DNA from: Pseudomonas mendocina
GTDB lineage: Bacteria; Pseudomonadota; Gammaproteobacteria; Pseudomonadales; Pseudomonadaceae
Direction: 5' to 3'
DNA length: 64,000 bases
NCBI RefSeq assembly: GCF_003008615.1
Contig: NZ_CP027657.1
Location: 2,604,001 to 2,668,000, forward strand
The position numbers and the translations under genes are program-made. Under the pieces are notes generated by a model. It was not told the DNA's origin. It worked only from the letters and a program-made list of their open reading frames with translations, and made no database searches. Positions 1 through 64,000 of the stretch are shown here, piece by piece (position 1 is the first letter of the stretch; every line of letters begins with the position of its first letter).

Positions 1-314
1 CGCGTGATCTGCTCAACGCCAGCTACACCCTCGGCGCCAGCCGCCGCGATGTGGTGCTGCACGTGCTCGGCCCAGCCTCGCTGCCCGGCATCCTCGACAC
101 CCTGCGGGTGACCATGGGCTGGGCCTGGACCTACCTGGTAGTGGCGGAACTGGTCGCCGCCAGCAGCGGCCTCGGCTACATCAGTCTGAAGGCCATGCGC
201 GGCTTCCAGGTGGACGTGATCTTCCTCGCCATCGCCATCATCGGCCTGCTCGGGCTGATCACCGACCAACTGTTCCGTCTGCTTCGACTGAGGATTGCCG
301 CATGGGCGCAGTAG
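1..314 (+). CDS. ABC transporter permease, NitT/TauT (SsuC/TauC-like) family, 3' part only
   Basis: The gene enters from the left edge; about the last 103 codons are present, read from base 3. The visible part holds the cytoplasmic loop typical of importer permeases (G-A-S-x6 followed by L-P-G-I), which docks on the ATPase, then hydrophobic helices. The G-W-A-W and V-A-E-L-V-A-A-S-S-G-L-G-Y stretch is characteristic of the SsuC/TauC/NrtB permeases. The next gene, the cognate ATPase, starts inside it (13-base overlap), so the two are translationally linked. The substrate cannot be read from this fragment; sulfonate, nitrate or another small organic anion are all possible. Confidence 0.9.
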   Translation, partial: RDLLNASYTLGASRRDVVLHVLGPASLPGILDTLRVTMGWAWTYLVVAELVAASSGLGYISLKAMRGFQVDVIFLAIAIIGLLGLITDQLFRLLRLRIAAWAQ

Positions 315-1135
315 CCAAGAAACCCTACATCATGCCGCCGCTCAGCGAGTACGCCGAGGTCGCCGCGCGGCTCAAGGTGGACGACGTCAGCCTGCGCTAC
401 CAGTCGCCCAAGGGCGACACCTTCACCGCGCTGGATCGCGTCTCCTTCGAGGTGCCGGATCAGCAGTTCGCGGTGATCGTCGGCCCGTCCGGCTGTGGCA
501 AGTCGAGCCTGCTCTACCTCACTGCCGGTCTCAACGAGCCTACCGAGGGCGAGATCTACGTCGGCGGGCAGAAGGTCGATGGCCCCGGCGCCGACCGTGG
601 CATGGTGTTCCAGGGTTACACCCTGTTCCCCTGGCTGACCGTGCGCCAGAACATCGAATTCGGCCTCAAGCGGCGCAAGCTGCCGGCCAGCGAGATCCGC
701 ACCATCGTCGAGTTCTACCTCAACGAAGTGGGCCTGGCCAAGTTCGCCGAGCATTACCCCAAGCAGCTTTCCGGCGGCATGATGCAGCGCGTGGCCATCG
801 CCCGTGCGCTGGCCAACGACCCGCAGATTCTGCTGATGGACGAACCTTTCGGCGCCCTCGACAGCCAGACCCGCCTGCAGATGCAGCAACTGCTGCTGCA
901 GGTGTGGGGCAACAGCAAGAAGACCGTGGTGTTCGTCACCCACGACATCGACGAAGCCATCCTGCTCGCCGACCGCATCTACGTGATGGGCGCGCGCCCG
1001 GGGCGGATCAAGGAAATCCTCGACGTGCCCATCGAGCGCCCGCGCACCCTCGACGTGGTCATGGAGCCCGAGTTCATCCGCATGAAGCGGCACATCCTCG
1101 GCCTGCTGCATGACGACATGGAAGAGGTGCATTGA
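302..1135 (+). CDS. ABC transporter ATP-binding protein, NitT/TauT family
   Basis: Cytoplasmic ATPase of 277 residues that would power the importer whose permease end precedes it. The Walker A motif GPSGCGKSS starts near residue 61, the signature L-S-G-G-M near 156, Walker B I-L-L-M-D-E-P near 176-182, followed by the D-loop and a T-H-D switch histidine. This resembles SsuB/TauB, with a longer N-terminus (about 25 residues before the first beta strand). The ATG overlaps the permease end by 13 bases and the stop sits one base before the ATG of the following oxidoreductase, so all three read as one operon. Substrate is not determined. Confidence 0.93.
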
Positions 1136-1136
1136 G

Positions 1137-2723
1137 ATGGAAGGCAGCTTCGACTACCTCATCGTCGGCGCCGGTTCCGCCGGCTGCGTGCTGGCCAACC
1201 GACTGAGTGCCGACCCGGCCGTGCGCGTGTGCCTGATCGAGGCCGGCGGCAGCGACGCCAGCCCGCGTGTGCAGATACCAGCCGGCACCATCACCCTGTA
1301 CAAGAGCAAGGTGTTCAGCTGGAACTACTTCTCCGCGCCGCAGAAGCACCTCGCCGGGCGCCGCCTGCACACTCCGCGCGGCAAGGCCCTTGGCGGCTCC
1401 AGCTCGATGAACAGCATGATCTACATCCGCGGTGACGCCAGCGACTATGACCGCTGGGAGGCCGCCGGCTGCCCCGGCTGGGGCTGGAACGACGTGCTGC
1501 CGTATTTCAAGAAATCCGAAGGCAACTGCCTGGGCCAATCGCTGCAGTATCACGGCACCCAGGGCGAGTTGCTGGTGGACAAGCCGCGCGATCCCAACCC
1601 GCTGTCCGAGCGCTACATCCGCGCCGCCGAACAGATTGGTCTGAAGCGCAACGACGACTTCAACGGCGGCAGCCTGGAAGGCGTTGGCCTCTATAACGTC
1701 ACCCAGAAGAACGCCCGGCGCCTGTCCAGCTACCGCGCCTTCGTCGCCCCGGTGCGTAAACGCGACAACCTCGTCGTGCTCACCGGCTGCGAAGTGGAGC
1801 GCCTGCTGCTCGATGGCGAGCGCGTCACGGGTCTGGAGCTGCGCCAGAACGGCCAGTGGCGCACCCTGCAGTGCAGCCGCGAAACCATCCTCTGCGCCGG
1901 TGCGCTGGGCTCGCCGCATATCCTGCTGAAATCCGGCATCGGCCCGAAGGCCGAGCTGGAGGCGGCCGGCGTGGCCTGCAAGGTCGACCTGCCCGGCGTC
2001 GGCAAGAACCTGCAGGATCATATCGACGGCACCCTCACCGTGCGTTCGAAAAGCCCGCTGTCGCTGGGCTTCTCCATCGGCGCGCTGCCGAAGATCATCG
2101 CCTCGCCGTTCAAGTACCTGGCGCAGAAGATGGGCTGGCTGACCACCAACTACGTCGAGGCTGGCGGCTTCGCTCGCACGCCGTTGGCGGGCGACCTGCC
2201 CGACGTACAGATGCACTTCGTGCCGGGTTATCGCAGCCATCGCGGCCGCCTGTTCGAGTGGGGCCACGGCTACGCCATCCACACCTGCGTGCTGCGGCCG
2301 AAGAGCATCGGCGAAGTGCGTTTGGGTGAAGGCCGCAGCCTGAGCATCGACTTCAACTTCCTCAGCGACGAGTCCGATGGCCGCGAGCTGGTCGAAGGGG
2401 TCAAGCTGGCGCGGCGCATCCTGGCGCAGCCGCAGTTCGCCGACATTCGTGGCGAGGAGATGCTGCCCGGCCCGCAGGTGCAGAGCGATGAGGAACTGCT
2501 GGCGCACCTGCGCGAGAAGGCCGCCACCGTGTTCCACCCGGTGGGCACCTGCAAGATGGGCAGCGACGACGCGGCAGTGGTCACGCCCGAGCTGAAGGTG
2601 CGTGGCGTGGCCAACCTGCGCGTGGCCGACGCCTCGATCATGCCGACGCTGATCAGCGGTAACACCAACGCGCCGTGCATCATGATCGGCGAGAAGGCTG
2701 CCGATCTGATCCGCCAGGTCTGA
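1137..2723 (+). CDS. GMC-family FAD-dependent oxidoreductase (choline/alcohol dehydrogenase-like)
   Basis: A 528-residue flavoprotein. The N-terminal FAD-binding G-A-G-S-A-G begins at residue 11, the second GMC block G-G-S-S-S-M-N follows, and the C-terminal H-P-V-G-T-C-K-M-G places the catalytic histidine at 467 with the S-G-N-T-N-A-P block supplying Asn511. The length matches choline dehydrogenase/AlkJ-type enzymes that oxidise an alcohol to an aldehyde. An upstream in-frame start at 1110 lies inside the ATPase gene; ATG 1137, one base after the ATPase stop, is preferred. Co-transcription with an ABC importer suggests it processes the imported compound. The actual alcohol is unknown; betA identity is not claimed because the ABC partner is not of the ProU/choline type. 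Confidence 0.9.
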   Translation: MEGSFDYLIVGAGSAGCVLANRLSADPAVRVCLIEAGGSDASPRVQIPAGTITLYKSKVFSWNYFSAPQKHLAGRRLHTPRGKALGGSSSMNSMIYIRGDASDYDRWEAAGCPGWGWNDVLPYFKKSEGNCLGQSLQYHGTQGELLVDKPRDPNPLSERYIRAAEQIGLKRNDDFNGGSLEGVGLYNVTQKNARRLSSYRAFVAPVRKRDNLVVLTGCEVERLLLDGERVTGLELRQNGQWRTLQCSRETILCAGALGSPHILLKSGIGPKAELEAAGVACKVDLPGVGKNLQDHIDGTLTVRSKSPLSLGFSIGALPKIIASPFKYLAQKMGWLTTNYVEAGGFARTPLAGDLPDVQMHFVPGYRSHRGRLFEWGHGYAIHTCVLRPKSIGEVRLGEGRSLSIDFNFLSDESDGRELVEGVKLARRILAQPQFADIRGEEMLPGPQVQSDEELLAHLREKAATVFHPVGTCKMGSDDAAVVTPELKVRGVANLRVADASIMPTLISGNTNAPCIMIGEKAADLIRQV

Positions 2724-2730
2724 GCTTGGC

Positions 2731-3660
2731 TCAGCCCGTCTTGCGCTTGCTCGCCGACAGGCGCGAGACACCCAGCAGCACCAGCGCCAGGCCGGCGATC
2801 TGGTAGAGGGTGATGGCCTCGCCGAGCAGCACCCAGGCGGCGAACAGCGTCAGCACCGGGCCCAGGTTGCCGAACATGGCGGCATGGCTGGCGCCCATGC
2901 GCTGCACGGCCAGGGCCAGCCAGTAGATCGGCAGTACCGTCGACAGCAGCGCCATCAGCGTGCCGTACAGCCATACCTCGCTCGGCAGGCTCGCCAGTTG
3001 CGTCGGGTCACCGCTGATGGCGTAGTGGATCAGCACCATGATCGCCGAGGAACCGCCAGCCAGCCCCGCCAGGCGCATCGAGCCGACCCGGCGGATCACC
3101 ACGCCGGTGCCCAGGTAGTACAGGGCATAGGTCACTGCGCTGGCGAACACCCAGGCGGCGCCCAGCAGGATCTGCTCGCTGTCGCCTTCCACGCGGATGT
3201 CATGCACCAGGGCGATGCTCAGGCCCAGGTAACACAGACCCAGGGCGAGGAAGGTGCGCGGGCCGGGTCGCTCGCCCATCGCCAGCATCTGCAACAGCAG
3301 CACCAGCGTCGGGTAGGTGAACAGGATCAGCCGCTCCAGCCCGGCGCTGATGTACTGCAGGCCGTAGAAGTCGAACAGGCTCGACAGGTAGTAGCCGAGC
3401 ATCCCCAGCAGCAGAACGTGCGCCCAGTCCTTCGCTGACAAGCGCGCTTGCCCGGTGCCCCGGCTCAGCCACAGCAGCCAGGCGAACAGCGGCAGCGCCA
3501 GGCCCATGCGCAGGCTCAGCACGGTGATGGCGTCTACCGGCGCGGCGGCATAGCTGAGTTTGACGAAGATGGCTTTCAGGCTGAAACCGGTGGCCGAGAG
3601 CACGGCGAACAGCACGCCGTTGTCCAGGCTGCGGCGGTACGAGGCGGTCATGGCATTCAT
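2731..3660 (-). CDS. EamA/DMT-family inner-membrane transporter
   Basis: About 309 residues with ten hydrophobic segments in two EamA repeats, the usual size for drug/metabolite exporters of the RhaT/YdcZ/RarD type. It ends 7 bases from the GMC oxidoreductase stop and converges with it. A TTG codon at 3666 would add two residues, but the in-frame ATG at 3660 is taken; a further ATG at 3651 is possible. It is divergent from the LysR gene at 3764, a common arrangement in which the LysR protein controls the exporter. The substrate (an amino acid, metabolite or drug) cannot be read from sequence. Confidence 0.88.
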   Translation of the reverse strand: MNAMTASYRRSLDNGVLFAVLSATGFSLKAIFVKLSYAAAPVDAITVLSLRMGLALPLFAWLLWLSRGTGQARLSAKDWAHVLLLGMLGYYLSSLFDFYGLQYISAGLERLILFTYPTLVLLLQMLAMGERPGPRTFLALGLCYLGLSIALVHDIRVEGDSEQILLGAAWVFASAVTYALYYLGTGVVIRRVGSMRLAGLAGGSSAIMVLIHYAISGDPTQLASLPSEVWLYGTLMALLSTVLPIYWLALAVQRMGASHAAMFGNLGPVLTLFAAWVLLGEAITLYQIAGLALVLLGVSRLSASKRKTG

Positions 3661-3763
3661 GAGCAAGGCTACGACAGGGGAGTGAGCTGTTATTCTGGAT
3701 GGAAAACAAATTGGCTAGAATCGCAAATTCACGAAGATGGCGTTCTGATTTGGAGAAGGCTCT

Positions 3764-4675
3764 ATGCATTTCGACCTGCCCGACCTGCGCCTGATCGCGG
3801 CGATTGCCGCCACCGGGAGCCTGAGCAAGGCGGCGGCGACCTTTCCCGTCGCGGTGTCGGCGGCCAGCACCCGCCTGCGCCTGTTCGAGGAGCGCTGCGG
3901 GCTGACGCTGTTCGTGCGCAGCAGCGACGGTATGAGCCCGACCCCCGCCGGGCGCCTGGTGCTGGAGGCCTGTCAGGGTGTGTTGAGAGAAGCCCGCCAG
4001 CTCAGTGACACCCTGCAGGAACTCAATGGCGAGCGACGCATCACCCTGCGCCTGGCGGCCTCCACGGTGGCCAACAGCACCTTCCTGCCGGCAGCGCTCG
4101 GGCCCTTCCTTGCCGATTACCCTGAGGTGGACCTGCAACTGGCCGAGCTCAACAGCCGGGACGTGTTGCAGGCGGCGCGGGAAGGCAGCATCGACATCGG
4201 CGTGTACGACGGCAACCTGGCCACCGATGACCTGCTGTCGTTGCCGTTTCGCCACGACCGCATGGTGTTGCTGGTGCCCCATGGGCATGCGCTGAGCGAG
4301 CAGCGCCCGGCCTCGCTGCGCAACGCGCTGAGCTACCCCTTCGTCTGCCTGCCGGCGGAACGGGCGATGCAGCGTTTCATCGAGTACATGGCGGTGCGTA
4401 ACGCCTTGCCGCTCAAGGTGCGCGTGCGCGCACCGAGCTTCGATGCCATCGCTCAGTTGGTGGCGCAGGGTGTCGGCGTGGCGATGCTGCCTGAGGTGGC
4501 CGCGACCCGCTTCGCCCAGGAACTGCCGGCGACGGTGGTGATGCTGGAGGATGTCTGGGCCACCCGCGAATTGCGCCTGTGCATGCGCAGCTGGGACGCG
4601 CTGTCCTCCCATGCACGGCAACTGGTCAGCTACCTCTCGCCGGAACGGCCAGCCGGCGACAACCTGAGTGCGTGA
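3764..4675 (+). CDS. LysR-family transcriptional regulator
   Basis: 303 residues with an N-terminal winged helix-turn-helix (residues about 3-60, including G-S-L-S-K-A-A and the F-V-R-S-S-D-G-M-S-P-T-P-A-G block) and a C-terminal periplasmic-binding-protein-like effector domain. Length and layout are normal for the family. An AGGAG-like sequence (ggagaag) sits just upstream of the ATG. It is divergently placed to the EamA exporter gene with about 100 bases between them, so it most likely controls that gene and itself. The helix-turn-helix departs somewhat from the commonest LysR sequence (V-S-A-A-S-T-R-L), but the fold is clear. Confidence 0.92.
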   Translation: MHFDLPDLRLIAAIAATGSLSKAAATFPVAVSAASTRLRLFEERCGLTLFVRSSDGMSPTPAGRLVLEACQGVLREARQLSDTLQELNGERRITLRLAASTVANSTFLPAALGPFLADYPEVDLQLAELNSRDVLQAAREGSIDIGVYDGNLATDDLLSLPFRHDRMVLLVPHGHALSEQRPASLRNALSYPFVCLPAERAMQRFIEYMAVRNALPLKVRVRAPSFDAIAQLVAQGVGVAMLPEVAATRFAQELPATVVMLEDVWATRELRLCMRSWDALSSHARQLVSYLSPERPAGDNLSA

Positions 4676-5027
4676 CGTAGGAGCGGCTTCAGCCGCGATG
4701 AAACAGCTCGCCGCTAAAGCGCCTCCCACGGTGTGTGGCTTGAGCGGCTGCGCTTCGGTGTTGAGGCGTGCAGTGTTGGAGGGGCTTTCGGCTCGGGCAT
4801 CCTGCAGCAATCGACAAAGGATCGCCGCTAAAGCGCCTCCCACGGTGTATTGCCTGACCGGCTGTGCTCCGGTGTTGACGCGTGCAATGTGGGAGGGGCT
4901 TTAGCCGCTCGCCGCTGAAGCGGCTCCTACGGTGCGTGGTTGAACGGCTGCGCTCCGGTGTTGATGCATGCAGTGTGGGAGGGGCTTTAGCCGCGACAAT
5001 CGCTGCTCCAGAACCTCCCACCGCGCA
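4676..5027. repeat. Cluster of REP-like hairpin repeats
   Basis: This 352-base gap has no credible gene. It is built from alternating copies of two short hairpin sequences: aggagcggcttcagccgcga and gtgggaggggctttagccgc, with their complements (cgccgctaaagcgcctcccac, at about 4700-4730 and 4822-4843; gccgctgaagcggctcctac at about 4911-4930). A spacer of about 40 bases carrying ttgagcggctgcgct/cggtgttga/cgtgca recurs four times. The tandem arrangement suggests amplification of a repeat unit of roughly 90-120 bases. The elements lie between a plus-strand gene end and a minus-strand gene end, the usual REP location. Confidence 0.8.
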
Positions 5028-5801
5028 TCACTTGAAGAACTGGCTAGGCGTCAGGCCAAACTGCTTCTTGAACATGGTGGTGAAGGCGCTGGGGCTTTCG
5101 TAGCCCAACTCCCCGGCGATGTCGATGATCTTCTCGCCCAGGGCGATGCGTTCCAGCGCCAGCAACAGGCGCGCCTGCTGGCGCCATTGGCCGAAGGTCA
5201 TGCCGGTGCCTTTCTGGAACAGGCGCTGGATGGTTTTCTCGTCCAGGCCCAGGCGAGTGCTCCAGTCGGCCAGCGTGGAGGCGTCGCCGGGATCATCCTG
5301 CAGCGTCGTGCAGATCGGTTGCAGGCGCGGGTCGGCCGGCTGCGGCAGGTGCAGCGGCAGGGTCGGTAGGATGCGCAGTTCATCGAGGATCAGGCGCATC
5401 ACCCGCGCCTCGCGTGAGTCCTCGGCGTAGGGTTGGGTGATGCCCACGGCGGCGCGGATCAGCTCGCTCAGCAGCGGCGAAATGGCCACCGCGCGGCACT
5501 CGGCGGGCATGTCCGGCAGGCTGTCGGGACGTACGAACATGCTGCGCATCTTCACGCTGCCAACGCAACGGATCGCGTGCACCTGACCGCAGGGCATCCA
5601 GATGCCGCGGCTCGGCGGCACCGTCCACTGGTTCAACGCCGAGGTCACCACCATCACCCCGGAAATGGCATAGATCAGCTGGTGCTTGTTGCGGTGCGAG
5701 TGCGGCTCGATGACGGCATTGACCGGGTAATCGGTGGCGCTGCTGCTGACCAGCCAGGGGGAGGCGTCGATCTCGGCCAGCAACTTGTCAGGTAAACGCA
5801 T
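5028..5801 (-). CDS. AraC-family transcriptional regulator with N-terminal cupin domain
   Basis: 257 residues. The N-terminal half is a cupin (P-H-S-H-R-N-K-H-Q-L around residues 33-42, then G-x-x-W-M-P-C-G-Q-V-H-A). The C-terminal hundred residues carry two helix-turn-helix motifs ending in the AraC signature (G-Y-E-S-P-S-A-F-T-T-M-F-K-K-Q-F-G-L-T-P-S-Q-F-F). This layout matches the NimR/YdeC-type AraC proteins that control a neighbouring exporter. The divergent neighbour is an MFS exporter gene at 6219, so local control of that gene is a reasonable inference. The effector is unknown. Confidence 0.9.
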   Translation of the reverse strand: MRLPDKLLAEIDASPWLVSSSATDYPVNAVIEPHSHRNKHQLIYAISGVMVVTSALNQWTVPPSRGIWMPCGQVHAIRCVGSVKMRSMFVRPDSLPDMPAECRAVAISPLLSELIRAAVGITQPYAEDSREARVMRLILDELRILPTLPLHLPQPADPRLQPICTTLQDDPGDASTLADWSTRLGLDEKTIQRLFQKGTGMTFGQWRQQARLLLALERIALGEKIIDIAGELGYESPSAFTTMFKKQFGLTPSQFFK

Positions 5802-6218
5802 TGAAAAACTACCTACGTTGGCAATACCGCGTTAAAAACGACCTGGGAAAACGCTGAAGAAGCCGTCTTTACTCGCCGCGCCGGCCCGCCGGGGAATCAT
5901 CCGGAACCTGCGAACGCCCTGGGCTCCCGCCTTCGCGGGAGTGACGATGAATGACTTTTCACAACCTCCCTGGAAATGCTCATTTACCGCCGTGAAGGCG
6001 AACGCGACGCCGAGCGTTCTCAGGTTGTTTGGCCTTGTCTTGCCTGCCTCTGTTCGGGCTTTTTGCTTCACGCAACCTCCTGCATCCATGCAGTCGCCGG
6101 CTACGTTTTCCCTGAAGAGTGCCTTTTTTGCGAGGGTTGCTTCCCGATCTTCGTGAGACAGGCGATTGGGCGCAGCCTAGCATAGCGTCGTTCCTCACAT
6201 CGTCCGGAAGCTTCAAGC
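5802..6218. other. Divergent intergenic region with dispersed-repeat fragments
   Basis: 417 bases between the AraC gene and the MFS gene; no convincing coding sequence on either strand. It holds a hairpin (ctcccgccttcgcgggag near 5925-5943) whose core recurs at about 16800-16820 before another gene, and a stretch at 5975-6020 that resembles the inner part of the inverted-repeat element at 32125-32310 (both contain aatgctcatttac and a gcgaacgcgac-like block followed by ccgagcgttct). Promoters for the divergent pair should lie here, but no confident -35/-10 pair was identified. Confidence 0.55.
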
Positions 6219-7436
6219 ATGTCCAGCAGTCCTGCCGCTCCCTCCCTGGCCGGTGCCTCGCCCGTCAGCCAGGCCAGCCCTCTGGTGATGCGCGTGATCG
6301 GCGCCTGCGCCCTGGCGCACCTGATCAACGACCTGATCCAGGCCGTGTTGCCTGCCATCTACCCGATGCTCAAGCTCAACTACGGCCTGAGCTTCGCCCA
6401 GATCGGCCTGATCACCCTGACCTTCCAGCTCACCGCCTCGCTGCTGCAGCCCTGGGTGGGCTACCACACCGACCGCCATCCCAAGCCCTGGCTGCTGCCG
6501 GCCGGCTCGCTGTGCACCCTGGTCGGCATCCTCATGCTGGCCTTCGTCGGCAGCTTCCCGGCGATCCTCCTGGCTTCGGCGCTGGTGGGCATCGGCTCCT
6601 CGACCTTCCACCCCGAGGCGTCGCGCATCGCCCGTCTGGCCTCGGGCGGTCGCTACGGCCTGGCGCAGTCCACCTTCCAGGTCGGCGGCAACGCAGGCAC
6701 CGCCTTCGGCCCGCTGCTGGCGGCGGCCATCATCATTCCCTACGGCCAGGGCAACGTCGCCTGGTTCGGCCTGTTCGCCGCCTTCGCCATTGTCGTGCTG
6801 TACGGCCTGAGCCGCTGGTATCGCCACCACCTGACGTTGTTCAAGCTCAAGCAGGGCGGCGTGGCAACCCACGGTCTGTCAGCCGGACGGGTGAAGTTCG
6901 CCCTGCTGATCCTGGCGCTGCTGGTGTTCTCCAAGTACTTCTACATGGCCAGCTTCACCAGCTACTTCACCTTCTTCCTGATCGAGAAGTTCGACCTGTC
7001 GGTAGCCAGCTCGCAGCTCTATCTGTTCCTGTTCCTCGGCGCGGTGGCGGCCGGCACTTTCTTCGGTGGGCCGATTGGCGACCGCATTGGGCGCAAGCAG
7101 GTGATCTGGTTCTCCATCCTCGGCGTGGCGCCGTTCTCCCTGCTGCTGCCGCACGTCGACCTGTTCTGGACGGGCGTGCTGAGCATGCTGATCGGCTTCA
7201 TCTTGGCCTCGGCATTCTCCGCCATCGTGGTCTTCGCCCAGGAGCTGATGCCGGGCAACGTCGGCATGATCGCCGGGCTGTTCTTCGGCCTGATGTTCGG
7301 CTTCGGCGGCATCGGCGGCGCGCTGCTGGGTTACCTGGCAGATATCCACGGCATCGAGGAGGTGTTCCTGATCTGCTCCTTCCTGCCGCTGCTGGGCATC
7401 CTCACCGCGCTGTTGCCGTCGCTGAAATCCCGTTAA
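6219..7436 (+). CDS. MFS transporter, fosmidomycin-resistance (Fsr)-like
   Basis: 405 residues with about 12 hydrophobic segments. The N-terminal H-L-I-N-D-L-x-Q-A-V-L-P-A-I-Y-P-x-L and the G-I-G-S-S-T-F-H-P-E-A-S-R-I-A block are typical of Fsr-type exporters. The central loop (residues about 205-230) links two six-helix halves; G-D-R-I-G-R-K in the C-terminal half is the usual MFS loop signature. Family members extrude fosmidomycin and related compounds, but specificity here is inferred only from resemblance. It is divergent from the AraC gene, its likely regulator, and its stop overlaps the convergent methyltransferase stop by 4 bases. Confidence 0.9.
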   Translation: MSSSPAAPSLAGASPVSQASPLVMRVIGACALAHLINDLIQAVLPAIYPMLKLNYGLSFAQIGLITLTFQLTASLLQPWVGYHTDRHPKPWLLPAGSLCTLVGILMLAFVGSFPAILLASALVGIGSSTFHPEASRIARLASGGRYGLAQSTFQVGGNAGTAFGPLLAAAIIIPYGQGNVAWFGLFAAFAIVVLYGLSRWYRHHLTLFKLKQGGVATHGLSAGRVKFALLILALLVFSKYFYMASFTSYFTFFLIEKFDLSVASSQLYLFLFLGAVAAGTFFGGPIGDRIGRKQVIWFSILGVAPFSLLLPHVDLFWTGVLSMLIGFILASAFSAIVVFAQELMPGNVGMIAGLFFGLMFGFGGIGGALLGYLADIHGIEEVFLICSFLPLLGILTALLPSLKSR

Positions 7437-8062
7437 TCGACACGCCGCCACACGCTGGCCAGCCAGGGCTGCTGGTCGCGTGGCAGGCCGGCGGGGCGGT
7501 AGTAGTGTTCCAGCTCGACGAAACCGGCCGCCGTGAGCCGCGTGCGCCAGCGTTCCAGGTCGTGGTAGCTGCCGTAGCGCGGGCCGTTCCAGCCTTCCTG
7601 ATTCTCGCCACGCGGGTTGGAGCTGAACAGCACGCCGCCGGGCTTGAGCGCCGCGTGCAACTGGCCGAGCACGCGCGGCAGCTCCTGGTCCGGCACATGG
7701 AACAGGCTGGCGTTGGCGAAGATGCCGTCGAAATGTCCGGCCGGCAGCTCCAGTTCGAGAAAGCCCTGTTGCCATACCTCGCAGCCGCTGTCGGCGCGCG
7801 CCATGGTGACGAACTCGGCGCAGCCATCCAGGCCGATGGCGGTATGGCCGAGGCCGCTGAAGGTGCGCAGGTCGCGCCCCGGCCCGCAGCCAAGATCGAG
7901 GATGCGCCAGGGCTTTTCGCCCTCGATGTGGCGCAACAGCGCGGCGATGTTCTGGCTCACGTCATGGTCGCGGGTGCCCTCGCGAAAGTCCTCGGCACTG
8001 CTCTGGTAGTGGGCCAGGGTGAGGGCACTGATCTGCGCGAGTTCGTCGGGGCTCAGGGGCAT
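7433..8062 (-). CDS. Class I SAM-dependent methyltransferase
   Basis: 209 residues with the SAM-binding motif I I-L-D-L-G-C-G-P-G at about residues 54-62, an acidic residue ending strand 2 (G-L-D-G), and a later F-D-G-I-F-A-N-A-S-L-F-H-V block equivalent to motif IV. The rest fits a small Methyltransf_11/25 enzyme. No substrate-specific domain is visible, so the acceptor is unknown. It ends in a 4-base convergent overlap with the Fsr-like transporter gene and is probably a single-gene unit. Confidence 0.88.
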   Translation of the reverse strand: MPLSPDELAQISALTLAHYQSSAEDFREGTRDHDVSQNIAALLRHIEGEKPWRILDLGCGPGRDLRTFSGLGHTAIGLDGCAEFVTMARADSGCEVWQQGFLELELPAGHFDGIFANASLFHVPDQELPRVLGQLHAALKPGGVLFSSNPRGENQEGWNGPRYGSYHDLERWRTRLTAAGFVELEHYYRPAGLPRDQQPWLASVWRRVD

Positions 8063-8236
8063 GGTGGCGTTCCGGAAAAAGAGAGTGCATTAAACCCGCT
8101 TGGCGATGCATGCGGCCAGGGGCGGTATGCCCCTTGTCGCCGGCAATGAACCGCGTACCGCTTGCACAGTCCCATTTCCTGAGGGGTGTAAACCGGCTGG
8201 CAGCAGCCGGGCGCCCACAATCAAGGAGATAACGCG

Positions 8237-8521
8237 ATGGTTACGCACTACAAAGTCTCTGGCCACCTCGCCTGTGGCTCGCACGGTGAAAAACTGCCGT
8301 CCACCACCGAGCTGGGCAAGGTCAAATGCCGCAACTGCCGCAAGACCGAAGCCTTCACCGAAGCCCGCCGCAATGCCCGTAACGCCGCACGCCGTGCCGC
8401 CCGCCGCGAGAAGGCCGCCCGTGCTGTCAACGACTGGCGTACCTCCTGGGAAGCGCGCCTGACCGCCTTGCCGGGCCGTCAGCGATTGCCGCGTGGTTTC
8501 GGCGACCAGGCATTCGTCTAG
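8237..8521 (+). CDS. Small basic protein with zinc-ribbon-like Cys/His pairs, unknown function
   Basis: 94 residues preceded by a good ribosome-binding sequence (aaggaga, 9 bases before the ATG). The N-terminal third has C13-x2-H16 and C31-x2-C34, a spacing compatible with one zinc ribbon. It is followed by a very Arg/Ala-rich helix (residues about 46-65, R-N-A-R-N-A-A-R-R-A-A-R-R) that would carry strong positive charge and may contact nucleic acid. I do not recognise a characterised homologue. It stands alone between a minus-strand methyltransferase and an MFS gene. Coding is supported by the RBS, the Cys/His pairs and the lack of competing frames. Confidence 0.7.
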   Translation: MVTHYKVSGHLACGSHGEKLPSTTELGKVKCRNCRKTEAFTEARRNARNAARRAARREKAARAVNDWRTSWEARLTALPGRQRLPRGFGDQAFV

Positions 8522-8740
8522 CTGGGTGATGATCGTGGGAGGTACATCAGTCGCGACCCCAAGTCGCTCTGGTTGCCACTGAGGCGCCTCCCGCGATTCG
8601 CCTCTACGATTTCTCCACGCCTCCTGGGGTTCGATCTGCGCAACAGGCTGTTCAGACGTTTGCCCCGCAGCGGTACCTTGACGTAGATTGGCCGGCTCAC
8701 CTCGACCGGCACTGGCCGGTCATGCCTCGAGGTTTCTGCC

Positions 8741-9976
8741 GTGTCCGCTGTTTCCGTCTACCGCCTTCCTGGTTTCCTGCCGTTTCTCGCTGCACGTCTG
8801 ATGGCGGTGTTCGCCATGCAGATCCAGGCCATCGTCGTCGCCTGGCAGGTCTACGACATTACCCGCGATCCGCTGTCGCTGGCCTATGTCGGCCTGGCCC
8901 AGTTCATCCCGATGCTGGTGCTGCTGATGCCGGCCGGCGACTTGATCGACCGCTTCGACCGCAAGCTGATCCTGATGCTCAGCTGGCTGGTGGAGGCTGT
9001 CTGTGCCGGGGCCTTGCTGTGGCTGTCGCTGAGCGAGGCGCCTGTGACCTGGTACTACGGCGTGCTGGTTCTTTACGGCAGTGCACGGGCCTTCACCGGA
9101 CCGGCGCTGTCGAGCCTGCTACCGCAGATCGTGCCGCGCGAGCGCCTGGCCGCGGCCATCGCCGCCAACAGCATGATCATGCGCGGCGCGACCATTTCCG
9201 GCCCGGTGATTGGTGGCGGCCTGTATGCCATCGGTGGTGGCGGACTGACCTACTCGGCCTGCCTGTTCGGCTTCCTCGCCGGGGCTGCGCTGCTGCCGCT
9301 GGTGCCGGTGCGCTACGCCGAGAAAATGCAGGCGCTGGAGTCCACCGCCTGGGCACGCTTTACCGCTGGGATCAGCTTCATTCGTTCGCGCCCGATCATC
9401 CTGGGCACCATCTCGCTGGATCTGTTCGCCGTGCTGCTTGGCGGCGTGGTGGCGCTGTTGCCGATCTACGCCCAGGAAGTGCTGGAAGTCGGGCCGACTG
9501 GCCTCGGCCTGTTGCGCAGTGCCATGGCCATCGGCGAGGTATCGGTCGGCCTGTACCTGAGCATGAAACCGTTCAACCGCCATGTCGGCCTGGTGATGTT
9601 CGGCGCGGTGGCGCTGTTTGGTGTGGCCAACCTGGTGTTCGCCCTGTCCAGCCTGTTCTGGCTGTCGTTCGCTGCACTGATGGTGGCGGGCGGCGCGGAC
9701 ATGGTGAGCATGTACATCCGCTCATCCTTGGTGCAATTCTCCACGCCGGACGCCATGCGTGGCCGGGTCAACGCGGTGAACATGCTGTTCATCGGCTCTT
9801 CCAACGAGCTGGGCGAATTCCGCGCCGGCACCAGCGCCGCCTGGTTCGGCGTGGTGCCGGCGGCGTTGCTGGGCTGCGCCTGTACGCTGCTGGTGACCGG
9901 CGGCTGGATGCTCGGCTTCAAGAGCCTGCGCAAGGTCGACCGCTTCGAGGATGCTTCGCCGGGCAAGGTGGGCTAG
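8741..9976 (+). CDS. MFS transporter, EntS/MFS_3-like
   Basis: 411 residues with about 12 membrane segments; the D-L-I-D-R-F-D-R-K loop after the second segment and the R-G-R-V-N-A-V-N block before the last pair are typical of the MFS_3 group, which includes the enterobactin exporter EntS and various multidrug exporters. Translation is taken to start at GTG 8741, with a gagg sequence about 9 bases upstream; no better ATG precedes the first membrane segment. No siderophore genes are nearby, so a siderophore role is not supported. Function: export of an unknown small molecule. Confidence 0.87.
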   Translation: MSAVSVYRLPGFLPFLAARLMAVFAMQIQAIVVAWQVYDITRDPLSLAYVGLAQFIPMLVLLMPAGDLIDRFDRKLILMLSWLVEAVCAGALLWLSLSEAPVTWYYGVLVLYGSARAFTGPALSSLLPQIVPRERLAAAIAANSMIMRGATISGPVIGGGLYAIGGGGLTYSACLFGFLAGAALLPLVPVRYAEKMQALESTAWARFTAGISFIRSRPIILGTISLDLFAVLLGGVVALLPIYAQEVLEVGPTGLGLLRSAMAIGEVSVGLYLSMKPFNRHVGLVMFGAVALFGVANLVFALSSLFWLSFAALMVAGGADMVSMYIRSSLVQFSTPDAMRGRVNAVNMLFIGSSNELGEFRAGTSAAWFGVVPAALLGCACTLLVTGGWMLGFKSLRKVDRFEDASPGKVG

Positions 9977-10019
9977 CGAGAGTAGGCACCGGGGCAGGAG
10001 TGGTTTGGTCACTAACGCG

Positions 10020-10100
10020 GGTGTCAGGTTTCGCGGCTGAAGCCGCTCCTACGGAACCTGCCTTGTTCCGTAGGGTGCGCCGTGCGCACCGCGCCGGGTG
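10020..10100. repeat. Two REP-like hairpin repeats between convergent genes
   Basis: Contains cgcggctgaagccgctcctac (about 10030-10051) followed by gtagggtgcgccgtgcgcacc (about 10071-10090). The first family also occurs at about 4677, 11371, 41800 and 41836. The second recurs at about 11433, 39904 and, inverted, about 54930. They sit between the ends of the plus-strand MFS gene and the minus-strand YeeE-type gene. Confidence 0.75.
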
Positions 10101-10110
10101 ATGATCCTGA

Positions 10111-11295
10111 CTACCCCAACCGCAACAGCGGCCTGAGCTTCAAGCCAAGCACGGTGCCGACCAGGCAGAACAGGCCGAACACCCAGCCCGACGCTGCGCC
10201 GGCCATCACCCCGGACAGCAGCGTGCCCACGGTGCAGCCTAGGGCCAGCAGGCTGCCCCAGCCCAGCAGCACGCCGCCGAGCAGGCCGCGTAGCCAGTCA
10301 CATGGCGCACCGCCGCTGGGGCGGAAATCGCCTGCGGCCAGGGCGCTGGCCCAGGCCGCTATTACCAGGCCAATCACGAACAATCCGTTGTTCGACAGCA
10401 GGGTTTCCTTGACCACCGTGGCACAGCCGGAAAAACCGTCGAGTCCTTCCAGGCGTTCGGGTAGCCAGCCCAGGCTATCGGCGCTGGTGCGCGCCAGGCT
10501 GCCCAGCTCGGCTGTCACCCCCAGCGGCGCGACGCGAAAATAGGCCAGCACCGCCAACCCGCCGATCAGCACGCCGCCGACCCAGGTCGGCCAACGCGCG
10601 CCAAACAGCAGCGGCCACAGTCCCTTGGGCTCGGCTGCTGTGCCCGCCTGGCGATAACGCAGCAGCCAGGCGGCCAGCGCGCCGAGCAGGATCAGTTGCA
10701 AGAGCAGCGAACCGCCGTAACCGAACGTGCCCGGCAGCCAGAGCACGGGAGCTTCCTGCAGGGCGGCCAGGTACAGCGGGTTCCAGCTGAGAAAACCGAG
10801 GGCGAAACCGAGCAGTGCACCGGCCAGCGTTGCCAGTGAGGCGAAGTGGCCTTCGCCTAGGCGATACAGGTGCGCGCTGATACACGAGCCGGAGATCGCC
10901 ATGCCGAGGCCGAACACCGTGGCGGCCAGCGCCAACACCCAGCTCAGTGGGCCGATATGGGCGTCCGGTGGCAGGCGCCCACCGCTGGGATCGGGCAGAA
11001 AGGCACCGAACACCGCGTGATAACCAATGGTGCCTACCGCCAGGGCGGCGAGCAGACCGAGCAGGCCGTCCGGTACGCGGCGTTCGACGAAGTCGCGGGT
11101 GATGCAGAAGAAGCAGAAACGTGAGCGTTGCAACAACAGGCCGAACAGCGCGCCACTGGCCAGCGAATAGCTGAAGGCGCGGCCCTGGTTGCTGCCATCG
11201 GAAAGTTGCCAGATGACGGCGAGCAGGGCGACGGTCAGCAGGCCGGCGCAGGCGCTAGGCAGCGTGGCGCGAGGGGAGAGTGTATTGGCTGTCAT
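10111..11295 (-). CDS. YeeE/YedE-family sulfur-compound (thiosulfate-type) permease
   Basis: 394 residues, highly hydrophobic, about 9-11 membrane segments. It carries the family's conserved cysteine segments: R-S-R-F-C-F-F-C near residues 58-65, G-S-C-I-S-A-H-L-Y-R-L-G-E-G in the middle, G-F-S-G-C-A near 285, and A-L-G-C-T-V-G-T-L-L-S-G near the C-terminus. In the characterised thiosulfate transporter TsuA of this family such cysteines line the path of the ion. The next gene in the same direction upstream is a secreted rhodanese (thiosulfate sulfurtransferase), fitting uptake or handling of thiosulfate. There are about 250 bases of repeat sequence between them, so co-transcription is uncertain. 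Confidence 0.88.
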   Translation of the reverse strand: MTANTLSPRATLPSACAGLLTVALLAVIWQLSDGSNQGRAFSYSLASGALFGLLLQRSRFCFFCITRDFVERRVPDGLLGLLAALAVGTIGYHAVFGAFLPDPSGGRLPPDAHIGPLSWVLALAATVFGLGMAISGSCISAHLYRLGEGHFASLATLAGALLGFALGFLSWNPLYLAALQEAPVLWLPGTFGYGGSLLLQLILLGALAAWLLRYRQAGTAAEPKGLWPLLFGARWPTWVGGVLIGGLAVLAYFRVAPLGVTAELGSLARTSADSLGWLPERLEGLDGFSGCATVVKETLLSNNGLFVIGLVIAAWASALAAGDFRPSGGAPCDWLRGLLGGVLLGWGSLLALGCTVGTLLSGVMAGAASGWVFGLFCLVGTVLGLKLRPLLRLG

Positions 11296-11547
11296 GGGTT
11301 GTCCTTGCCCGACGAAAGCGGCCCTGGGCGTCAGGCCAGGGCCGTGTTTTGCGTGACTGACGCTTGCTCGGTAGGAGCGGCTTCAGCCGCGAAATTCGCG
11401 GATAAATCCGCTCCTACAGAACAGCCTCAAGGTAGGGTGCGCCGTGCGCACCGCAGCGCCAGCGCTGCCGTCATTGGTGCGCGCGGCCTAGGCAGCCCCG
11501 CGACACCCTACAAAAGCCATCCGTGCAAGACGGCAGTCTTAGAGGGC
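11296..11547. repeat. REP-like repeats between rhodanese and YeeE-type genes
   Basis: Roughly 250 bases without a gene. It includes a hairpin (gtaggagcggcttcagccgcg at 11371-11391, followed by gcggataaatccgctcctac to about 11418) and a copy of gtagggtgcgccgtgcgcacc (about 11433-11453). The hairpin could slow or protect a read-through transcript from the rhodanese gene into the permease gene; no T-run terminator is present. Confidence 0.65.
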
Positions 11548-12474
11548 TTACTTGCCGCCCCAGACGGTACCGGCCACGTTCACCACCGGCACGCCCACGG
11601 CATTGCCGTACTCGGTCCAGGAGCCGTCGTAGTTGCGCACGTCGTAACCGAGGATTTTCTTCAGGGCGAACCAGGTGTGGCTGGAGCGCTCGCCGATGCG
11701 GCAATAGGTGATGATCGGCTTGCTGCCATCGATACCTACTGCGCCGTAGACCTTCTTCAGCTCTTCAGCCGATTTGAAGGTGCCGTCGGCGGCTACCGCC
11801 TGGCCCCAGGGCACGTTCACCGCGCCGGGCACGTGGCCGGCACGCACGGCCAGCTCCTGCACGCCCTGCGGGGCGAAGACTTTGCCGTTGTATTCGTCCG
11901 GCGAACGGATATCCACCAACTGCACGTCGCTGCGCTTCTCGGCAGCGGCGAGTACGTCCGGGAGGAAGGCGCGCAGATCCTTGTTGGCGGCCTGCACCGT
12001 GACGTTGCCGGTTTTCGGCGTGCTGGCGCGACTGTCCAGGGTGCGGCCTTCGGCTTCCCACTTGGCGCGACCGCCATCGAGCAGCTTGACGTTGTCGACA
12101 CCGTACACATCGAACACCCAGGCGCCCCAGGCGGCGAACCAGTTGTTGTTGTCGCCGTAGAGAATGGTGGTGCTGTCGTCATTCACCCCGGCCTTGCGCA
12201 GCAGTTGCTGGAAGGCTTCCTGGCTGGCGATGTCACGGCGTACCGGGTCGACCAGATCGCTGTGCCAGGCGAAATTCACCGCACCGGGGATATGCCCGCG
12301 TTCATAGACGCCGGGCACCACACTGACTTCGATGATGCGTACCTTGGGGTCATTCAGGTTCTTTTCCAGCCAGTCGGTGCTGACCAGGTATTCGCTGGCG
12401 GCATGCGCCGTGACCGTTTGCAGCAGAGTGGCGGCGGCCAGCAGGCTGGCGCCGAGAAGGGTCTTGATCGTCAT
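11548..12474 (-). CDS. Secreted two-domain rhodanese (thiosulfate sulfurtransferase)
   Basis: 308 residues with a signal peptide (cleavage likely after A-H-A, about residue 25), so the enzyme should be periplasmic. Two rhodanese domains follow: the N-terminal domain has G-H-I-P-G-A-V-N and a D-G-D-N-type non-catalytic loop, the C-terminal one has the active loop C-R-I-G-E-R with catalytic Cys258. It would transfer sulfane sulfur from thiosulfate or a thiol persulfide to an acceptor such as cyanide or a thiol. Neighbours are a sulfur-compound permease downstream and an SfnB-like enzyme plus sulfonate-type binding protein upstream, all on the minus strand. Periplasmic location beside a thiosulfate-type permease is the notable point. 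Confidence 0.92.
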   Translation of the reverse strand: MTIKTLLGASLLAAATLLQTVTAHAASEYLVSTDWLEKNLNDPKVRIIEVSVVPGVYERGHIPGAVNFAWHSDLVDPVRRDIASQEAFQQLLRKAGVNDDSTTILYGDNNNWFAAWGAWVFDVYGVDNVKLLDGGRAKWEAEGRTLDSRASTPKTGNVTVQAANKDLRAFLPDVLAAAEKRSDVQLVDIRSPDEYNGKVFAPQGVQELAVRAGHVPGAVNVPWGQAVAADGTFKSAEELKKVYGAVGIDGSKPIITYCRIGERSSHTWFALKKILGYDVRNYDGSWTEYGNAVGVPVVNVAGTVWGGK

Positions 12475-12577
12475 GGTTGCGACCTCTTGAGAGTTGGCAG
12501 TTGTGCGGCGGAGCCGCCTTCATCGCTGTGGAACGTCGTGATGTCCTTGCATGGTTCCTGTGGCGTTAACCTCCTTG

Positions 12578-13807
12578 TCAGTTGTAGAGCGACGGTTGCG
12601 GGCCCTGGCCGCTGAGCAGCCAGTGCCCGAGGTCGCGCACCTTGTAGTCGATGGGATCGTGCAGGCTGTGCACGCGCACGTTGCGCCAGAAACGGTCGAA
12701 GCCGTAGCGCGAGCTGGTGGCGCGGGCGCCCATGGCTTCGAAGATCTGGCTGGTGATATCGAGGGCGGCGCGTACCGCCACCACCTTGGCCTCGCTGATG
12801 GCCAGCGCCACTTCGGCGCGTTCGGCGGCGGTCAGTGCCGGTTTTTCCCAGGCTGCTTGCAGGCGCTGGGCGGCGTGTTCGGCCAGGGGCAGGGCGCTGC
12901 GATAACGCAGCCACAGCTCGCCGTAGCGCTGCTGGATGAATGGATCGTCGCTGGCATTGGCCACGCCCGATGCTGGCCAGGCGCGGCTCTGTTCGCGGGT
13001 GTAACGCAGCGCTGCGTCCAGCGCACCCTGGGCGTTGCCCAGGTAGAGCTGGGTGAGGATCAGCTGCGACAGGCAGGCACGCAGGGTGGTGCGCGGGCTG
13101 GGGCCGACCGGGCCGAGCAGCTCGCTGGCGTCGACGAATACCTGCTCGAACTGCACCGTGCCGCTGTCGGTCTGGCGTTGGCCGAAACCGTCCCAGTCGC
13201 TGTTCACCGCCAGCCCTTCGCGTTGGCTGGGCAGGACGATGAATACACGGTCCTCCGGCTTCTTGCTGCGTTGCACGCCGATCACCAGTGCGTCGGCGCC
13301 GAGTGCGCCGGAGCAGAACGATTTGCTGCCGTTGAGCTCGTAATGTTCCTCGCGCGGGGCGAGCGTCAGGCCGTTGTCGCGACCGTTGGTGGCGTTGCCC
13401 CAGAACCAGCGCTCCTGCACCGTGCGCGTCAGCCAGTGGCGCTGCTGATCGGGGTTGCCGAACAGCAGGAGGGTGGCCACTTGCAGGTGCTGGAAGGCGA
13501 AAAGGTGGGCCAGTGAGCTGTCCACCGCCGCCAGGTAGCGGGTGATGCGGTAGATCTCCGGCCAGGCTACGCCCTGGCCACCGTACTGCTGCGGCACGGC
13601 CAGGGTCAGCAGGCCGCTGTCGCGCACCAATTCGCGCTCGGCCTGCGGGCTGCCGCCTGCCCTGTCCCGTTCCACCGCGCTGGCCGCCAGGCGCCTGGCC
13701 AGGCGCTCGACCTTGGCCGTGCGGCTGCCGAAGTCCACGGGGAACAGGTGCGCGGCGAACAGCGGTTCGTCGCGCAGGCTGGGATGCAGGCGGGCCTCAA
13801 GGCTCAT
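12578..13807 (-). CDS. SfnB-like acyl-CoA-dehydrogenase-fold flavin-dependent sulfur-acquisition oxidoreductase
   Basis: 409 residues with the acyl-CoA dehydrogenase fold: N-terminal helices, a middle beta domain (W-F-W-G-N-A-T-N-G near residue 130), and a C-terminal four-helix part. Members of this branch (SfnB, and the DszC/SfnC-like enzymes) are linked in Pseudomonas to use of sulfones, sulfonates and other organosulfur compounds and are thought to use reduced flavin. The ATG (13805-13807) overlaps the stop of the upstream binding-protein gene as ATGA, so both are made from one transcript. An upstream extension to 13984 would lie inside that gene and is rejected. A true acyl-CoA dehydrogenase role is unlikely given the context. 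Confidence 0.85.
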   Translation of the reverse strand: MSLEARLHPSLRDEPLFAAHLFPVDFGSRTAKVERLARRLAASAVERDRAGGSPQAERELVRDSGLLTLAVPQQYGGQGVAWPEIYRITRYLAAVDSSLAHLFAFQHLQVATLLLFGNPDQQRHWLTRTVQERWFWGNATNGRDNGLTLAPREEHYELNGSKSFCSGALGADALVIGVQRSKKPEDRVFIVLPSQREGLAVNSDWDGFGQRQTDSGTVQFEQVFVDASELLGPVGPSPRTTLRACLSQLILTQLYLGNAQGALDAALRYTREQSRAWPASGVANASDDPFIQQRYGELWLRYRSALPLAEHAAQRLQAAWEKPALTAAERAEVALAISEAKVVAVRAALDITSQIFEAMGARATSSRYGFDRFWRNVRVHSLHDPIDYKVRDLGHWLLSGQGPQPSLYN

Positions 13808-14763
13808 TGCGGGCTCCAGATGCTCACTTCGCGTGCATCCACCGAGGTTGGCAGCAGGCTGGCGCCGTAAAAGGCATCGGCGATCTTCTGCTGCTCGGCG
13901 AGGCTGTCCGGCTGTACCAGGCGCACCTGATAGCTGCGTTTGGCGTTGGCCTTCTCGACGATGGCCGGGTCGAGATTGCCCCACAGCGGGCCGAGGATTT
14001 CAGCGGCCTGGCGCGGGTTGGCGCGCAGCCAGTCGCCGGTCTTCACCAACTCGGCGAACACGGTCTGCAGCACTTGCGGGTGGCTCTTGGCGAAGGTGGC
14101 GCTGGTCAGGTAGTAACGCTGGTAGTCGGCCAGGCCCTTGCCGTCGGCAAGGATGCGGGTCGGCAACTGTTGCTGGGCGCCGCTGAGGAAGGGCTCCCAG
14201 GTGACCCAGGCGTCCACCTTGCGGTTTTCGAAGGCGGCGCGGCCGTCGGCCGGGGTCAGGTAGGCGGGTTCGATGTCGCTGAACTTCAGACCAGCCTTGT
14301 TCAGTGCGGCGATCAGCAGGTAGTGCACGCCGGCTGCCTTGGTCACGGCGATCTTCTTGCCCTTGAGGTCGGCCAGCGTTTTGATCGGCGAATCCTCGCG
14401 CACGATGATCGCCTGGGCGCTGGGGGAGGGCGCTTCCTGGGCGAAATAGGCGAGGTCGGCGCCGGCGGCCTGGGCGAACACCGGCACGGTGTCGGCGACA
14501 TCGGCGGACAGGTCGATATTGCCGACGTTGAGTGCCTCCAGCAGCGGCTGGCCGTTGGGGAATTCGTGCCAACTGACAGTGATGTCCTGATCGGCCAGTG
14601 CCTTCTCCAGGGTGCCCTGGCTCTTCAGCAGGCTGATCAGCGTGGAGGACTTCTGGTAGCCGATGCGCAGTTGCTCGGCGGCTTCGGTGAGCGGGGCGAC
14701 GAGCAGACCGATGGCCAGCGAGGCGGCGATCAGTGTGCTGCGCTTGGAATGGATCTTGGACAT
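13804..14763 (-). CDS. Sulfonate-type ABC transporter periplasmic binding protein (SsuA-like)
   Basis: 319 residues with a signal peptide (cleavage near residue 28, after T-E-A). The mature start L-R-I-G-Y-Q-K-S-S and the later G-K-K-I-A-V-T-K-A-A-G and A-W-V-T-W-E-P-F blocks match SsuA/TauA-type aliphatic sulfonate binding proteins; it also closely resembles SsuA at 34208. ATG 14763, with gagag about 7 bases upstream, is preferred to the GTG at 14784. No permease or ATPase gene follows; instead the next gene is the SfnB-like enzyme. It may feed the permease/ATPase pair at 17928-19486 or one elsewhere. Confidence 0.9.
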   Translation of the reverse strand: MSKIHSKRSTLIAASLAIGLLVAPLTEAAEQLRIGYQKSSTLISLLKSQGTLEKALADQDITVSWHEFPNGQPLLEALNVGNIDLSADVADTVPVFAQAAGADLAYFAQEAPSPSAQAIIVREDSPIKTLADLKGKKIAVTKAAGVHYLLIAALNKAGLKFSDIEPAYLTPADGRAAFENRKVDAWVTWEPFLSGAQQQLPTRILADGKGLADYQRYYLTSATFAKSHPQVLQTVFAELVKTGDWLRANPRQAAEILGPLWGNLDPAIVEKANAKRSYQVRLVQPDSLAEQQKIADAFYGASLLPTSVDAREVSIWSPQ

Positions 14764-15374
14764 GGCGGCTCTCGATACGAACACGTGCCGGCCATGGGGT
14801 TGCGGCGGATCACGCGTACTTCAGTGTTGAGGGAAAGAAGTCCGGTGATCCGGTGGAGAGAAGCTAGTCGATATAAAAACGTGTTGTTAAATAATTTTTA
14901 GGAATTAGCTTAGGCGCATATCGGCCCGAAACATCGGCTGCTCGGTACGCTCTATGAGTCTCCCTGCGCATCGGCATTGTGGGCGGATCGGAACGCTCTA
15001 CAGGCCACGCACTGTGCCAGGCGTTGGCGCGGTAGGGCGGACTCAGGAGCGAAGCGAACAGTCCGCCGCTTTGCGGTGCCGCGCATATCTGACGGCATAC
15101 TGCTTCGAGTAAGGGATCGCCGCCCGGTACGCCCGACGAACCTCAATCTATTTCCGCATATTCTTTTTTGTTACTACAAAGTGAAAAATAATTCTTTTTA
15201 GGGATTAGTGCGTATTTCGTAGATTAGCCACCAGCCGACAGCGGACCACCGCATCGGGCCCGAATCAGGGGCTCTTATGCCAATCCGCCGAGACCAGCGC
15301 CACGTACGCTGTCCTGCCGAGCCCCTGTGCAGTGCCAAACCCGAATAGCACATACAGCACCTGGAGCATCGAGC
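14764..15374. promoter_or_regulatory. Divergent AT-rich control region between sulfonate binding protein and porin genes
   Basis: 611 bases without a gene. Two AT-rich segments lie about 297 bases apart in direct orientation: ataatttttaggaattag at 14891-14908 and ataattctttttagggatt at 15188-15206, each on the side of one divergent gene. Between them is a repeat of another dispersed family (tagggcggactcaggagc to about 15135, ending in ggtacgcccg), also seen at 19677-19795. The AT-rich segments are good candidates for promoters and activator sites; since both flanking genes are sulfur-scavenging types, CysB or SfnR-like control is possible but not shown. Confidence 0.5.
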
Positions 15375-16694
15375 ATGAACAAGTCCAATCTGGCGCTGGC
15401 CGTCGCCCTGGCCGCTCTGGCCACCGAAGCGACCGCCGCCGGTTTCATCGAAGACAGCAAGGCCAGCCTCGGCCTGCGCAATTTCTATTACGACCTGAAC
15501 ACCAAGAACACCGCCAACAACAACGGTGAGGCTCAGGAATGGGGGCAGGGCTTCATCTTCAACTACAGCTCCGGTTTCACCGAAGGCACCGTCGGCTTCG
15601 GCCTCGACGCCATCGGCCTGCTGGGCGTCAAGCTGGACTCCGGCGGCACCGCCGGCAAGACCGGTCGTGACCGCACCCCCGGCCAACTCTTCCCGCTGGA
15701 GCGCGACGGCAGCGCCGTGGACGACTACAGCAAGGCCGGCGTGACCGCCAAGGTGCGTCTGTCCAAGACCGAGGCGCGTATCGGCACCCTGCTGCCGAAG
15801 CTGCCGGTGGTGACCTTCAACGACGGCCGCCTGCTGCCGCAGACCTTCGAGGGTGGGCAGATCACCTCCAACGAGATCGATGGCCTGACCCTGACCGCCG
15901 GTCAACTGGAAAGCACCAAGACCCGCAGCTCCACCGACGACATCGCTCTGCGTATCGCCGGCGCTACCGGTGACGCCGACACCAACAAGTTCTACTTCGC
16001 CGGTGGTGACTACAAGCTGACCAAGGATCTGACGCTGCAGTACTACTACGGCAACCTGGAAGATTTCTACAAACAGCACTTCCTCGGCCTGGTGCACAAC
16101 TGGGCAATCGGCCCGGGCTCGCTGAAGACCGACCTGCGTTACTTCGACAGCAACTCCGACGGCAAGAATGGCAGTGCCTCCGGCCGTGCCGATGGCTACC
16201 GCAGCGCCGGTTACTGGCGTGCCGGCGACAGCAGCACCGGCGAGGTCGACAACCAGACCTGGAGCGCGCTGTTCACCTATACCCTGGGCAGCCACTTCGC
16301 CAGCCTGGGCTACCAGCAGGTCGAAGGCGACAGCGCCTTCCCGTTCCTCAACCAGGGCGGCGGCTCCTCGTCCTACCTGATCACCGACCGCCAGATCGGC
16401 AAGTTCCAGAACGCCGGCGAGCGCACCTGGCTGGCCGAGTACGGCTATGACTTCACCAAGCTCGGCGTACCGGGCCTGAAGGCCAGCGTCGCTTACCTCA
16501 AGGGCGACAACGTCGATTCCGCCACTGGCGATCTGAAGGAGTGGGAGCGCGATTTCCGTCTCGACTACACCCTGCAGGACGGCCCGCTGAAAGGCCTCGG
16601 CGTGTCCTGGCGCAATGCGACCCAGCGCGGCAACGTCACCACTGATGCCGACGAGAACCGCCTGATCCTGAGCTACACCCTGACCCTGCTGTAA
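15375..16694 (+). CDS. OprD-family outer-membrane porin (sulfur region)
   Basis: 439 residues with a signal peptide (M-N-K-S-N-L-A-L-A-V..., cleavage near residue 22) and an OprD-type mature start F-I-E-D-S-K-A-S-L-G-L-R-N-F-Y. Aromatic-rich amphipathic strands alternate to the end, finishing L-S-Y-T-L-T-L-L as in other OprD proteins. OprD-group porins let small anionic or cationic nutrients across the outer membrane. Flanked by a sulfonate-type binding protein on one side and a full SsuABC-like importer on the other, it most likely admits organosulfur compounds. A close paralogue is encoded at 53450. ATG 15375 follows a weak GAG-type site; the earlier in-frame start (15327) lacks a signal peptide. 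Confidence 0.92.
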   Translation: MNKSNLALAVALAALATEATAAGFIEDSKASLGLRNFYYDLNTKNTANNNGEAQEWGQGFIFNYSSGFTEGTVGFGLDAIGLLGVKLDSGGTAGKTGRDRTPGQLFPLERDGSAVDDYSKAGVTAKVRLSKTEARIGTLLPKLPVVTFNDGRLLPQTFEGGQITSNEIDGLTLTAGQLESTKTRSSTDDIALRIAGATGDADTNKFYFAGGDYKLTKDLTLQYYYGNLEDFYKQHFLGLVHNWAIGPGSLKTDLRYFDSNSDGKNGSASGRADGYRSAGYWRAGDSSTGEVDNQTWSALFTYTLGSHFASLGYQQVEGDSAFPFLNQGGGSSSYLITDRQIGKFQNAGERTWLAEYGYDFTKLGVPGLKASVAYLKGDNVDSATGDLKEWERDFRLDYTLQDGPLKGLGVSWRNATQRGNVTTDADENRLILSYTLTLL

Positions 16695-16931
16695 CCCACG
16701 AACCAGCCCAAAGTCTGCTGCGCGTCGGCTAAAGGCAGGCGCGGAAAGCCGCTTGTGCCGATCCGAAGGGGATCATCCAGAGACCACGAAACGCTCGGGC
16801 TCCCGCCTTCGCGGGAGTGACCTCAGGGTATCCCCAGGCCCGCGATCCTTTGGGCAGGTGCTAACCGCAGTGACATCTCCTGACCGGCCCGCCAACGGGC
16901 CGGAAGGCTGTTCTTCCACGAGGAGATGACC
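16695..16931. repeat. Intergenic dispersed-repeat fragments upstream of ABC operon
   Basis: Holds caaagtctgctgcgcgtcg (16709-16727), identical to the start of the inverted-repeat element at 32136-32154, and a ctcccgccttcgcgggag hairpin (about 16800-16817) shared with 5925-5943. The last bases before the following gene contain aggag at 16921-16925, the ribosome-binding site of the binding-protein gene. No factor-independent terminator for the porin is evident. Confidence 0.6.
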
Positions 16932-17924
16932 ATGAAGAAGAATGCTTTGCGCGTTGGCCTGGCGGCCCTGTTCGCCGCCTGGTTGCCAGCCGCCGTACAT
17001 GCCGCACCACCGAAAGAAGTCCGCCTGGACTACGCCTACTACGCCCCCACCAGCCTGGTGCTCAAGCAGCAGGGCCTGCTGGAAAAAGCCCTCGCGCCGC
17101 AGGGCATCACCGTCAAATGGGTATTCAGCCAGGGCAGCAACCGCTCGCTGGAATACCTCAACGGCGGCAGCACCGATTTCGCCTCCACCGCTGGCCTGGC
17201 CGCCGTGCTCAGCCGCGCCAACGGCGCGCCGATCAACACCGTCTACGTCGCCAGCCGCCCGGAGTGGACAGCGCTGGTGGTGCCCAAGGACTCGCCCATC
17301 CAGTCGCTGGCCGACCTCAAGGGCAAGAAGGTCGCCGCCACCAAGGGCACCGACCCTTTCCTGTTCCTCCTGCAAAGCCTGCAGAAGGCCGGGCTGGACA
17401 AGAACGACGTGGAAATCGTCCACCTGCAACACCCCGACGGTCGCGTCGCCCTGGAGCGCGGCGACGTGCAGGCCTGGGCCGGGCTCGATCCGCTGATGGC
17501 GGCCAGCGAGCTGCAGGCCGGTTCGCGCCTGCTGTACCGCAATCGCGACTTCAACAGCTACAGCGTGCTCAGTGTCACCGAGACCTTCGCCAAGCAGCAG
17601 CCCGAACTGATCAAGCAGGTGATCGCGGCCTACGAGCAGGCGCGCCAGTGGGCCATCGCCAACCCCGATGCCCTGGCCCAGTTGCTCGCCGACGAAGCCA
17701 AGCTGCCGCTGGAAGTGGCCAAGCTGCAACTGTCGCGCACCGACTTCAGCAACCCGCAGCCGGGCGCCGAACACATCAAGGCGCTGAAAGCCGCCGCACC
17801 CATCCTGCTCGACGAGCAACTGGTGCGTCCGGGTACCGACGTCGCTCAGGTGGTCGACCAACTGATCCAGCCGCAACTGGCCGCTCAGATGATCGGCAGC
17901 AACGTGGCCAAGGCGGGGAACTGA
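16932..17924 (+). CDS. Sulfonate-type ABC transporter periplasmic binding protein
   Basis: 330 residues with a signal peptide (cleavage after A-V-H-A, residue 24). It belongs to the SsuA/TauA group (G-K-K-V-A-A-T-K-G-T, then W-A-G-L-D-P), but its mature start L-D-Y-A-Y-Y-A-P differs from the R-I-G-Y-Q-K form of the other two SsuA-like proteins here, pointing to another ligand. Two ATGs exist; 16932 has the AGGAG at a 6-base spacing whereas 16926 touches it directly, so 16932 is chosen. It is the first gene of a three-gene importer operon (binding protein, permease, ATPase) spaced by 3 and -4 bases. Confidence 0.9.
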   Translation: MKKNALRVGLAALFAAWLPAAVHAAPPKEVRLDYAYYAPTSLVLKQQGLLEKALAPQGITVKWVFSQGSNRSLEYLNGGSTDFASTAGLAAVLSRANGAPINTVYVASRPEWTALVVPKDSPIQSLADLKGKKVAATKGTDPFLFLLQSLQKAGLDKNDVEIVHLQHPDGRVALERGDVQAWAGLDPLMAASELQAGSRLLYRNRDFNSYSVLSVTETFAKQQPELIKQVIAAYEQARQWAIANPDALAQLLADEAKLPLEVAKLQLSRTDFSNPQPGAEHIKALKAAAPILLDEQLVRPGTDVAQVVDQLIQPQLAAQMIGSNVAKAGN

Positions 17925-17927
17925 CCG

Positions 17928-18758
17928 ATGGGCGCGCTCAACCTCGTCATCGGTCGCTGGGCCGAACGGCTTCCAGGCTGGCGGCCGGCACTGACCGACC
18001 TGCGTGGTTGGGTGGTGCCCCTGCTGATTCTGGCCCTGCTGGAAACCCTGGTGCGCAGCGGCGTATTGCCCGCGCACCAGATGCCTGCGCCGAGCCAGGT
18101 GGCGCAAACCTTGTACCTGTTGGCACAAAGTGGTGAGCTGTTGCGGCATCTGAACGCCAGCCTGCTGCGCGTCGGCGCCGGCTTTGCCATCGGCGCCGCG
18201 CTTGCCATCGTCATTGGCACCTGGGTGGGCCTCAGCCGCCGCGCCGAAGCCTATCTGGAGCCTACCTTCCAGGCTCTGCGGGCGATTCCCAGTCTGGCCT
18301 GGGTACCGTTGCTGCTGCTCTGGCTGGGCATCGATGAAACGCCGAAGATCGTGCTGATCGCCCTCGGTGCCTTCTTCCCGGTGTACCTGGCGCTGCTCGC
18401 CGGCATCCGCAATATCGACCGCAAGTTGGTGGAAGTGGGCCGGCTTTACGGCCTGTCGCCGCTGGCGCTGGTGCGCCGCATTCTGCTGCCCGCAGCGCTG
18501 CCGAGCCTGTTCACCGGCCTGCGCGGCGCGCTCAGCCTGAGCTGGATGTTCCTCGTCGCCGCCGAATTGATCGCCGCCACCCGTGGTCTTGGCTACCTGC
18601 TCAGCGATGGTCGGGAAACCTCGCGGCCGGATCTGGTGATCGCCGCGATCCTGCTGCTGGCGCTGCTCGGCAAACTCAGCGACAGCCTGCTCAAGGCCTG
18701 GGAAACCCGCGCCCTGCGTTGGCGCGACAGCTTCCAGGGCGGGGAGGGCGGAGCATGA
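17928..18758 (+). CDS. Sulfonate-type ABC transporter permease (SsuC-like)
   Basis: 276 residues with about six membrane segments and the conserved permease loop (V-G-R-L-Y-G-L-S-P-L-A-L-V-R-R-I-L-L-P-A-A-L-P, cytoplasmic, contacts the ATPase). The A-A-E-L-I-A-A-T-R-G-L-G-Y block is typical of SsuC/TauC. The ATG comes 3 bases after the binding-protein stop, and the stop overlaps the ATPase start as ATGA. Likely a homodimer in the inner membrane forming the channel for an organosulfonate or similar anion. Confidence 0.92.
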   Translation: MGALNLVIGRWAERLPGWRPALTDLRGWVVPLLILALLETLVRSGVLPAHQMPAPSQVAQTLYLLAQSGELLRHLNASLLRVGAGFAIGAALAIVIGTWVGLSRRAEAYLEPTFQALRAIPSLAWVPLLLLWLGIDETPKIVLIALGAFFPVYLALLAGIRNIDRKLVEVGRLYGLSPLALVRRILLPAALPSLFTGLRGALSLSWMFLVAAELIAATRGLGYLLSDGRETSRPDLVIAAILLLALLGKLSDSLLKAWETRALRWRDSFQGGEGGA

Positions 18759-19486
18759 GTGCGCTGCTGAAATTGCAGAATATCCACAAGGCCTTCGCTG
18801 ACGTGCGTGTGCTCGAAGACGTCAGCCTGAGCCTGGCCGCTGGCGAAGTGGTCAGCCTGCTCGGCCCCTCCGGCTGCGGCAAGAGCACCCTGCTGCGTAT
18901 CGCCGCCGGGCTGGATCAGGATTATCAGGGCGGGCTGGAACTCAACCCGCTGCTCAACTTCGGTCGTGGCAGCGGTATCGGCGTGGTGTTCCAGGAACCC
19001 CGGCTGATGCCTTGGCTCAGCGTGGCGCAGAACGTCGGTTTCGCCGATGGCTGGGTAGCCGACGACCAGTGGGTGGAACAATTGCTCCGTGACGTCGGCT
19101 TGCACGGGCGTGGCGAGGCGTTGCCCAAGCACCTCTCCGGCGGCCAGGCCCAGCGCGTGGCCATCGCTCGCGCGCTGTACGGCAAACCGCAGGTGCTGCT
19201 GCTCGACGAACCCTTCAGCGCGGTGGACGCCTTCACCCGCATGAAACTGCAGGATCTGGTGGTGGAACTGGCCGCCCGCTACGAGATCGCCGTGCTGCTG
19301 GTCACCCACGACCTCGACGAAGCCTTCTACCTCAGCGATCGCGTGCTGATCCTCGGCGGCACGCCAAGCCGCCTGCAACGCGAACTGGCCGTGCCCCTGA
19401 CCCGCCCCCGCGACCGCCGCTCGGCCGAACTGGCCTACCTGCGCGGCGAGGCGCTGACCGAGCTGTACCAGTCGCACGTGCTGTAA
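18755..19486 (+). CDS. Sulfonate-type ABC transporter ATP-binding protein (SsuB-like)
   Basis: 243 residues. Walker [10 protein letters not shown] starts at residue 37, the signature L-S-G-G-Q follows, then Walker B V-L-L-L-D-E-P-F and the T-H-D switch. Its length is normal for SsuB/TauB. ATG 18755 overlaps the permease stop (ATGA); the longer frame beginning at 18719 would start inside the permease and is rejected. A factor-independent terminator follows at 19515, closing the operon. Together with 16932 and 17928 this is a complete importer distinct from the canonical ssu cluster at 34208-38230. Confidence 0.93.
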   Translation: MSALLKLQNIHKAFADVRVLEDVSLSLAAGEVVSLLGPSGCGKSTLLRIAAGLDQDYQGGLELNPLLNFGRGSGIGVVFQEPRLMPWLSVAQNVGFADGWVADDQWVEQLLRDVGLHGRGEALPKHLSGGQAQRVAIARALYGKPQVLLLDEPFSAVDAFTRMKLQDLVVELAARYEIAVLLVTHDLDEAFYLSDRVLILGGTPSRLQRELAVPLTRPRDRRSAELAYLRGEALTELYQSHVL

Positions 19487-19514
19487 ACGAACTCTTCAAG
19501 GTGGAGTACTTTTT

Positions 19515-19538
19515 CGGGCCGTCAGGCCCGATTTTTTT
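19515..19538 (+). terminator. Factor-independent terminator after the ABC importer operon
   Basis: A six-base-pair stem, cgggcc (19515-19520) and ggcccg (19525-19530), with a gtca loop, directly followed by a run of seven T (19532-19538). It lies 28 bases after the ATPase stop codon. Confidence 0.85.
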
Positions 19539-19544
19539 CCCGCG

Positions 19545-19900
19545 CCGCACGCGCAGGCTTTTGTAGCCCGGATGAAATCCGCGGGCTTTGTCAGGGTGAG
19601 GCTCAGAGGTTATTACGGGTATGAAACCGAACGTTTCATTTGGCTGAAGGCGCTCTACCCAGGCTACATGCTGACGTAGGGCGGCCTTGCTCGCGAAGCG
19701 AGCAGCCCGCCAGACCGTGCTGAGATTAGATCCTGCGACCGACACATCATCGGCGTACTGCTTCCGAGCGGCCGGCGTCCCGGTACGCCCTACGCGCTGT
19801 TCCTACCCTTGGCATGGTGGACAAGCTTCGCGTTGTCCACCCTACGCGGTGGGTATTTCAGCGTAGGGTGGATGGCGCTTTTTTCATCCACCGCTGGGCG
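19545..19900. repeat. Array of different dispersed repeats
   Basis: No gene is seen between the terminator and the AT-rich gene at 19979. The stretch packs four repeat families side by side: gtagcccggatgaaatccg (about 19563), a tagggcggcc...ggtacgcccta element (about 19677-19795, related to 15030-15135), a ggtggacaagcttcgcgttg element (about 19816-19841), and a ggtggatg...catccacc hairpin (about 19868-19893). Such accumulation marks a spot that tolerates insertions. The remaining bases to 19978 show nothing recognisable. Confidence 0.65.
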
Positions 19901-19978
19901 AGGTTGTCCGGGCTGCTTGCTGTTGATGCTCTGTAGGTTGCGAGGACAGTAAATAAATCTGTCCCTTTTCTATGTTCT

Positions 19979-21793
19979 CTAAATAACTGGTTTGGTCATG
20001 ATTGTGGGTAAATTGGATTGCTCAGGTGATGCCTGATAAAAATCCAATACAACATCAACGCCCATCTTGTATGAGAGAAGCAGATCTCCAACTGTACACA
20101 CAGGGCCGTCTTTTGCACTTTCAGCGCTCGCGCATATAGCCATGTAGCAGACAGCAATATAATCCAAGAGGTGCGTTACAAGCTGCGGACGTATTTTTTC
20201 ATAGTGGCCAGTATGAGCAATGCGGTTTCTTAAAAGATATATGCGCCTGAGCTGCCTCGAGACGTCAGTCTGCGCCTTCTCTATACGCTTAACAACCAAG
20301 GCGTTTATTTTCAACTCTTCGTGAATAGAGGATATCTTATATTTGAGGTGTTCTAGATCACCCAGGCTATTGAATAGTTCTATTGCGGCTTGCTCACTGC
20401 CAAGTATTGAATATATATCTAGCTCGGAGGTCGTCGACGCAAACCTGTCCGTCGGTGAAAGCATACATGCCTTCACTTGTGGCGTTGTTGCAATATCATT
20501 TGCCGACAAAATATCGCGAAGATAGAAAGCGCGGCGACGAATTGAAGAGACTGCATATATCAGAGGTACGTAGTTCATTACTGGAGTAAGTATTCCACCC
20601 CCTCTGGCATCAAACAGAGACTCAAGAGATATCCACAGATTTAGCAATTTTTGCTCTATCGAGATTGACTCTCTCGCAAGCCTCAAATATCTTAGCGATC
20701 TCCCTAGCCTATCTCTGCCCTCATCATTTAGTGCGAGCATGGCTCGTCGAATTGACGTATTCGTTCCTTTGAAATACGTTCCACCTTCGGATGCAAGGAA
20801 ACCCACGAGGCGCTCGATATTTATGACTTTTACATGAGTTAGCGGGCCATTTCGCGATGCTGCAATGCAACTATGTAGAACATGTATTCTTGGGTTCAGA
20901 TCAAGTGCGCTATATGCATCTATGAATTTATCTAGACGCTCCTTAACTCGCCAAGCAGCGCTTACATAGTCGGTAGCTTCTACGGAAGCTTTTGCGATTA
21001 CATTTGGTGTGTCATTCTTTCTGAATTTATCGAGGTCGCCGTCTTTGATGAAGTCTGGTAATTCTTCTGCGAACTGAAAGTCCGGGTCATCTGTGGTTTC
21101 CAGAAACCCTTGGGGGCTTACCACCCGAAGACCGTAATAGACATCGTAGTTGGACGTTCTACTTTTTAGCTTTTCTGTGATTTCATCGAACTGCTCAGAA
21201 AAATTTCGTTGGCCGTAGTTTTGGATGCGTGTGAAATACTCCGCCCTATTGAACAGGTATGTGGGTGAGTAGCCTCTATTCAATAGCTGCGTAGTATATA
21301 GTCCGGTTAAAGCGTAGATCCTATCAGTGATTCTCTTTTTGTGTGTGAGATCGACCTCGCCAACAATAGACTCTCTTAATTCAGCGACTAGCTTGGCTTC
21401 ATATTCACTCTCTCGTGAATAGATGGCCCGGCAAATTACCGTCAGCTTTTGTAGCCATTTTTCACCTAGGGGGGTATCTCCCATAGTCGCAAAAAACTTC
21501 TGCAGTATGGAGTAGTAAGGGGAGAACACCTCTCGCGCAATTTCATCGTGGTCAAATGTGCTTTGTACTTCTTCAATTGCAGCCCTTAGATTAGCGGCAT
21601 TCTTTTCATTGACTCGATACATCGATATAAGATCTGCCGCTTCCCGAGAGCTGCTGATTACGTTCATTAGTCGTGACTGAAAGAAGTGTGGTGTGTACAT
21701 GCTTAGTTTTTCTAAGTACGTCTCTACGAAAAATCTCGGCCTGAAATCCACAATAGGAAGTTTTGCCCAAGTTGCTTGCGATAGGTATTTCAC
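19979..21793 (-). CDS. Large AT-rich protein with C-terminal HEPN (Apea-like) domain; candidate defence protein
   Basis: 604 residues, GTG start at 21793 with an in-frame TAA directly before it and a ggga sequence about 7 bases upstream. I recognise no enzyme family over the N-terminal 400 residues. The C-terminal part has W-I-S-L-E-S-L-F-D (about residues 385-400) and, after a long helical stretch, R-N-R-I-A-H-T-G at 522-529 (bases 20207-20230). R-x4-H in this setting is the catalytic signature of HEPN RNases, and the sequence around it resembles the Apea-like HEPN group seen in abortive-infection proteins. Base composition is much lower in GC than all neighbours and codon use differs, a sign of recent transfer. 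It stands alone, with no toxin-antitoxin partner visible. RNase or antiphage activity is inference; no signal peptide or membrane segment is evident. Confidence 0.75.
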   Translation of the reverse strand: MKYLSQATWAKLPIVDFRPRFFVETYLEKLSMYTPHFFQSRLMNVISSSREAADLISMYRVNEKNAANLRAAIEEVQSTFDHDEIAREVFSPYYSILQKFFATMGDTPLGEKWLQKLTVICRAIYSRESEYEAKLVAELRESIVGEVDLTHKKRITDRIYALTGLYTTQLLNRGYSPTYLFNRAEYFTRIQNYGQRNFSEQFDEITEKLKSRTSNYDVYYGLRVVSPQGFLETTDDPDFQFAEELPDFIKDGDLDKFRKNDTPNVIAKASVEATDYVSAAWRVKERLDKFIDAYSALDLNPRIHVLHSCIAASRNGPLTHVKVINIERLVGFLASEGGTYFKGTNTSIRRAMLALNDEGRDRLGRSLRYLRLARESISIEQKLLNLWISLESLFDARGGGILTPVMNYVPLIYAVSSIRRRAFYLRDILSANDIATTPQVKACMLSPTDRFASTTSELDIYSILGSEQAAIELFNSLGDLEHLKYKISSIHEELKINALVVKRIEKAQTDVSRQLRRIYLLRNRIAHTGHYEKIRPQLVTHLLDYIAVCYMAICASAESAKDGPVCTVGDLLLSYKMGVDVVLDFYQASPEQSNLPTIMTKPVI

Positions 21794-22480
21794 TTAACCA
21801 TCCCGAAATGGAAACTAACTATTAACTACTCGACATTCATGTCGCGTTTCCACGCGAAACCTGTCGCATAACCTTCCTTGTCGTCCTACAAGTCCTTGTT
21901 TCGCTTGAGGGCAGTCGCATGAAACGCGACAACCTCTGGGGCGAAACACGACAGAGATAACGGCAAGCCCAATCTGCTGGATTACTGCATCAGCAGAACC
22001 AAGCCAGAAACCTATTCCATCCACCGCTACCCTGTCCACGCTTCATGGGCAAAATGCCATCGCGGTTGTTTTCTCGCGCCAGAGGCGGCAGTCCAGACCT
22101 TCCCAAACCCACCCACAAATTCTGTTAACAGCGCTGTGGATAACCTTTGCAAAAGCGCTTCGCGCCTAGCATTCAAGCGGGCCTCGGCAGGCCGCTCAAC
22201 TTTTGTCCAATGACGCTGCACCGTCGTTATCGCCAGGCGGAATATCACTTTTAATCAATCACTTGGCTCATGTTTTCAACAGCGGGGCAGGACAGAGGCC
22301 TGTTGCCGGATGTCGTGCACAGAATCTGGGGAAAGCGCTGTGGATAAGATGCGGGAAAACGCGTCCAGACCAGGCGGGTCAAGGGCTGCGCCTGGCTGGT
22401 GATTTTTCGTGCGGTGTCGCGCGGCTGTCATGTTTCATGGCTATAGTGACCGGTCGATTTGCAGCCGCTGGAGCCTCTAG
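21794..22480. other. 687-base non-coding segment with inverted repeats and two DnaA-box matches
   Basis: No credible gene on either strand. Next to the HEPN gene lies an 11-base perfect inverted repeat, tgtcgcgtttc (21840-21850) and gaaacgcgaca (21921-21931), with further related pieces (gcgaaacctgtcgc, ttgtttcgctt, gcgaaacacgacag) up to 21954. Further on, tgtggataa, identical to the DnaA-box consensus on the other strand, occurs at 22135-22143 and 22339-22347, each preceded by agcgc. The final part must hold the chrA promoter. The first 160 bases are AT-rich like the HEPN gene; the rest approaches the chromosomal average. Confidence 0.6.
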
Positions 22481-23815
22481 ATGTCCGACTCGCCTGAACG
22501 TCCCGCGCCGGTCAGTTTGCTGCAGGCCTTCTGGTTCTGGTTGAAGCTGGGGTTGATCAGTTTTGGCGGGCCGGCCGGGCAGATTTCGATCATGCATCAG
22601 GAGTTGGTGGAGAAGCGCCGCTGGCTGTCCGAGCGTCGCTTTCTGCATGCGCTGAACTACTGCATGTTGCTGCCTGGGCCGGAGGCGCAGCAGTTGGCCA
22701 CCTCTATCGGCTGGTTGATGCACCGCACCTGGGGTGGGGTGATCGCCGGGGCGCTGTTCGTGTTGCCGTCGCTGCTGATCCTGATCGTATTGTCCTGGGT
22801 CTACCTGGTGTTCGGCGATGTGCCGCTGGTGGCGGGGATCTTCTATGGCATCAAGCCGGCGGTGACGGCCATCGTGCTGCAGGCGGCCTGGCGCATCGGC
22901 GGGCGGGTGTTGAAGAACGCCTGGCTGTGGGCCATCGCGGCGGCGGCTTTCGTCGCCATTTTCGCGTTGCAGTTGCCGTTCCCGCTGATTGTGCTCGGTG
23001 CGGCGCTGGTGGGGTATATCGGCGGGCGACTGGCGCCGCAGCACTTTGCGGTTGGGGCTGGACATGGCGAGGCGGGCGGGGCGCACGCGCCGGCGTTGAT
23101 CGATGATGAGACGCGGCTGGCGCACACGCATTTTCGTTCCAGCCGGCTGGCGTTGATTCTACTGGCTGGTGCAGTGCTCTGGCTGCTGCCCATGGGCCTG
23201 CTGACCCTGGCGTTTGGCTGGCAGGGCACGTTGACGCAGATGGGTTGGTTCTTCACCAAGGCGGCGCTGCTCACCTTCGGCGGCGCCTACGCGGTGCTGC
23301 CCTATGTGTACCAGGGCGCCATCGAGCACTACGGCTGGCTGACGCCCCGGCAGATGATCGATGGCCTGGCGCTGGGCGAGACCACGCCGGGGCCGTTGAT
23401 CATGGTGGTGGCGTTTGTCGCGTTCGTCGGCGCTTACGGCCAGCCAGTGTTCGGTGGCGATTCGGCCTTCGCCAGCGGTGCGCTGGCGGCGGTGCTGGTT
23501 ACCTGGTTCACCTTCCTGCCGTCGTTTCTGTTCATCCTTGCTGGCGGGCCGCTGGTGGAGTCGACCCATGGGAAGTTGACGTTCACCGCGCCGCTGACCG
23601 GCATCACCGCTGCGGTGGTCGGGGTGATCCTCAATCTGGCGTTGTTCTTTGGTTATCACGTGCTCTGGCCGCAGGGCTTTGCCGGTGCGTTCGATTGGGT
23701 GTCGGCGTTAATTACCCTCGGTGCGGCGTTGGCCCTGTTCGCTTTCAAGCGTGGGGTGATCGAGACGTTGATGGCCTGTGCGTTGGTGGGGTTGGTGGTT
23801 CGGTTGTTGGGTTGA
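22481..23815 (+). CDS. chrA: Chromate transporter ChrA (CHR family)
   Basis: 444 residues with two homologous halves of hydrophobic segments. The N-terminal half begins F-W-x-W-L-K-L-G-L-I-S-F-G-G-P-A-G-Q-I and contains L-L-P-G-P-E-A-Q-Q-L-A; the second half repeats the pattern (F-F-T-K-A-A-L-L-T-F-G-G-A-Y-A-V-L-P, then G-E-T-T-P-G-P-L-I-M-V). Both are CHR-domain signatures of long-chain chromate efflux proteins. Chromate enters cells mainly through sulfate transporters, so placement between two sulfate/sulfonate uptake regions makes physiological sense. No chrB or chrR gene is beside it. Confidence 0.93.
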   Translation: MSDSPERPAPVSLLQAFWFWLKLGLISFGGPAGQISIMHQELVEKRRWLSERRFLHALNYCMLLPGPEAQQLATSIGWLMHRTWGGVIAGALFVLPSLLILIVLSWVYLVFGDVPLVAGIFYGIKPAVTAIVLQAAWRIGGRVLKNAWLWAIAAAAFVAIFALQLPFPLIVLGAALVGYIGGRLAPQHFAVGAGHGEAGGAHAPALIDDETRLAHTHFRSSRLALILLAGAVLWLLPMGLLTLAFGWQGTLTQMGWFFTKAALLTFGGAYAVLPYVYQGAIEHYGWLTPRQMIDGLALGETTPGPLIMVVAFVAFVGAYGQPVFGGDSAFASGALAAVLVTWFTFLPSFLFILAGGPLVESTHGKLTFTAPLTGITAAVVGVILNLALFFGYHVLWPQGFAGAFDWVSALITLGAALALFAFKRGVIETLMACALVGLVVRLLG

Positions 23816-24112
23816 GTGGTTGGGCTTGCGAGCGCTTGGTGGGTTACGCGGCGCTTGAGGTGGGTGCGCGGCTGTTTGAGCGGTGTTTTGCGCCGCTAAC
23901 CCACCCTACGGGAGCGCGCTGCCAGGGCTTTGTGGGAGGGGCTTTAGCCGCGACGCATGAATAAGTCGCCGCTGAAGCGCCTCCCACAGGGCTGATCCCA
24001 CTGCATCAATACGATTTCTTTACGCCCCGGCGGCGGGGCGGCAATCGAATCTTTACGGCCAGCCTTTCGACAATGCTCGCGAGCGGATTCCCCGCATCGT
24101 GGAGCTTTGCAC
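23816..24112. repeat. REP-like repeat and kdp promoter region
   Basis: About 297 bases. A long hairpin repeat, gtgggaggggctttagccgc to gccgctgaagcgcctcccac (about 23931-23989), occupies the middle. Closer to kdpF two direct repeats, tctttacgcc (about 24018) and tctttacggc (about 24051), flank a GC-rich block and may be part of the KdpE-controlled promoter region; this is a guess from position. No ribosomal or small-protein gene was found before kdpF. Confidence 0.55.
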
Positions 24113-24202
24113 ATGAACGCAATCGATGGTGTGTCGCTGATCCTGGTGGTCGGCCTCTTCGCCTACCTGCTGGTGGCGCTGCTCACCGCAGGGCGTGGTT
24201 GA
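24113..24202 (+). CDS. kdpF: KdpF, small stabilising subunit of the potassium-importing P-type ATPase
   Basis: A 29-residue hydrophobic peptide consisting almost wholly of one membrane helix ([17 protein letters not shown]), the size and composition of KdpF, which stabilises the KdpABC complex. It is preceded by a gga sequence and ends 10 bases before the kdpA ATG, exactly the standard operon position. It is too short for most automatic gene calls. Confidence 0.9.
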
Positions 24203-24212
24203 GGAGACGGCC

Positions 24213-25901
24213 ATGTATGACTACGACTGGCTGCTGCTGGCGGCTTTCTCTGTGCTGGTGCTGGCACCGGCCCCTTTTCTCGGGCGCTACTTCTACCGCG
24301 TGATGGAGGGCCAGCGTACTTGGCTCAGCCCCGTGCTGCTGCCGGTGGAGCGCCTGTGCTACCGCGTGGCCGGCGTCGACTCGGAGCAGGAGCAGAGTTG
24401 GCGCGGCTACGCCTTAGCGCTGCTGGCCTTCACCCTTATCTGCCTGCTGGCGCTGATGAGCATTCTGTTGCTGCAGGGCGGCTTGCCGCTCAACCCGCAG
24501 CAGCTCGCCGGGCTGAGCCTGCCGCTGGCGTTCAACACGGCGGTGAGCTTCGTTACCAACACCAACTGGCAGGCCTACAGCGGTGAGGCGCAGCTGAGCT
24601 ATTTCAGCCAGATGCTCGGCCTCGGGGTGCAGAACTTCGTTAGCCCGGCAGTGGGCCTGGCAGTGTTGGTGGTGCTGTGCCGGGGGTTGGCGCGACAGTC
24701 CAGCGACCGCCTGGGCAATTTCTGGGTCGATATCACCCGCGCCGTGCTCTACGGCCTGTTGCCGCTGTGCCTGGTGCTGGCCGTGCTGCTGGTGTGGCAG
24801 GGCGTACCGCAGAATTTCAGCGATTACATCTCCGCCACCACCCTGCAGGGCAGTCAGCAGACCTTGCCGATGGGGCCGGCGGCCAGCCAGATCGCCATCA
24901 AGCAACTGGGCACCAACGGCGGCGGCTTCTTCGGCGTCAACTCGGCGCACCCGTTCGAGAACCCCACGGCGCTGAGCAACCTGCTGGAGCTGGTGTCGAT
25001 CCTGCTGATCCCGGCGGCACTGGTGTTCACCTTCGGCCATTACGTGCGTGACCTGCGTCAGAGCCGGGCGATCCTGGCCAGCATGCTGCTGCTGTTCGTC
25101 ATCGGCCTTGGCGTGTGCGCCTGGGCGGAGTTGCAGCCGAACCCGGCGCTGGCGGGGCTGCCCATCGAGCAGGTGGGCTCGCTGGAGGGTAAGGAGGCGC
25201 GCTTCGGCAGCTTCGCTTCGGCGCTCTGGGCGGCTACCACCACGGCAGCGTCCAACGGTTCGGTGAACGCCATGCACGACAGCTTCAGCGCCCTCGGCGG
25301 GCTGGTGCCGCTGGTCAACATGCTGCTCGGCGAGATCATCTTCGGCGGCATTGGCGCGGGCCTCTACGGCATGCTGCTGTTCGTGTTGATCGCGGTGTTC
25401 CTCGCCGGGCTGATGATCGGCCGCACCCCAGCCTACCTGGGCAAGAAACTGGAGGCGCGCGAGGTACGGCTGATGGTTGCCACGTTGCTGGTGATGCCGG
25501 TCGGCGTGCTGGTGTTCGGCGCCCTGGCGGTGAGTTTCGCCGGGCCGGCGGCATCCATCGGCAACCCCGGCCCGCACGGCTTCAGCCAGGCGCTGTATGC
25601 CTACGGTTCGGCCACCGGCAACAATGGTTCGGCCTTCGCCGGCTTCACCGCCGACACCCCCTACCACAACCTGATGCTCGGCCTGGCCATGCTGCTCGGG
25701 CGCTTCGGCTACATCCTGCCGGTGCTGGCGATTGCCGGCAGCCTGGCGGCCAAGCGCGCCGCGCCGCAGGGGCAGAACAGCTTCCCCACCCATGGGCCGC
25801 TGTTCGTCGTGCTGCTGACGTTGACCATCCTCCTGGTGGGTGGCCTGACCTTCATGCCGGCGCTGGCCCTGGGCCCGCTGGCCGAACACCTGGCGTTCTG
25901 A
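24213..25901 (+). CDS. kdpA: KdpA, potassium-translocating subunit of Kdp ATPase
   Basis: 562 residues, close to the E. coli length of 557. About ten membrane segments with the four selectivity-filter-like loops: [41 protein letters not shown] and [10 protein letters not shown]. These bind potassium with high affinity. An in-frame start at 24195 lies within kdpF; ATG 24213 with gaggag upstream is used. Followed 13 bases later by kdpB. Expressed under potassium limitation through KdpD/KdpE in known systems. Confidence 0.97.
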
Positions 25902-25914
25902 AGGAGAAACCGTG

Positions 25915-27972
25915 ATGAATGCCCCCGTAACGGCGCAACGCAGCGCCAAGTCGTCCAGCAGCCAGCCACAGACCGGCCTCGGCGCGCTGTGGCGCCCGGC
26001 CCTCAAGCAGGCCTTCGTCAAACTCGACCCACGGCAACTGGTGCGCTCGCCAGTGATGCTGGTGGTGGAGCTGACAGCGCTGGTCACCAGCGTGCTGTGC
26101 TTCGTCCCCAACCCTGCGGTGAGCACCGCCCTGGGCGTGCAGATCGCGCTGTGGCTGTGGTTCACCGTGCTCTTCGCCAACTTCGCCGAGGCCTTGGCTG
26201 AGGGGCGTGGCAAGGCTCGCGCCGACAGCCTGAAGTCCGGCAGTCAGGGCTTGATGGCGAACAAACAGGTCGGCGCGCAGTTTCAGTCCGTACCGGCCAG
26301 CAGCCTGCGCAAGGGCGATGTGGTGCGGGTCGAGGCCGGTGAATTGATCCCCGGCGACGGCGAGGTGATCGAAGGTGTGGCGGCGGTCAACGAAGCGGCG
26401 ATTACCGGCGAGTCCGCGCCGGTGATCCGCGAGTCCGGCGGCGATCGTTCGGCAGTCACCGGCAACACCCGCCTGGTCTCGGACTGGCTGCTGGTGCGCA
26501 TCAGCGCCAACCCCGGCGAGTCCACCCTCGACCGCATGATCGCTCTGGTCGAAGGCGCGCGCCGGCAGAAGACGCCCAACGAGGTGGCGCTGGATATCCT
26601 GCTGATCGGCCTGACCCTGATCTTCCTGCTGGTGGTGGCCACGCTGCAGCCGTTCGCCCGCTTTGCCGGTGGCGACCTGCCGTTGATCTACCTGGCGGCG
26701 CTGCTGGTGACGCTGATCCCCACCACCATCGGCGGCCTGCTCTCGGCCATCGGCATCGCCGGCATGGATCGCCTGGTGCGCCTGAACGTCATCGCCAAGT
26801 CCGGCCGCGCCGTGGAGGCAGCCGGCGATGTGCACACCCTGCTGTTGGACAAGACCGGCACCATCACCTTCGGCAACCGCCGTTGCAGCGCCATGGTCAA
26901 GGCGCCGGGCGTGGCCACGCCGGAGCTGGCCGAGGCGGCGCTGCTGGCCTCGCAGGGCGACGACACGCCGGAGGGCAAGTCGATCGTCGAATACCTGGCC
27001 TCGTTGCACCCGATGGAAGCGCCCGAGCGCAGCGGCATGACGCTGATCGCCTTCAGCGCCGAGACGCGCCTGTCCGGTGCCGACGTGAACGGTGTGGCCT
27101 ACCGCAAGGGCGCGGTGGACGCCGTGCTGGCCTACCTCGGCCTGGGCCGTAGTGATTTGCCGGCGCCGCTGGCCCGTGAGGTGGAGAAAATCGCCCAGAG
27201 TGGCGGCACGCCGTTGCTGGTGGCCGGGGCCGGGCGCCTGCTCGGCGCCATCCACCTCAAGGACGTGGTCAAGCCGGGCATTCGCGAGCGTTTCGCCGAG
27301 CTGCGCGCCATGGGCATCCGCACCGTGATGGTGACCGGTGACAACTCGCTGACCGCCGCCGCCATCGCCGCCGAGGCCGGTGTCGATGACGTGATCGCCG
27401 AGGCCACGCCGGAGAAGAAACTGTCGCGCATCCGCGCCGAGCAGGCCGAAGGCAAGCTGGTGGCGATGTGCGGCGATGGCGCCAATGACGCCCCGGCGCT
27501 GGCCCAGGCCGACGTTGGCCTGGCCATGAACGACGGCACCCAGGCCGCCCGCGAGGCCGCCAACCTGGTGGATCTGGACAGCGACCCGACCAAGCTGATC
27601 GACGTGGTGCAGGTGGGCAAGGAGCTGCTGGTGACCCGAGGCGCGCTGACTACCTTCTCGGTGGCCAACGATGTGGCCAAGTACTTCGCCATCCTCCCGG
27701 CGCTGTTCGCCGGCATCTACCCGCAGCTCGGCACGCTCAACCTGATGCAGTTGCACAGCCCGCAGAGCGCGATCCTCTCGGCCATCGTATTCAACGCCCT
27801 GATCATCGTCGCGCTGATTCCGCTGGCGCTGCGCGGTGTGCGCGTCCAGGCGCTGGACGCCGGCCAGTTGCTGCGGCGCAACCTGCTGATCTACGGCCTC
27901 GGCGGGCTGGTCGCACCCTTCGTCGGGATCAAGCTGCTCGACCTGCTGCTGGTGGGGTTGGGCTGGGTGTAG
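25915..27972 (+). CDS. kdpB: KdpB, ATP-hydrolysing P-type ATPase subunit
   Basis: 685 residues. The phosphorylated aspartate is Asp312 in D-K-T-G-T; the actuator-domain T-G-E-S is present near residue 164, and the hinge [16 protein letters not shown] is intact. About seven membrane helices as in other KdpB proteins. ATG 25915 stands 8 bases after AAGGAG; the GTG three bases earlier is less likely. It energises potassium uptake through KdpA. An unusual 242-base gap filled with repeats separates it from kdpC. Confidence 0.97.
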
Positions 27973-28214
27973 CGCGTTGTTTCGTTCACTCGCGGTCTGC
28001 TCCCTCTCCCATTAATGGGAGAGGGCTGGGGAGAGGGTAGGGCAGGCCACTCGGTATTACCGGATAGACCCTCTCCCCCGGCCCCCGCTCTGCGCCCCAG
28101 CCCCTCGCAGAGCTCAGGGCGCTTGAGCGGGCGAAGCGATACTTCGCTATTTCCGCTCAAGCCCCGCAAGCGGGAGAGGGGAGACAAGCAACGAATCGAT
28201 ATTGGAGACTCATC
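27973..28214. repeat. Dispersed repeat inserted between kdpB and kdpC
   Basis: 242 bases made mostly of a repeat with ccctctcccattaatggga near its start (28002-28020), ccctctccccc in the middle (about 28069) and cgcaagcgggagagggga near its end (28166-28183). Similar sequence lies between ssuD and ssuC at 36443-36577. kdpB and kdpC are normally adjacent, so this looks like a later insertion within the operon. The strong hairpins may lower or protect downstream mRNA. No promoter for kdpC was recognised. Confidence 0.75.
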
Positions 28215-28772
28215 ATGCTCAACCATATCCGCCCCGCCATCGCCACCCTGGCGCTGATGACGCTGTTCACCGGCGTGGCTTACCCGCTGGCCGTCACCGG
28301 CGTGGCGCACCTGGCTTTCCCCGATCAGGCCGCTGGCAGCCTGGTGCGTGACGACGCCGGCCAGGTGCGCGGCAGCCGCCTGATCGCCCAGGCCTTCGAC
28401 GGCGATCAGTGGTTCCAGCCTCGTCCCTCTGCAGTGGATTACGCCACCGTGGCCAGCGCCGCCAGCAACCTGGCGCCGAGTAATCCGAAGCTGCGCGAAC
28501 GCATCGAGCAGAGCAGCGCCAAACTGGGCGGCCAGGCGCCGCTGCCGATGCAACTGCTGACCACCTCGGGCAGCGGCCTCGACCCGCACCTGTCGCCCGA
28601 GGCTGCTGCCTGGCAGATTCCGCGCATCGCTCAAAACCGAGGCCTGGAGGAAGCTGAGCTGCTGCGCCTGGTCGAGGCGCATACCGAGCGCCCGCTATTC
28701 GGCCCGGCGGTGGTCAATGTGCTGGCTCTGAACCTGGCGCTGGCCGACAATCCCTCCACTTCTTCCCAGTGA
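28215..28772 (+). CDS. kdpC: KdpC, periplasmic chaperone-like subunit of Kdp ATPase
   Basis: 185 residues with one N-terminal membrane helix (residues about 10-30, [14 protein letters not shown]) and a periplasmic domain carrying G-S-x-L-I-A-Q-x-[12 protein letters not shown], and the C-terminal [12 protein letters not shown] block typical of KdpC. It assembles with KdpA and KdpB. Ten bases separate its stop from the kdpD ATG. Confidence 0.96.
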
Positions 28773-28782
28773 CGAGTGCGTC

Positions 28783-31434
28783 ATGAACGACAGCCTGCGC
28801 GCCGAAGCGCTGCTCGCCGACCTGCCCCGCGAAGGCCGTGGCCGGCTCAAGGTATTCCTCGGCGCTGCGCCGGGTGTCGGCAAGACCTACGCCATGCTCC
28901 AGGCCGCCCACGCGCAACTGCGCCAGGGCGTGGCGTTGCGCGCCGGGGTGGTGGAAAGCCACGGCCGCAGCGAAACCGAGGCGCTGCTGGTAGGGTTGCC
29001 GCAACAACCGCCATTGCGCCTGCCTTATCGCGGCCTGGAACTGAGCGAGATGGATCTCGACGGCCTGCTCGCCGATCCGCCCAAGCTGGCGCTGGTGGAC
29101 GAGCTGGCGCACAGCAACGCCCCCGGCAGCCGCCACGCCAAGCGCTGGCAGGACGTGCAGGAACTGCTCACCGCCGGCATCGACGTCTACACCACGGTCA
29201 ACGTCCAGCACCTGGAAAGCCTCAACGATCGCGTGCGCGATATCACCGGCGTGCAGGTGCGCGAGACGGTGCCCGACTGGGTGCTGCAGGAAGCCGACGA
29301 GATCCAGCTGGTCGACCTGCCGCCGCGCGAGCTGCTCGAACGCCTGCGCGATGGCAAGGTGTACATGCCCGAGCAGGCCCGTGCGGCCATCGACGCCTTC
29401 TTCTCGCCGACCAACCTCACCGCGCTGCGCGAACTGGCCATGCAGACCGCCGCCGCGAGGGTCGATGCTGACCTCGACCAACGCTACCGCCAGCTCGGCC
29501 AGGCGGCGCCCAGCGTGCTCGGGCGCCTGCTGGTGGGGGTGGACGGCGATGGCGAGGCCGAGCGCCTGGTGCGCCACGCTTGTCGGGTGGCCGAGCGCCG
29601 TCATCTGCCCTGGTCGGTGGTGCACGTGGACAGCCGCCGGGCCATGGACGAGGAGCAACGCGGGCGTCTGCAAGCGGCGCTGCGCCTGGCCGAGCGCCTC
29701 GGCGGCGAGGTGGTGACGCTGCACGGTGACTCGGTGGCGCACACGTTGCTCGACCACGCCCGCGAGCGCCGCGCCAGCCTGATCCTGGTCGGCAGCAGCA
29801 CGCGGCGCTTGCGTCGGCGCTGGTTGGGGCGTGGCCTTGGCGAACGCCTGCTGGCCGCTGGCGCCGGGCTGGAGGTGAGCGTGCTGGATGCCAAGGGCAG
29901 CCAGGCCACTGCGGGGCGTCGCCCGCGCCTGGCCCCGCGTTGGGGCGACTACCTGCTGGCCGTGCTGGCCAGTATGGTGGCCTCGCTGCTGTGCTTTGGC
30001 CTGGCTCAGGTGCTGGAGTTGCCGAATATCTCCCTGGTGTTCCTCGCTGCCGTGCTGCTGGTGGCGGTGCGCAGCAGTCTCGGCCCGGCGTTGCTGTGTG
30101 CCGGACTGTCGTTCCTCAGCTACGACTTTTTGTTCATCGCGCCGACCTGGACGCTGGAGATTCATCGCCACGAGGACGTGTTGACCCTGCTTTTCTTCCT
30201 GCTGATGGCGGCGCTGACCGGCAACCTGGCCAGCAGCCAGCGGCGTCAGGTGCAGGCACTGCGCGAGGTGCAGGGCGAGACCACGGCGCTGCTGGAACTG
30301 TCGCGCAAGCTCACCGCAGCCGCCGACCGCCAGGCTGTGCTGGCCGTGGCCGAGCAACAGCTGGGCGGCTGGGCCGAGATGCAACTGACCCTGCTGTCGC
30401 GCGGTGCGGAGGGGCAGTGGCAGCATCAGGGCGGCCTGCAGGTCGAACTTCCCGATGCCGAGCGCGCCGCCGCCGACTGGGCCTGGCAGCACGAGCAACC
30501 TGCCGGCCTCGGCACCGATACTCTGCCCAGTAGTCGCTGGTGGTGGTGGCCGTTGTGCGGCGAGGAAGGGCCGCTGCTGCTGATCGGCCTGCAGCGCGTC
30601 GATGGTACGCCGCTGGTAGATACACGCCGGCGCCTGATCGCTGCCCTGGGCCAGCCGCTGGCGCAGGCCCTGGCCCGCGCGCAACTGGCCGAGGAACTGG
30701 AGGCAGCGCGCCTGCATGGACAGACCGAGGAGCTGCGCAGCGCGCTGCTGGCTTCGGTGTCGCACGATCTGCGCACGCCGCTGACCGCCATGCGCGGTTC
30801 CATCGACAGCCTGCTGGCACTGGGCGAGGCGATCCCAGTGGCGGATCGTCGTGAACTGCTCGAAGGCACCCGCGACGAGGCCGAGCGCCTCGACCGCTAT
30901 ATCCAGAACCTGCTCGACATGACCCGCCTCGGCCACGGCGAGCTCAAGCTGGCACGTGACTGGGTGGCGCCCAGCGACATCGTCGCCAGCGCGCTGCAAC
31001 GCCTGCATGTGGTGCTCGCGCCGCTGCAGGTCGAGTGCGTGCTGCCGCCGGAGCCACCGCTGCTGCGTGTGCATGCGGCGCTGATCGAGCAGGCGCTGGT
31101 CAACGTGCTGGAGAACGCCGCGCGCTTCTCGCCACCAGCCGGGCGCTTGCGCGTGGCGCTGGAATACGACGAACAGGAGCTGCGCTTTATCGTCGCCGAC
31201 CAGGGCCCTGGCATTCCCGAGGCGGAACGGGCGAAGATCTTCGACATGTTCTATACCGCAGCGCGCGGGGATCGCGGCGGCCAGGGCACCGGCCTGGGCC
31301 TGGCGATCTGCCAGGGCATGGTCGGCGCCCACGGCGGTCGCGTCACGGTTGGCGATGGCCTCGATGGCCGTGGCGCCAGCCTGACCCTGCACCTGCCGCT
31401 AACCATGCCACCGCAAGCCGCCGAGGAAGACTGA
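28783..31434 (+). CDS. kdpD: KdpD, potassium/turgor sensor histidine kinase
   Basis: 883 residues, normal length. N-terminal KdpD domain with Walker A-like G-A-A-P-G-V-G-K-T at residues 27-35, then a universal-stress-protein-like domain (about 250-370), four membrane helices (about 390-485), a GAF-like region, the dimerisation/phosphorylation helix S-V-S-H-D-L-R-T-P-L with His661, and the ATPase domain ending with N-box, D-Q-G-P-G-I-P and G-T-G-L-G-L-A-I. It phosphorylates KdpE when potassium is scarce. Its stop shares one base with the kdpE start. Confidence 0.97.
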   Translation: MNDSLRAEALLADLPREGRGRLKVFLGAAPGVGKTYAMLQAAHAQLRQGVALRAGVVESHGRSETEALLVGLPQQPPLRLPYRGLELSEMDLDGLLADPPKLALVDELAHSNAPGSRHAKRWQDVQELLTAGIDVYTTVNVQHLESLNDRVRDITGVQVRETVPDWVLQEADEIQLVDLPPRELLERLRDGKVYMPEQARAAIDAFFSPTNLTALRELAMQTAAARVDADLDQRYRQLGQAAPSVLGRLLVGVDGDGEAERLVRHACRVAERRHLPWSVVHVDSRRAMDEEQRGRLQAALRLAERLGGEVVTLHGDSVAHTLLDHARERRASLILVGSSTRRLRRRWLGRGLGERLLAAGAGLEVSVLDAKGSQATAGRRPRLAPRWGDYLLAVLASMVASLLCFGLAQVLELPNISLVFLAAVLLVAVRSSLGPALLCAGLSFLSYDFLFIAPTWTLEIHRHEDVLTLLFFLLMAALTGNLASSQRRQVQALREVQGETTALLELSRKLTAAADRQAVLAVAEQQLGGWAEMQLTLLSRGAEGQWQHQGGLQVELPDAERAAADWAWQHEQPAGLGTDTLPSSRWWWWPLCGEEGPLLLIGLQRVDGTPLVDTRRRLIAALGQPLAQALARAQLAEELEAARLHGQTEELRSALLASVSHDLRTPLTAMRGSIDSLLALGEAIPVADRRELLEGTRDEAERLDRYIQNLLDMTRLGHGELKLARDWVAPSDIVASALQRLHVVLAPLQVECVLPPEPPLLRVHAALIEQALVNVLENAARFSPPAGRLRVALEYDEQELRFIVADQGPGIPEAERAKIFDMFYTAARGDRGGQGTGLGLAICQGMVGAHGGRVTVGDGLDGRGASLTLHLPLTMPPQAAEED

Positions 31435-32126
31435 TGAGCCAGGGGCCGAGCATTCTGCTGATCGACGACGAAGCGCAGATTCGCAAGTTCCTGCGCATTG
31501 CCCTCAGTGCCCAGGGCTACCGGGTGCTGGAGGCGGCCAACGGCGAAGACGGCCTGGCCCAGGCGGCGCTGCACAACCCCGATCTCGTCGTGCTCGACCT
31601 CGGCCTGCCCGACCTCGACGGCCAGCAGGTGCTACGCGGCCTGCGTGAATGGAGCCAGGTGCCGGTGCTGGTGCTCTCGGTACGTGCCAGCGAGGGCGAG
31701 AAGGTGCTGGCGCTGGACGGCGGCGCCAATGACTACGTGACCAAGCCATTCGGCATCCAGGAATTCCTCGCCCGTGTGCGCGTGCTGCTGCGCCAGGGCC
31801 AGGGCCGCGAAACGCTGCCGGCGAGCATCGCCTGCGGCGCGCTGAGCATCGACCTGGCCTATCGCCGGGTCAGCCTCGACGGCGCCGAAATCGCCCTGAC
31901 GCCCAAGGAATACGCGGTGCTGGCGCTGCTCGCCCAGCACCTCGGGCGGGTGGTGACCCAGCAGCAACTGCTGCGCGATATCTGGGGCCCCAGCCACGTC
32001 GGCGACAGCCATTACCTGCGCGTGGTGGTCGGCCACCTGCGGCAGAAGATCGGCGACGACCCGGCTGCGCCGCGTTACCTGATCACCGAGGCAGGTGTGG
32101 GTTATCGCCTGCGCGAGCCTTCTTAG
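31434..32126 (+). CDS. kdpE: KdpE, OmpR-type response regulator of kdp
   Basis: 230 residues: receiver domain with acidic pair D11-D12, phospho-acceptor Asp55 (L-D-L-G-L-P-D) and the conserved T/S-x-K (V-T-K-P-F), followed by a winged-helix DNA-binding domain of OmpR type (L-T-P-K-E-Y-A-V-L to the C-terminal Y-R-L). It overlaps the kdpD stop by one base (TGATG). A longer frame starting at 31035 lies inside kdpD and is rejected. Its TAG stop codon is touched by the left arm of the inverted-repeat element at 32125. Confidence 0.96.
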   Translation: MSQGPSILLIDDEAQIRKFLRIALSAQGYRVLEAANGEDGLAQAALHNPDLVVLDLGLPDLDGQQVLRGLREWSQVPVLVLSVRASEGEKVLALDGGANDYVTKPFGIQEFLARVRVLLRQGQGRETLPASIACGALSIDLAYRRVSLDGAEIALTPKEYAVLALLAQHLGRVVTQQQLLRDIWGPSHVGDSHYLRVVVGHLRQKIGDDPAAPRYLITEAGVGYRLREPS

Positions 32127-32310
32127 AGCGTGTTCAAAGTCTGCTGCGCGTCGTCCATGCAGCGTTGAAATCAAGCTGGAACGCCAGCCCGGTCAGAATG
32201 CTCATTTACAGCTCGTAAAGTCGAACGCGACTCCGAGCGTTCTTCGCTCGATTCGCGGGGCCGCCATCGGTATTGCCTGGCTCTAGCTCGCGAGACTTTG
32301 AACAGGCTCT
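32125..32310. repeat. Inverted-repeat-bounded element between convergent genes (MITE-like)
   Basis: Bounded by agagcgtgttcaaagtc (32125-32141) and gactttgaacaggctct (32294-32310), which are inverted copies with one mismatch over 17 bases. The inner part has no gene. The left arm overlaps the kdpE stop codon and the right arm overlaps the stop codon of the convergent acetyltransferase gene by one base. Related pieces occur at 5975-6020 (inner part) and 16709-16727 (left end). It could fold into one large hairpin and act as a two-way transcription end; there is no transposase. Confidence 0.7.
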
Positions 32311-32765
32311 TAAAGCTCCAGGGCCAGACGCAAACGATCCCGATGCTGCAGGCCATTCTCGAACAGCGGCTCGGGGTAGTGCTGCAGGAAGTAATCCGGC
32401 TCCACCGCCACCACGCGAAAGCCAGCGCGCTGGTAGAACGTCAGTTGGTGGCCGAAGCTGCCGGTGCCCAGTTCCAGGCGCCTGGCCCCGAGCTGTCGGG
32501 CCTGGTCGATGGCGTGGCGCAGCAGCAGGGCGCCGATGCCCTGACCCTGGTGTTCGGGCGCCACGGCGATGTTCATCAGTTCCCAGGTGCTGACGGTCAG
32601 GGCCTTGATCACGTAGACGCCGACGATCACGTCGTCCAGGCGCGCGATCACGCAATGGCCCTCCTGCAGGTAGCGGGCGATGGCGGCGGGGCTGGGGTCG
32701 GCTTCCAGCAGCAGCGCCATCGGTGCCTGTTCGCTGGGAACCTTGTGCAGGCTCGGGGTGGTCAT
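32310..32765 (-). CDS. GNAT-family N-acetyltransferase
   Basis: 151 residues with the GNAT acetyl-CoA-binding block Q-G-Q-G-I-G-A-L-L-L-R-H-A (near residues 75-87) preceded by the strand I-A-V-A-P-E-H, and a downstream F-Y-Q-R-A-G-F-R block typical of the fold's last strands. Whole-domain length, no extra domains. Acceptor substrate unknown. Divergent to lsfA with 117 AT-rich bases between; converges with kdpE across the inverted-repeat element. Confidence 0.88.
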   Translation of the reverse strand: MTTPSLHKVPSEQAPMALLLEADPSPAAIARYLQEGHCVIARLDDVIVGVYVIKALTVSTWELMNIAVAPEHQGQGIGALLLRHAIDQARQLGARRLELGTGSFGHQLTFYQRAGFRVVAVEPDYFLQHYPEPLFENGLQHRDRLRLALEL

Positions 32766-32882
32766 GACGAATCGTTCCTGAATGATTTTTTAGTTATAAA
32801 TAAATCATTATTTATTCTTTTTGTTTCTCTTTGTTCCTGAGCATAGTGAGCACCACGCAAGCTACTGCCAAGGAGCACGATC
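32766..32882 (+). promoter_or_regulatory. AT-rich lsfA-ssu promoter region with candidate CysB-type motif
   Basis: The motif tagttataaataaat (32791-32805) matches tagttataagtagat upstream of sbp (38706-38720) at 13 of 15 positions, in the same orientation relative to the downstream gene, in both cases inside an AT-rich patch unlike the surrounding GC-rich DNA. CysB in enteric bacteria and Pseudomonas binds AT-rich sites at ssu and sbp promoters, so this is a plausible CysB element; the ribosome-binding site aggagc for lsfA follows at about 32870. Confidence 0.6.
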
Positions 32883-33521
<639 letters not shown>

Positions 33522-33530
33522 GGATCGAAC

Positions 33531-34124
33531 ATGCATGTCGTGTTGCTGTCCGGCAGCCCTGCGGCGCGTTCGCGCACCGAAGTGTTGCTGGACTACGTGC
33601 GCCAACGCCTCGAGGCGCAGCACGTGGAAGTGAGTCTGCTGCGGGTGCGGGATTTTCCAGCTGAGGATCTGCTGCATGCTCGCTTCGACAGCCCGGCTGT
33701 CCAGCAGCTACAGGCCGTGGTGGCCAGCGCCGATGGCCTGGTGGTCGGTACGCCGGTGTACAAGGCGTCGTTCACGGGTGCGTTGAAGGTGCTGCTGGAT
33801 CTGCTGCCCGAGCGCGCTCTGGCGCACAAGGTGGTGCTGCCCCTGGCCAGTGGTGGCAGCCCGGCGCATCTGCTGGCGGTGGACTACGCGCTCAAGCCGG
33901 TGCTGGCCGCGCTGAAGGCGCAGGAAATGCTCTCCGGCGTGTTCGCCGTGGACAAACAGATCGCCTACCCGGAAGGGGACAGGCCCGCGCAGATCGACGA
34001 CGAGTTGCGCGAACGCCTCGACGAGGCACTGGAACAACTGGGCGCAGCCCTGGCGCGACGGCCGAGGCCGATCGATCCGAACGTATTGAACGACCGGCTG
34101 GTGAACGCCCGCTGGAGCATCTGA
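33531..34124 (+). CDS. ssuE: SsuE, NAD(P)H-dependent FMN reductase
   Basis: 197 residues with a flavodoxin-like fold: [11 protein letters not shown] at the N-terminus binds the FMN phosphate, and [18 protein letters not shown] near residues 75-90 is diagnostic of SsuE. It supplies reduced FMN to SsuD. It follows lsfA by 9 bases and precedes ssuA by 83 bases, the standard Pseudomonas order lsfA-ssuEADCBF. Confidence 0.95.
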
Positions 34125-34207
34125 TCCACCCGTAATGCCTCGCCTTACTCGCCCGCTAACGGGCAAGCAGGTAGCCAACCAAGACATCACCGCAAAGGGA
34201 GAGCGCC

Positions 34208-35173
34208 ATGCGCACCATTACTTTGCGTCGAAGCCTGGTCGCCCTGTTTGCCGCGGCCATCTCCTTCGGCGCCATCACTCATGCACAAGCCGAGACACTT
34301 CGTATCGGCTATCAGAAATACGGCACCCTGGTGTTGCTCAAGGCCAAGGGCACCCTGGAAAAACGCCTGGCCGAGCAGGGCGTCGAGGTCAAGTGGACGG
34401 AGTTCCCGGGCGGCCCGCAGCTGCTCGAAGGCCTCAACGTCGGCTCCGTGGACTTTGGCGTCACCGGGGAAACCCCGCCGGTATTCGCTCAGGCGGCGGG
34501 CGCCGACCTGCTTTACGTCGCCCACGAGCCGCCAGCCCCAACCGGTGAGGCGATCCTCGTACCCAAGGACTCGCCGATCAAATCGGTGGCCGAACTCAAG
34601 GGCAAGAAGGTCGCCCTGAACAAGGGCTCCAACGTGCATTACCTGCTGGTACGTGCGCTGGAAGACGCCGGTCTCAAGTACGGCGACATCACCCCGGTCT
34701 ACCTGCCGCCGGCCGATGCCCGCGCCGCATTCGAGCGTGGCAGCGTCGATGCCTGGGTGATCTGGGATCCGTTCCAGTCCGCCGCCGAGAAGCAGTTGCA
34801 GGCCCGCACCCTGCGTGATGGCACTGGCCTGGTCGACAACCACCAGTTCTACCTGGCGACCCGCACCTATGCCGAGCAGCACCCGCAGGTGGTCGGCGCG
34901 CTGGTCGAGGAAATCCGCGGCGTCGGTGAGTGGGTCAAGGGCAACCTCGACGAAGCCACCAGCCAGGTCGCGCCGCTGATCGGCCTGTCCCCGGAGATCA
35001 CCCGCCAGGCTGTGGAGCGCCAGGGCTATGGCGCGCAGTTCATCACCCCGGATGTGGTCGAAGCGCAGCAGAAAATTGCTGACACCTTCACTGAGTTGAA
35101 GCTGATCCCCAAGAAGCTGAGCATCAAGGATGTGATCTGGAATCCCCCCGCCAAGGTGGCCCAGGCCCAGTAA
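34208..35173 (+). CDS. ssuA: SsuA, aliphatic sulfonate periplasmic binding protein
   Basis: 321 residues with a signal peptide cut after A-Q-A (residue 28). The mature start [11 protein letters not shown], the [14 protein letters not shown] block and D-A-W-V-I-W-D-P-F are SsuA hallmarks. It captures alkanesulfonates for the SsuCB importer. An aagggag ribosome-binding sequence precedes the ATG. Followed 58 bases later by ssuD. Confidence 0.95.
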
Positions 35174-35231
35174 TTCCTCGGCCCGGATGTGTCCGGGCCA
35201 TGCCGATGATTTCGTAAAAGGAGACAACTCC

Positions 35232-36380
35232 ATGAGCCTCAACATCTTCTGGTTCCTGCCTACCCATGGTGATGGCAAGTACCTGGGCACCGCCGAAGGC
35301 GCGCGCGCCGTCGACCATGGCTATCTGGCCCAGGTCGCTCAGGCGGCTGATCGCCTTGGTTTCGGCGGTGTGCTGATCCCCACCGGGCGTTCCTGCGAGG
35401 ACTCCTGGCTGGTGGCAGCCTCGCTGATCCCGCTCACGCAGAACCTGAAGTTCCTCGTCGCCCTGCGCCCGGGGATCATTTCGCCGACCGTGGCTGCGCG
35501 CCAGGCGGCGACCCTGGATCGTCTGTCGAACGGCCGTGCGCTGTTCAACCTGGTGACCGGCGGCGACCCGGACGAGCTGGCCGGCGACGGCCTGCATCTG
35601 TCCCATGCCGAACGTTATGAGGCTTCCGTCGAATTTACTCGTATCTGGCGCCGTGTGCTGGAAGGCGAAACCGTCGACTACGACGGCAAGCACATCCAGG
35701 TGAAGGGCGCCAAGCTGCTCTACCCGCCGATCCAGCAGCCGCGTCCACCGCTGTATTTCGGTGGTTCATCCGACGCGGCGCAGGATCTGGCCGCCGAGCA
35801 GGTCGAGCTGTACCTGACCTGGGGCGAGCCGCCGGCCGCTGTGGTCGAGAAGATCGCCCAAGTGCGTGAGAAGGCGGCCAAGCAGGGCCGCGAAGTGCGC
35901 TTCGGCATTCGCCTGCACGTGATCGTGCGCGAGACCAATGAGGAGGCCTGGGCCGCGGCGGATCGTCTGATCAGTCACCTGGATCAGGACACCATCGACC
36001 GTGCCCAGGCGTCGCTGGCGCGCTTCGACTCCGTTGGTCAGCAGCGCATGGCCGCTCTGCACGGCGGCAAGACCGACAACCTGGAAGTGTCGCCGAACCT
36101 CTGGGCCGGTGTTGGCCTGGTGCGTGGCGGTGCGGGCACCGCGCTGGTCGGCGATGGCCCGACCGTGGCGGCGCGGGTCAAGGAATACGCCGACCTCGGT
36201 ATCGATACCTTCATCTTCTCCGGCTACCCGCATCTGGAGGAGTCGTACCGGGTCGCCGAACTGCTGTTCCCGCACCTGGACGTGGCCCAGCCGCAGCGCC
36301 CGGAAAGTCGCGGTTATGTCAGCCCGTTTGGCGAAATGATCTCCAGCGACATCCTGCCGAAGGCGGCTTCGGCGAGCTGA
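35232..36380 (+). CDS. ssuD: SsuD, FMNH2-dependent alkanesulfonate monooxygenase
   Basis: 382 residues, luciferase-like TIM-barrel enzyme that splits alkanesulfonates into aldehyde and sulfite using FMNH2 from SsuE. The N-terminal [14 protein letters not shown] and Cys55 in R-S-C-E-D-S-W (equivalent to E. coli Cys54) are present, and the disordered-loop region with G-G-A-G-T-A-L-V-G follows later. ATG 35232, preceded by aaggaga, is used rather than an upstream in-frame start at 35187. Confidence 0.96.
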
Positions 36381-36638
36381 CAGTGGTGTAGCGCAGGTAC
36401 GGGTTTCCCCGGATTGCATCCGGGCTACGGACTGAAAAGCGCCCTCTCCCCAGCCCTCTCCACTAGGCGTGCCCCCAATGAATGGGAGAGGGGGCTGATC
36501 GGTGCCGCTGGGTTGCCCTGTGGTGCGGCTCGGCTCCCCTCTCCCGCTTGCGGGAGAGGGGCTGGGGGAGAGGGCAGATGTAGCCCGGATGAAATCCGGG
36601 GGCACAGGTACGGCTAAACAGGATTCTTCGAGGCAAAT
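36381..36638. repeat. Dispersed repeats between ssuD and ssuC
   Basis: 258 bases without a gene. Copies of cccggattgcatccgggct (about 36409-36427) and cccggatgaaatccggg (about 36584) frame a larger element, gccctctccccagccctct (36441-) to gcttgcgggagaggggct (36545-), related to the element between kdpB and kdpC. In the standard arrangement ssuD and ssuC are close together, so this is an insertion within the operon. Confidence 0.75.
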
Positions 36639-37433
36639 ATGAGCAACACGACCCTTCACAAACTGGCTCTGCGCGCTGCGCCCTGGGCCTTGCCGCTGGG
36701 GCTGCTAGCCGCCTGGCAACTGGCGGTGGCCAGTGGCTGGCTGTCCAGCCGCATCCTGCCGGCGCCCAGCGCCGTGCTCGCCGCCGGCTGGGAGCTGCTG
36801 GCCTCCGGTGAAATCTGGCAGCACCTGGCGATCAGCGGCCAGCGCGCCGGGATCGGCTTCGCCATCGGCGGCGGGATTGGCCTGCTGCTGGGCTTTATCA
36901 CCGGCCTGTCGAAATGGGGCGAGCGCTTCCTCGACAGCTCGGTGCAGATGATCCGCAACGTGCCGCACCTGGCGCTGATCCCGCTGGTGATCCTGTGGTT
37001 CGGCATCGACGAGGCCGCCAAGGTGTTCCTGGTCGCACTCGGCACGCTGTTCCCGATCTACCTCAACACCTACCACGGTATCCGCAACGTCGACCCGGCG
37101 TTGGTGGAGATGGCGCGCAGCTATGGCCTGTCCGGCTTCGCCCTGTTCCGCCAGGTGATCCTGCCCGGTGCGCTGCCGTCGATCCTGGTCGGCGTGCGCT
37201 TCGCCCTCGGTTTCATGTGGCTGACGCTGATCGTCGCGGAGACCATCTCGGCCAGCAGCGGTATCGGCTACCTGGCAATGAATGCCCGCGAGTTCCTGCA
37301 GACCGACGTGGTGGTGCTGGCGATCCTGCTCTACGCGGTGCTCGGCAAGCTGGCCGACGTCGCTGCCCGTGGTCTCGAGCGTGTCTGGCTGCGCTGGCAT
37401 CCGGCCTATCAGGCCAAGGCAGGTGGGCAATGA
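36639..37433 (+). CDS. ssuC: SsuC, aliphatic sulfonate ABC permease
   Basis: 264 residues, about six membrane helices. The loop [23 protein letters not shown] contacts SsuB, and [14 protein letters not shown] is the SsuC-type final-helix entry. Its stop overlaps the ssuB start as ATGA. With SsuA and SsuB it forms the inner-membrane importer for alkanesulfonates. Confidence 0.95.
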
Positions 37434-38230
37434 CAGCGCTGCATAACATTCGTCAGGGCATTCCCCTGGCGATCGAGAAAATCGAGAAATCCTTCGGCGA
37501 GCGTCAGGTGCTCAAAGGCATCGACCTGCATATCCCGGCTGGTCAGTTCGTCGCCGTGGTCGGTCGCAGTGGCTGCGGCAAGAGCACCTTGCTGCGCCTG
37601 CTGGCCGGTCTGGATCAACCCTCTGGCGGCCAGTTGCTGGCCGGCAATGGCTCGCTCAACGCGGTGCGTGAAGACATTCGCCTGATGTTCCAGGACTCGC
37701 GCCTGCTGCCCTGGAAACGGGTGATCGACAACGTCGGCCTGGGCCTGTCTGGCAACTGGCGCAAACAGGCTGAGGACGCTCTGGCGGCGGTCGGCCTGGC
37801 GGATCGCGCCAACGAGTGGCCGGCGGCACTGTCTGGTGGGCAAAAGCAGCGCGTGGCGCTGGCTCGCGCGCTGATCCATCGCCCGCGCCTGCTGTTGCTC
37901 GACGAGCCGCTGGGCGCGCTGGACGCGTTGACCCGTATCGAGATGCAGCAGCTGATCGAACGCCTGTGGCAGCAGCATGGCTTCACCGTACTGCTGGTCA
38001 CCCACGACGTGGCCGAAGCGGTGGCCGTGGCGGATCGGGTGATCCTGATCGAGGACGGTCAGATCGGCCTCGACCTCGATGTGCAGCTGGTACGCCCGCG
38101 CCCGCATGGCTCGCCTCTGCTGGCGGCACTGGAAGCGCGCGTGCTCGACCGCGTGCTGGCGCAACCGGAATTGCCGACGCCACCGGAACCCGTATCACCC
38201 CTGCCCACGCAATTGCGTTGGGCACTTTGA
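37430..38230 (+). CDS. ssuB: SsuB, aliphatic sulfonate ABC ATPase
   Basis: 266 residues. Walker [10 protein letters not shown] near residue 45, the Q-loop D-S-R-L-L-P-W, signature L-S-G-G-Q-K-Q-R, Walker [13 protein letters not shown] and switch T-H-D are all present. The serine-containing Walker A (GRSGCGKST) and short size are typical of SsuB. The start ATG 37430 overlaps the ssuC stop; a longer frame from 36914 is inside ssuC and is rejected. Confidence 0.95.
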
Positions 38231-38318
38231 CGCCGTAGCCCGGAGGCAATCCGGGAGCGGCTCGAGAATTCCCCGGATTGCACCGGGCTACATGTAAAAC
38301 GACCTGAGGAGAAACACC

Positions 38319-38534
38319 ATGACCATCAAAGCCATCAACGTTCGCAACCAGTTCAAGGGCAACATCAAGGAAATCGTCATCGGCGACGTACTGTCGGAAA
38401 TCGACGTGCAGACCGCTGCCGGCATCGTCACCTCGGTGATCACCACTCGTTCCGTGCGTGAGCTGGAACTGCAGGTGGGCAGTGAAGTGATCGCCTTCGT
38501 CAAATCCACCGAAGTGTCCATCGCCAAGCTCTGA
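38319..38534 (+). CDS. ssuF: SsuF, molbindin-like TOBE-domain protein
   Basis: 71 residues, a single molybdate/TOBE-type domain (A-I-N-V-R-N-Q-F-K-G-N-I-K-E-I at the N-terminus, G-S-E-V-I-A-F-V-K-S-T-E-V at the C-terminus). In P. putida ssuF closes the ssuEADCBF operon and is needed for growth on aliphatic sulfonates, though its precise task is unclear. A gaggag site precedes the ATG. A small hairpin repeat (ccggaggcaatccgg to ccggattgcaccggg, 38239-38290) lies between ssuB and ssuF. Confidence 0.92.
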   Translation: MTIKAINVRNQFKGNIKEIVIGDVLSEIDVQTAAGIVTSVITTRSVRELELQVGSEVIAFVKSTEVSIAKL

Positions 38535-38699
38535 TCGCTCCCCCTCCACCCTGGCCGCTCCTCGGAGCGGTCGGGGCGAGGCGCCCCCGTCATTCCCGCG
38601 CCTGCTCCTCGTTCGCCTCTTCCGGCACCTTCCCGTATGCTTTCCCGTCTTTCCCTGGCCGCATCTGTGCGGCGGGTTCGTCTGATGGCGTGGTTGATT

Positions 38700-38760
38700 T
38701 TTATCTAGTTATAAGTAGATAAGAAAATAGTATTTTTCGGATATATACCGTTGCGCCACA
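38700..38760 (+). promoter_or_regulatory. AT-rich sbp promoter with candidate CysB-type motif
   Basis: Contains tagttataagtagat (38706-38720), 13/15 identical to the motif before lsfA, followed by an AT-rich run with tatttttcggatatatacc. The surrounding DNA is GC-rich, so the patch stands out. Position about 100 bases before the sbp ATG suits an activator site plus promoter. Assignment to CysB rests on the known control of sbp and ssu, not on direct evidence. Confidence 0.55.
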
Positions 38761-38815
38761 ATCGCGCCATCAAAACGCCTGCTTGCAGGCTCTGCCAACG
38801 ATAAGGAAGCCGCTC

Positions 38816-39832
38816 ATGCTGAAGAAGATCCTCCTGGCCAGTGTGGCCAGCGCCACCCTGCTTACCGGCTCGCTGAGCCATGCTGCTGCCGACACCCCGT
38901 TCCACAACGCCTCCTACGACATCGCCCGCGAACTGTTCGGTGAGATCAACCCGCTGTTCGTCGAGCACTGGAAGCAGCAGAGCGGCAAGGAAGTGAAGAT
39001 CATCCAGTCCTTCGCTGGCAGCTCGCGCCAGGCGCAGGACATCATCCAGGGCAAGAAGGTCGACGTGGTCACCTTCAACCAGGTCTCCGACGTGGACATC
39101 CTGGCCAAACGCGGCCTGCTACGCGAAGACTGGGCCAAGCAGTTCCCAAACAACGCCTCGCCGTACTACAGCACCACCGCCTTCCTGGTACGTGAAGGCA
39201 ACCCGAAGAACATCAAGAGCTGGGACGACCTGATTCGCGATGACGTGAAGCTGGTATTCCCCAACCCGAAAACCTCTGGCAACGCCCGCTACAGCTACCT
39301 GGGCGCCTGGCTGTTCGCCAACGAGAAATTCAACGGCGACCAGGAGAAGGTCAAGGCCTTCGTCGGCAAGCTGCTGAAGAACGTCGAGAACTTCCCCACC
39401 GGCGGCCGTGGCGCCACCGTGGCCTTCGCCCAGAACGGCCAGGGCGACGTGCTGCTGACCTTCGAATCGGAAGTGATCAACATCGCCAAGGGTGACGAGT
39501 TCAAGTCCGCCAACCTGCAAGTCGTGGTGCCGGAGGTCAGCGTGCTGGCCGAATTCCCGGTGGCCATCGTCGACAAGGTGGCTGACGAGCGTGGTACCCG
39601 CGAGCAGGCCAAGGCCTTCCTCGACTTCCAGTACAGCAAGGACATCCAGCAACTGTTGACCCGCTACAACTACCGTGTGCATAACCCGGAAGTGGTCGAG
39701 GCGACCAAGGCGCAGTTCGCTCCGGTACGCCTGATCAACCCGAACGAGATCCTCGGCAGTTGGGATGACATCACCGCCAAGCACTTCGACAACGGTGGTA
39801 TTCTTGACCAGCTTCTTGCAGCCGGTCGCTGA
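38816..39832 (+). CDS. sbp: Sulfate-binding periplasmic protein Sbp
   Basis: 338 residues with a signal peptide (cleavage after S-H-A, about residue 23). The mature protein has the Sbp motifs L-F-G-E-I-N-P, F-A-G-S-S-R-Q-A, V-V-T-F-N-Q-V-S-D-V-D and N-P-K-T-S-G-N-A-R-Y. It delivers sulfate (and thiosulfate or chromate in some species) to the CysTW permease. ATG 38816 with ataagga upstream is used. It precedes cysT, separated by 254 bases of repeats. Confidence 0.96.
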   Translation: MLKKILLASVASATLLTGSLSHAAADTPFHNASYDIARELFGEINPLFVEHWKQQSGKEVKIIQSFAGSSRQAQDIIQGKKVDVVTFNQVSDVDILAKRGLLREDWAKQFPNNASPYYSTTAFLVREGNPKNIKSWDDLIRDDVKLVFPNPKTSGNARYSYLGAWLFANEKFNGDQEKVKAFVGKLLKNVENFPTGGRGATVAFAQNGQGDVLLTFESEVINIAKGDEFKSANLQVVVPEVSVLAEFPVAIVDKVADERGTREQAKAFLDFQYSKDIQQLLTRYNYRVHNPEVVEATKAQFAPVRLINPNEILGSWDDITAKHFDNGGILDQLLAAGR

Positions 39833-39840
39833 CCGGGACG

Positions 39841-39863
39841 CAGGGCGGGTGTAACCCGCCCTG
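39841..39863 (+). terminator. Perfect 10-bp hairpin after sbp, no T-run
   Basis: cagggcgggt (39841-39850) and acccgccctg (39854-39863) form a perfect stem with a 3-base loop 8 bases after the sbp stop codon. Without a T-run it is unlikely to end transcription fully; it may protect the sbp message and give more sbp than cysTW product, as is common for binding-protein genes. Confidence 0.55.
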
Positions 39864-39899
39864 GTGTTACGCCACAGATCAGCTGTCGGTCGGGCGGTT

Positions 39900-39972
39900 T
39901 TTCGTAGGGTGCGCCTTGCGCACCGAGTACGCACTGCGGTCTTCGTGGTGCGCGCAGTGCACCCTACTCCAA
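39900..39972. repeat. Long inverted repeat between sbp and cysT
   Basis: gtagggtgcgccttgcgcacc (39904-39924) and ggtgcgcgcagtgcaccctac (about 39946-39966) face each other and could form a long hairpin. The same family appears at about 10071, 11433 and 54930. It lies within what would be the sbp-cysTW transcript. Confidence 0.7.
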
Positions 39973-40086
39973 AGCACGCGACCACATGTCGACATGTGAT
40001 CCGTGTTGTGACACTGGGTAAGCATCGTATTGGTCTGTTGGCCGCCTAATGGGCGGCCAACTGCATTTGTAGAGCCGAGCTTTTTC

Positions 40087-40926
40087 GTGAGCAAACCAAC
40101 GCTGTTCTTCCTGCAGACTCCGCTGCTGCCAGGCTTCGGTCTGAGCTTCGGCGTCAGTGTGCTGTATCTCTCCCTGGTGATCCTGCTGCCGTTGTCGGCG
40201 CTGTTGCTGTACGTCAGCGACATGACCTGGGCGCAGTACTGGTTCGCGATCAGCGATCCGCGTGTGGTGCAGACCTACAAGGTGACCATCTCCGCGGCGT
40301 TCTACTCGACCCTGGCGGTTCTGGTGATCGGCCTGCTGCTGGCCTGGATCATCACCCGTTACGATTTCCCCGGCCGGCGTATCGTCGATGCGTTGGTCGA
40401 TCTGCCCTTTGCCCTGCCGACTTCGGTGGCCGGTCTGACCCTCGCCGCGCTGCTGGTGCCCAATGGCTGGATCGGTCAGTGGCTGGGCTTCAAGGTGGCC
40501 TACGCCTACGCCGGTATCGTGGTGGCGATGGTGTTCACCAGCATTCCCTTCGTGGTGCGTACCGTGCAGCCGGTGCTGCAGGATCTCGGCTCGGAGTACG
40601 AAGAGGCAGCGCGCACCCTCGGCGCAAGCCGACTGCAGATTTTCCGCAAGGTGATTTTGCCGACCCTGACCCCGGCGCTGGTCACCGGCGGCTCGCAGGC
40701 GTTCGTGCGCAGCCTCGGCGAGTTCGGTGCGGTGATCATGATCGCCGGCAACATTCCCTACCAGACGGAAGTCAGCTCGCTGATGATTTTCGTCCGTCTG
40801 CAGGAGTTCAATTACCCGGCGGCGGCGGCCATCGCTTCGGTGATCCTGCTCGCGTCGCTGACTCTTCTGTTCCTCCTGCAGGTCGTGCAGGGGCGTCTGT
40901 TCGCATGGCAACGGCAAGGTCGATGA
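40087..40926 (+). CDS. cysT: CysT, sulfate/thiosulfate ABC permease
   Basis: 279 residues from GTG 40087; the first residues S-K-P-T-L-F-F-L-Q-T-P-L-L-P-G-F-G-L lead to the first helix. The family pattern L-P-T-S-V-A-G-L-T-L-A-A-L and the EAA loop (Y-E-E-A-A-R-T-L-G-A-S-R-L-Q-I-F-R-K-V-I-L-P) are clear. An upstream ATG at 40030 would add 19 residues unlike the family. The GTG start has only a weak ribosome-binding sequence. Stop overlaps the cysW start as ATGA. Confidence 0.93.
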   Translation: MSKPTLFFLQTPLLPGFGLSFGVSVLYLSLVILLPLSALLLYVSDMTWAQYWFAISDPRVVQTYKVTISAAFYSTLAVLVIGLLLAWIITRYDFPGRRIVDALVDLPFALPTSVAGLTLAALLVPNGWIGQWLGFKVAYAYAGIVVAMVFTSIPFVVRTVQPVLQDLGSEYEEAARTLGASRLQIFRKVILPTLTPALVTGGSQAFVRSLGEFGAVIMIAGNIPYQTEVSSLMIFVRLQEFNYPAAAAIASVILLASLTLLFLLQVVQGRLFAWQRQGR

Positions 40927-41750
40927 AAAAGCCTCAGGATTGGCGCCAGTGGGCGCTGGTAGTACTCGGTCTGACGGTGGTGGCACTGATGCTGCTGGTG
41001 CCGTTGGCGTTGATCTTCACCAAGGCGCTGGCTGGCGGTCTGGGCCTGCTGTGGAGCAACCTCGGCGAGGACTACATGCTCCACGCCATCGGCCTGACCC
41101 TGCTGGTGGCAGCGATCACCGTGCCGCTGAACCTGTGCTTCGGTATCTGCCTGGCCTGGTGCGTGACGCACTACGACTTCCGTGGACGCAAGCTGCTGAC
41201 CACCCTGATCGACATTCCCTACGCGGTGTCGCCGGTGGTTGCCGGTCTCTGCTACCTGGTGGTCTACGGCCTGGAAAGCTTTATCGGTCGCTGGTTCTAC
41301 GATAACGGTATGCAGCTGATGTTCGCCTGGCCGGGCATCGTCATGGTCACCGTGTTCGTCACTGCGCCTTACGTGGCGCGCATCCTGATTCCGGTGATGC
41401 AGGCCCAGGGCCAGGACGAGGAAACCGCCGCCATGTGCCTGGGCGCCAGCGGCTGGCAGATCTTCCGCCGCATCAGCCTGCCGAAGATCAAATGGGCGCT
41501 GCTGTACGGCGTGGTGGTGACCAACGCGCGTGCGGTCGGCGAGTTCGGTGCGGTGTCGGTGGTCTCCGGCACCATCATCAACCAGACCCTGACTCTGCCG
41601 CTGCTGGTCGATCAGCTCAACAACGACTACAAGCCTGCGGCGGCCTTCACTGCAGCCGGCCTGCTGGCGTGCATGGCGCTGCTCACGTTGTTCCTCAAGA
41701 CCTTCATGGAGTGGCGTCAGCGCCGCCTGATGCAGCGCGCCGAGGCGTGA
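40923..41750 (+). CDS. cysW: CysW, sulfate/thiosulfate ABC permease
   Basis: 275 residues with about six membrane helices. D-I-P-Y-A-V-S-P-V-V-A-G-L-C and the loop E-E-T-A-A-M-C-L-G-A-S-G-W-Q-I-F-R-R-I-S-L-P are CysW features. It pairs with CysT. The gene expected next, cysA (the ATPase), is not there: after 97 bases of REP sequence comes a minus-strand regulatory gene. The ATPase must be encoded elsewhere or borrowed. Confidence 0.94.
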   Translation: MKKPQDWRQWALVVLGLTVVALMLLVPLALIFTKALAGGLGLLWSNLGEDYMLHAIGLTLLVAAITVPLNLCFGICLAWCVTHYDFRGRKLLTTLIDIPYAVSPVVAGLCYLVVYGLESFIGRWFYDNGMQLMFAWPGIVMVTVFVTAPYVARILIPVMQAQGQDEETAAMCLGASGWQIFRRISLPKIKWALLYGVVVTNARAVGEFGAVSVVSGTIINQTLTLPLLVDQLNNDYKPAAAFTAAGLLACMALLTLFLKTFMEWRQRRLMQRAEA

Positions 41751-41779
41751 TCGGTGTGGCATTGGCGGGCGACAGTCCG

Positions 41780-41846
41780 CTGAAGCTTTTATGACCTATC
41801 GCGGCTGAAGCCGCTCCTACTGAGCGTGGTGCTTGTAGGCGCGGCT
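41780..41846. repeat. Paired REP-like repeats between cysW and the signalling operon
   Basis: cgcggctgaagccgctccta (41799-41818) followed by ggcgcggcttcagccgcga (about 41839-41857), a facing pair of the same family as at 4677, 10030 and 11371, located between convergent genes at the point where cysA would be expected. The second copy runs into the last codons of the next gene. Confidence 0.75.
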
Positions 41847-43514
41847 TCAGCCGCGATGTTCTTCCGACGCCGCTATCTGCACCTGATTGCGCCCGTTGTA
41901 TTTGGCGGCGTATAGCGCCTTGTCGGCGCGTTCGCGCAGTTGCTCGGCTTCACTGTGCACATCGGTGCCGGCGACACCGGCACTCAGTGTGCAGGAGAAC
42001 TCCCTGCCATCGGCGATGAAGTGCAGCTCGGCGAAGCGTTGGCGAATCTCGTCGACGATCAGTTTGGCCTGCTGCGGCGTGCAATCCGGTAGCACGGCGA
42101 GAAACTCCTCCCCACCATAGCGACCCAGGCTGTCGACCCGGCGCAGGCGCTGGCGCAGCAGGTTGGCCAGCGCACGGATGACGTTGTCCCCTGCGGCATG
42201 GCCGTGTTCGTCGTTGACCCGCTTGAAGTGGTCGATGTCGAGCATCACCACGCTGGCGCGGTCACCACTGCGCAGGGCGCGCTCCAGCTCGATGGCCACC
42301 TGCTCCTTGATGTCAGCGTGTTTGAGCAGGCCGGTGAGGCTGTCACGCGCCAGCGCATCGGAGAGCAGGCGTGCGCGCTGAGCGCGGGAGAACACGGTGG
42401 CGACCAGCGCGTTGTCGGAGATCGGCTTGCTGACGAAGTCGTCGCCGGCCTTGATCAGGGCATTCATCTGTTTGCCGAAATCGGTTTCCGCCGACAGGTA
42501 GATGATCGGGATGCGTAGCCAGTCGTCGTTGCAGCGGATGATCTGCGCCAGTTCGGGACCGGTGCAGTCCGGCATGTTGACGTCGAGCAGTATTACTTCG
42601 GGGTTGAAGTCGCGCAGGTGGTTGAAGATCTGCGCAGGATCGTGCAGCACTTCCACCAGCATGCCGGCGTCGCGTAGTACCAGGCTGTAGCGGCTGGCCA
42701 GATCCTGGTCGTCGTCGGCGATCAACACCCGGTAGGGCTCGCCGCTTTGTTGGGTGAAGCAGCGTTCAAGGCGGCTTTCCAGTTGTGGAATGTCCACCGG
42801 CTTGCTGAACAGCCCCATCGCACCGGCCCGTACGGCCTGCAATTGGGTGGCGAAGTCGTCCTGCTGGTCGGTCAGCACCAGCAATGGCAGAGCCTCTTCC
42901 AGGCGCGCACGCAGTTGGTTGGCGTACTCCAGGCCACAGCTGGCTTCATCGGGCAGGTTGGCGTCGATGATCAGAGCGTCCGGCAGGCGTTGCTGCAGGG
43001 CGGCGTCGAGGCCAGCGATGGAGTTGAAGTGTTCGGCGTGGTAGCCGAAGTTGTTCAGGGTCTGACGCATGTTTTCGCCGACTGCGACTTCGCCTTCGAG
43101 GATGTAGATATGGCGGCTGCCATCCTCGCTGCGCGGCTGCTTGCGCTTGTGATCACCAGGTTCCTGGGAGGCACTGGCAATTGCCGGCTGTTCGCCCAGT
43201 TCCTGCAGGGCGCCGATGAATTCGTTGAGGTTCTGCTGCTGGCGCAGCAGGCGCTCCATCCAGCGTTCGGCCTGTTGTTCCAGTTCACGGGCTTGCTGGC
43301 CGAGCTGGGCAAAACCGAAGGTGCCGGCGCTGCCTGCCAGCCTGTGCAACTGGTCACGCAGGCTCTGCAGCAGGCGTTCGCGTTCGCTTTCATCCACCTC
43401 CAGCAATTGTCTGGCCTGTTGCCCAAGCTGCGGCAGCTCCTGGCGCAGGCGTTCACTGAACTGCAGGCCAAGCTGTTGCAGATGCTGTTGCAGGGCGTGA
43501 GGAACCTTATCCAT
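41847..43514 (-). CDS. Hpt-REC-REC-GGDEF protein (phosphorelay-controlled diguanylate cyclase)
   Basis: 555 residues. Domain order: Hpt (phospho-histidine candidate His57 in H-R-L-A-G-S-A-G), receiver 1 (about 134-255, Asp184 and Lys238 kept but the N-terminal acidic pair replaced by Glu140/Glu142, so possibly degenerate), receiver 2 (about 262-380, Asp267, Asp268, Asp311, Lys363 all kept), and GGDEF (about 385-550) with active-site G-G-E-E-F at 467-471 and an inhibitory site R458-x-x-D461. It should make cyclic di-GMP with product inhibition. It overlaps the preceding receiver gene by 8 bases. Having Hpt and output in one chain with a kinase in the same operon suggests a short phosphorelay. 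Confidence 0.92.
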   Translation of the reverse strand: MDKVPHALQQHLQQLGLQFSERLRQELPQLGQQARQLLEVDESERERLLQSLRDQLHRLAGSAGTFGFAQLGQQARELEQQAERWMERLLRQQQNLNEFIGALQELGEQPAIASASQEPGDHKRKQPRSEDGSRHIYILEGEVAVGENMRQTLNNFGYHAEHFNSIAGLDAALQQRLPDALIIDANLPDEASCGLEYANQLRARLEEALPLLVLTDQQDDFATQLQAVRAGAMGLFSKPVDIPQLESRLERCFTQQSGEPYRVLIADDDQDLASRYSLVLRDAGMLVEVLHDPAQIFNHLRDFNPEVILLDVNMPDCTGPELAQIIRCNDDWLRIPIIYLSAETDFGKQMNALIKAGDDFVSKPISDNALVATVFSRAQRARLLSDALARDSLTGLLKHADIKEQVAIELERALRSGDRASVVMLDIDHFKRVNDEHGHAAGDNVIRALANLLRQRLRRVDSLGRYGGEEFLAVLPDCTPQQAKLIVDEIRQRFAELHFIADGREFSCTLSAGVAGTDVHSEAEQLRERADKALYAAKYNGRNQVQIAASEEHRG

Positions 43515-43893
43515 GACGTTCGCTCCAGATCTGCCGCACCTGGCTGGCGAGCTGCATGGGGTCGAACGGCTTGATGATCACATCGCGCGCGCCCAGGCTA
43601 CGGTAGTGATCGACTTCACTGGGTTGCACCTTGGCGGTCATGAAGGCCACCGGCGTCTGTTCGAGGTCGACCAGCTGACGCAGCAGTTCCAGTGTCCTGG
43701 GGCCATCCATGCCGGGCATCATCACGTCCAGCAGGATGAAATCGGGGGCGAAGCCCTGCACCTGATCGAGGGCCTCCTGGCCACTGGCACAGCTGAGCAC
43801 CTGAAAACCGCCGACGGCCTCCAGCGCGACCTTGGCCACGGCCTGGATCGACGGGTCATCCTCGACGTGAAGGATGCGCTTGAGTTCAGTCAT
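43507..43893 (-). CDS. Single-domain response regulator (CheY-like receiver)
   Basis: 128 residues, one receiver domain only: acidic pair E11-D12-D13, phospho-acceptor Asp56 in L-L-D-V-M-M-P-G-M-D-G, Thr in the M-T-A-K segment, and Lys in I-I-K-P-F-D-P. There is no output domain, so it passes phosphate or binds a partner. It lies 78 bases after the kinase gene and overlaps the Hpt-REC-REC-GGDEF gene by 8 bases, fitting the middle step of a His-Asp-His-Asp relay. Confidence 0.93.
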   Translation of the reverse strand: MTELKRILHVEDDPSIQAVAKVALEAVGGFQVLSCASGQEALDQVQGFAPDFILLDVMMPGMDGPRTLELLRQLVDLEQTPVAFMTAKVQPSEVDHYRSLGARDVIIKPFDPMQLASQVRQIWSERHG

Positions 43894-43971
43894 GAAGCGT
43901 CTCCCCGACGGGTGTCTGCTGTGTGCAGTGTGGTTCAGGTCTGGCCATTGCTGCCAGTGCCGTTTCGATGT

Positions 43972-46900
43972 TCATGAGGCTGGCTCGCTGTCGCGCGGCA
44001 GCTCGAACCAGAAGGTCGCGCCCTGGCCCGGCACCGAGTCGAAGCCGATACGTCCGCCCATGCGTTCGATGATTTCCTTGCAGATCGCCAGGCCCAGGCC
44101 GGTGCCGCCTTTGCGCCGGGTATCGCCGGAGTCGGCCTGGGAGAACTTGGCGAAGATGCGTGAATGAAACGCCGCCGGAATCCCCGGCCCCTGGTCGCTG
44201 ACGCTGGTGCGCAGGTATTGCCCCGCATTGCCCAGGCGCACTTCGACCGTACTGCCGGCCGGGGCGAACTTGGCGGCATTGGACAGCAGGTTGGCCAGCA
44301 CCTGGGCCAGGCGCTGGGCATCGACGCGCACGGGCGCATCGTCCTCCACCTGCAGGTTCAGGCGCACCTGGTGTTGATCGGCGTAGGGCTGGTTATGCAG
44401 CACGGCCTGTTCCAGCAGCGGTTTTAGCGGCTGCGTCAGCAGGTCGAAGCGCATCTTGCCGGCCACCAGCTTTTCCATGTCCAGCAGGTCGTTGATCAGC
44501 TCGCTCAGGCGCTGGCTGTTGGCCTGGGCGATGCTCAGCATCTGGCGCATGGTCTGTGGGACTTCGCCGAGCGCGCCACCGTTGATCAGGCCGAGCGAGC
44601 CGGCGATGGCGGTCAGTGGCGTGCGCAGTTCGTGACTGACGGTGGAGACGAACTCGTTCTTCATCTGCTCGATACGCTTGCGCTCGGCGATGTCGCGGAT
44701 CACCGCGATGAAGCGCGCCTGGCCCTGGTGGCTGATCTGCGACACCGCCAGTTCCAGGGCGAAGCGCTCGCCATTGTGGCGCAAGCCTTCCAGCTCGCGC
44801 GGCTGGCCCAGGGCCCAGGTGCGTGGTGAGCCGTGATCTGCTGAGGGTGGTATCAAGCGGGCGATGTTCTGGCCGGCGATATCAGCCTGGCGATAGCCGA
44901 ATATGCGCTCGGCGGCGTGGTTGAAGGTTTCGATCTGGCCGCTTTCATCCAGTGTGACGATGGCGTCGATGACGTTGTCGAGCAGGGTGCTCAGGTAGTG
45001 CTCGCGCTCGCGTATCGCCCGTTCGGCGGCGACCCGGTCGCTGAAGTCCTGGATCTGTGCGACCAGATGCACCGGGCGGCCTTCGCCATCACGTACCACG
45101 GCGGTGCTGAGCAGCACCCAGAGCACCTGGCCGTGCTTGTCCAGGTAGCGTTTCTCCATCTGGTAGGCGCTGATTCGCCCGGCCAGCAGGTCGTCGACAT
45201 TGCGCAGGTCGGCGTCGAGGTCGTCGGGGTGGGTGATGCGCTGGAAGTCGAGGGCCAGCAGTTCTTCCCGGCTGTAACCGAGCATGCGGCAAAGCTCGTC
45301 GTTGACCTCCAGCCAGCGCCCGTCGATGGCCACCAGTGCCATGCCTTGTGGCGCCGTGGCGAAGGCGCTGCTGAACAGTTGCTGGCTCAGGCGCAGTTCG
45401 TCTTCCATGACCTTGCGCTCGCTGATGTCCCAGATGAAGCCATCGATCCACACCAGGCGGCCCTGCGAGTCGTACTCGCCGCGGCCTTTCTCGCGCACCC
45501 AGACGCTGTGTCCATCGGCATGGCGTAGGCGGTAGGTCAGCTCGAGCACTTCGTGTCGGGCGATACTGTCGTTGGCCCGGTAGGTGATGGGCAGGTCGTC
45601 CGGGTGCACGATGCTGGAGAAGCTGCGCACGCGGTTGTCGATGAAGTCCGTGGGTGGGTAACCGGTGAGGCTGAGAATTTCGTCGCTGATGTAACGCATG
45701 CTCCAACTGCTGTCGTTGGAACAGCGATAGACCACGCCAGGCAGGTTGGCGACCAGGCCGCGAAAACGGCTCTCGCTCTGCTGCAATGCACGCGTGGCCT
45801 GCTGCAGGGCGCTGATGTCGCTGGCGATGCCGAGAAAACCGGTAATCTGGCCGCTGGTGTCGAAGATGGCGTTGGTGGTGAGGTTGACCCGGCGCTGGCT
45901 GCCGTCCTTGTGCAGGTAAGTCCACTGGCGGGTTTCCGGTTCGCCGCCACGGATATTGTGGTTGAACACCTCGACACCTTCGACCGGCCGCCCGGCGAGA
46001 CGGCTGAGTTCGCTGGCGCGCGCTTCGACCTCGCTGGGCAAGTGGAAGCAGACAGGCGTTCGCAGGCCCACGACTTCCTCGCTGCGATAACCCAGCAAGC
46101 GTTCTGCGCCGGAGTTGAAGAGGGTGATCAACCCCTCCGGGTCAGTGGCGACGATCGATACGCCGACGGCCGAGTCCAGCAATGTCTGCAGGAAGGCGCG
46201 TGCTTCGATCACGGCGTCCTCGCGCCTACGTGCCTCGCTGATATCGGTATGGGTGCCATACATCAACAACGGACGACCCAGCTCGTCACGGCTGGAAAGG
46301 CGCCCGCGCACCTGTATCCACAGCCAGCGACCGTCGCGGTGGCGCATGCGGATCTGGCTGTCGTAGGACGCCACTTCGCCGGCGAAATGCCGACGCAGCA
46401 GCTGTTCGCTGGGCAGGCGATCATCGGGGTGGCAGAAGTGCTTCCAGGTCTCCACGGTGGTGGGTTGCAACTCGTCGAGTCGGTAGCCGAGCATCTGTGC
46501 CCAGCGCTCGTTGAATACCGTCGCGCCACTCTGCACGTTCCACTCCCAGGTGCCGACGTCGGTGCCTTCGATGATGCTGGCCAGGCGTTCTAGCAGGGTC
46601 TGGCGTGCCTGTTCCTGTTGATCGCGCTCAAGGATGGCACCGACCCAGCGGGCGAACAGGCGGAGGAATTCGCGCTCGTTTTCATCGAACGGGCGCTCGC
46701 GCATCTGCTGGTCGCAAAAGGCCAGGGTGCCGACGCGTCGACCGCCGATCCAGATGGCGATGCCGATATAGCTTTCCAGGGCGAAGCGCTGGTAGCAGGG
46801 GTGTTCGCGATAAGGCGAGGTGGCCATTCGTTCGATGCTCAGGACATCGTCCTGTACGAAGGCCAGGCTGCAATAGGTCTCGCCCAGGTTGAACAGTTGA

Positions 46901-48123
46901 CCGTCCTGCAGTTCACCGTTGGGCGATACCTGTACCAGTACGCGATAGCTGTCGCCATCGATCAGGCCGATCACACCGAGCGGTAGCTCGAAATAATCCG
47001 CGCCCATGCGCAATGCTTCGCGTAATTGCTCCCTGCTGCTCAGGTTCGGCAAGGCCGCGATTTCATTGAGCGCGTGCAAGGCGCTCTGCTGGCGCTGCAT
47101 CAGCCGTTGGGTGCTGCGTCGGGTGGCGCGTAACAGAATCAGCAGCAGGGTTTCGGCACCGCACCAGGCCAGCAGCCATTTGCCCACCAGCCAGCGTTTG
47201 TCGTGCACATGCACGGCATACAGCTCGCTGACGTCGCGCCAGGTCAGTGCCGTTGCCGCAGGGCGCGAGTCGGTATGTGCCAGTACCAACTGGCTCAACA
47301 GGTAATGGCGGCCGTCATCTTCCAGCAGGCTCGGGGTGCTGCCCTGCTCAGGCTGGGGCAGTTCGCCAGCGGCCAGCCAGCGTTGCGCTTGCGGGCGGGA
47401 CTGACTTATCAGGCGCCAGCTGTGATCCGAGGCGGTATCTTTGCCGTCCTGAGGCGTGTTCACCAGCACGGCGATACCGCTGCCGAGATCCTGGTCGAGC
47501 TGTGGCAGGTCATCGAGCACGTTCATGGTCACGCCGATGGCGCCGACCGACCACAGGCCGGATTGGCCGTCGACCTGCAAGGGGGCGATGGCGTGCATGT
47601 CGACGCCGTCGTGATCCTGGGTCAACCCTGCTCGGCTGCGGTTGCTACGCAGGGTTTCCATGACCAGGGTACTCATGGCGCTTGGCGTATCGGCGAAATG
47701 CTGGGGCTGGTGGACACGCAACAACACCCGTGCATCGCCCGCCAGATGCACGTAAAGACGAAAGGGGCGATGCGCCTGCAGGTTGCGCCAGCGTGGGGCC
47801 AGGCGCGTATAGAGCTGATTGCGGATGCTGGCCAGAGCGCTTGTGTCACCTGCCGGCAGAGCATGGGCCTGGCGCACCAACTCTGCTACCCAGGCATCGG
47901 CGGCGATAGCTTCCGCGAGCAGTTGAGCACGCTCGCGCAGGCCATGCTGGAAGCTTTGCAAGGCCAGGCGCTGGGCCTCCGCCTGTCTGTTCATTTGAAG
48001 CTGCCAGAGCGCTTCACGTTCATGCAGTGCTTGGCGGCCGAGCAGGGCGAAGAAGATCGCCAGACACAGACTGCCGCCGATCACGATCCAGCGGATTGGG
48101 ATCGGCCGGGGCGAGCTGTTCAC
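43972..48123 (-). CDS. Large sensor histidine kinase: Cache-GAF-multiple PAS-HisKA-HATPase
   Basis: 1383 residues, GTG start. Two membrane helices (about 11-30 and 312-335) enclose a roughly 280-residue periplasmic domain that looks like a double Cache sensor (F-R-L-Y-V-H, then V-L-L-R-V-H-Q-P). Inside the cell follow a GAF domain (about 360-505) and five PAS domains (start points near 520, 650, 785, 905 and 1030 by their L-G-Y/F-G-Y motifs), the phosphorylation helix with His1164 in S-H-E-L-R-T-P-L, and an intact ATPase domain (D-Q-G-P-G-I-P, G-T-G-L-G-L-A-I). No receiver is attached; the separate receiver at 43507 is the presumed partner. The start overlaps the possible small ORF upstream as GTGA. 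Confidence 0.92.
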   Translation of the reverse strand: MNSSPRPIPIRWIVIGGSLCLAIFFALLGRQALHEREALWQLQMNRQAEAQRLALQSFQHGLRERAQLLAEAIAADAWVAELVRQAHALPAGDTSALASIRNQLYTRLAPRWRNLQAHRPFRLYVHLAGDARVLLRVHQPQHFADTPSAMSTLVMETLRSNRSRAGLTQDHDGVDMHAIAPLQVDGQSGLWSVGAIGVTMNVLDDLPQLDQDLGSGIAVLVNTPQDGKDTASDHSWRLISQSRPQAQRWLAAGELPQPEQGSTPSLLEDDGRHYLLSQLVLAHTDSRPAATALTWRDVSELYAVHVHDKRWLVGKWLLAWCGAETLLLILLRATRRSTQRLMQRQQSALHALNEIAALPNLSSREQLREALRMGADYFELPLGVIGLIDGDSYRVLVQVSPNGELQDGQLFNLGETYCSLAFVQDDVLSIERMATSPYREHPCYQRFALESYIGIAIWIGGRRVGTLAFCDQQMRERPFDENEREFLRLFARWVGAILERDQQEQARQTLLERLASIIEGTDVGTWEWNVQSGATVFNERWAQMLGYRLDELQPTTVETWKHFCHPDDRLPSEQLLRRHFAGEVASYDSQIRMRHRDGRWLWIQVRGRLSSRDELGRPLLMYGTHTDISEARRREDAVIEARAFLQTLLDSAVGVSIVATDPEGLITLFNSGAERLLGYRSEEVVGLRTPVCFHLPSEVEARASELSRLAGRPVEGVEVFNHNIRGGEPETRQWTYLHKDGSQRRVNLTTNAIFDTSGQITGFLGIASDISALQQATRALQQSESRFRGLVANLPGVVYRCSNDSSWSMRYISDEILSLTGYPPTDFIDNRVRSFSSIVHPDDLPITYRANDSIARHEVLELTYRLRHADGHSVWVREKGRGEYDSQGRLVWIDGFIWDISERKVMEDELRLSQQLFSSAFATAPQGMALVAIDGRWLEVNDELCRMLGYSREELLALDFQRITHPDDLDADLRNVDDLLAGRISAYQMEKRYLDKHGQVLWVLLSTAVVRDGEGRPVHLVAQIQDFSDRVAAERAIREREHYLSTLLDNVIDAIVTLDESGQIETFNHAAERIFGYRQADIAGQNIARLIPPSADHGSPRTWALGQPRELEGLRHNGERFALELAVSQISHQGQARFIAVIRDIAERKRIEQMKNEFVSTVSHELRTPLTAIAGSLGLINGGALGEVPQTMRQMLSIAQANSQRLSELINDLLDMEKLVAGKMRFDLLTQPLKPLLEQAVLHNQPYADQHQVRLNLQVEDDAPVRVDAQRLAQVLANLLSNAAKFAPAGSTVEVRLGNAGQYLRTSVSDQGPGIPAAFHSRIFAKFSQADSGDTRRKGGTGLGLAICKEIIERMGGRIGFDSVPGQGATFWFELPRDSEPAS

Positions 48124-48272
48124 TGCGACCGCGCTCCGGCCATTTTGGCGATACGACGCAGGCGCTCCGACTCTTGAGCCTCGGCTCTGGCCAACGGCTC
48201 ATGGCGGGTAATACCGGATGACAGGGCGGAGCAGGCGCCGATGGGGTCGCGTAGCGAGGTTGGCGCGTGCAT
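48120..48272 (-). CDS. Possible 50-residue ORF between GGDEF-EAL and kinase genes
   Basis: ATG at 48270-48272, TGA at 48120-48122. The start lies two bases after the stop of the GGDEF-EAL gene with a gagggg sequence six bases upstream, and the end overlaps the kinase start as GTGA; such tight packing is what a real operon gene looks like. The product is polar and Arg/Ala-rich with a helical C-terminal half (A-R-A-E-A-Q-E-S-E-R-L-R-R-I-A-K) and no membrane helix. I recognise no family. It might serve only to couple translation. Confidence 0.4.
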   Translation of the reverse strand: MHAPTSLRDPIGACSALSSGITRHEPLARAEAQESERLRRIAKMAGARSQ

Positions 48273-48274
48273 GT

Positions 48275-50572
48275 TCAGCCCCTCGTGCTGTCCTGGCTGT
48301 CCTGTGCCTTGCCCGCGCTGCTGGCCGATGCAGCGCCAGATACCGGCTGCGGGCGGCCGAAGTGGTAGCCCTGGCCGTAGTCGCAGCCTAGTTCGCGGAG
48401 GAAATCAGCCTGCTCGAGTTGTTCGATGCCCTCGGCGAGTATCTTCAGATCCAGGCTGTGGCCCAGCGCGATCACGGCGCGGGCGATGGCGGCGTCTTCG
48501 GGATCATTGGGCAGGCCACGGACGAAGCTCTGATCGAGTTTCAGCTTATCCACCGGCAGGCGTTTCAAGCGGGCCAGCGAGCTGTAGCCGGTGCCGAAGT
48601 CATCGATGGCCAGGCGTACGCCCAGGGCACGCAGACGGGTCAGCAGCAACTGGGCGGCGGCCGGATCTTCCATCACAGCGCTTTCGGTGACCTCCAGCTC
48701 CAGTTGGGAGGGGTTCAGACCCGTGTCGGCCAGCACCTGGGCCACTTTCAGATCGAGTTCGCCGCGGCTGAACAGGCGGCTGGAAATGTTCACCGCGACG
48801 AATCGCGGTGAACCGCCCTGGGCATTCCAGCGCACCATCTGGCGGCACGCCTGCTCCAGCACCCAGCTGTCGATGGCGCCGATCATGCCGTTGTCTTCGG
48901 CGATGGGGATGAACTCGGCCGGAGGCACCAGGCCGCGCTGCGGATGCTGCCAGCGTACCAATGCCTCCATTCCCACCTGACTGCCATCTTGCAGATCGTG
49001 CAGTGGCTGGTAGTAAACCCGCAGTTCGTCGTTGTCGAGGGCATGGCGCAGACTGCTGGCCAGTTCCACACGTTGCCTGGCGTAGTCGGTCAGCTCCTGG
49101 ACGTAGAAGGCATAACCTTCACGGCCGCTGCTCTTGGCCTTGAACAGTGCCGAGTCGGCATTGCGCAGTACCTGCTCTACGCTATCGGCGTCCCCGGGGA
49201 ACAGGCTGATGCCGATACTGGCACCGATATACAGCTCGTGCCCATCCAGGCGAAAGGGTGACTCCAGGCAGCGCAGCAGACGCTGCGCCAGTTCGGCCGC
49301 TTGCGGGGCTTCGGCGCAGTTCTCGCACAGCAGGCCGAATTCGTCACCACCCAGGCGCGCGAGGGTGCTGCCGCTGGGCAGATCCTGCTGCAGGCGCTCG
49401 CCCACCCCCTTGAGCAGAAGATCGCCGACGTTATGGCCGAGGCTCTCGTTGATGTGCTTGAAGTGGTCGAGGTCGATCAGCAGCACCGCGCCGCGCAGCT
49501 GTTCGCCCGAGCTGCGCTCCAGGGCATGCGCGATCCGCTCGGTGAACAGCAGGCGGTTGGGCAGGTTGCTCAGCGGGTCGTGGTGAGCCAGGTAGTCCAG
49601 CTCGCGTTGCGAGCGCTTGAGGGCAGTGATATCGGAAAACACCGCGACGTAATGACTGACGCGTCCTTGTTCGTCGTGGATGACGCGGATGCACTGCCAC
49701 TGCGGGTAGATCTCCCCGCTCTTGCGTCGGTTCCATACCTCGCCGCTCCAGGCTCCGCGGTTCTGCAGGGCGTGCCACAGACTTTGATAGAAGGCCGTAT
49801 CGTGACGGCCGGACTTGAGCAGGTTGGGGTGCTGGCCAAGGATTTCATCGGTGCTGTAGCCGGTGATACGGCTGAACGCCGGGTTGACGTGGACGATGCG
49901 CTGCTGCGGATCGGTAACCAGCACGCCTTCCTGGGTCGCATCGAAAACCGCCGCAGCCTGGCGCAGGCTGTCATCGTTGGCGCGTTGTTGGGTGATGTCG
50001 CTGGCGATGCCGAGGAAGCGCTGCGGCTGGTTCATCTCGTCGCGCAGCAGGCGGCCGCGCGAGTGAATCCAGCGATAGCTGCCATCGGCGTGGCGCAGGC
50101 GGTAGATGTTCTCGTAGTGATCGGCGTCCGCTTCGGCGCCGAGTGCCTGCAAGGCGCGCTCACGATCATCCGGATGCAGGCGCTCGGCCCAGTCTTCACG
50201 GGTATTGCCCAGCGCCTGAGGCGTGAGGCCGAGCAGCGCGGCGTAGCCTTCGGAGAAGAACACCCGACGTTGCGATACATCCCAGTCCCACAGGCCGTCA
50301 TGGGTGGCGTCCAGCGCCAGGCGCAGGCGCTCCTCGTTGCCGGCCAGTTGCAGGCGGGCTCGACGGTACTGCTGGGCATGCCGACGCAGCACCAGATACA
50401 GCAGGGCGGCCGTGAGGGTGACGAAGACCAACCCTTTGAGTGATTGCAGGCGTTCCTGCTCAGCCACGGACAGACCGAGGGCCGCCAGCAGGTGGTCGCT
50501 GAGCAGAATCCACAGCCCGGCAAGCAGTAGGTAGCCCAGGGTCAGACGCAAGGCGGCGGTGTCGATACGCAT
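48275..50572 (-). CDS. Membrane PAS-PAS-GGDEF-EAL cyclic-di-GMP protein
   Basis: 765 residues. Two N-terminal membrane helices (about 10-30 and 43-62), two PAS domains with PAC segments (about 75-200 and 205-325, typical W-D-W-D and N-P-A-F-S-R-I-T-G-Y), a GGDEF domain with intact G-G-D-E-F at 408-412, and an EAL domain with E-A-L at 536-538 and later D-D-F-G-T-G-Y-S-S-L. Both catalytic motifs look intact, so it may make or break cyclic di-GMP; most such fusions act mainly as phosphodiesterases. First gene of the minus-strand signalling operon. In P. aeruginosa a similar protein lies beside desA, as here. Confidence 0.93.
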   Translation of the reverse strand: MRIDTAALRLTLGYLLLAGLWILLSDHLLAALGLSVAEQERLQSLKGLVFVTLTAALLYLVLRRHAQQYRRARLQLAGNEERLRLALDATHDGLWDWDVSQRRVFFSEGYAALLGLTPQALGNTREDWAERLHPDDRERALQALGAEADADHYENIYRLRHADGSYRWIHSRGRLLRDEMNQPQRFLGIASDITQQRANDDSLRQAAAVFDATQEGVLVTDPQQRIVHVNPAFSRITGYSTDEILGQHPNLLKSGRHDTAFYQSLWHALQNRGAWSGEVWNRRKSGEIYPQWQCIRVIHDEQGRVSHYVAVFSDITALKRSQRELDYLAHHDPLSNLPNRLLFTERIAHALERSSGEQLRGAVLLIDLDHFKHINESLGHNVGDLLLKGVGERLQQDLPSGSTLARLGGDEFGLLCENCAEAPQAAELAQRLLRCLESPFRLDGHELYIGASIGISLFPGDADSVEQVLRNADSALFKAKSSGREGYAFYVQELTDYARQRVELASSLRHALDNDELRVYYQPLHDLQDGSQVGMEALVRWQHPQRGLVPPAEFIPIAEDNGMIGAIDSWVLEQACRQMVRWNAQGGSPRFVAVNISSRLFSRGELDLKVAQVLADTGLNPSQLELEVTESAVMEDPAAAQLLLTRLRALGVRLAIDDFGTGYSSLARLKRLPVDKLKLDQSFVRGLPNDPEDAAIARAVIALGHSLDLKILAEGIEQLEQADFLRELGCDYGQGYHFGRPQPVSGAASASSAGKAQDSQDSTRG

Positions 50573-50740
50573 GGGCAGGCAATTACGCTCACTGTTATTG
50601 CTGGGCAGTATAGATGGGTCATGGCTGAAACATTCTTATCTAAAAGACCAACTGGTTTTCTGCTATGGGTCAGGGATAATGATTCAAGGTTCGTCCTTGT
50701 AGGACAAGCCGCGTTTTCCTTTCAAGAGGCAACAGCGTCC

Positions 50741-51931
50741 ATGTGGTACAACGGTTTACTCGACCTTTCGGTCTGGCAGCTGGTGGCTGCGACTTTGCTG
50801 ATGACGCACGTGACCATTGTAAGTGTCACCGTCTATCTGCACCGCTACTCCGCGCACCGTGCACTGGAACTGCACCCCGCGCTCAAGCATTTCTTCCGTT
50901 TCTGGCTGTGGTTGAGCACAGGCCAGAACACACGCGAGTGGACCGCGATTCACCGTAAACATCACGCCAAGTGCGAAACTGTCGACGATCCGCACAGCCC
51001 AGTCATCAAGGGCCTTGGTACTGTGTTGCGCAAAGGTGCCGAACTCTATCAGGAAGAGGCCAAGAACCAGGAAACCCTGCGTATCTATGGCAAGAATTGC
51101 CCGGACGACTGGATCGAGCGCAATGTCTACAGCCGCTTCCCCATCGGTGGTGTGACGCTGATGGCGGTGATCGACCTGTTGCTGTTTGGTGTGGCCGGCA
51201 TCACCGTATGGGCGATCCAGATGATGTGGATTCCGGTCTGGGCGGCAGGTGTGATCAATGGCCTGGGTCATGCCGTAGGCTACCGCAACTTCGAATGCCG
51301 CGATGCCGCCACCAACCTTGTGCCCTGGGGCATCCTGATTGGCGGTGAAGAACTGCACAACAACCATCACACCTATCCGAACTCGGCCAAGCTGTCGGTG
51401 AAGAAGTGGGAGTTCGACATGGGCTGGGCCTGGATCAAGCTGTTCAGCTTGCTGGGACTGGCCAAGGTACAGCGCGTTGCGCCTATCGCTCACCGTGTCG
51501 AAGGCAAGGGGCATCTGGACATGGACACCGCCATGGCCATCCTCAACAACCGTTTCCAGATCATGGCGCAGTACCGCAAGCTGGTCATCGCGCCGTTGGT
51601 CAAACAGGAAGTGGCCAAGGCTGACGCGTCCGTTCGTCACCTTTTTCATCGCGCCAAGCGCTTGCTGTCGCGCGAACCGAGCCTGCTGGAAGAGCAGCAT
51701 CACGCGCGCATCGCCGACATGCTGGCGCAGAGTCAGGCCCTGAAAGTGATCTACGAGAAGCGCCTGGCACTGCAGCAGATCTGGGTCAAGACCAGCAGCA
51801 ATGGGCATGACATGCTCGAAGCCATGAAGCAGTGGGTGCATGAGGCCGAGGCCAGCGGTATCCAATCGCTGCGCGAATTCGCCGAGCAACTCAAGACTTA
51901 CTCGCTACGTCCTGCCAACGCGACCGCCTGA
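50741..51931 (+). CDS. desA: DesA, acyl-lipid/fatty-acid desaturase
   Basis: 396 residues, integral membrane enzyme. Three histidine clusters bind the di-iron centre: H34-x4-H39 (H-R-Y-S-A-H), H71-x2-H74-H75 (H-R-K-H-H) and H206-x2-H209-H210 (H-N-N-H-H). The sequence strongly resembles the P. aeruginosa DesA phospholipid delta-9 desaturase, which introduces double bonds to keep membranes fluid. An in-frame start at 50621 would add 40 unlike residues; ATG 50741 matches the known N-terminus (M-W-Y). Divergent from the GGDEF-EAL gene; a terminator follows at 51951. Confidence 0.95.
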   Translation: MWYNGLLDLSVWQLVAATLLMTHVTIVSVTVYLHRYSAHRALELHPALKHFFRFWLWLSTGQNTREWTAIHRKHHAKCETVDDPHSPVIKGLGTVLRKGAELYQEEAKNQETLRIYGKNCPDDWIERNVYSRFPIGGVTLMAVIDLLLFGVAGITVWAIQMMWIPVWAAGVINGLGHAVGYRNFECRDAATNLVPWGILIGGEELHNNHHTYPNSAKLSVKKWEFDMGWAWIKLFSLLGLAKVQRVAPIAHRVEGKGHLDMDTAMAILNNRFQIMAQYRKLVIAPLVKQEVAKADASVRHLFHRAKRLLSREPSLLEEQHHARIADMLAQSQALKVIYEKRLALQQIWVKTSSNGHDMLEAMKQWVHEAEASGIQSLREFAEQLKTYSLRPANATA

Positions 51932-51950
51932 TCGCCTCACGCGATAACCG

Positions 51951-51979
51951 AAGGCCCGCCGAACTGGCGGGCCTTTCTA
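51951..51979 (+). terminator. Factor-independent terminator after desA
   Basis: A perfect ten-base-pair stem, aaggcccgcc (51951-51960) with ggcgggcctt (51966-51975), loop gaact, followed by tctattt. It lies 20 bases after the desA stop. Confidence 0.88.
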
Positions 51980-52031
51980 TTTGTCCAACGCCTCGCACTA
52001 TGCTCAATAGATATTGATTGCGAGGGATTGG

Positions 52032-53015
52032 ATGGCTGCTGTGATGGATGATCAAGGCAACGCTGTTTCCGAGTTGGAAGAACTGACCTTGGCCCTGCTG
52101 CACAGTCGAGCCGAGGTGGAGCGCCTGGGCGAGCGTGAGCAGTTGTTCAGCAGCCTGCTCGGCAGCGTCAACGCCGTGCTCTGGGCCTTCGACTGGCGCG
52201 AACAGCGAATGATCTACGTCAGCCCTGCCTACGAACGTATCTTCGGGCGCTCTGCTGCACTGCTCCTGGCCGATTATGGCGAGTGGCGCAACAGCATCTA
52301 CCCGGATGATGTCGATTACGCCGCCCAGAGTCTGGCCAAGGTGCTGGAGACCGGTGCGGTGGAGTCGCGGGAATACCGCATTATTCGGGCCGATGGCCAG
52401 TTGCGCTGGCTTAGCGACAAGTGCTTCGTCAGCCCGCGGCCTGGTGTGGATCAGGGCAGCGTAATCGTCGGTATCGCCGAAGACATCACCGAGAAGAAGC
52501 GCCTGGAAGGCGAGTTGCATCGCCTGGCCACCACCGATGTTCTGACTGAGAGCAGCAATCGTCGACATTTCTTCGAATGCGCCCGACGCGAGTTCGCCCA
52601 CGCTCGCCAGTTCGGTAGCCCGATGGCCTTCCTGCTGCTTGATCTGGACGATTTCAAGAAGATCAACGACCAGTACGGCCATCAGACCGGCGACCAGGTA
52701 TTGCAGCGCCTGGCTCACTGTGGTGCTACCACCTTGCGTCGCGGTGATCTGTTTGGCCGTATCGGCGGCGAGGAGTTCGCCGCGTTGTTCCCTGGCTGTG
52801 AGCCGGATGTCGCGCTGCAGGTGGCCGAGCGGCTGCAGCGCGAGGTACAGCGGCTCTCGTTCCAGCACGAGGGCACGAATTTCGGTATTACCGTCAGCCA
52901 GGGCCTGACCAGCTTGCTTGCGACCGACGCCACTCTCGACGCGCTCTATGCGCGCGCCGACGTGGCCATGTATGCGGCCAAGCGGCAGGGCAAGAATCAG
53001 ATCGTGGTTGGTTGA
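52032..53015 (+). CDS. PAS-GGDEF diguanylate cyclase
   Basis: 327 residues: a short N-terminal coiled helix, one PAS/PAC domain (about 35-160, W-A-F-D-W-R and V-G-I-A-E-D-I-T), then a GGDEF domain (about 165-325) with intact G-G-E-E-F at 245-249. There is no membrane segment, so it is cytoplasmic. ATG 52032 has gagg about 6 bases upstream and is preferred to the TTG at 52014. It adds a third cyclic-di-GMP enzyme within 11 kb, downstream of desA but behind its terminator. Confidence 0.9.
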   Translation: MAAVMDDQGNAVSELEELTLALLHSRAEVERLGEREQLFSSLLGSVNAVLWAFDWREQRMIYVSPAYERIFGRSAALLLADYGEWRNSIYPDDVDYAAQSLAKVLETGAVESREYRIIRADGQLRWLSDKCFVSPRPGVDQGSVIVGIAEDITEKKRLEGELHRLATTDVLTESSNRRHFFECARREFAHARQFGSPMAFLLLDLDDFKKINDQYGHQTGDQVLQRLAHCGATTLRRGDLFGRIGGEEFAALFPGCEPDVALQVAERLQREVQRLSFQHEGTNFGITVSQGLTSLLATDATLDALYARADVAMYAAKRQGKNQIVVG

Positions 53016-53449
53016 ATGGCGGTTTTTCGCCATTTGAGTGAGTTCGATAGGCAATAAGTTGCCTATCGAATGACTGTCATCAGGGTGTCACCGTGTTGAC
53101 TGGAAAGTGTAACTTCCCGTGGCTGCGGCTCTTGCCCATTACTGCTCCCGTTCTGGCACGCAAACTGCTCTAGCACTCGCTATTCAAAGCCGGCCAATGG
53201 ATGCTGGCGCACAATAACAACGATGCGAGTGCCGACTATGACCCGACCTGCCCGTCTCCTTCTGCCCCTCTGTCCGGGCCTCCTGTTGTTATCTCTTTTC
53301 TGATTTTCGTTCGCCTCTGGCGCGGCAACCTTCTGCCGTGAGGTCGTGCGCCTGGGCGTTCACCCCATTCGTCTCCGAGCCTGCCTCTTCGTGCCGAAGT
53401 CAGTGCTAGGAGTCGATGCGTCACCTTAAACACACTGGAGAGAAACATA
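53016..53449. other. 434-base intergenic region with a perfect 12-bp palindrome
   Basis: No credible gene. A perfect inverted repeat, ttcgataggcaa (53043-53054) and ttgcctatcgaa (53059-53070), with a taag loop, begins 28 bases after the diguanylate cyclase stop; it lacks a T-run, so it could be an RNA-stabilising hairpin or a protein-binding palindrome. The rest should hold the porin promoter. The porin ribosome-binding sequence (ggagaga) precedes 53450. Confidence 0.6.
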
Positions 53450-54781
53450 ATGAGAAAGACCTCCCTGGCACTGGCCGTAGCCGCCAGCACCCTGGGCCTG
53501 AGCCAAGTGGCCTCCGCCGACTTCATCGGGGACAGCAAGGCCAACCTCACCCTGCGCAATTTCTACTTCGACCAGAACACCAAGAACACCGCCAACAACA
53601 ACGGCGAGGCCAGCGAATGGGGCCAGGGCTTCATCCTCAACTACCAGTCCGGTTTCACCGAGGGTACCGTTGGCTTCGGCGTTGATGCCGTTGGCATGCT
53701 GGGTGTGCGTCTGGACGGCGGCGGTCGTGCTGGTAAAACCGGTCGTGATCGCACCCCCGGCGCTCTGTTCCCGCTGGAAAGCGATGGCAGCGCGGTTGAC
53801 GATTTCAGCAAGGGCGGCCTGACTGGCAAGGTTCGTGTTTCGAAGACTGAGGCTCGCATCGGTACCCTGATGCCGAAACTGCCGATTCTTGTCTCCAACG
53901 ACGGTCGTCTGCTGCCGCAGATGTTCGAAGGCGGCATGATCACTTCCAACGAAATCGACAACCTGACCCTGACCGCTGGCCAGATCGAACATGCCGTTGG
54001 CCGTGCCTCGAGCAACAGCACCAGCCTGGCTGTGGACGGTGGTAGCCAAGCCTCCAACAAATTCTATTTCGGCGGTGGCGATTGGAAGATCAATAAGGAT
54101 CTGACTGCTCAGTACTACTACGCCAATCTCGACGATTACTACAAGCAGCACTTCGCCGGTCTGGGCCACAACCTGGCGCTGGGTGAGGGTAGCCTGAAGA
54201 CCGATCTGCGTTACTTCCGCACCACTTCCGACGGCAAGAACGGCAGTGCTGCTGGCCGCGCTGGCGGTTACTCCGCTAACACTACCTTCGGCGATGGTAC
54301 CGGTGAGATCGACAACAACACTTGGAGCGCCGCCTTCACCTACACCCTGCAAAGCCATGCAGTGATGCTGGGCTATCAGCGTGTCTCTGAAGACAGTAAC
54401 TTCGTTCAGCTGAACCAAGGCGGCCTGGTTAATGAAGGTGCCGGCGGTGCAAGTGTCTATCTGCTGACTGACCGTCTGGCTCACAACTTCACCCGCGCCG
54501 GTGAGCGCACCACCTTCGGTCAGTACAGCTACGATTTTGCTGGCGTCGGTGTACCGGGCCTGAAGGCCTCGGTTGCCTACCTGAAGGGCACTAATGTTCA
54601 GCGTGCCGACGGTACTCAGGCAAAAGAGTGGGAGCGTGACGTCGCTCTGGATTACGTGTTCCAGGATGGCGCTCTGAAAGGCCTGGGTCTGGGCTGGCGC
54701 TACGGTGTGCTGCGTGGCAATGCTGCAACCGACGTCGACCAGAACCGTCTGATCGTTAGCTACACCCTGCCGCTGCTGTAA
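53450..54781 (+). CDS. OprD-family outer-membrane porin (OprE/OprQ-like)
   Basis: 443 residues with a signal peptide (cleavage after A-S-A, about residue 23). Mature start D-F-I-G-D-S-K-A-N-L-T-L-R-N-F-Y-F-D, aromatic amphipathic strands to the end, closing S-Y-T-L-P-L-L. It is very close to the porin at 15375 along the whole length (for example both have N-T-A-N-N-N-G-E-A, E-W-G-Q-G-F-I and G-F-T-E-G-T-V-G-F-G), so they are paralogues. M-R-K-T-S-L-A-L-A-V recalls OprE/OprQ of P. aeruginosa. Its codon use contains more T-ending codons than the other copy. A strong terminator follows. Confidence 0.92.
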   Translation: MRKTSLALAVAASTLGLSQVASADFIGDSKANLTLRNFYFDQNTKNTANNNGEASEWGQGFILNYQSGFTEGTVGFGVDAVGMLGVRLDGGGRAGKTGRDRTPGALFPLESDGSAVDDFSKGGLTGKVRVSKTEARIGTLMPKLPILVSNDGRLLPQMFEGGMITSNEIDNLTLTAGQIEHAVGRASSNSTSLAVDGGSQASNKFYFGGGDWKINKDLTAQYYYANLDDYYKQHFAGLGHNLALGEGSLKTDLRYFRTTSDGKNGSAAGRAGGYSANTTFGDGTGEIDNNTWSAAFTYTLQSHAVMLGYQRVSEDSNFVQLNQGGLVNEGAGGASVYLLTDRLAHNFTRAGERTTFGQYSYDFAGVGVPGLKASVAYLKGTNVQRADGTQAKEWERDVALDYVFQDGALKGLGLGWRYGVLRGNAATDVDQNRLIVSYTLPLL

Positions 54782-54793
54782 GTCATAAGGCTG

Positions 54794-54835
54794 AAAAAAA
54801 GCCCGCCTCCTGAAAGGGAGGCGGGTTTTTTATTT
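54794..54835 (+). terminator. Strong, possibly bidirectional terminator after the porin gene
   Basis: cccgcctcc (54802-54810) pairs with ggaggcggg (54817-54825); seven A precede the left arm and six T follow the right arm, so it can work in both directions. It lies about 15 bases after the porin stop. Confidence 0.9.
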
Positions 54836-54950
54836 AAACAAGAGAAACACCTGATGAAGCCGATCCGTAGGGAGAGCGCCATGTGTTCCGGCGCTTTGGC
54901 TTGGTGCTGGCGTCGGTCGCGGAATTGGTGCGCACGGCGCACCCTACGGT

Positions 54951-55271
54951 TTACTCCTGCTTTCCTGTTGAACTGGCGAGGATGGCACTGGCCAGCGCCA
55001 TGTCATCGGCGTCCTGCAACTGCGGATTGTCGCTGCGCAGCTTCTGCAGCGCGGCCTCCAGGTGTGGGCCGCGAATTTCGCCAGCGCTGGCGACGAAGCT
55101 GCTCGCGTCCTCTTCGGCCGCGGCGACCAGCTTGCGATCCTTGAAGGTCAGGTAGGTTGAGGCGGTGGTGGCGCCCGAGGAGAGGATGTCGCGCAGCATG
55201 CCATCGGCTGCTGCGGTCTGGGCGATCAGGCAGGCACTGAAAGCCAGTGCGGCGCGGCTCGTTACACGCAT
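54951..55271 (-). CDS. DUF2388-type small exported protein
   Basis: 106 residues with a signal peptide (A-L-A-F-S-A-C-L-I-A-Q-T-A-A-A, cleavage about residue 22). The mature part has S-S-G-A-T-T-A-S-T-Y-L-T-F-K-D and D-A-S-S-F-V-A-S-A-G-E-I-R-G-x-x-L-E-A-A, features of the pseudomonad DUF2388 proteins, which often occur in several copies per genome and have no known function. Stands alone. Confidence 0.85.
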   Translation of the reverse strand: MRVTSRAALAFSACLIAQTAAADGMLRDILSSGATTASTYLTFKDRKLVAAAEEDASSFVASAGEIRGPHLEAALQKLRSDNPQLQDADDMALASAILASSTGKQE

Positions 55272-55359
55272 GATGAAACTCCTGTGGGGTGGTTCCTAAC
55301 CTAGGAGTGACAGATGCCGCTTGTGGTTCCTTGTAGGCGATGGCCGGTTGCCAGGCAGG

Positions 55360-55614
55360 TCAGTTCCTGGCCCTGTTGGTGCGATGCTGATGTCGCCACC
55401 AGAGCAGTGCCGAGAGCAGCGCCAGCGTACCGAACAGCAGAAATTGCCAGGCCCAGGGCAGTTCCGGGAATAGGTAGGTCAGCGCGCCGACGATAACTGC
55501 TACCAGACCGACCCAGAGCAGGTAGCCGCCAGCGCCGAACACTTCGAGAATCAGCAGCAGGGTGGCGAGAGCCACCCAGTCCCAGAACGACAGGTGTTGA
55601 AGATAGGTGATCAT
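55360..55614 (-). CDS. Short NfeD-like membrane protein
   Basis: 84 residues with three hydrophobic segments (L-L-L-I-L-E-V-F-G-A-G-G-Y-L-L-W-V-G-L-V-A-V-I-V-G-A and a C-terminal pair), matching the membrane part of NfeD proteins. The usual soluble OB-fold end is missing, and so is a neighbouring SPFH/stomatin gene, the normal partner. Start at ATG 55614 gives the usual family N-terminus; the frame is open to 55695 but those residues look non-membrane and random. Function unknown, likely membrane organisation. Confidence 0.75.
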   Translation of the reverse strand: MITYLQHLSFWDWVALATLLLILEVFGAGGYLLWVGLVAVIVGALTYLFPELPWAWQFLLFGTLALLSALLWWRHQHRTNRARN

Positions 55615-55779
55615 GAGAAAGTGCTGAGACCCGTTCCAGGGGTATGGTTCGCCCGTCCGCCTGTGTGCATTGCATAGACTCCATTGCCAGATCAATGAAT
55701 CTAAGCACAGCCGCTAGCGGTCTGCCGCCGACCCCTTCGCAAGGTGGGCAAATGCCATGCAATTGGTGAGGGCTTGATC

Positions 55780-56454
55780 ATGTTCGAACGCTTGCTGCTA
55801 CCACTGCTCTTCGTTGCTCTGGCGTTGGTTGGGCAGCACGTCTTAGCCAGCGAGCTACAGGAGGCATTGCAGCGCGCAGCGCCACAACTGGATGGCCGGG
55901 TGTTGCAAGCTGCGCTGCAGGCGTTGCACTGCGCCGAACGCGATACGCCGAACAAGGCCAGTCGCCTGGCAGTCATCGACTATTCGAGGCCTTCGCTGGA
56001 GAGGCGGATGTGGGTGTTCGATCTGAGCCGGCGGAGTTTGCTGCAGCGCGAGTTCGTCGCGCATGGCCGTGAGTCCGGCGAACTCTTCGCCGAGCGCTTC
56101 TCCAACCTGCCAGGCAGTCATCAGTCGAGTCTCGGGCTGTTTCGTGGGGCCGAGAGTTATCGTGGCCGACATGGTCATTCACTGCGCCTGGATGGGCTGG
56201 AGGCAGGGCTCAATGACCTGGCACGTGCCCGGGCACTGGTGATCCATGGCGCTGATTATGTAGCGCCGGATTGGGTGCAGAAGTACGGGCGTATGGGGCG
56301 AAGCCTCGGCTGCCCGGCCGTGCAGCAAGAGGTGATCCGGCTGGTGGTGGATCAGCTCGAGGATGGCCAGTACCTGTTCGCCTGGCATCCGCAACTGGCC
56401 GAGGATCGCTATCGCAGTTGCGCGACGCTCAGCGCTGCTCGCTCTGTGGAGTGA
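55780..56454 (+). CDS. YkuD_2-type L,D-transpeptidase-like envelope protein
   Basis: 224 residues with a signal peptide or N-terminal anchor (residues 4-23). The catalytic-type residues are His156 in V-I-H-G-A-D-Y and Cys178 in G-R-S-L-G-C-P-A-V, the pattern of the murein L,D-transpeptidase catalytic-domain family. It may cross-link or modify peptidoglycan in the periplasm. ATG 55780 follows gaggg. Its last 26 bases overlap the end of the convergent ATPase gene. Confidence 0.87.
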   Translation: MFERLLLPLLFVALALVGQHVLASELQEALQRAAPQLDGRVLQAALQALHCAERDTPNKASRLAVIDYSRPSLERRMWVFDLSRRSLLQREFVAHGRESGELFAERFSNLPGSHQSSLGLFRGAESYRGRHGHSLRLDGLEAGLNDLARARALVIHGADYVAPDWVQKYGRMGRSLGCPAVQQEVIRLVVDQLEDGQYLFAWHPQLAEDRYRSCATLSAARSVE

Positions 56455-58213
56455 CGCGCAGCACTTCCTCGATGGTGGTCAACCCGGCGGCGACCTTCTG
56501 TGCGCCAGACAGGCGCAGGCTGCGCATGCCGTCCTTGAAGGCGGCGCGGCGCAGTGCCGTGAGATCGGTGTCGGCGGTGATCAGCGGCTTGATCGTGTCG
56601 TTGAGCAGCATGATCTCGTAGACGCCGGCGCGGCCGCGGTAGCCGGTTTCGCGGCATTCCAGGCAGCCGACGGCATGGTGCGCCTGAGTCGGCAGGGGCG
56701 AGCTCCAGGGCCGGGTCAGGCCGTTCCAGGTGTCTTCGTCCAGTTGCACCGGTGCCTTGCAGTGCGGGCACAGGGTGCGCACCAGGCGCTGGGCCATGAC
56801 GCCGAGGAGAGTGGCCTTGAGCAGGTAATGTGGCACGCCCAGTTCGAGCAGACGGGTGATGGCGCTGGGCGCGTCGTTGGTGTGCAGGGTGGACAGCACC
56901 AGGTGGCCGGTCAGTGCCGCCTGGATGGCCATTTCGGCAGTCTCAAGGTCGCGGATCTCGCCGACCATGATGATGTCCGGATCCTGGCGCATCAGCGCAC
57001 GTACGCCGCTGGCGAAGTTCAGGTCGATGTTGTGCTGCACCTGCATCTGGTTGAAGGCCCCTTCGATCATCTCGATCGGGTCTTCGATGGTGCAGACGTT
57101 CACTTCCGGTGTGGCCAATTGCTTGAGCGTGGTGTAGAGCGTGGTGGTCTTGCCCGAACCGGTGGGGCCGGTCACCAGGATGATGCCGTTGGGCTGGCTG
57201 GTCATGCTTGCCCAGCGACGCAGATCTTCCGGTGAGAAACCGAGCTGATCCGGGCTTTTCAGCAACACCTCGGGGTCGAAGATACGCATCACCATCTTCT
57301 CGCCAAAGGCGGTGGGCAGGGTGGACAGGCGTAGCTCCACCTCGTTGCCGTCAGGCGTCTTGGTCTTGACCCGGCCGTCCTGTGGTTTGCGTTTCTCGGC
57401 GATGTTCATGCGGCCGAGGTTTTTCAGGCGGCTGACCACCGCCATGGTCACCTGTGCTGGGAACTGGTAGACGGTGTGCAGTACGCCGTCGATGCGAAAA
57501 CGCACCGTGCCCTGCTCGCGGCGAGGCTCGATGTGGATATCGCTGGCGCGCTGCTGGAAGGCGTACTGGAACAGCCAGTCGACGATGTTGACGATGTGCG
57601 CGTCGTTGGCGTCCGGCTCCTGATCCTGTGCGCCCAGGCTGAGCAATTGCTCGAAGTTGCCGACGCCGCTGATCTTCTGGTCCGTGGCATTGGCACCACT
57701 GACCGAGCGGGCCAGTCGATAGAACTCGGTGGTAAAGCGCTGGATATCGCTGGGATTGGCCACCACGCGTTTGATCGGGCGCTTGAGCACGTGTACCAGG
57801 TTGGCTTCCCAACTGTGCACCAGCGGTTGGCTGCTGGCGATGGTGACACTTTCACTGTCGACCGCTACGGCGAGGATCTTGTGGCGTTGAGCGAAGGCGT
57901 AGGACATCAGCGGGGTGATGGCCGGCACGTCGATTTTCAACGGGTCGATGCGCAGGTAGGGCTGGCCGGAGAAGTCGGCTAGCCAGACGGTGAGCGTTTC
58001 CAGGTCGAGCTTCTTGCCCGGTCGTTTCTGATCGTCCACCTGCTGCGCGGCGAGAAACTCCAGTGGGTGCTGGGTGTTGTTCAGCGAACTGCGGCGAATC
58101 GCCAGGCACTGCTCGGCCACTTCCTGCTCGACCCGACCCTGGGTGACCAGCTCGCGCAGCAGATCGCCGAGATCCAATACACGGTCTGGGGCGGTGGCAG
58201 CAAAAGCGGACAT
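56429..58213 (-). CDS. GspE/PilB-type secretion ATPase, orphan
   Basis: 594 residues. An N-terminal GspE/MshE-like domain (about 10-170), then the ATPase core: Walker A G-P-T-G-S-G-K-T at 349-356, Asp box, Walker B (P-D-I-I-M-V-G-E-I-R-D) and His box (S-T-L-H-T-N-D-A), followed by a zinc-binding C-P-H-C...C-L-E-C. It hexamerises at the inner membrane to drive pilus or type II secretion assembly. No pilin, PilC/GspF or secretin gene is nearby, so its partner is elsewhere. ATG 58213 with gaggag upstream is chosen over starts at 58234 and 58279. Confidence 0.9.
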   Translation of the reverse strand: MSAFAATAPDRVLDLGDLLRELVTQGRVEQEVAEQCLAIRRSSLNNTQHPLEFLAAQQVDDQKRPGKKLDLETLTVWLADFSGQPYLRIDPLKIDVPAITPLMSYAFAQRHKILAVAVDSESVTIASSQPLVHSWEANLVHVLKRPIKRVVANPSDIQRFTTEFYRLARSVSGANATDQKISGVGNFEQLLSLGAQDQEPDANDAHIVNIVDWLFQYAFQQRASDIHIEPRREQGTVRFRIDGVLHTVYQFPAQVTMAVVSRLKNLGRMNIAEKRKPQDGRVKTKTPDGNEVELRLSTLPTAFGEKMVMRIFDPEVLLKSPDQLGFSPEDLRRWASMTSQPNGIILVTGPTGSGKTTTLYTTLKQLATPEVNVCTIEDPIEMIEGAFNQMQVQHNIDLNFASGVRALMRQDPDIIMVGEIRDLETAEMAIQAALTGHLVLSTLHTNDAPSAITRLLELGVPHYLLKATLLGVMAQRLVRTLCPHCKAPVQLDEDTWNGLTRPWSSPLPTQAHHAVGCLECRETGYRGRAGVYEIMLLNDTIKPLITADTDLTALRRAAFKDGMRSLRLSGAQKVAAGLTTIEEVLRVTPQSEQR

Positions 58214-58341
58214 GCGGGCTCCTCGGTTGAACATCCTGGTCAAGCATAGCTTCAGGCGGTGTTGCCGCGCGCTCGGCAAACCTCATCAGCCACTAGGATG
58301 CCCGAAAAGCATGACCGGGGCGAAGGCTGCGGCGTGATCTG

Positions 58342-58677
58342 CTAGCCAGTGCGCAGGGCTACCTGTTCCAGGTTGTGATCGAGGTGGCGCCAGTCCACCT
58401 GCCATACGCAAACCAGGCCGCGCAGTTTCTCGGCCAGTACCGCGGCACGGTGCAACGACACGCCGCTCAGTTGCAGCACGATCTGCAGGTCGTTGTCCTG
58501 GCGTTCCACCTGCAAGTGTTGAGGCAGCAGTTGCAGTTGAGCGAACAGCCCGAGCAGCCGGCACAGCACATCGGCATCGGCCTCGGTACGCAGAAGATAT
58601 TCCACGCTCTGTTCGGGACGATCCTGCCAGGGATCGCGACGGGCGTAGGCTGCTGGAAAAGGCGTGGCGTTGGGCAT
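58342..58677 (-). CDS. Hypothetical protein, possibly ACT-like fold
   Basis: 111 residues, soluble, no signal peptide. The central part (S-V-E-Y-L-L-R-T-E-A-D-A-D-V-L-C-R-L-L-G-L-F, then L-Q-V-E-R-Q-D-N-D-L-Q-I-V-L-Q-L) alternates strands and helices in the way of ACT-type regulatory domains, but the match is weak and no family is claimed. It lies alone, divergent from the Lrp regulator gene. Confidence 0.65.
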   Translation of the reverse strand: MPNATPFPAAYARRDPWQDRPEQSVEYLLRTEADADVLCRLLGLFAQLQLLPQHLQVERQDNDLQIVLQLSGVSLHRAAVLAEKLRGLVCVWQVDWRHLDHNLEQVALRTG

Positions 58678-58804
58678 GCTGGCATCTCGCGGAGGATTTG
58701 TTCCAGTTTCATCCTTCGTGAGGCAAAAGTTCTGCCTTGTTTTCTGTGTATTTACACCATTTCTGGATAGTCTTGCCTTATTGTATGCCTTTTAGGGATT
58801 TTTT

Positions 58805-59272
58805 ATGTCAGTCGTTCTCGATACCTACGATCAACGCATTCTGGCGCTGCTGCAGGAGGATGCAGGGCTGTCCACCAATGAAATCGCCGAACGGGTCGGG
58901 TTGTCGCAGTCGCCGTGCTGGCGACGCATCCAGCGCCTCAAGGAGGAGGGTGTCATTCGCCGTCAGGTGACCTTGCTCGACCGCAAGAAGGTTGGTTTGC
59001 ACACGCAGGTGTTCGCCCAGGTCAAGCTCAATGCCCATGGGCGTTCCAATCTCACCGAGTTTGCCGAGGCCATGCGCGAATTCCCGGAGGTGTTGGAATG
59101 CCATGTGCTGATGGGCTCGGTGGACTTCATGCTGCGCATCGTTACCCGTGATATCGAGGCCTATGAGCGCTTCTTCTTCGAGAAGTTGTCACTGGTGCCG
59201 GGTATCCAGGAGGTCAACTCGATCGTCGCGCTGTCGGAGATCAAATCCACCACCAGCCTGCCGCTGGCTTAG
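58805..59272 (+). CDS. Lrp/AsnC-family transcriptional regulator
   Basis: 155 residues: N-terminal helix-turn-helix (D-Q-R-I-L-A-L-L-Q-E-D, then E-I-A-E-R-V-G-L-S-Q-S-P-C-W-R-R-I-Q-R-L) and a C-terminal RAM/ligand-binding domain (E-C-H-V-L-M-G-S-V-D-F-M-L-R-I). Such proteins sense amino acids and act as octamers or dimers. Promoter region before it is AT-rich. Its stop overlaps the convergent DUF502 gene by 4 bases. Target genes unknown. Confidence 0.93.
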   Translation: MSVVLDTYDQRILALLQEDAGLSTNEIAERVGLSQSPCWRRIQRLKEEGVIRRQVTLLDRKKVGLHTQVFAQVKLNAHGRSNLTEFAEAMREFPEVLECHVLMGSVDFMLRIVTRDIEAYERFFFEKLSLVPGIQEVNSIVALSEIKSTTSLPLA

Positions 59273-59952
59273 AGCAAATCGACATCTGCGCGCTTGATGG
59301 GCGCGCTTTCCACGCCACGCCTGGGTGTTGGCGGGGTGAGGCCCATGGAGACATAGATGCTGGTCAGCTGATCGACGCCCATTTCCGCCGGGTGTATCCA
59401 TTCCTGCGGCACGTAGAGCAGGCCGCCACCGATTGGAATGGGCGCGGTTGATACTAGGACGGCGCAATAGGGGCGTCCTTCCAGCTCCACGGTTTCCGAG
59501 CTGGGGCGTAGGGCGAGTACCGCTACGCCGTCACCGCCGAAGAAGCACCAGACCGGTGCCATGGTGGTGATATCCGGGTTCTTGCTCCTGTCCAGCAGGC
59601 CGACGAAGCGGTCGGCCAGGTTATAGAAATTGCCGATCAGTGGCGTGCGGCGCAGGGTGCGGTCGAACAGCCAGGACAGTGGTCGGCGCAGCCCCAGTTG
59701 TACTGCCAGGCCAAGCGGATAGAGGCTGGCCAGCAATACCAGGCTGCCGAGCAGGTAGGCCAGGTAGCTGTTGCTGGAAAACGGCTGGCCGAGGGCGGCA
59801 AAGAGCTGGCCGATCAGCGTCGAGGGGCCGACCAGGCGATTGAGCAGGCTGAAGATCCAGGCCAGCAGGGCCAGGGTGAGCGCCAGAGGGAGCAGGGATA
59901 AGAGGCCGGTCAGCCAAGTGGCGACGATGGATTTCAGGCTGCTTCTGATCAT
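59269..59952 (-). CDS. DUF502-family membrane protein
   Basis: 227 residues with two N-terminal membrane helices (about 8-32 and 58-82) followed by a soluble domain; P-L-I-G-N-F-Y-N and V-S-T-A-P-I-P-I-G-G-G-L-L-Y-V-P are DUF502 marks. Function is unknown in bacteria. Convergent, 4-base overlap with the Lrp gene. Confidence 0.85.
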   Translation of the reverse strand: MIRSSLKSIVATWLTGLLSLLPLALTLALLAWIFSLLNRLVGPSTLIGQLFAALGQPFSSNSYLAYLLGSLVLLASLYPLGLAVQLGLRRPLSWLFDRTLRRTPLIGNFYNLADRFVGLLDRSKNPDITTMAPVWCFFGGDGVAVLALRPSSETVELEGRPYCAVLVSTAPIPIGGGLLYVPQEWIHPAEMGVDQLTSIYVSMGLTPPTPRRGVESAPIKRADVDLL

Positions 59953-60066
59953 GCATCCGGGTTCCTAACAAATTCCTAGTTGGGGACTTTACGTCAAGCA
60001 GAACGACTCTGCGCAATCATCCGCACCGGATGCGTCTGGATAATGGCAACAGCGCTTTTCCCGGAC

Positions 60067-60094
60067 GAAAAAAAGCCCGGCACTAGGGCCGGGC
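60067..60094 (-). terminator. Factor-independent terminator of the dctPQM operon
   Basis: Stem gcccggc (60075-60081) with gccgggc (60088-60094); read on the minus strand the hairpin is followed by a run of eight T. It lies about 43 bases after the dctM stop. Confidence 0.88.
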
Positions 60095-60136
60095 GGAGGA
60101 GGTACACAGAGGTACCGAAGTAGCAGTCTGTCTGGC

Positions 60137-61417
60137 TTACATACCCAGGAACTCGGGCAGGCCCAGCGAAATGAATGGCACGTACGTGACCAGTATCAGG
60201 AAGCCCAGCATCACCAGCAGCCACGGCGATACGGCGCGCACTACGCGGGTCAGTGGCATTCCCGTAACCGCCGAGGTGACGAACAGGTTGAGGCCGGTTG
60301 GCGGGGTGATCAGACCGATTTCCATGTTCACCACCATGATGATGCCCAGGTGGATCGGGTCGATGCCCAGTTGCATGGCGATCGGGAACAGGATCGGTGC
60401 CAGGATCAGGATGATCGCCGACGGCTCCATGAAGGTACCGGCGACCAGCAGGACGATGTTCACCACGATCAGGAACTCGATCGGGCTGAAGCCCTGATCG
60501 ACGACCCAGGCAGTGATCGATTGCGGGATCTGCTCGGTGGTCAGCACGTGGGCGAAGAGCATGGCGTTGGCGATGATGAACATCAGCACCACGCTCAGCT
60601 TGCCGGCCTCGACGATGACTTTCGGGCACTGACGGAAGGTCATGTCCTTGTGGATGAAGATCGCCACGAAGGCGGCATACACGGCCGCCATGGCCGCCGC
60701 TTCGGTCGGGGTGAACATGCCGGAGTAGATACCGCCGAGGATGATCACGATCAGCAGCAGCCCCCAGATCGCGCGACGGGCGGTGCGTAGCACTTCGCTG
60801 AACGAGGCGCGTGGCAGCGAAGGCATATCCTTGACGTGGGCGATGATGTAGATGGTCACCATCAGGAACACGCCCAGCAGCAGGCCTGGAACCACACCCG
60901 CCATGAACAGCTTGCCAACCGAGGTTTCGGTCGCAGTGGCGTACACCACCATGACGATGGACGGCGGGATCAGGATGCCCAGAGTACCGGCGTTACAGAC
61001 GATACCGGCAGCGAAGTCCTGCTTGTAACCGGAGCGCACCATGCCGGCGATAACGATGGAGCCGACCGCTGCCACAGTGGCTGGCGAGGAACCGCTCAGC
61101 GCGGCGAACAGCATGCAGGCCATGATCGCGGAGATGGCCAGGCCGCCCTTGATGTGGCCGACGCAGGCGTTGGCGAAGTCGATCAGGCGGTGGGCCACGC
61201 CACCAGTGGTCATGAACGCGCCCGCCAGCAGGAAAAACGGGATCGCCATCAGGGTGTAGTGTTCGCTGGTTTCGAACAGCTTGATGGCCAGCGAACGTAC
61301 GGAGTCGTTGCTGAACATCAGGATGGTCATGGCCCCGGACAGACCGAGGGAAATCGCCACCGGAATGCCGATGAACATCAGCGCGAACAGGGCGATGAAC
61401 AGGAAAGCGATGGTCAT
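60137..61417 (-). CDS. dctM: DctM, TRAP transporter large permease (C4-dicarboxylates)
   Basis: 426 residues with about 12 membrane segments; G-S-S-P-A-T-V-A-A-V-G-S-I and P-P-S-I-V-M-V-V-Y-A-x-A-T-E are TRAP DctM signatures in the two halves, and the C-terminal L-I-T-P-P-T-G-L-N-L-F-V is typical. It carries succinate, fumarate or malate with sodium. Its start overlaps the dctQ stop as ATGA. Confidence 0.96.
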   Translation of the reverse strand: MTIAFLFIALFALMFIGIPVAISLGLSGAMTILMFSNDSVRSLAIKLFETSEHYTLMAIPFFLLAGAFMTTGGVAHRLIDFANACVGHIKGGLAISAIMACMLFAALSGSSPATVAAVGSIVIAGMVRSGYKQDFAAGIVCNAGTLGILIPPSIVMVVYATATETSVGKLFMAGVVPGLLLGVFLMVTIYIIAHVKDMPSLPRASFSEVLRTARRAIWGLLLIVIILGGIYSGMFTPTEAAAMAAVYAAFVAIFIHKDMTFRQCPKVIVEAGKLSVVLMFIIANAMLFAHVLTTEQIPQSITAWVVDQGFSPIEFLIVVNIVLLVAGTFMEPSAIILILAPILFPIAMQLGIDPIHLGIIMVVNMEIGLITPPTGLNLFVTSAVTGMPLTRVVRAVSPWLLVMLGFLILVTYVPFISLGLPEFLGM

Positions 61418-62055
61418 CGTTTGATCTCCTCGGCCTTGGTTTCTTCGGCGATCTTGAGCGCGTCTTCGGCTTCGCCGTGACCGCCCAGACCCAGTTGCTC
61501 GTTACGCAGGATGCGCACGAAAACCTGAAGGAAACGCAGGAACATGAGGGTGAAGCCGATGGGCACGATCATCACGATATGCCATTGGCTGACGCCGAAG
61601 CGGTCAAGGTCTTCCGCGCCGGTGCCGATGCGGTAGAGCACGGCGACCCACTGCTCGCTGGAGTAGGCCATCAGCACGCAGTAGGCCAGGCAGATACTCA
61701 CGGCGATCAGTGCAACGGTCTTCTGCAGCGGTTTGGAGAAGTTGCGTACCAGCATATCGACGCCAATGTGGGCGCCAATACGTACGCCCCAGGCCAGGCC
61801 GATGAAAATCAGCCAGCCGAACATGGCTTTGGTCAGGGCGATGCTCCAGGTCATTTCCTGGGAGATGAAAAGAATGCCGTCACCGATGGCGAACAGGGCG
61901 CCTTCAGCGAAGGGGAATGAATCGGCGAGCGAATAGAACACTGCGTAGAGGTTGTTGACCAGCACGTAAATGCAGGTCACCAGGGTCATGCCTGCGAGCA
62001 GGAATGCGACCAGGATTTCCTCTAGCTGGTTCCAGACACGTTCGACGGCGTGCAT
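61414..62055 (-). CDS. dctQ: DctQ, TRAP transporter small permease
   Basis: 213 residues, four membrane helices, with the family pattern W-G-V-R-I-G-A-H-I-G-V-D-M-L-V between helices two and three. The C-terminus is long and polar with many Glu and Lys. It pairs with DctM. It begins 89 bases after the dctP stop. Confidence 0.94.
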   Translation of the reverse strand: MHAVERVWNQLEEILVAFLLAGMTLVTCIYVLVNNLYAVFYSLADSFPFAEGALFAIGDGILFISQEMTWSIALTKAMFGWLIFIGLAWGVRIGAHIGVDMLVRNFSKPLQKTVALIAVSICLAYCVLMAYSSEQWVAVLYRIGTGAEDLDRFGVSQWHIVMIVPIGFTLMFLRFLQVFVRILRNEQLGLGGHGEAEDALKIAEETKAEEIKR

Positions 62056-62144
62056 AGGAAGTTCTCCGTCAGTCGGGCGGGCGACGAATGGGACAAGAAT
62101 AGGGCACGGGACGCTCTGGCGGCGTCCCGCGCGGGGTACAGCTA

Positions 62145-63290
<1,146 letters not shown>

Positions 63291-63294
63291 CTAG

Positions 63295-63310
63295 AGCAAC
63301 CGATGTGCCA
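63295..63310 (-). promoter_or_regulatory. Sigma-54 promoter for dctPQM
   Basis: On the minus strand the sequence tggcacatcggttgct has the invariant GG and GC ten bases apart and is a near-perfect -24/-12 element. It lies 155 bases before the dctP ATG, and the gene of a sigma-54 activator lies just beyond. This fits the known DctB/DctD control of dicarboxylate uptake in Pseudomonas. Confidence 0.85.
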
Positions 63311-63328
63311 GGCTGGCTGGAAGGCTCG

Positions 63329-63362
63329 AAAAAAGTGCCTGAGCCCCTATGGAAAGGGGCTC
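63329..63362 (-). terminator. Probable terminator after the dctD-type gene
   Basis: gagcccc (63341-63347) and ggggctc (63356-63362) form a seven-base-pair stem; on the minus strand this is followed, after six bases, by a run of six T (63334-63329). It would end the activator gene transcript just before the dctP promoter. Confidence 0.65.
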
Positions 63363-63427
63363 TGCCGATAGGTGCGGTTAATCAGGATGCTGCGCTGAAA
63401 ATCGCTGATATGGCGGTTTCTCGCCAA

Positions 63428-64000
63428 TCATTCGAAGTCCTCTGGCGAGCTTCCGCCAGCGCCGGAGAAATTCAGACCGTGTTTGCGCAGCTTGTCGTGC
63501 AGGGTCTTGCGTGGCAGGCCCAATGCTTCGGCCAGGCTGCGCAGTGAGCCATGCGGACGGCTCAATTCACCCGCGATCAGGGCGCGTTCGAAAGCCTCGA
63601 CCTGTTCGCTGAGGCCGCCACTGACTGGCGGCAGGTTGGGCGCGTTGCTGTCCAGTGCCAGCTCCAGACCGAGGGCGAAACGTTCGGCGGCGTTCTGCAG
63701 TTCGCGCACGTTACCGGGCCAGGGATGGCGCAGCAGCAAGGCGCGTTGACCTGGCTGCAGCTCGCGCACGGATAACCCGTGGCGTGTGGCAGCGCTTTCG
63801 CTGAAGTGCTGGAACAGCAGCAGAGCATCTTCGCCGCGCTCGCGCAGTGGCGGGATGCTCAGCGGTGCGACGTTTAGGCGGTAGTAGAGGTCGGCGCGGA
63901 AGCGGCCGGCATCGGCGGCCTGGCGCAGGTCCTCCTTGGTCGCGGCGATGACGCGGATATCCAGGGGAATGAGCTGATTTCCGCCGAGCCGCTCGACCAC
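63428..64000 (-). CDS. dctD: DctD-type sigma-54-dependent response regulator, 3' part only
   Basis: The last 190 codons are present; the gene runs off the right edge. Visible are the second half of the AAA+ domain (R-F-R-A-D-L-Y-Y-R-L-N-V, P-L-R-E-R-G-E-D, H-P-W-P-G-N-V-R-E-L with the sensor II arginine) and a C-terminal Fis-type helix-turn-helix (L-R-S-L-A-E-A-L-G-L-P-R-K-T-L-H-D-K-L-R-K-H-G-L). The receiver domain is outside the window. Position next to dctPQM with a sigma-54 promoter supports DctD. Confidence 0.9.
   Translation of the reverse strand: MVERLGGNQLIPLDIRVIAATKEDLRQAADAGRFRADLYYRLNVAPLSIPPLRERGEDALLLFQHFSESAATRHGLSVRELQPGQRALLLRHPWPGNVRELQNAAERFALGLELALDSNAPNLPPVSGGLSEQVEAFERALIAGELSRPHGSLRSLAEALGLPRKTLHDKLRKHGLNFSGAGGSSPEDFE

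Follow-up and report, generated by a model that had tools for sequence, protein, structure and literature searches.

The window analysed here is a stretch of 64,000 nucleotides from Pseudomonas mendocina, and the gene under study, apeA, stands out in it by its low GC content. The gene has 44% GC, and 43% at third codon positions (GC3) as against 82-91% across the five neighbouring genes compared, which agrees with the earlier observation that it is poorer in GC than its surroundings; when the whole window was scanned, all 1-kb blocks outside 20001-22000 had at least 58% GC. The coordinates, the 604 codons, the GTG start and the R522-x4-H527 motif given in the original prediction were all correct, and the strand, on which it was silent, is minus (Table 1). 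The GTG start is supported by the alignment, because the apeA homologues begin at the same residue.

Table 1. Features of the apeA locus in the window and YfbU-family genes at related loci
Feature	Position	Strand	Details and basis
apeA, 604 codons	19979..21793	minus	GTG start at 21793, stop at 19979; ORF, PADLOC ApeA and PDB 9hxn
C-terminal part, residues 355-604, with predicted HEPN-type RNase site	19979..20731	minus	HEPN by homology to ApeA
R522-N-R-I-A-H527 codons, predicted catalytic motif	20213..20230	minus	Conservation in 90/92 rows; Ala at the R522 position in Ec2ApeA of 9hxe-9hxh
GYSPTYL codons, residues 174-180	21254..21274	minus	Highest conservation within the N-terminal half
Approximate insert relative to G012	19925..22011		blastn to L024 and L025
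YfbU gene	L037:7362-7922	same strand as apeA	PF03887
YfbU gene	L039:7427-7969	same strand as apeA	PF03887
YfbU gene	L040:7419-7964	same strand as apeA	PF03887
YfbU gene	L041:7436-7990 (Pseudomonas sp. TH15)	same strand as apeA	PF03887
YfbU gene	L062:916-1476	same strand as apeA	tblastn 1.3e-83, ORF of 186 codons

Among the PADLOC profiles, ApeA (PDLC02157) matched the protein at 9.1e-102 and 339.6 bits, with residues 1-555 aligned to positions 1-554 of the 601 in the profile. A sequence search of solved structures returned Ec1ApeA of E. coli (PDB 9hxn) at 3.3e-94, again over residues 1-555, together with Ec2, Ec3 and Ec4 ApeA at 5.9e-14, 1.3e-5 and 0.0045, and the solved ApeA chains align with the window protein almost end to end. 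The PADLOC and Ec1ApeA matches bear out the proposal of an Apea-type HEPN protein, and the N-terminal half, which had been called unassignable, turned out to be covered by the PADLOC ApeA model; the Pfam and NCBIfam profiles gave no match to the protein at E<=10. At the loci that we viewed, the E. coli orthologues carry the RefSeq name 'HEPN family anti-phage protein ApeA', and P0087 of E. coli (370 member sequences), named in part 'HEPN family anti-phage protein', resembles the 9hxn target by eye over the printed alignment rows. A further PADLOC match, to JukB at 7.6e-5, raised the alternative that the gene encodes a HEPN protein of another system, such as Juk, which merely looks like ApeA. 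The JukB match falls on the C-terminal motif, spans residues 470-529 and only positions 162-221 of the 323 in the profile, and reaches 20.3 bits against the 339.6 of the ApeA profile match over residues 1-555, to which the nearly end-to-end alignment of the solved ApeA chains can be added; JukB membership was rejected as the worse fit, and we regard such an origin as extremely improbable. By its sequence, the window gene is a full-length member of ApeA, a known one-protein antiphage defence family, and thus a divergent new member of a family that is itself already known. ApeA was reportedly described by Gao et al. in 2020, and therefore the novelty implied by the original prediction falls away. 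Passages of PMC10952713 and PMC7699616 likewise credit ApeA to Gao et al. 2020.

The R-N-R-I-A-H sequence had been put forward as the one RNase motif of the protein, but we found five matches to R-x4-6-H, at residues 302, 314, 522, 524 and 535. Since 1856 of 2000 shuffles of the apeA protein contained at least one such match, the pattern alone is no evidence; R-[NDH]-x3-H occurred in 162 of the 2000. We aligned the window protein with all 91 matches from the homologue search and observed that R522, N523 and H527, and likewise R517 and Y519, are unchanged in 90 of the 92 rows, the remaining two being gapped there. W387 and E391 are present in 90 rows and E380 in 88, with Asp in three, and the R302/H307 and R314/H320 pairs are variable. 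Within this alignment, conservation lifts the putative active site R522-x4-H527 above chance. Furthermore, Ala replaces the R522 equivalent in the Ec2ApeA chain of PDB 9hxe-9hxh, indicating that the depositors altered that residue. Residues 361-400 and 501-540 form conserved blocks of the alignment, and conservation is poor in the N-terminal blocks 61-160 and 221-260. In GYSPTYL, a candidate sensor or interface segment, S176, Y179 and L180 are found in 91 of the 92 rows (one gapped) and G174, Y175, P177 and T178 in 83-90. AlphaFold2 modelled the whole protein confidently, with a pLDDT of 88.6, and likewise residues 355-604 alone, all helical, with a pLDDT of 90.8. Foldseek and VIA-align searches with the whole model and with residues 355-604 gave no convincing match, the 9hx entries being absent among the rows shown, and the predicted HEPN fold of the C-terminal domain is assigned by homology to ApeA rather than by structure.

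Comparison with related genomes by blastn revealed how the gene came to its site. In G012, the match that stops at window position 19924 runs directly into the match from 22012, which represents an empty site, and in G008 about 3.5 kb of other DNA separates the left match, which stops at 19921, from the right one, which starts at 21922. With G008 as the guide, the left edge of the insert lies possibly as far in as 19965 and the right edge at 21922; a 47-base piece (19919-19965) also matches within the intervening DNA of G008. The insert in the window measures about 1.96-2.09 kb, and apeA is the only gene inside it. Its left junction falls within a repeat at 19770-19970, which calls for caution on that edge. 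To the left of the insert we classified genes of an NMT1/THI5-type ABC transporter (binding protein, permease and ATPase) and an OprD porin, and to the right a chromate transporter gene; none of these classified flanking genes is a mobility gene, and ARAGORN found no tRNA in the 64-kb window. An MFS gene is found to the left of the site in both G012 and G008 and its window orthologue lies at 8735-9967, therefore the DNA on the left-hand side of the insert has changed too. A presence/absence comparison, proposed with the original prediction, was carried out and showed that the gene is not in all related strains, relatives occurring in three of 298 genomes of the genus, its own included (the others are G216 at 41% and the distant G202 at 27%), and a match in three of the 369 genomes of the class sample, again counting its own. 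Thus, apeA was horizontally acquired and inserted between resident genes, and the original view of an acquired, self-contained ApeA-type HEPN gene is upheld by the ApeA matches, the empty site in G012, the count of three in 298 genomes and the E. coli orthologues.

We also made several observations on the site and the genus. The left-edge repeat has the core GTAGGGTGGA with its complement, and it is matched in part at 12 further places in the genome. At the position of apeA, G008 carries cargo (L025:4378-7855) of mostly 38-55% GC, with genes for a zinc-ribbon protein, a PF24838 (8xMP) membrane protein and a 185-residue protein to which no Pfam profile matched; the region is a variable cargo site, which perhaps holds another defence module there. 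The window segment 22109-22414 is matched twice in G008, at L025:8042-8348 and 9580-9885, flanking a 280-residue ORF (8488-9330), which makes this a further insertion, bordered by a duplication. Upstream of the chromate transporter gene, TGTGGATAA is found twice within a 48-base repeat, at 22135-22143 and 22339-22347, 204 bases apart, and the first copy is also present in G012; we take TGTGGATAA to be the reverse of the DnaA-box consensus TTATCCACA. The same genus has another, distant ApeA type, in G202 (L035:9559-11310, 27% identical, GC 0.40).

Given its surroundings, apeA might be a decaying defence gene, carried along silently since a past transfer with its frame still intact. In a scan that covers one promoter type only, we found four promoter-like sites against a shuffle mean of 3.4, which is no excess, and the sole own-strand site upstream of apeA lies about 600 nt away; the lack of such a site close upstream would fit decay, as would the lack of a mobility gene among the flanking genes classified, for the gene may be stranded. 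However, the scan knows a single type of promoter, and the 604 codons run without stop or frameshift and keep all invariant ApeA residues, which argues for recent selection. We therefore hold decay to be very unlikely.

When compared with the solved members of the family, the window protein is most like Ec1ApeA, with which it shares the R-N-x3-H site and GYSPTYL over the aligned residues 1-555, although the identity is only about 35%. In the three E. coli apeA loci a MobQ relaxase gene adjoins apeA and an integrase gene is near two of them, unlike in the window, whose classified flanks are without a mobility gene. Ec2ApeA (PDB 9hxb, 9hxd-9hxi) resembles the window protein in overall length and in the C-terminal RRIY..RN...H block but is far more distant (E=5.9e-14), and GYSPTYL is not kept in it. 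The entries 9hxn, 9hxi, 9hxb and 9hxm hold ten chains each and 9hxe-9hxh 40 chains in four entries, and the chain counts of ApeA entries also vary, with two in 9hxd and 12 in 9hxj.

Taken as a whole, our analysis suggests that apeA is probably a horizontally acquired one-protein abortive-infection defence that encodes an oligomeric, cue-activated HEPN RNase. Going by the family, ApeA would form a homo-oligomer in which the C-terminal HEPN domains pair to make the RNase site, and it would be inactive at rest until triggered by an infection cue, in whose sensing the N-terminal half, GYSPTYL included, may take part. A preprint title cited in PMC13405049 names deoxydinucleotides as activating ApeA, and hence the products of DNA breakdown during infection would be the likely cue, with infection raising deoxydinucleotides that would act on ApeA. 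Such a signal is plausible because PMC11706625 (2025) places deoxydinucleotide-specific nucleases near defence genes. Once switched on, the paired HEPN domains would cut cellular RNA, by which translation and phage growth would stop. Alternatively, the protein may be ApeA by descent and yet have another RNA target or infection cue than the E. coli members, its sensor half having diverged. The low identity to Ec1ApeA, the poor conservation of the N-terminal blocks against the conserved blocks 361-400 and 501-540, and the deep position of the window's branch in the tree would be consistent with this, but GYSPTYL and the HEPN site are common to the window protein and Ec1ApeA, and we consider such a divergence in function unlikely compared with an RNase working as the E. 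coli members would.

We examined the genes next to apeA in eight closer relatives with readable context (L037, L038, L039, L040, L041, L042, L054 and L062) and found that in five of them a YfbU-family gene lies directly upstream of apeA on the same strand, after a gap of 13-63 nt (Table 1). PF03887 scores for the YfbU genes of L037, L039, L040 and L041 were 7e-16 to 4e-20, and E. coli YfbU (PDB 4lr3) is only distantly related to the linked proteins (E=0.001). The branch formed by these five is like the window in having an orthologous full-length ApeA (36-47% identical to the A1 query in L037, L039, L040 and L041, and 49% to P0001 in L062) and unlike it in having the YfbU gene. The genomes G679, G681, G682 and G216, which carry linked genes and were searched whole, gave one YfbU match each. 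YfbU was absent from the available DNA around apeA in L038, L042 and L054, the upstream flank being 1.9 kb in L042 and 1.5 kb in L054, and the Aliivibrio genome of L042 (G683) has one YfbU match, at 6e-8, on another contig. In L038 (Vreelandella utahensis), dGTPase (3e-51) and RmrA (6e-148) genes by PADLOC lie at 11283-14355, within about 5 kb of the apeA relative, and judged by these genes the neighbourhood is likely a defence island. The search that gave 1e-94 or better in four other genomes returned no YfbU match in the window's own genome, and the best tblastn match in the window flanks had an E of 1.4 over 16 residues; with transporter and porin genes on its flanks, apeA is indeed without a visible partner gene, as the original prediction held. 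Ec1ApeA is like the window in this respect, YfbU being absent within 6 kb of apeA in the three E. coli loci (best tblastn E 0.36). Near the distant or partial relatives L003/L035, L043-L045, L047, L048, L056, L057 and L063-L072, no YfbU was found by tblastn at E<=1e-3, in flanks mostly of at most 1.5 kb and of 16-19 kb in L035 and L043-L045, with L035 lacking YfbU in 19 kb.

An independent check on a wider set of matches agrees with the linkage. Twenty-two of the 91 ApeA matches are on a contig equal in size to one from the best 120 of 437 YfbU matches, as against a mean of 0.63 and a maximum of 4 in 2000 control trials with the sizes jittered by 1-200 bases, and three of 23 further ApeA matches also pair with YfbU-bearing contigs of equal size. 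Paired matches name the same organism for Cupriavidus alkaliphilus, Comamonas testosteroni, Methylophilus sp., Burkholderia cenocepacia and Paraburkholderia caribensis, and we infer that equal-sized ApeA and YfbU contigs are one contig. As the marks come from the best 120 of the 437 YfbU matches, an unmarked ApeA row does not mean absence; P0079 (TH15) is unmarked although L041 has YfbU. In a careful 22-row tree, the linked loci, four being known at that stage, fall into one 9-row clade (support 100/99) with L039 inside, and the window protein pairs with P0001 (97/100) outside this YfbU clade. In a quick 90-row tree, 24 of the 25 rows marked as linked are in one 40-row clade (support 1.0) that is without the window, and among the 50 rows outside it L039 is the sole marked one. 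The two trees disagree on L039, placing it inside and outside the YfbU clade respectively.

The ApeA family may hold a branch in which apeA and YfbU form a two-gene unit, alongside solo members, among them the window protein and Ec1ApeA, a reading to which we give slightly less than an even chance. A literature search, with most subscription journals outside its reach, found no report of the apeA-YfbU pair, a weak sign that the pair is new. Should YfbU be a true partner, it would sense for, tune or restrain the HEPN RNase, and the solo members would show that the nuclease manages without it. YfbU, a family of unknown function, would then gain a functional context, which fits the statement of PMC2646832 that E. 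coli yfbU is required for mazEF-dependent death after DNA damage. The window gene itself is ordinary and of modest interest, yet as a divergent Pseudomonas ApeA that stands alone at a site variable between relatives it offers a clean case for single-gene function. The YfbU link, present in relatives and absent from the window, is of higher interest; it is the part that could reach beyond one genome, because the YfbU family might then be tested next to a defence nuclease with relatives of solved structure.
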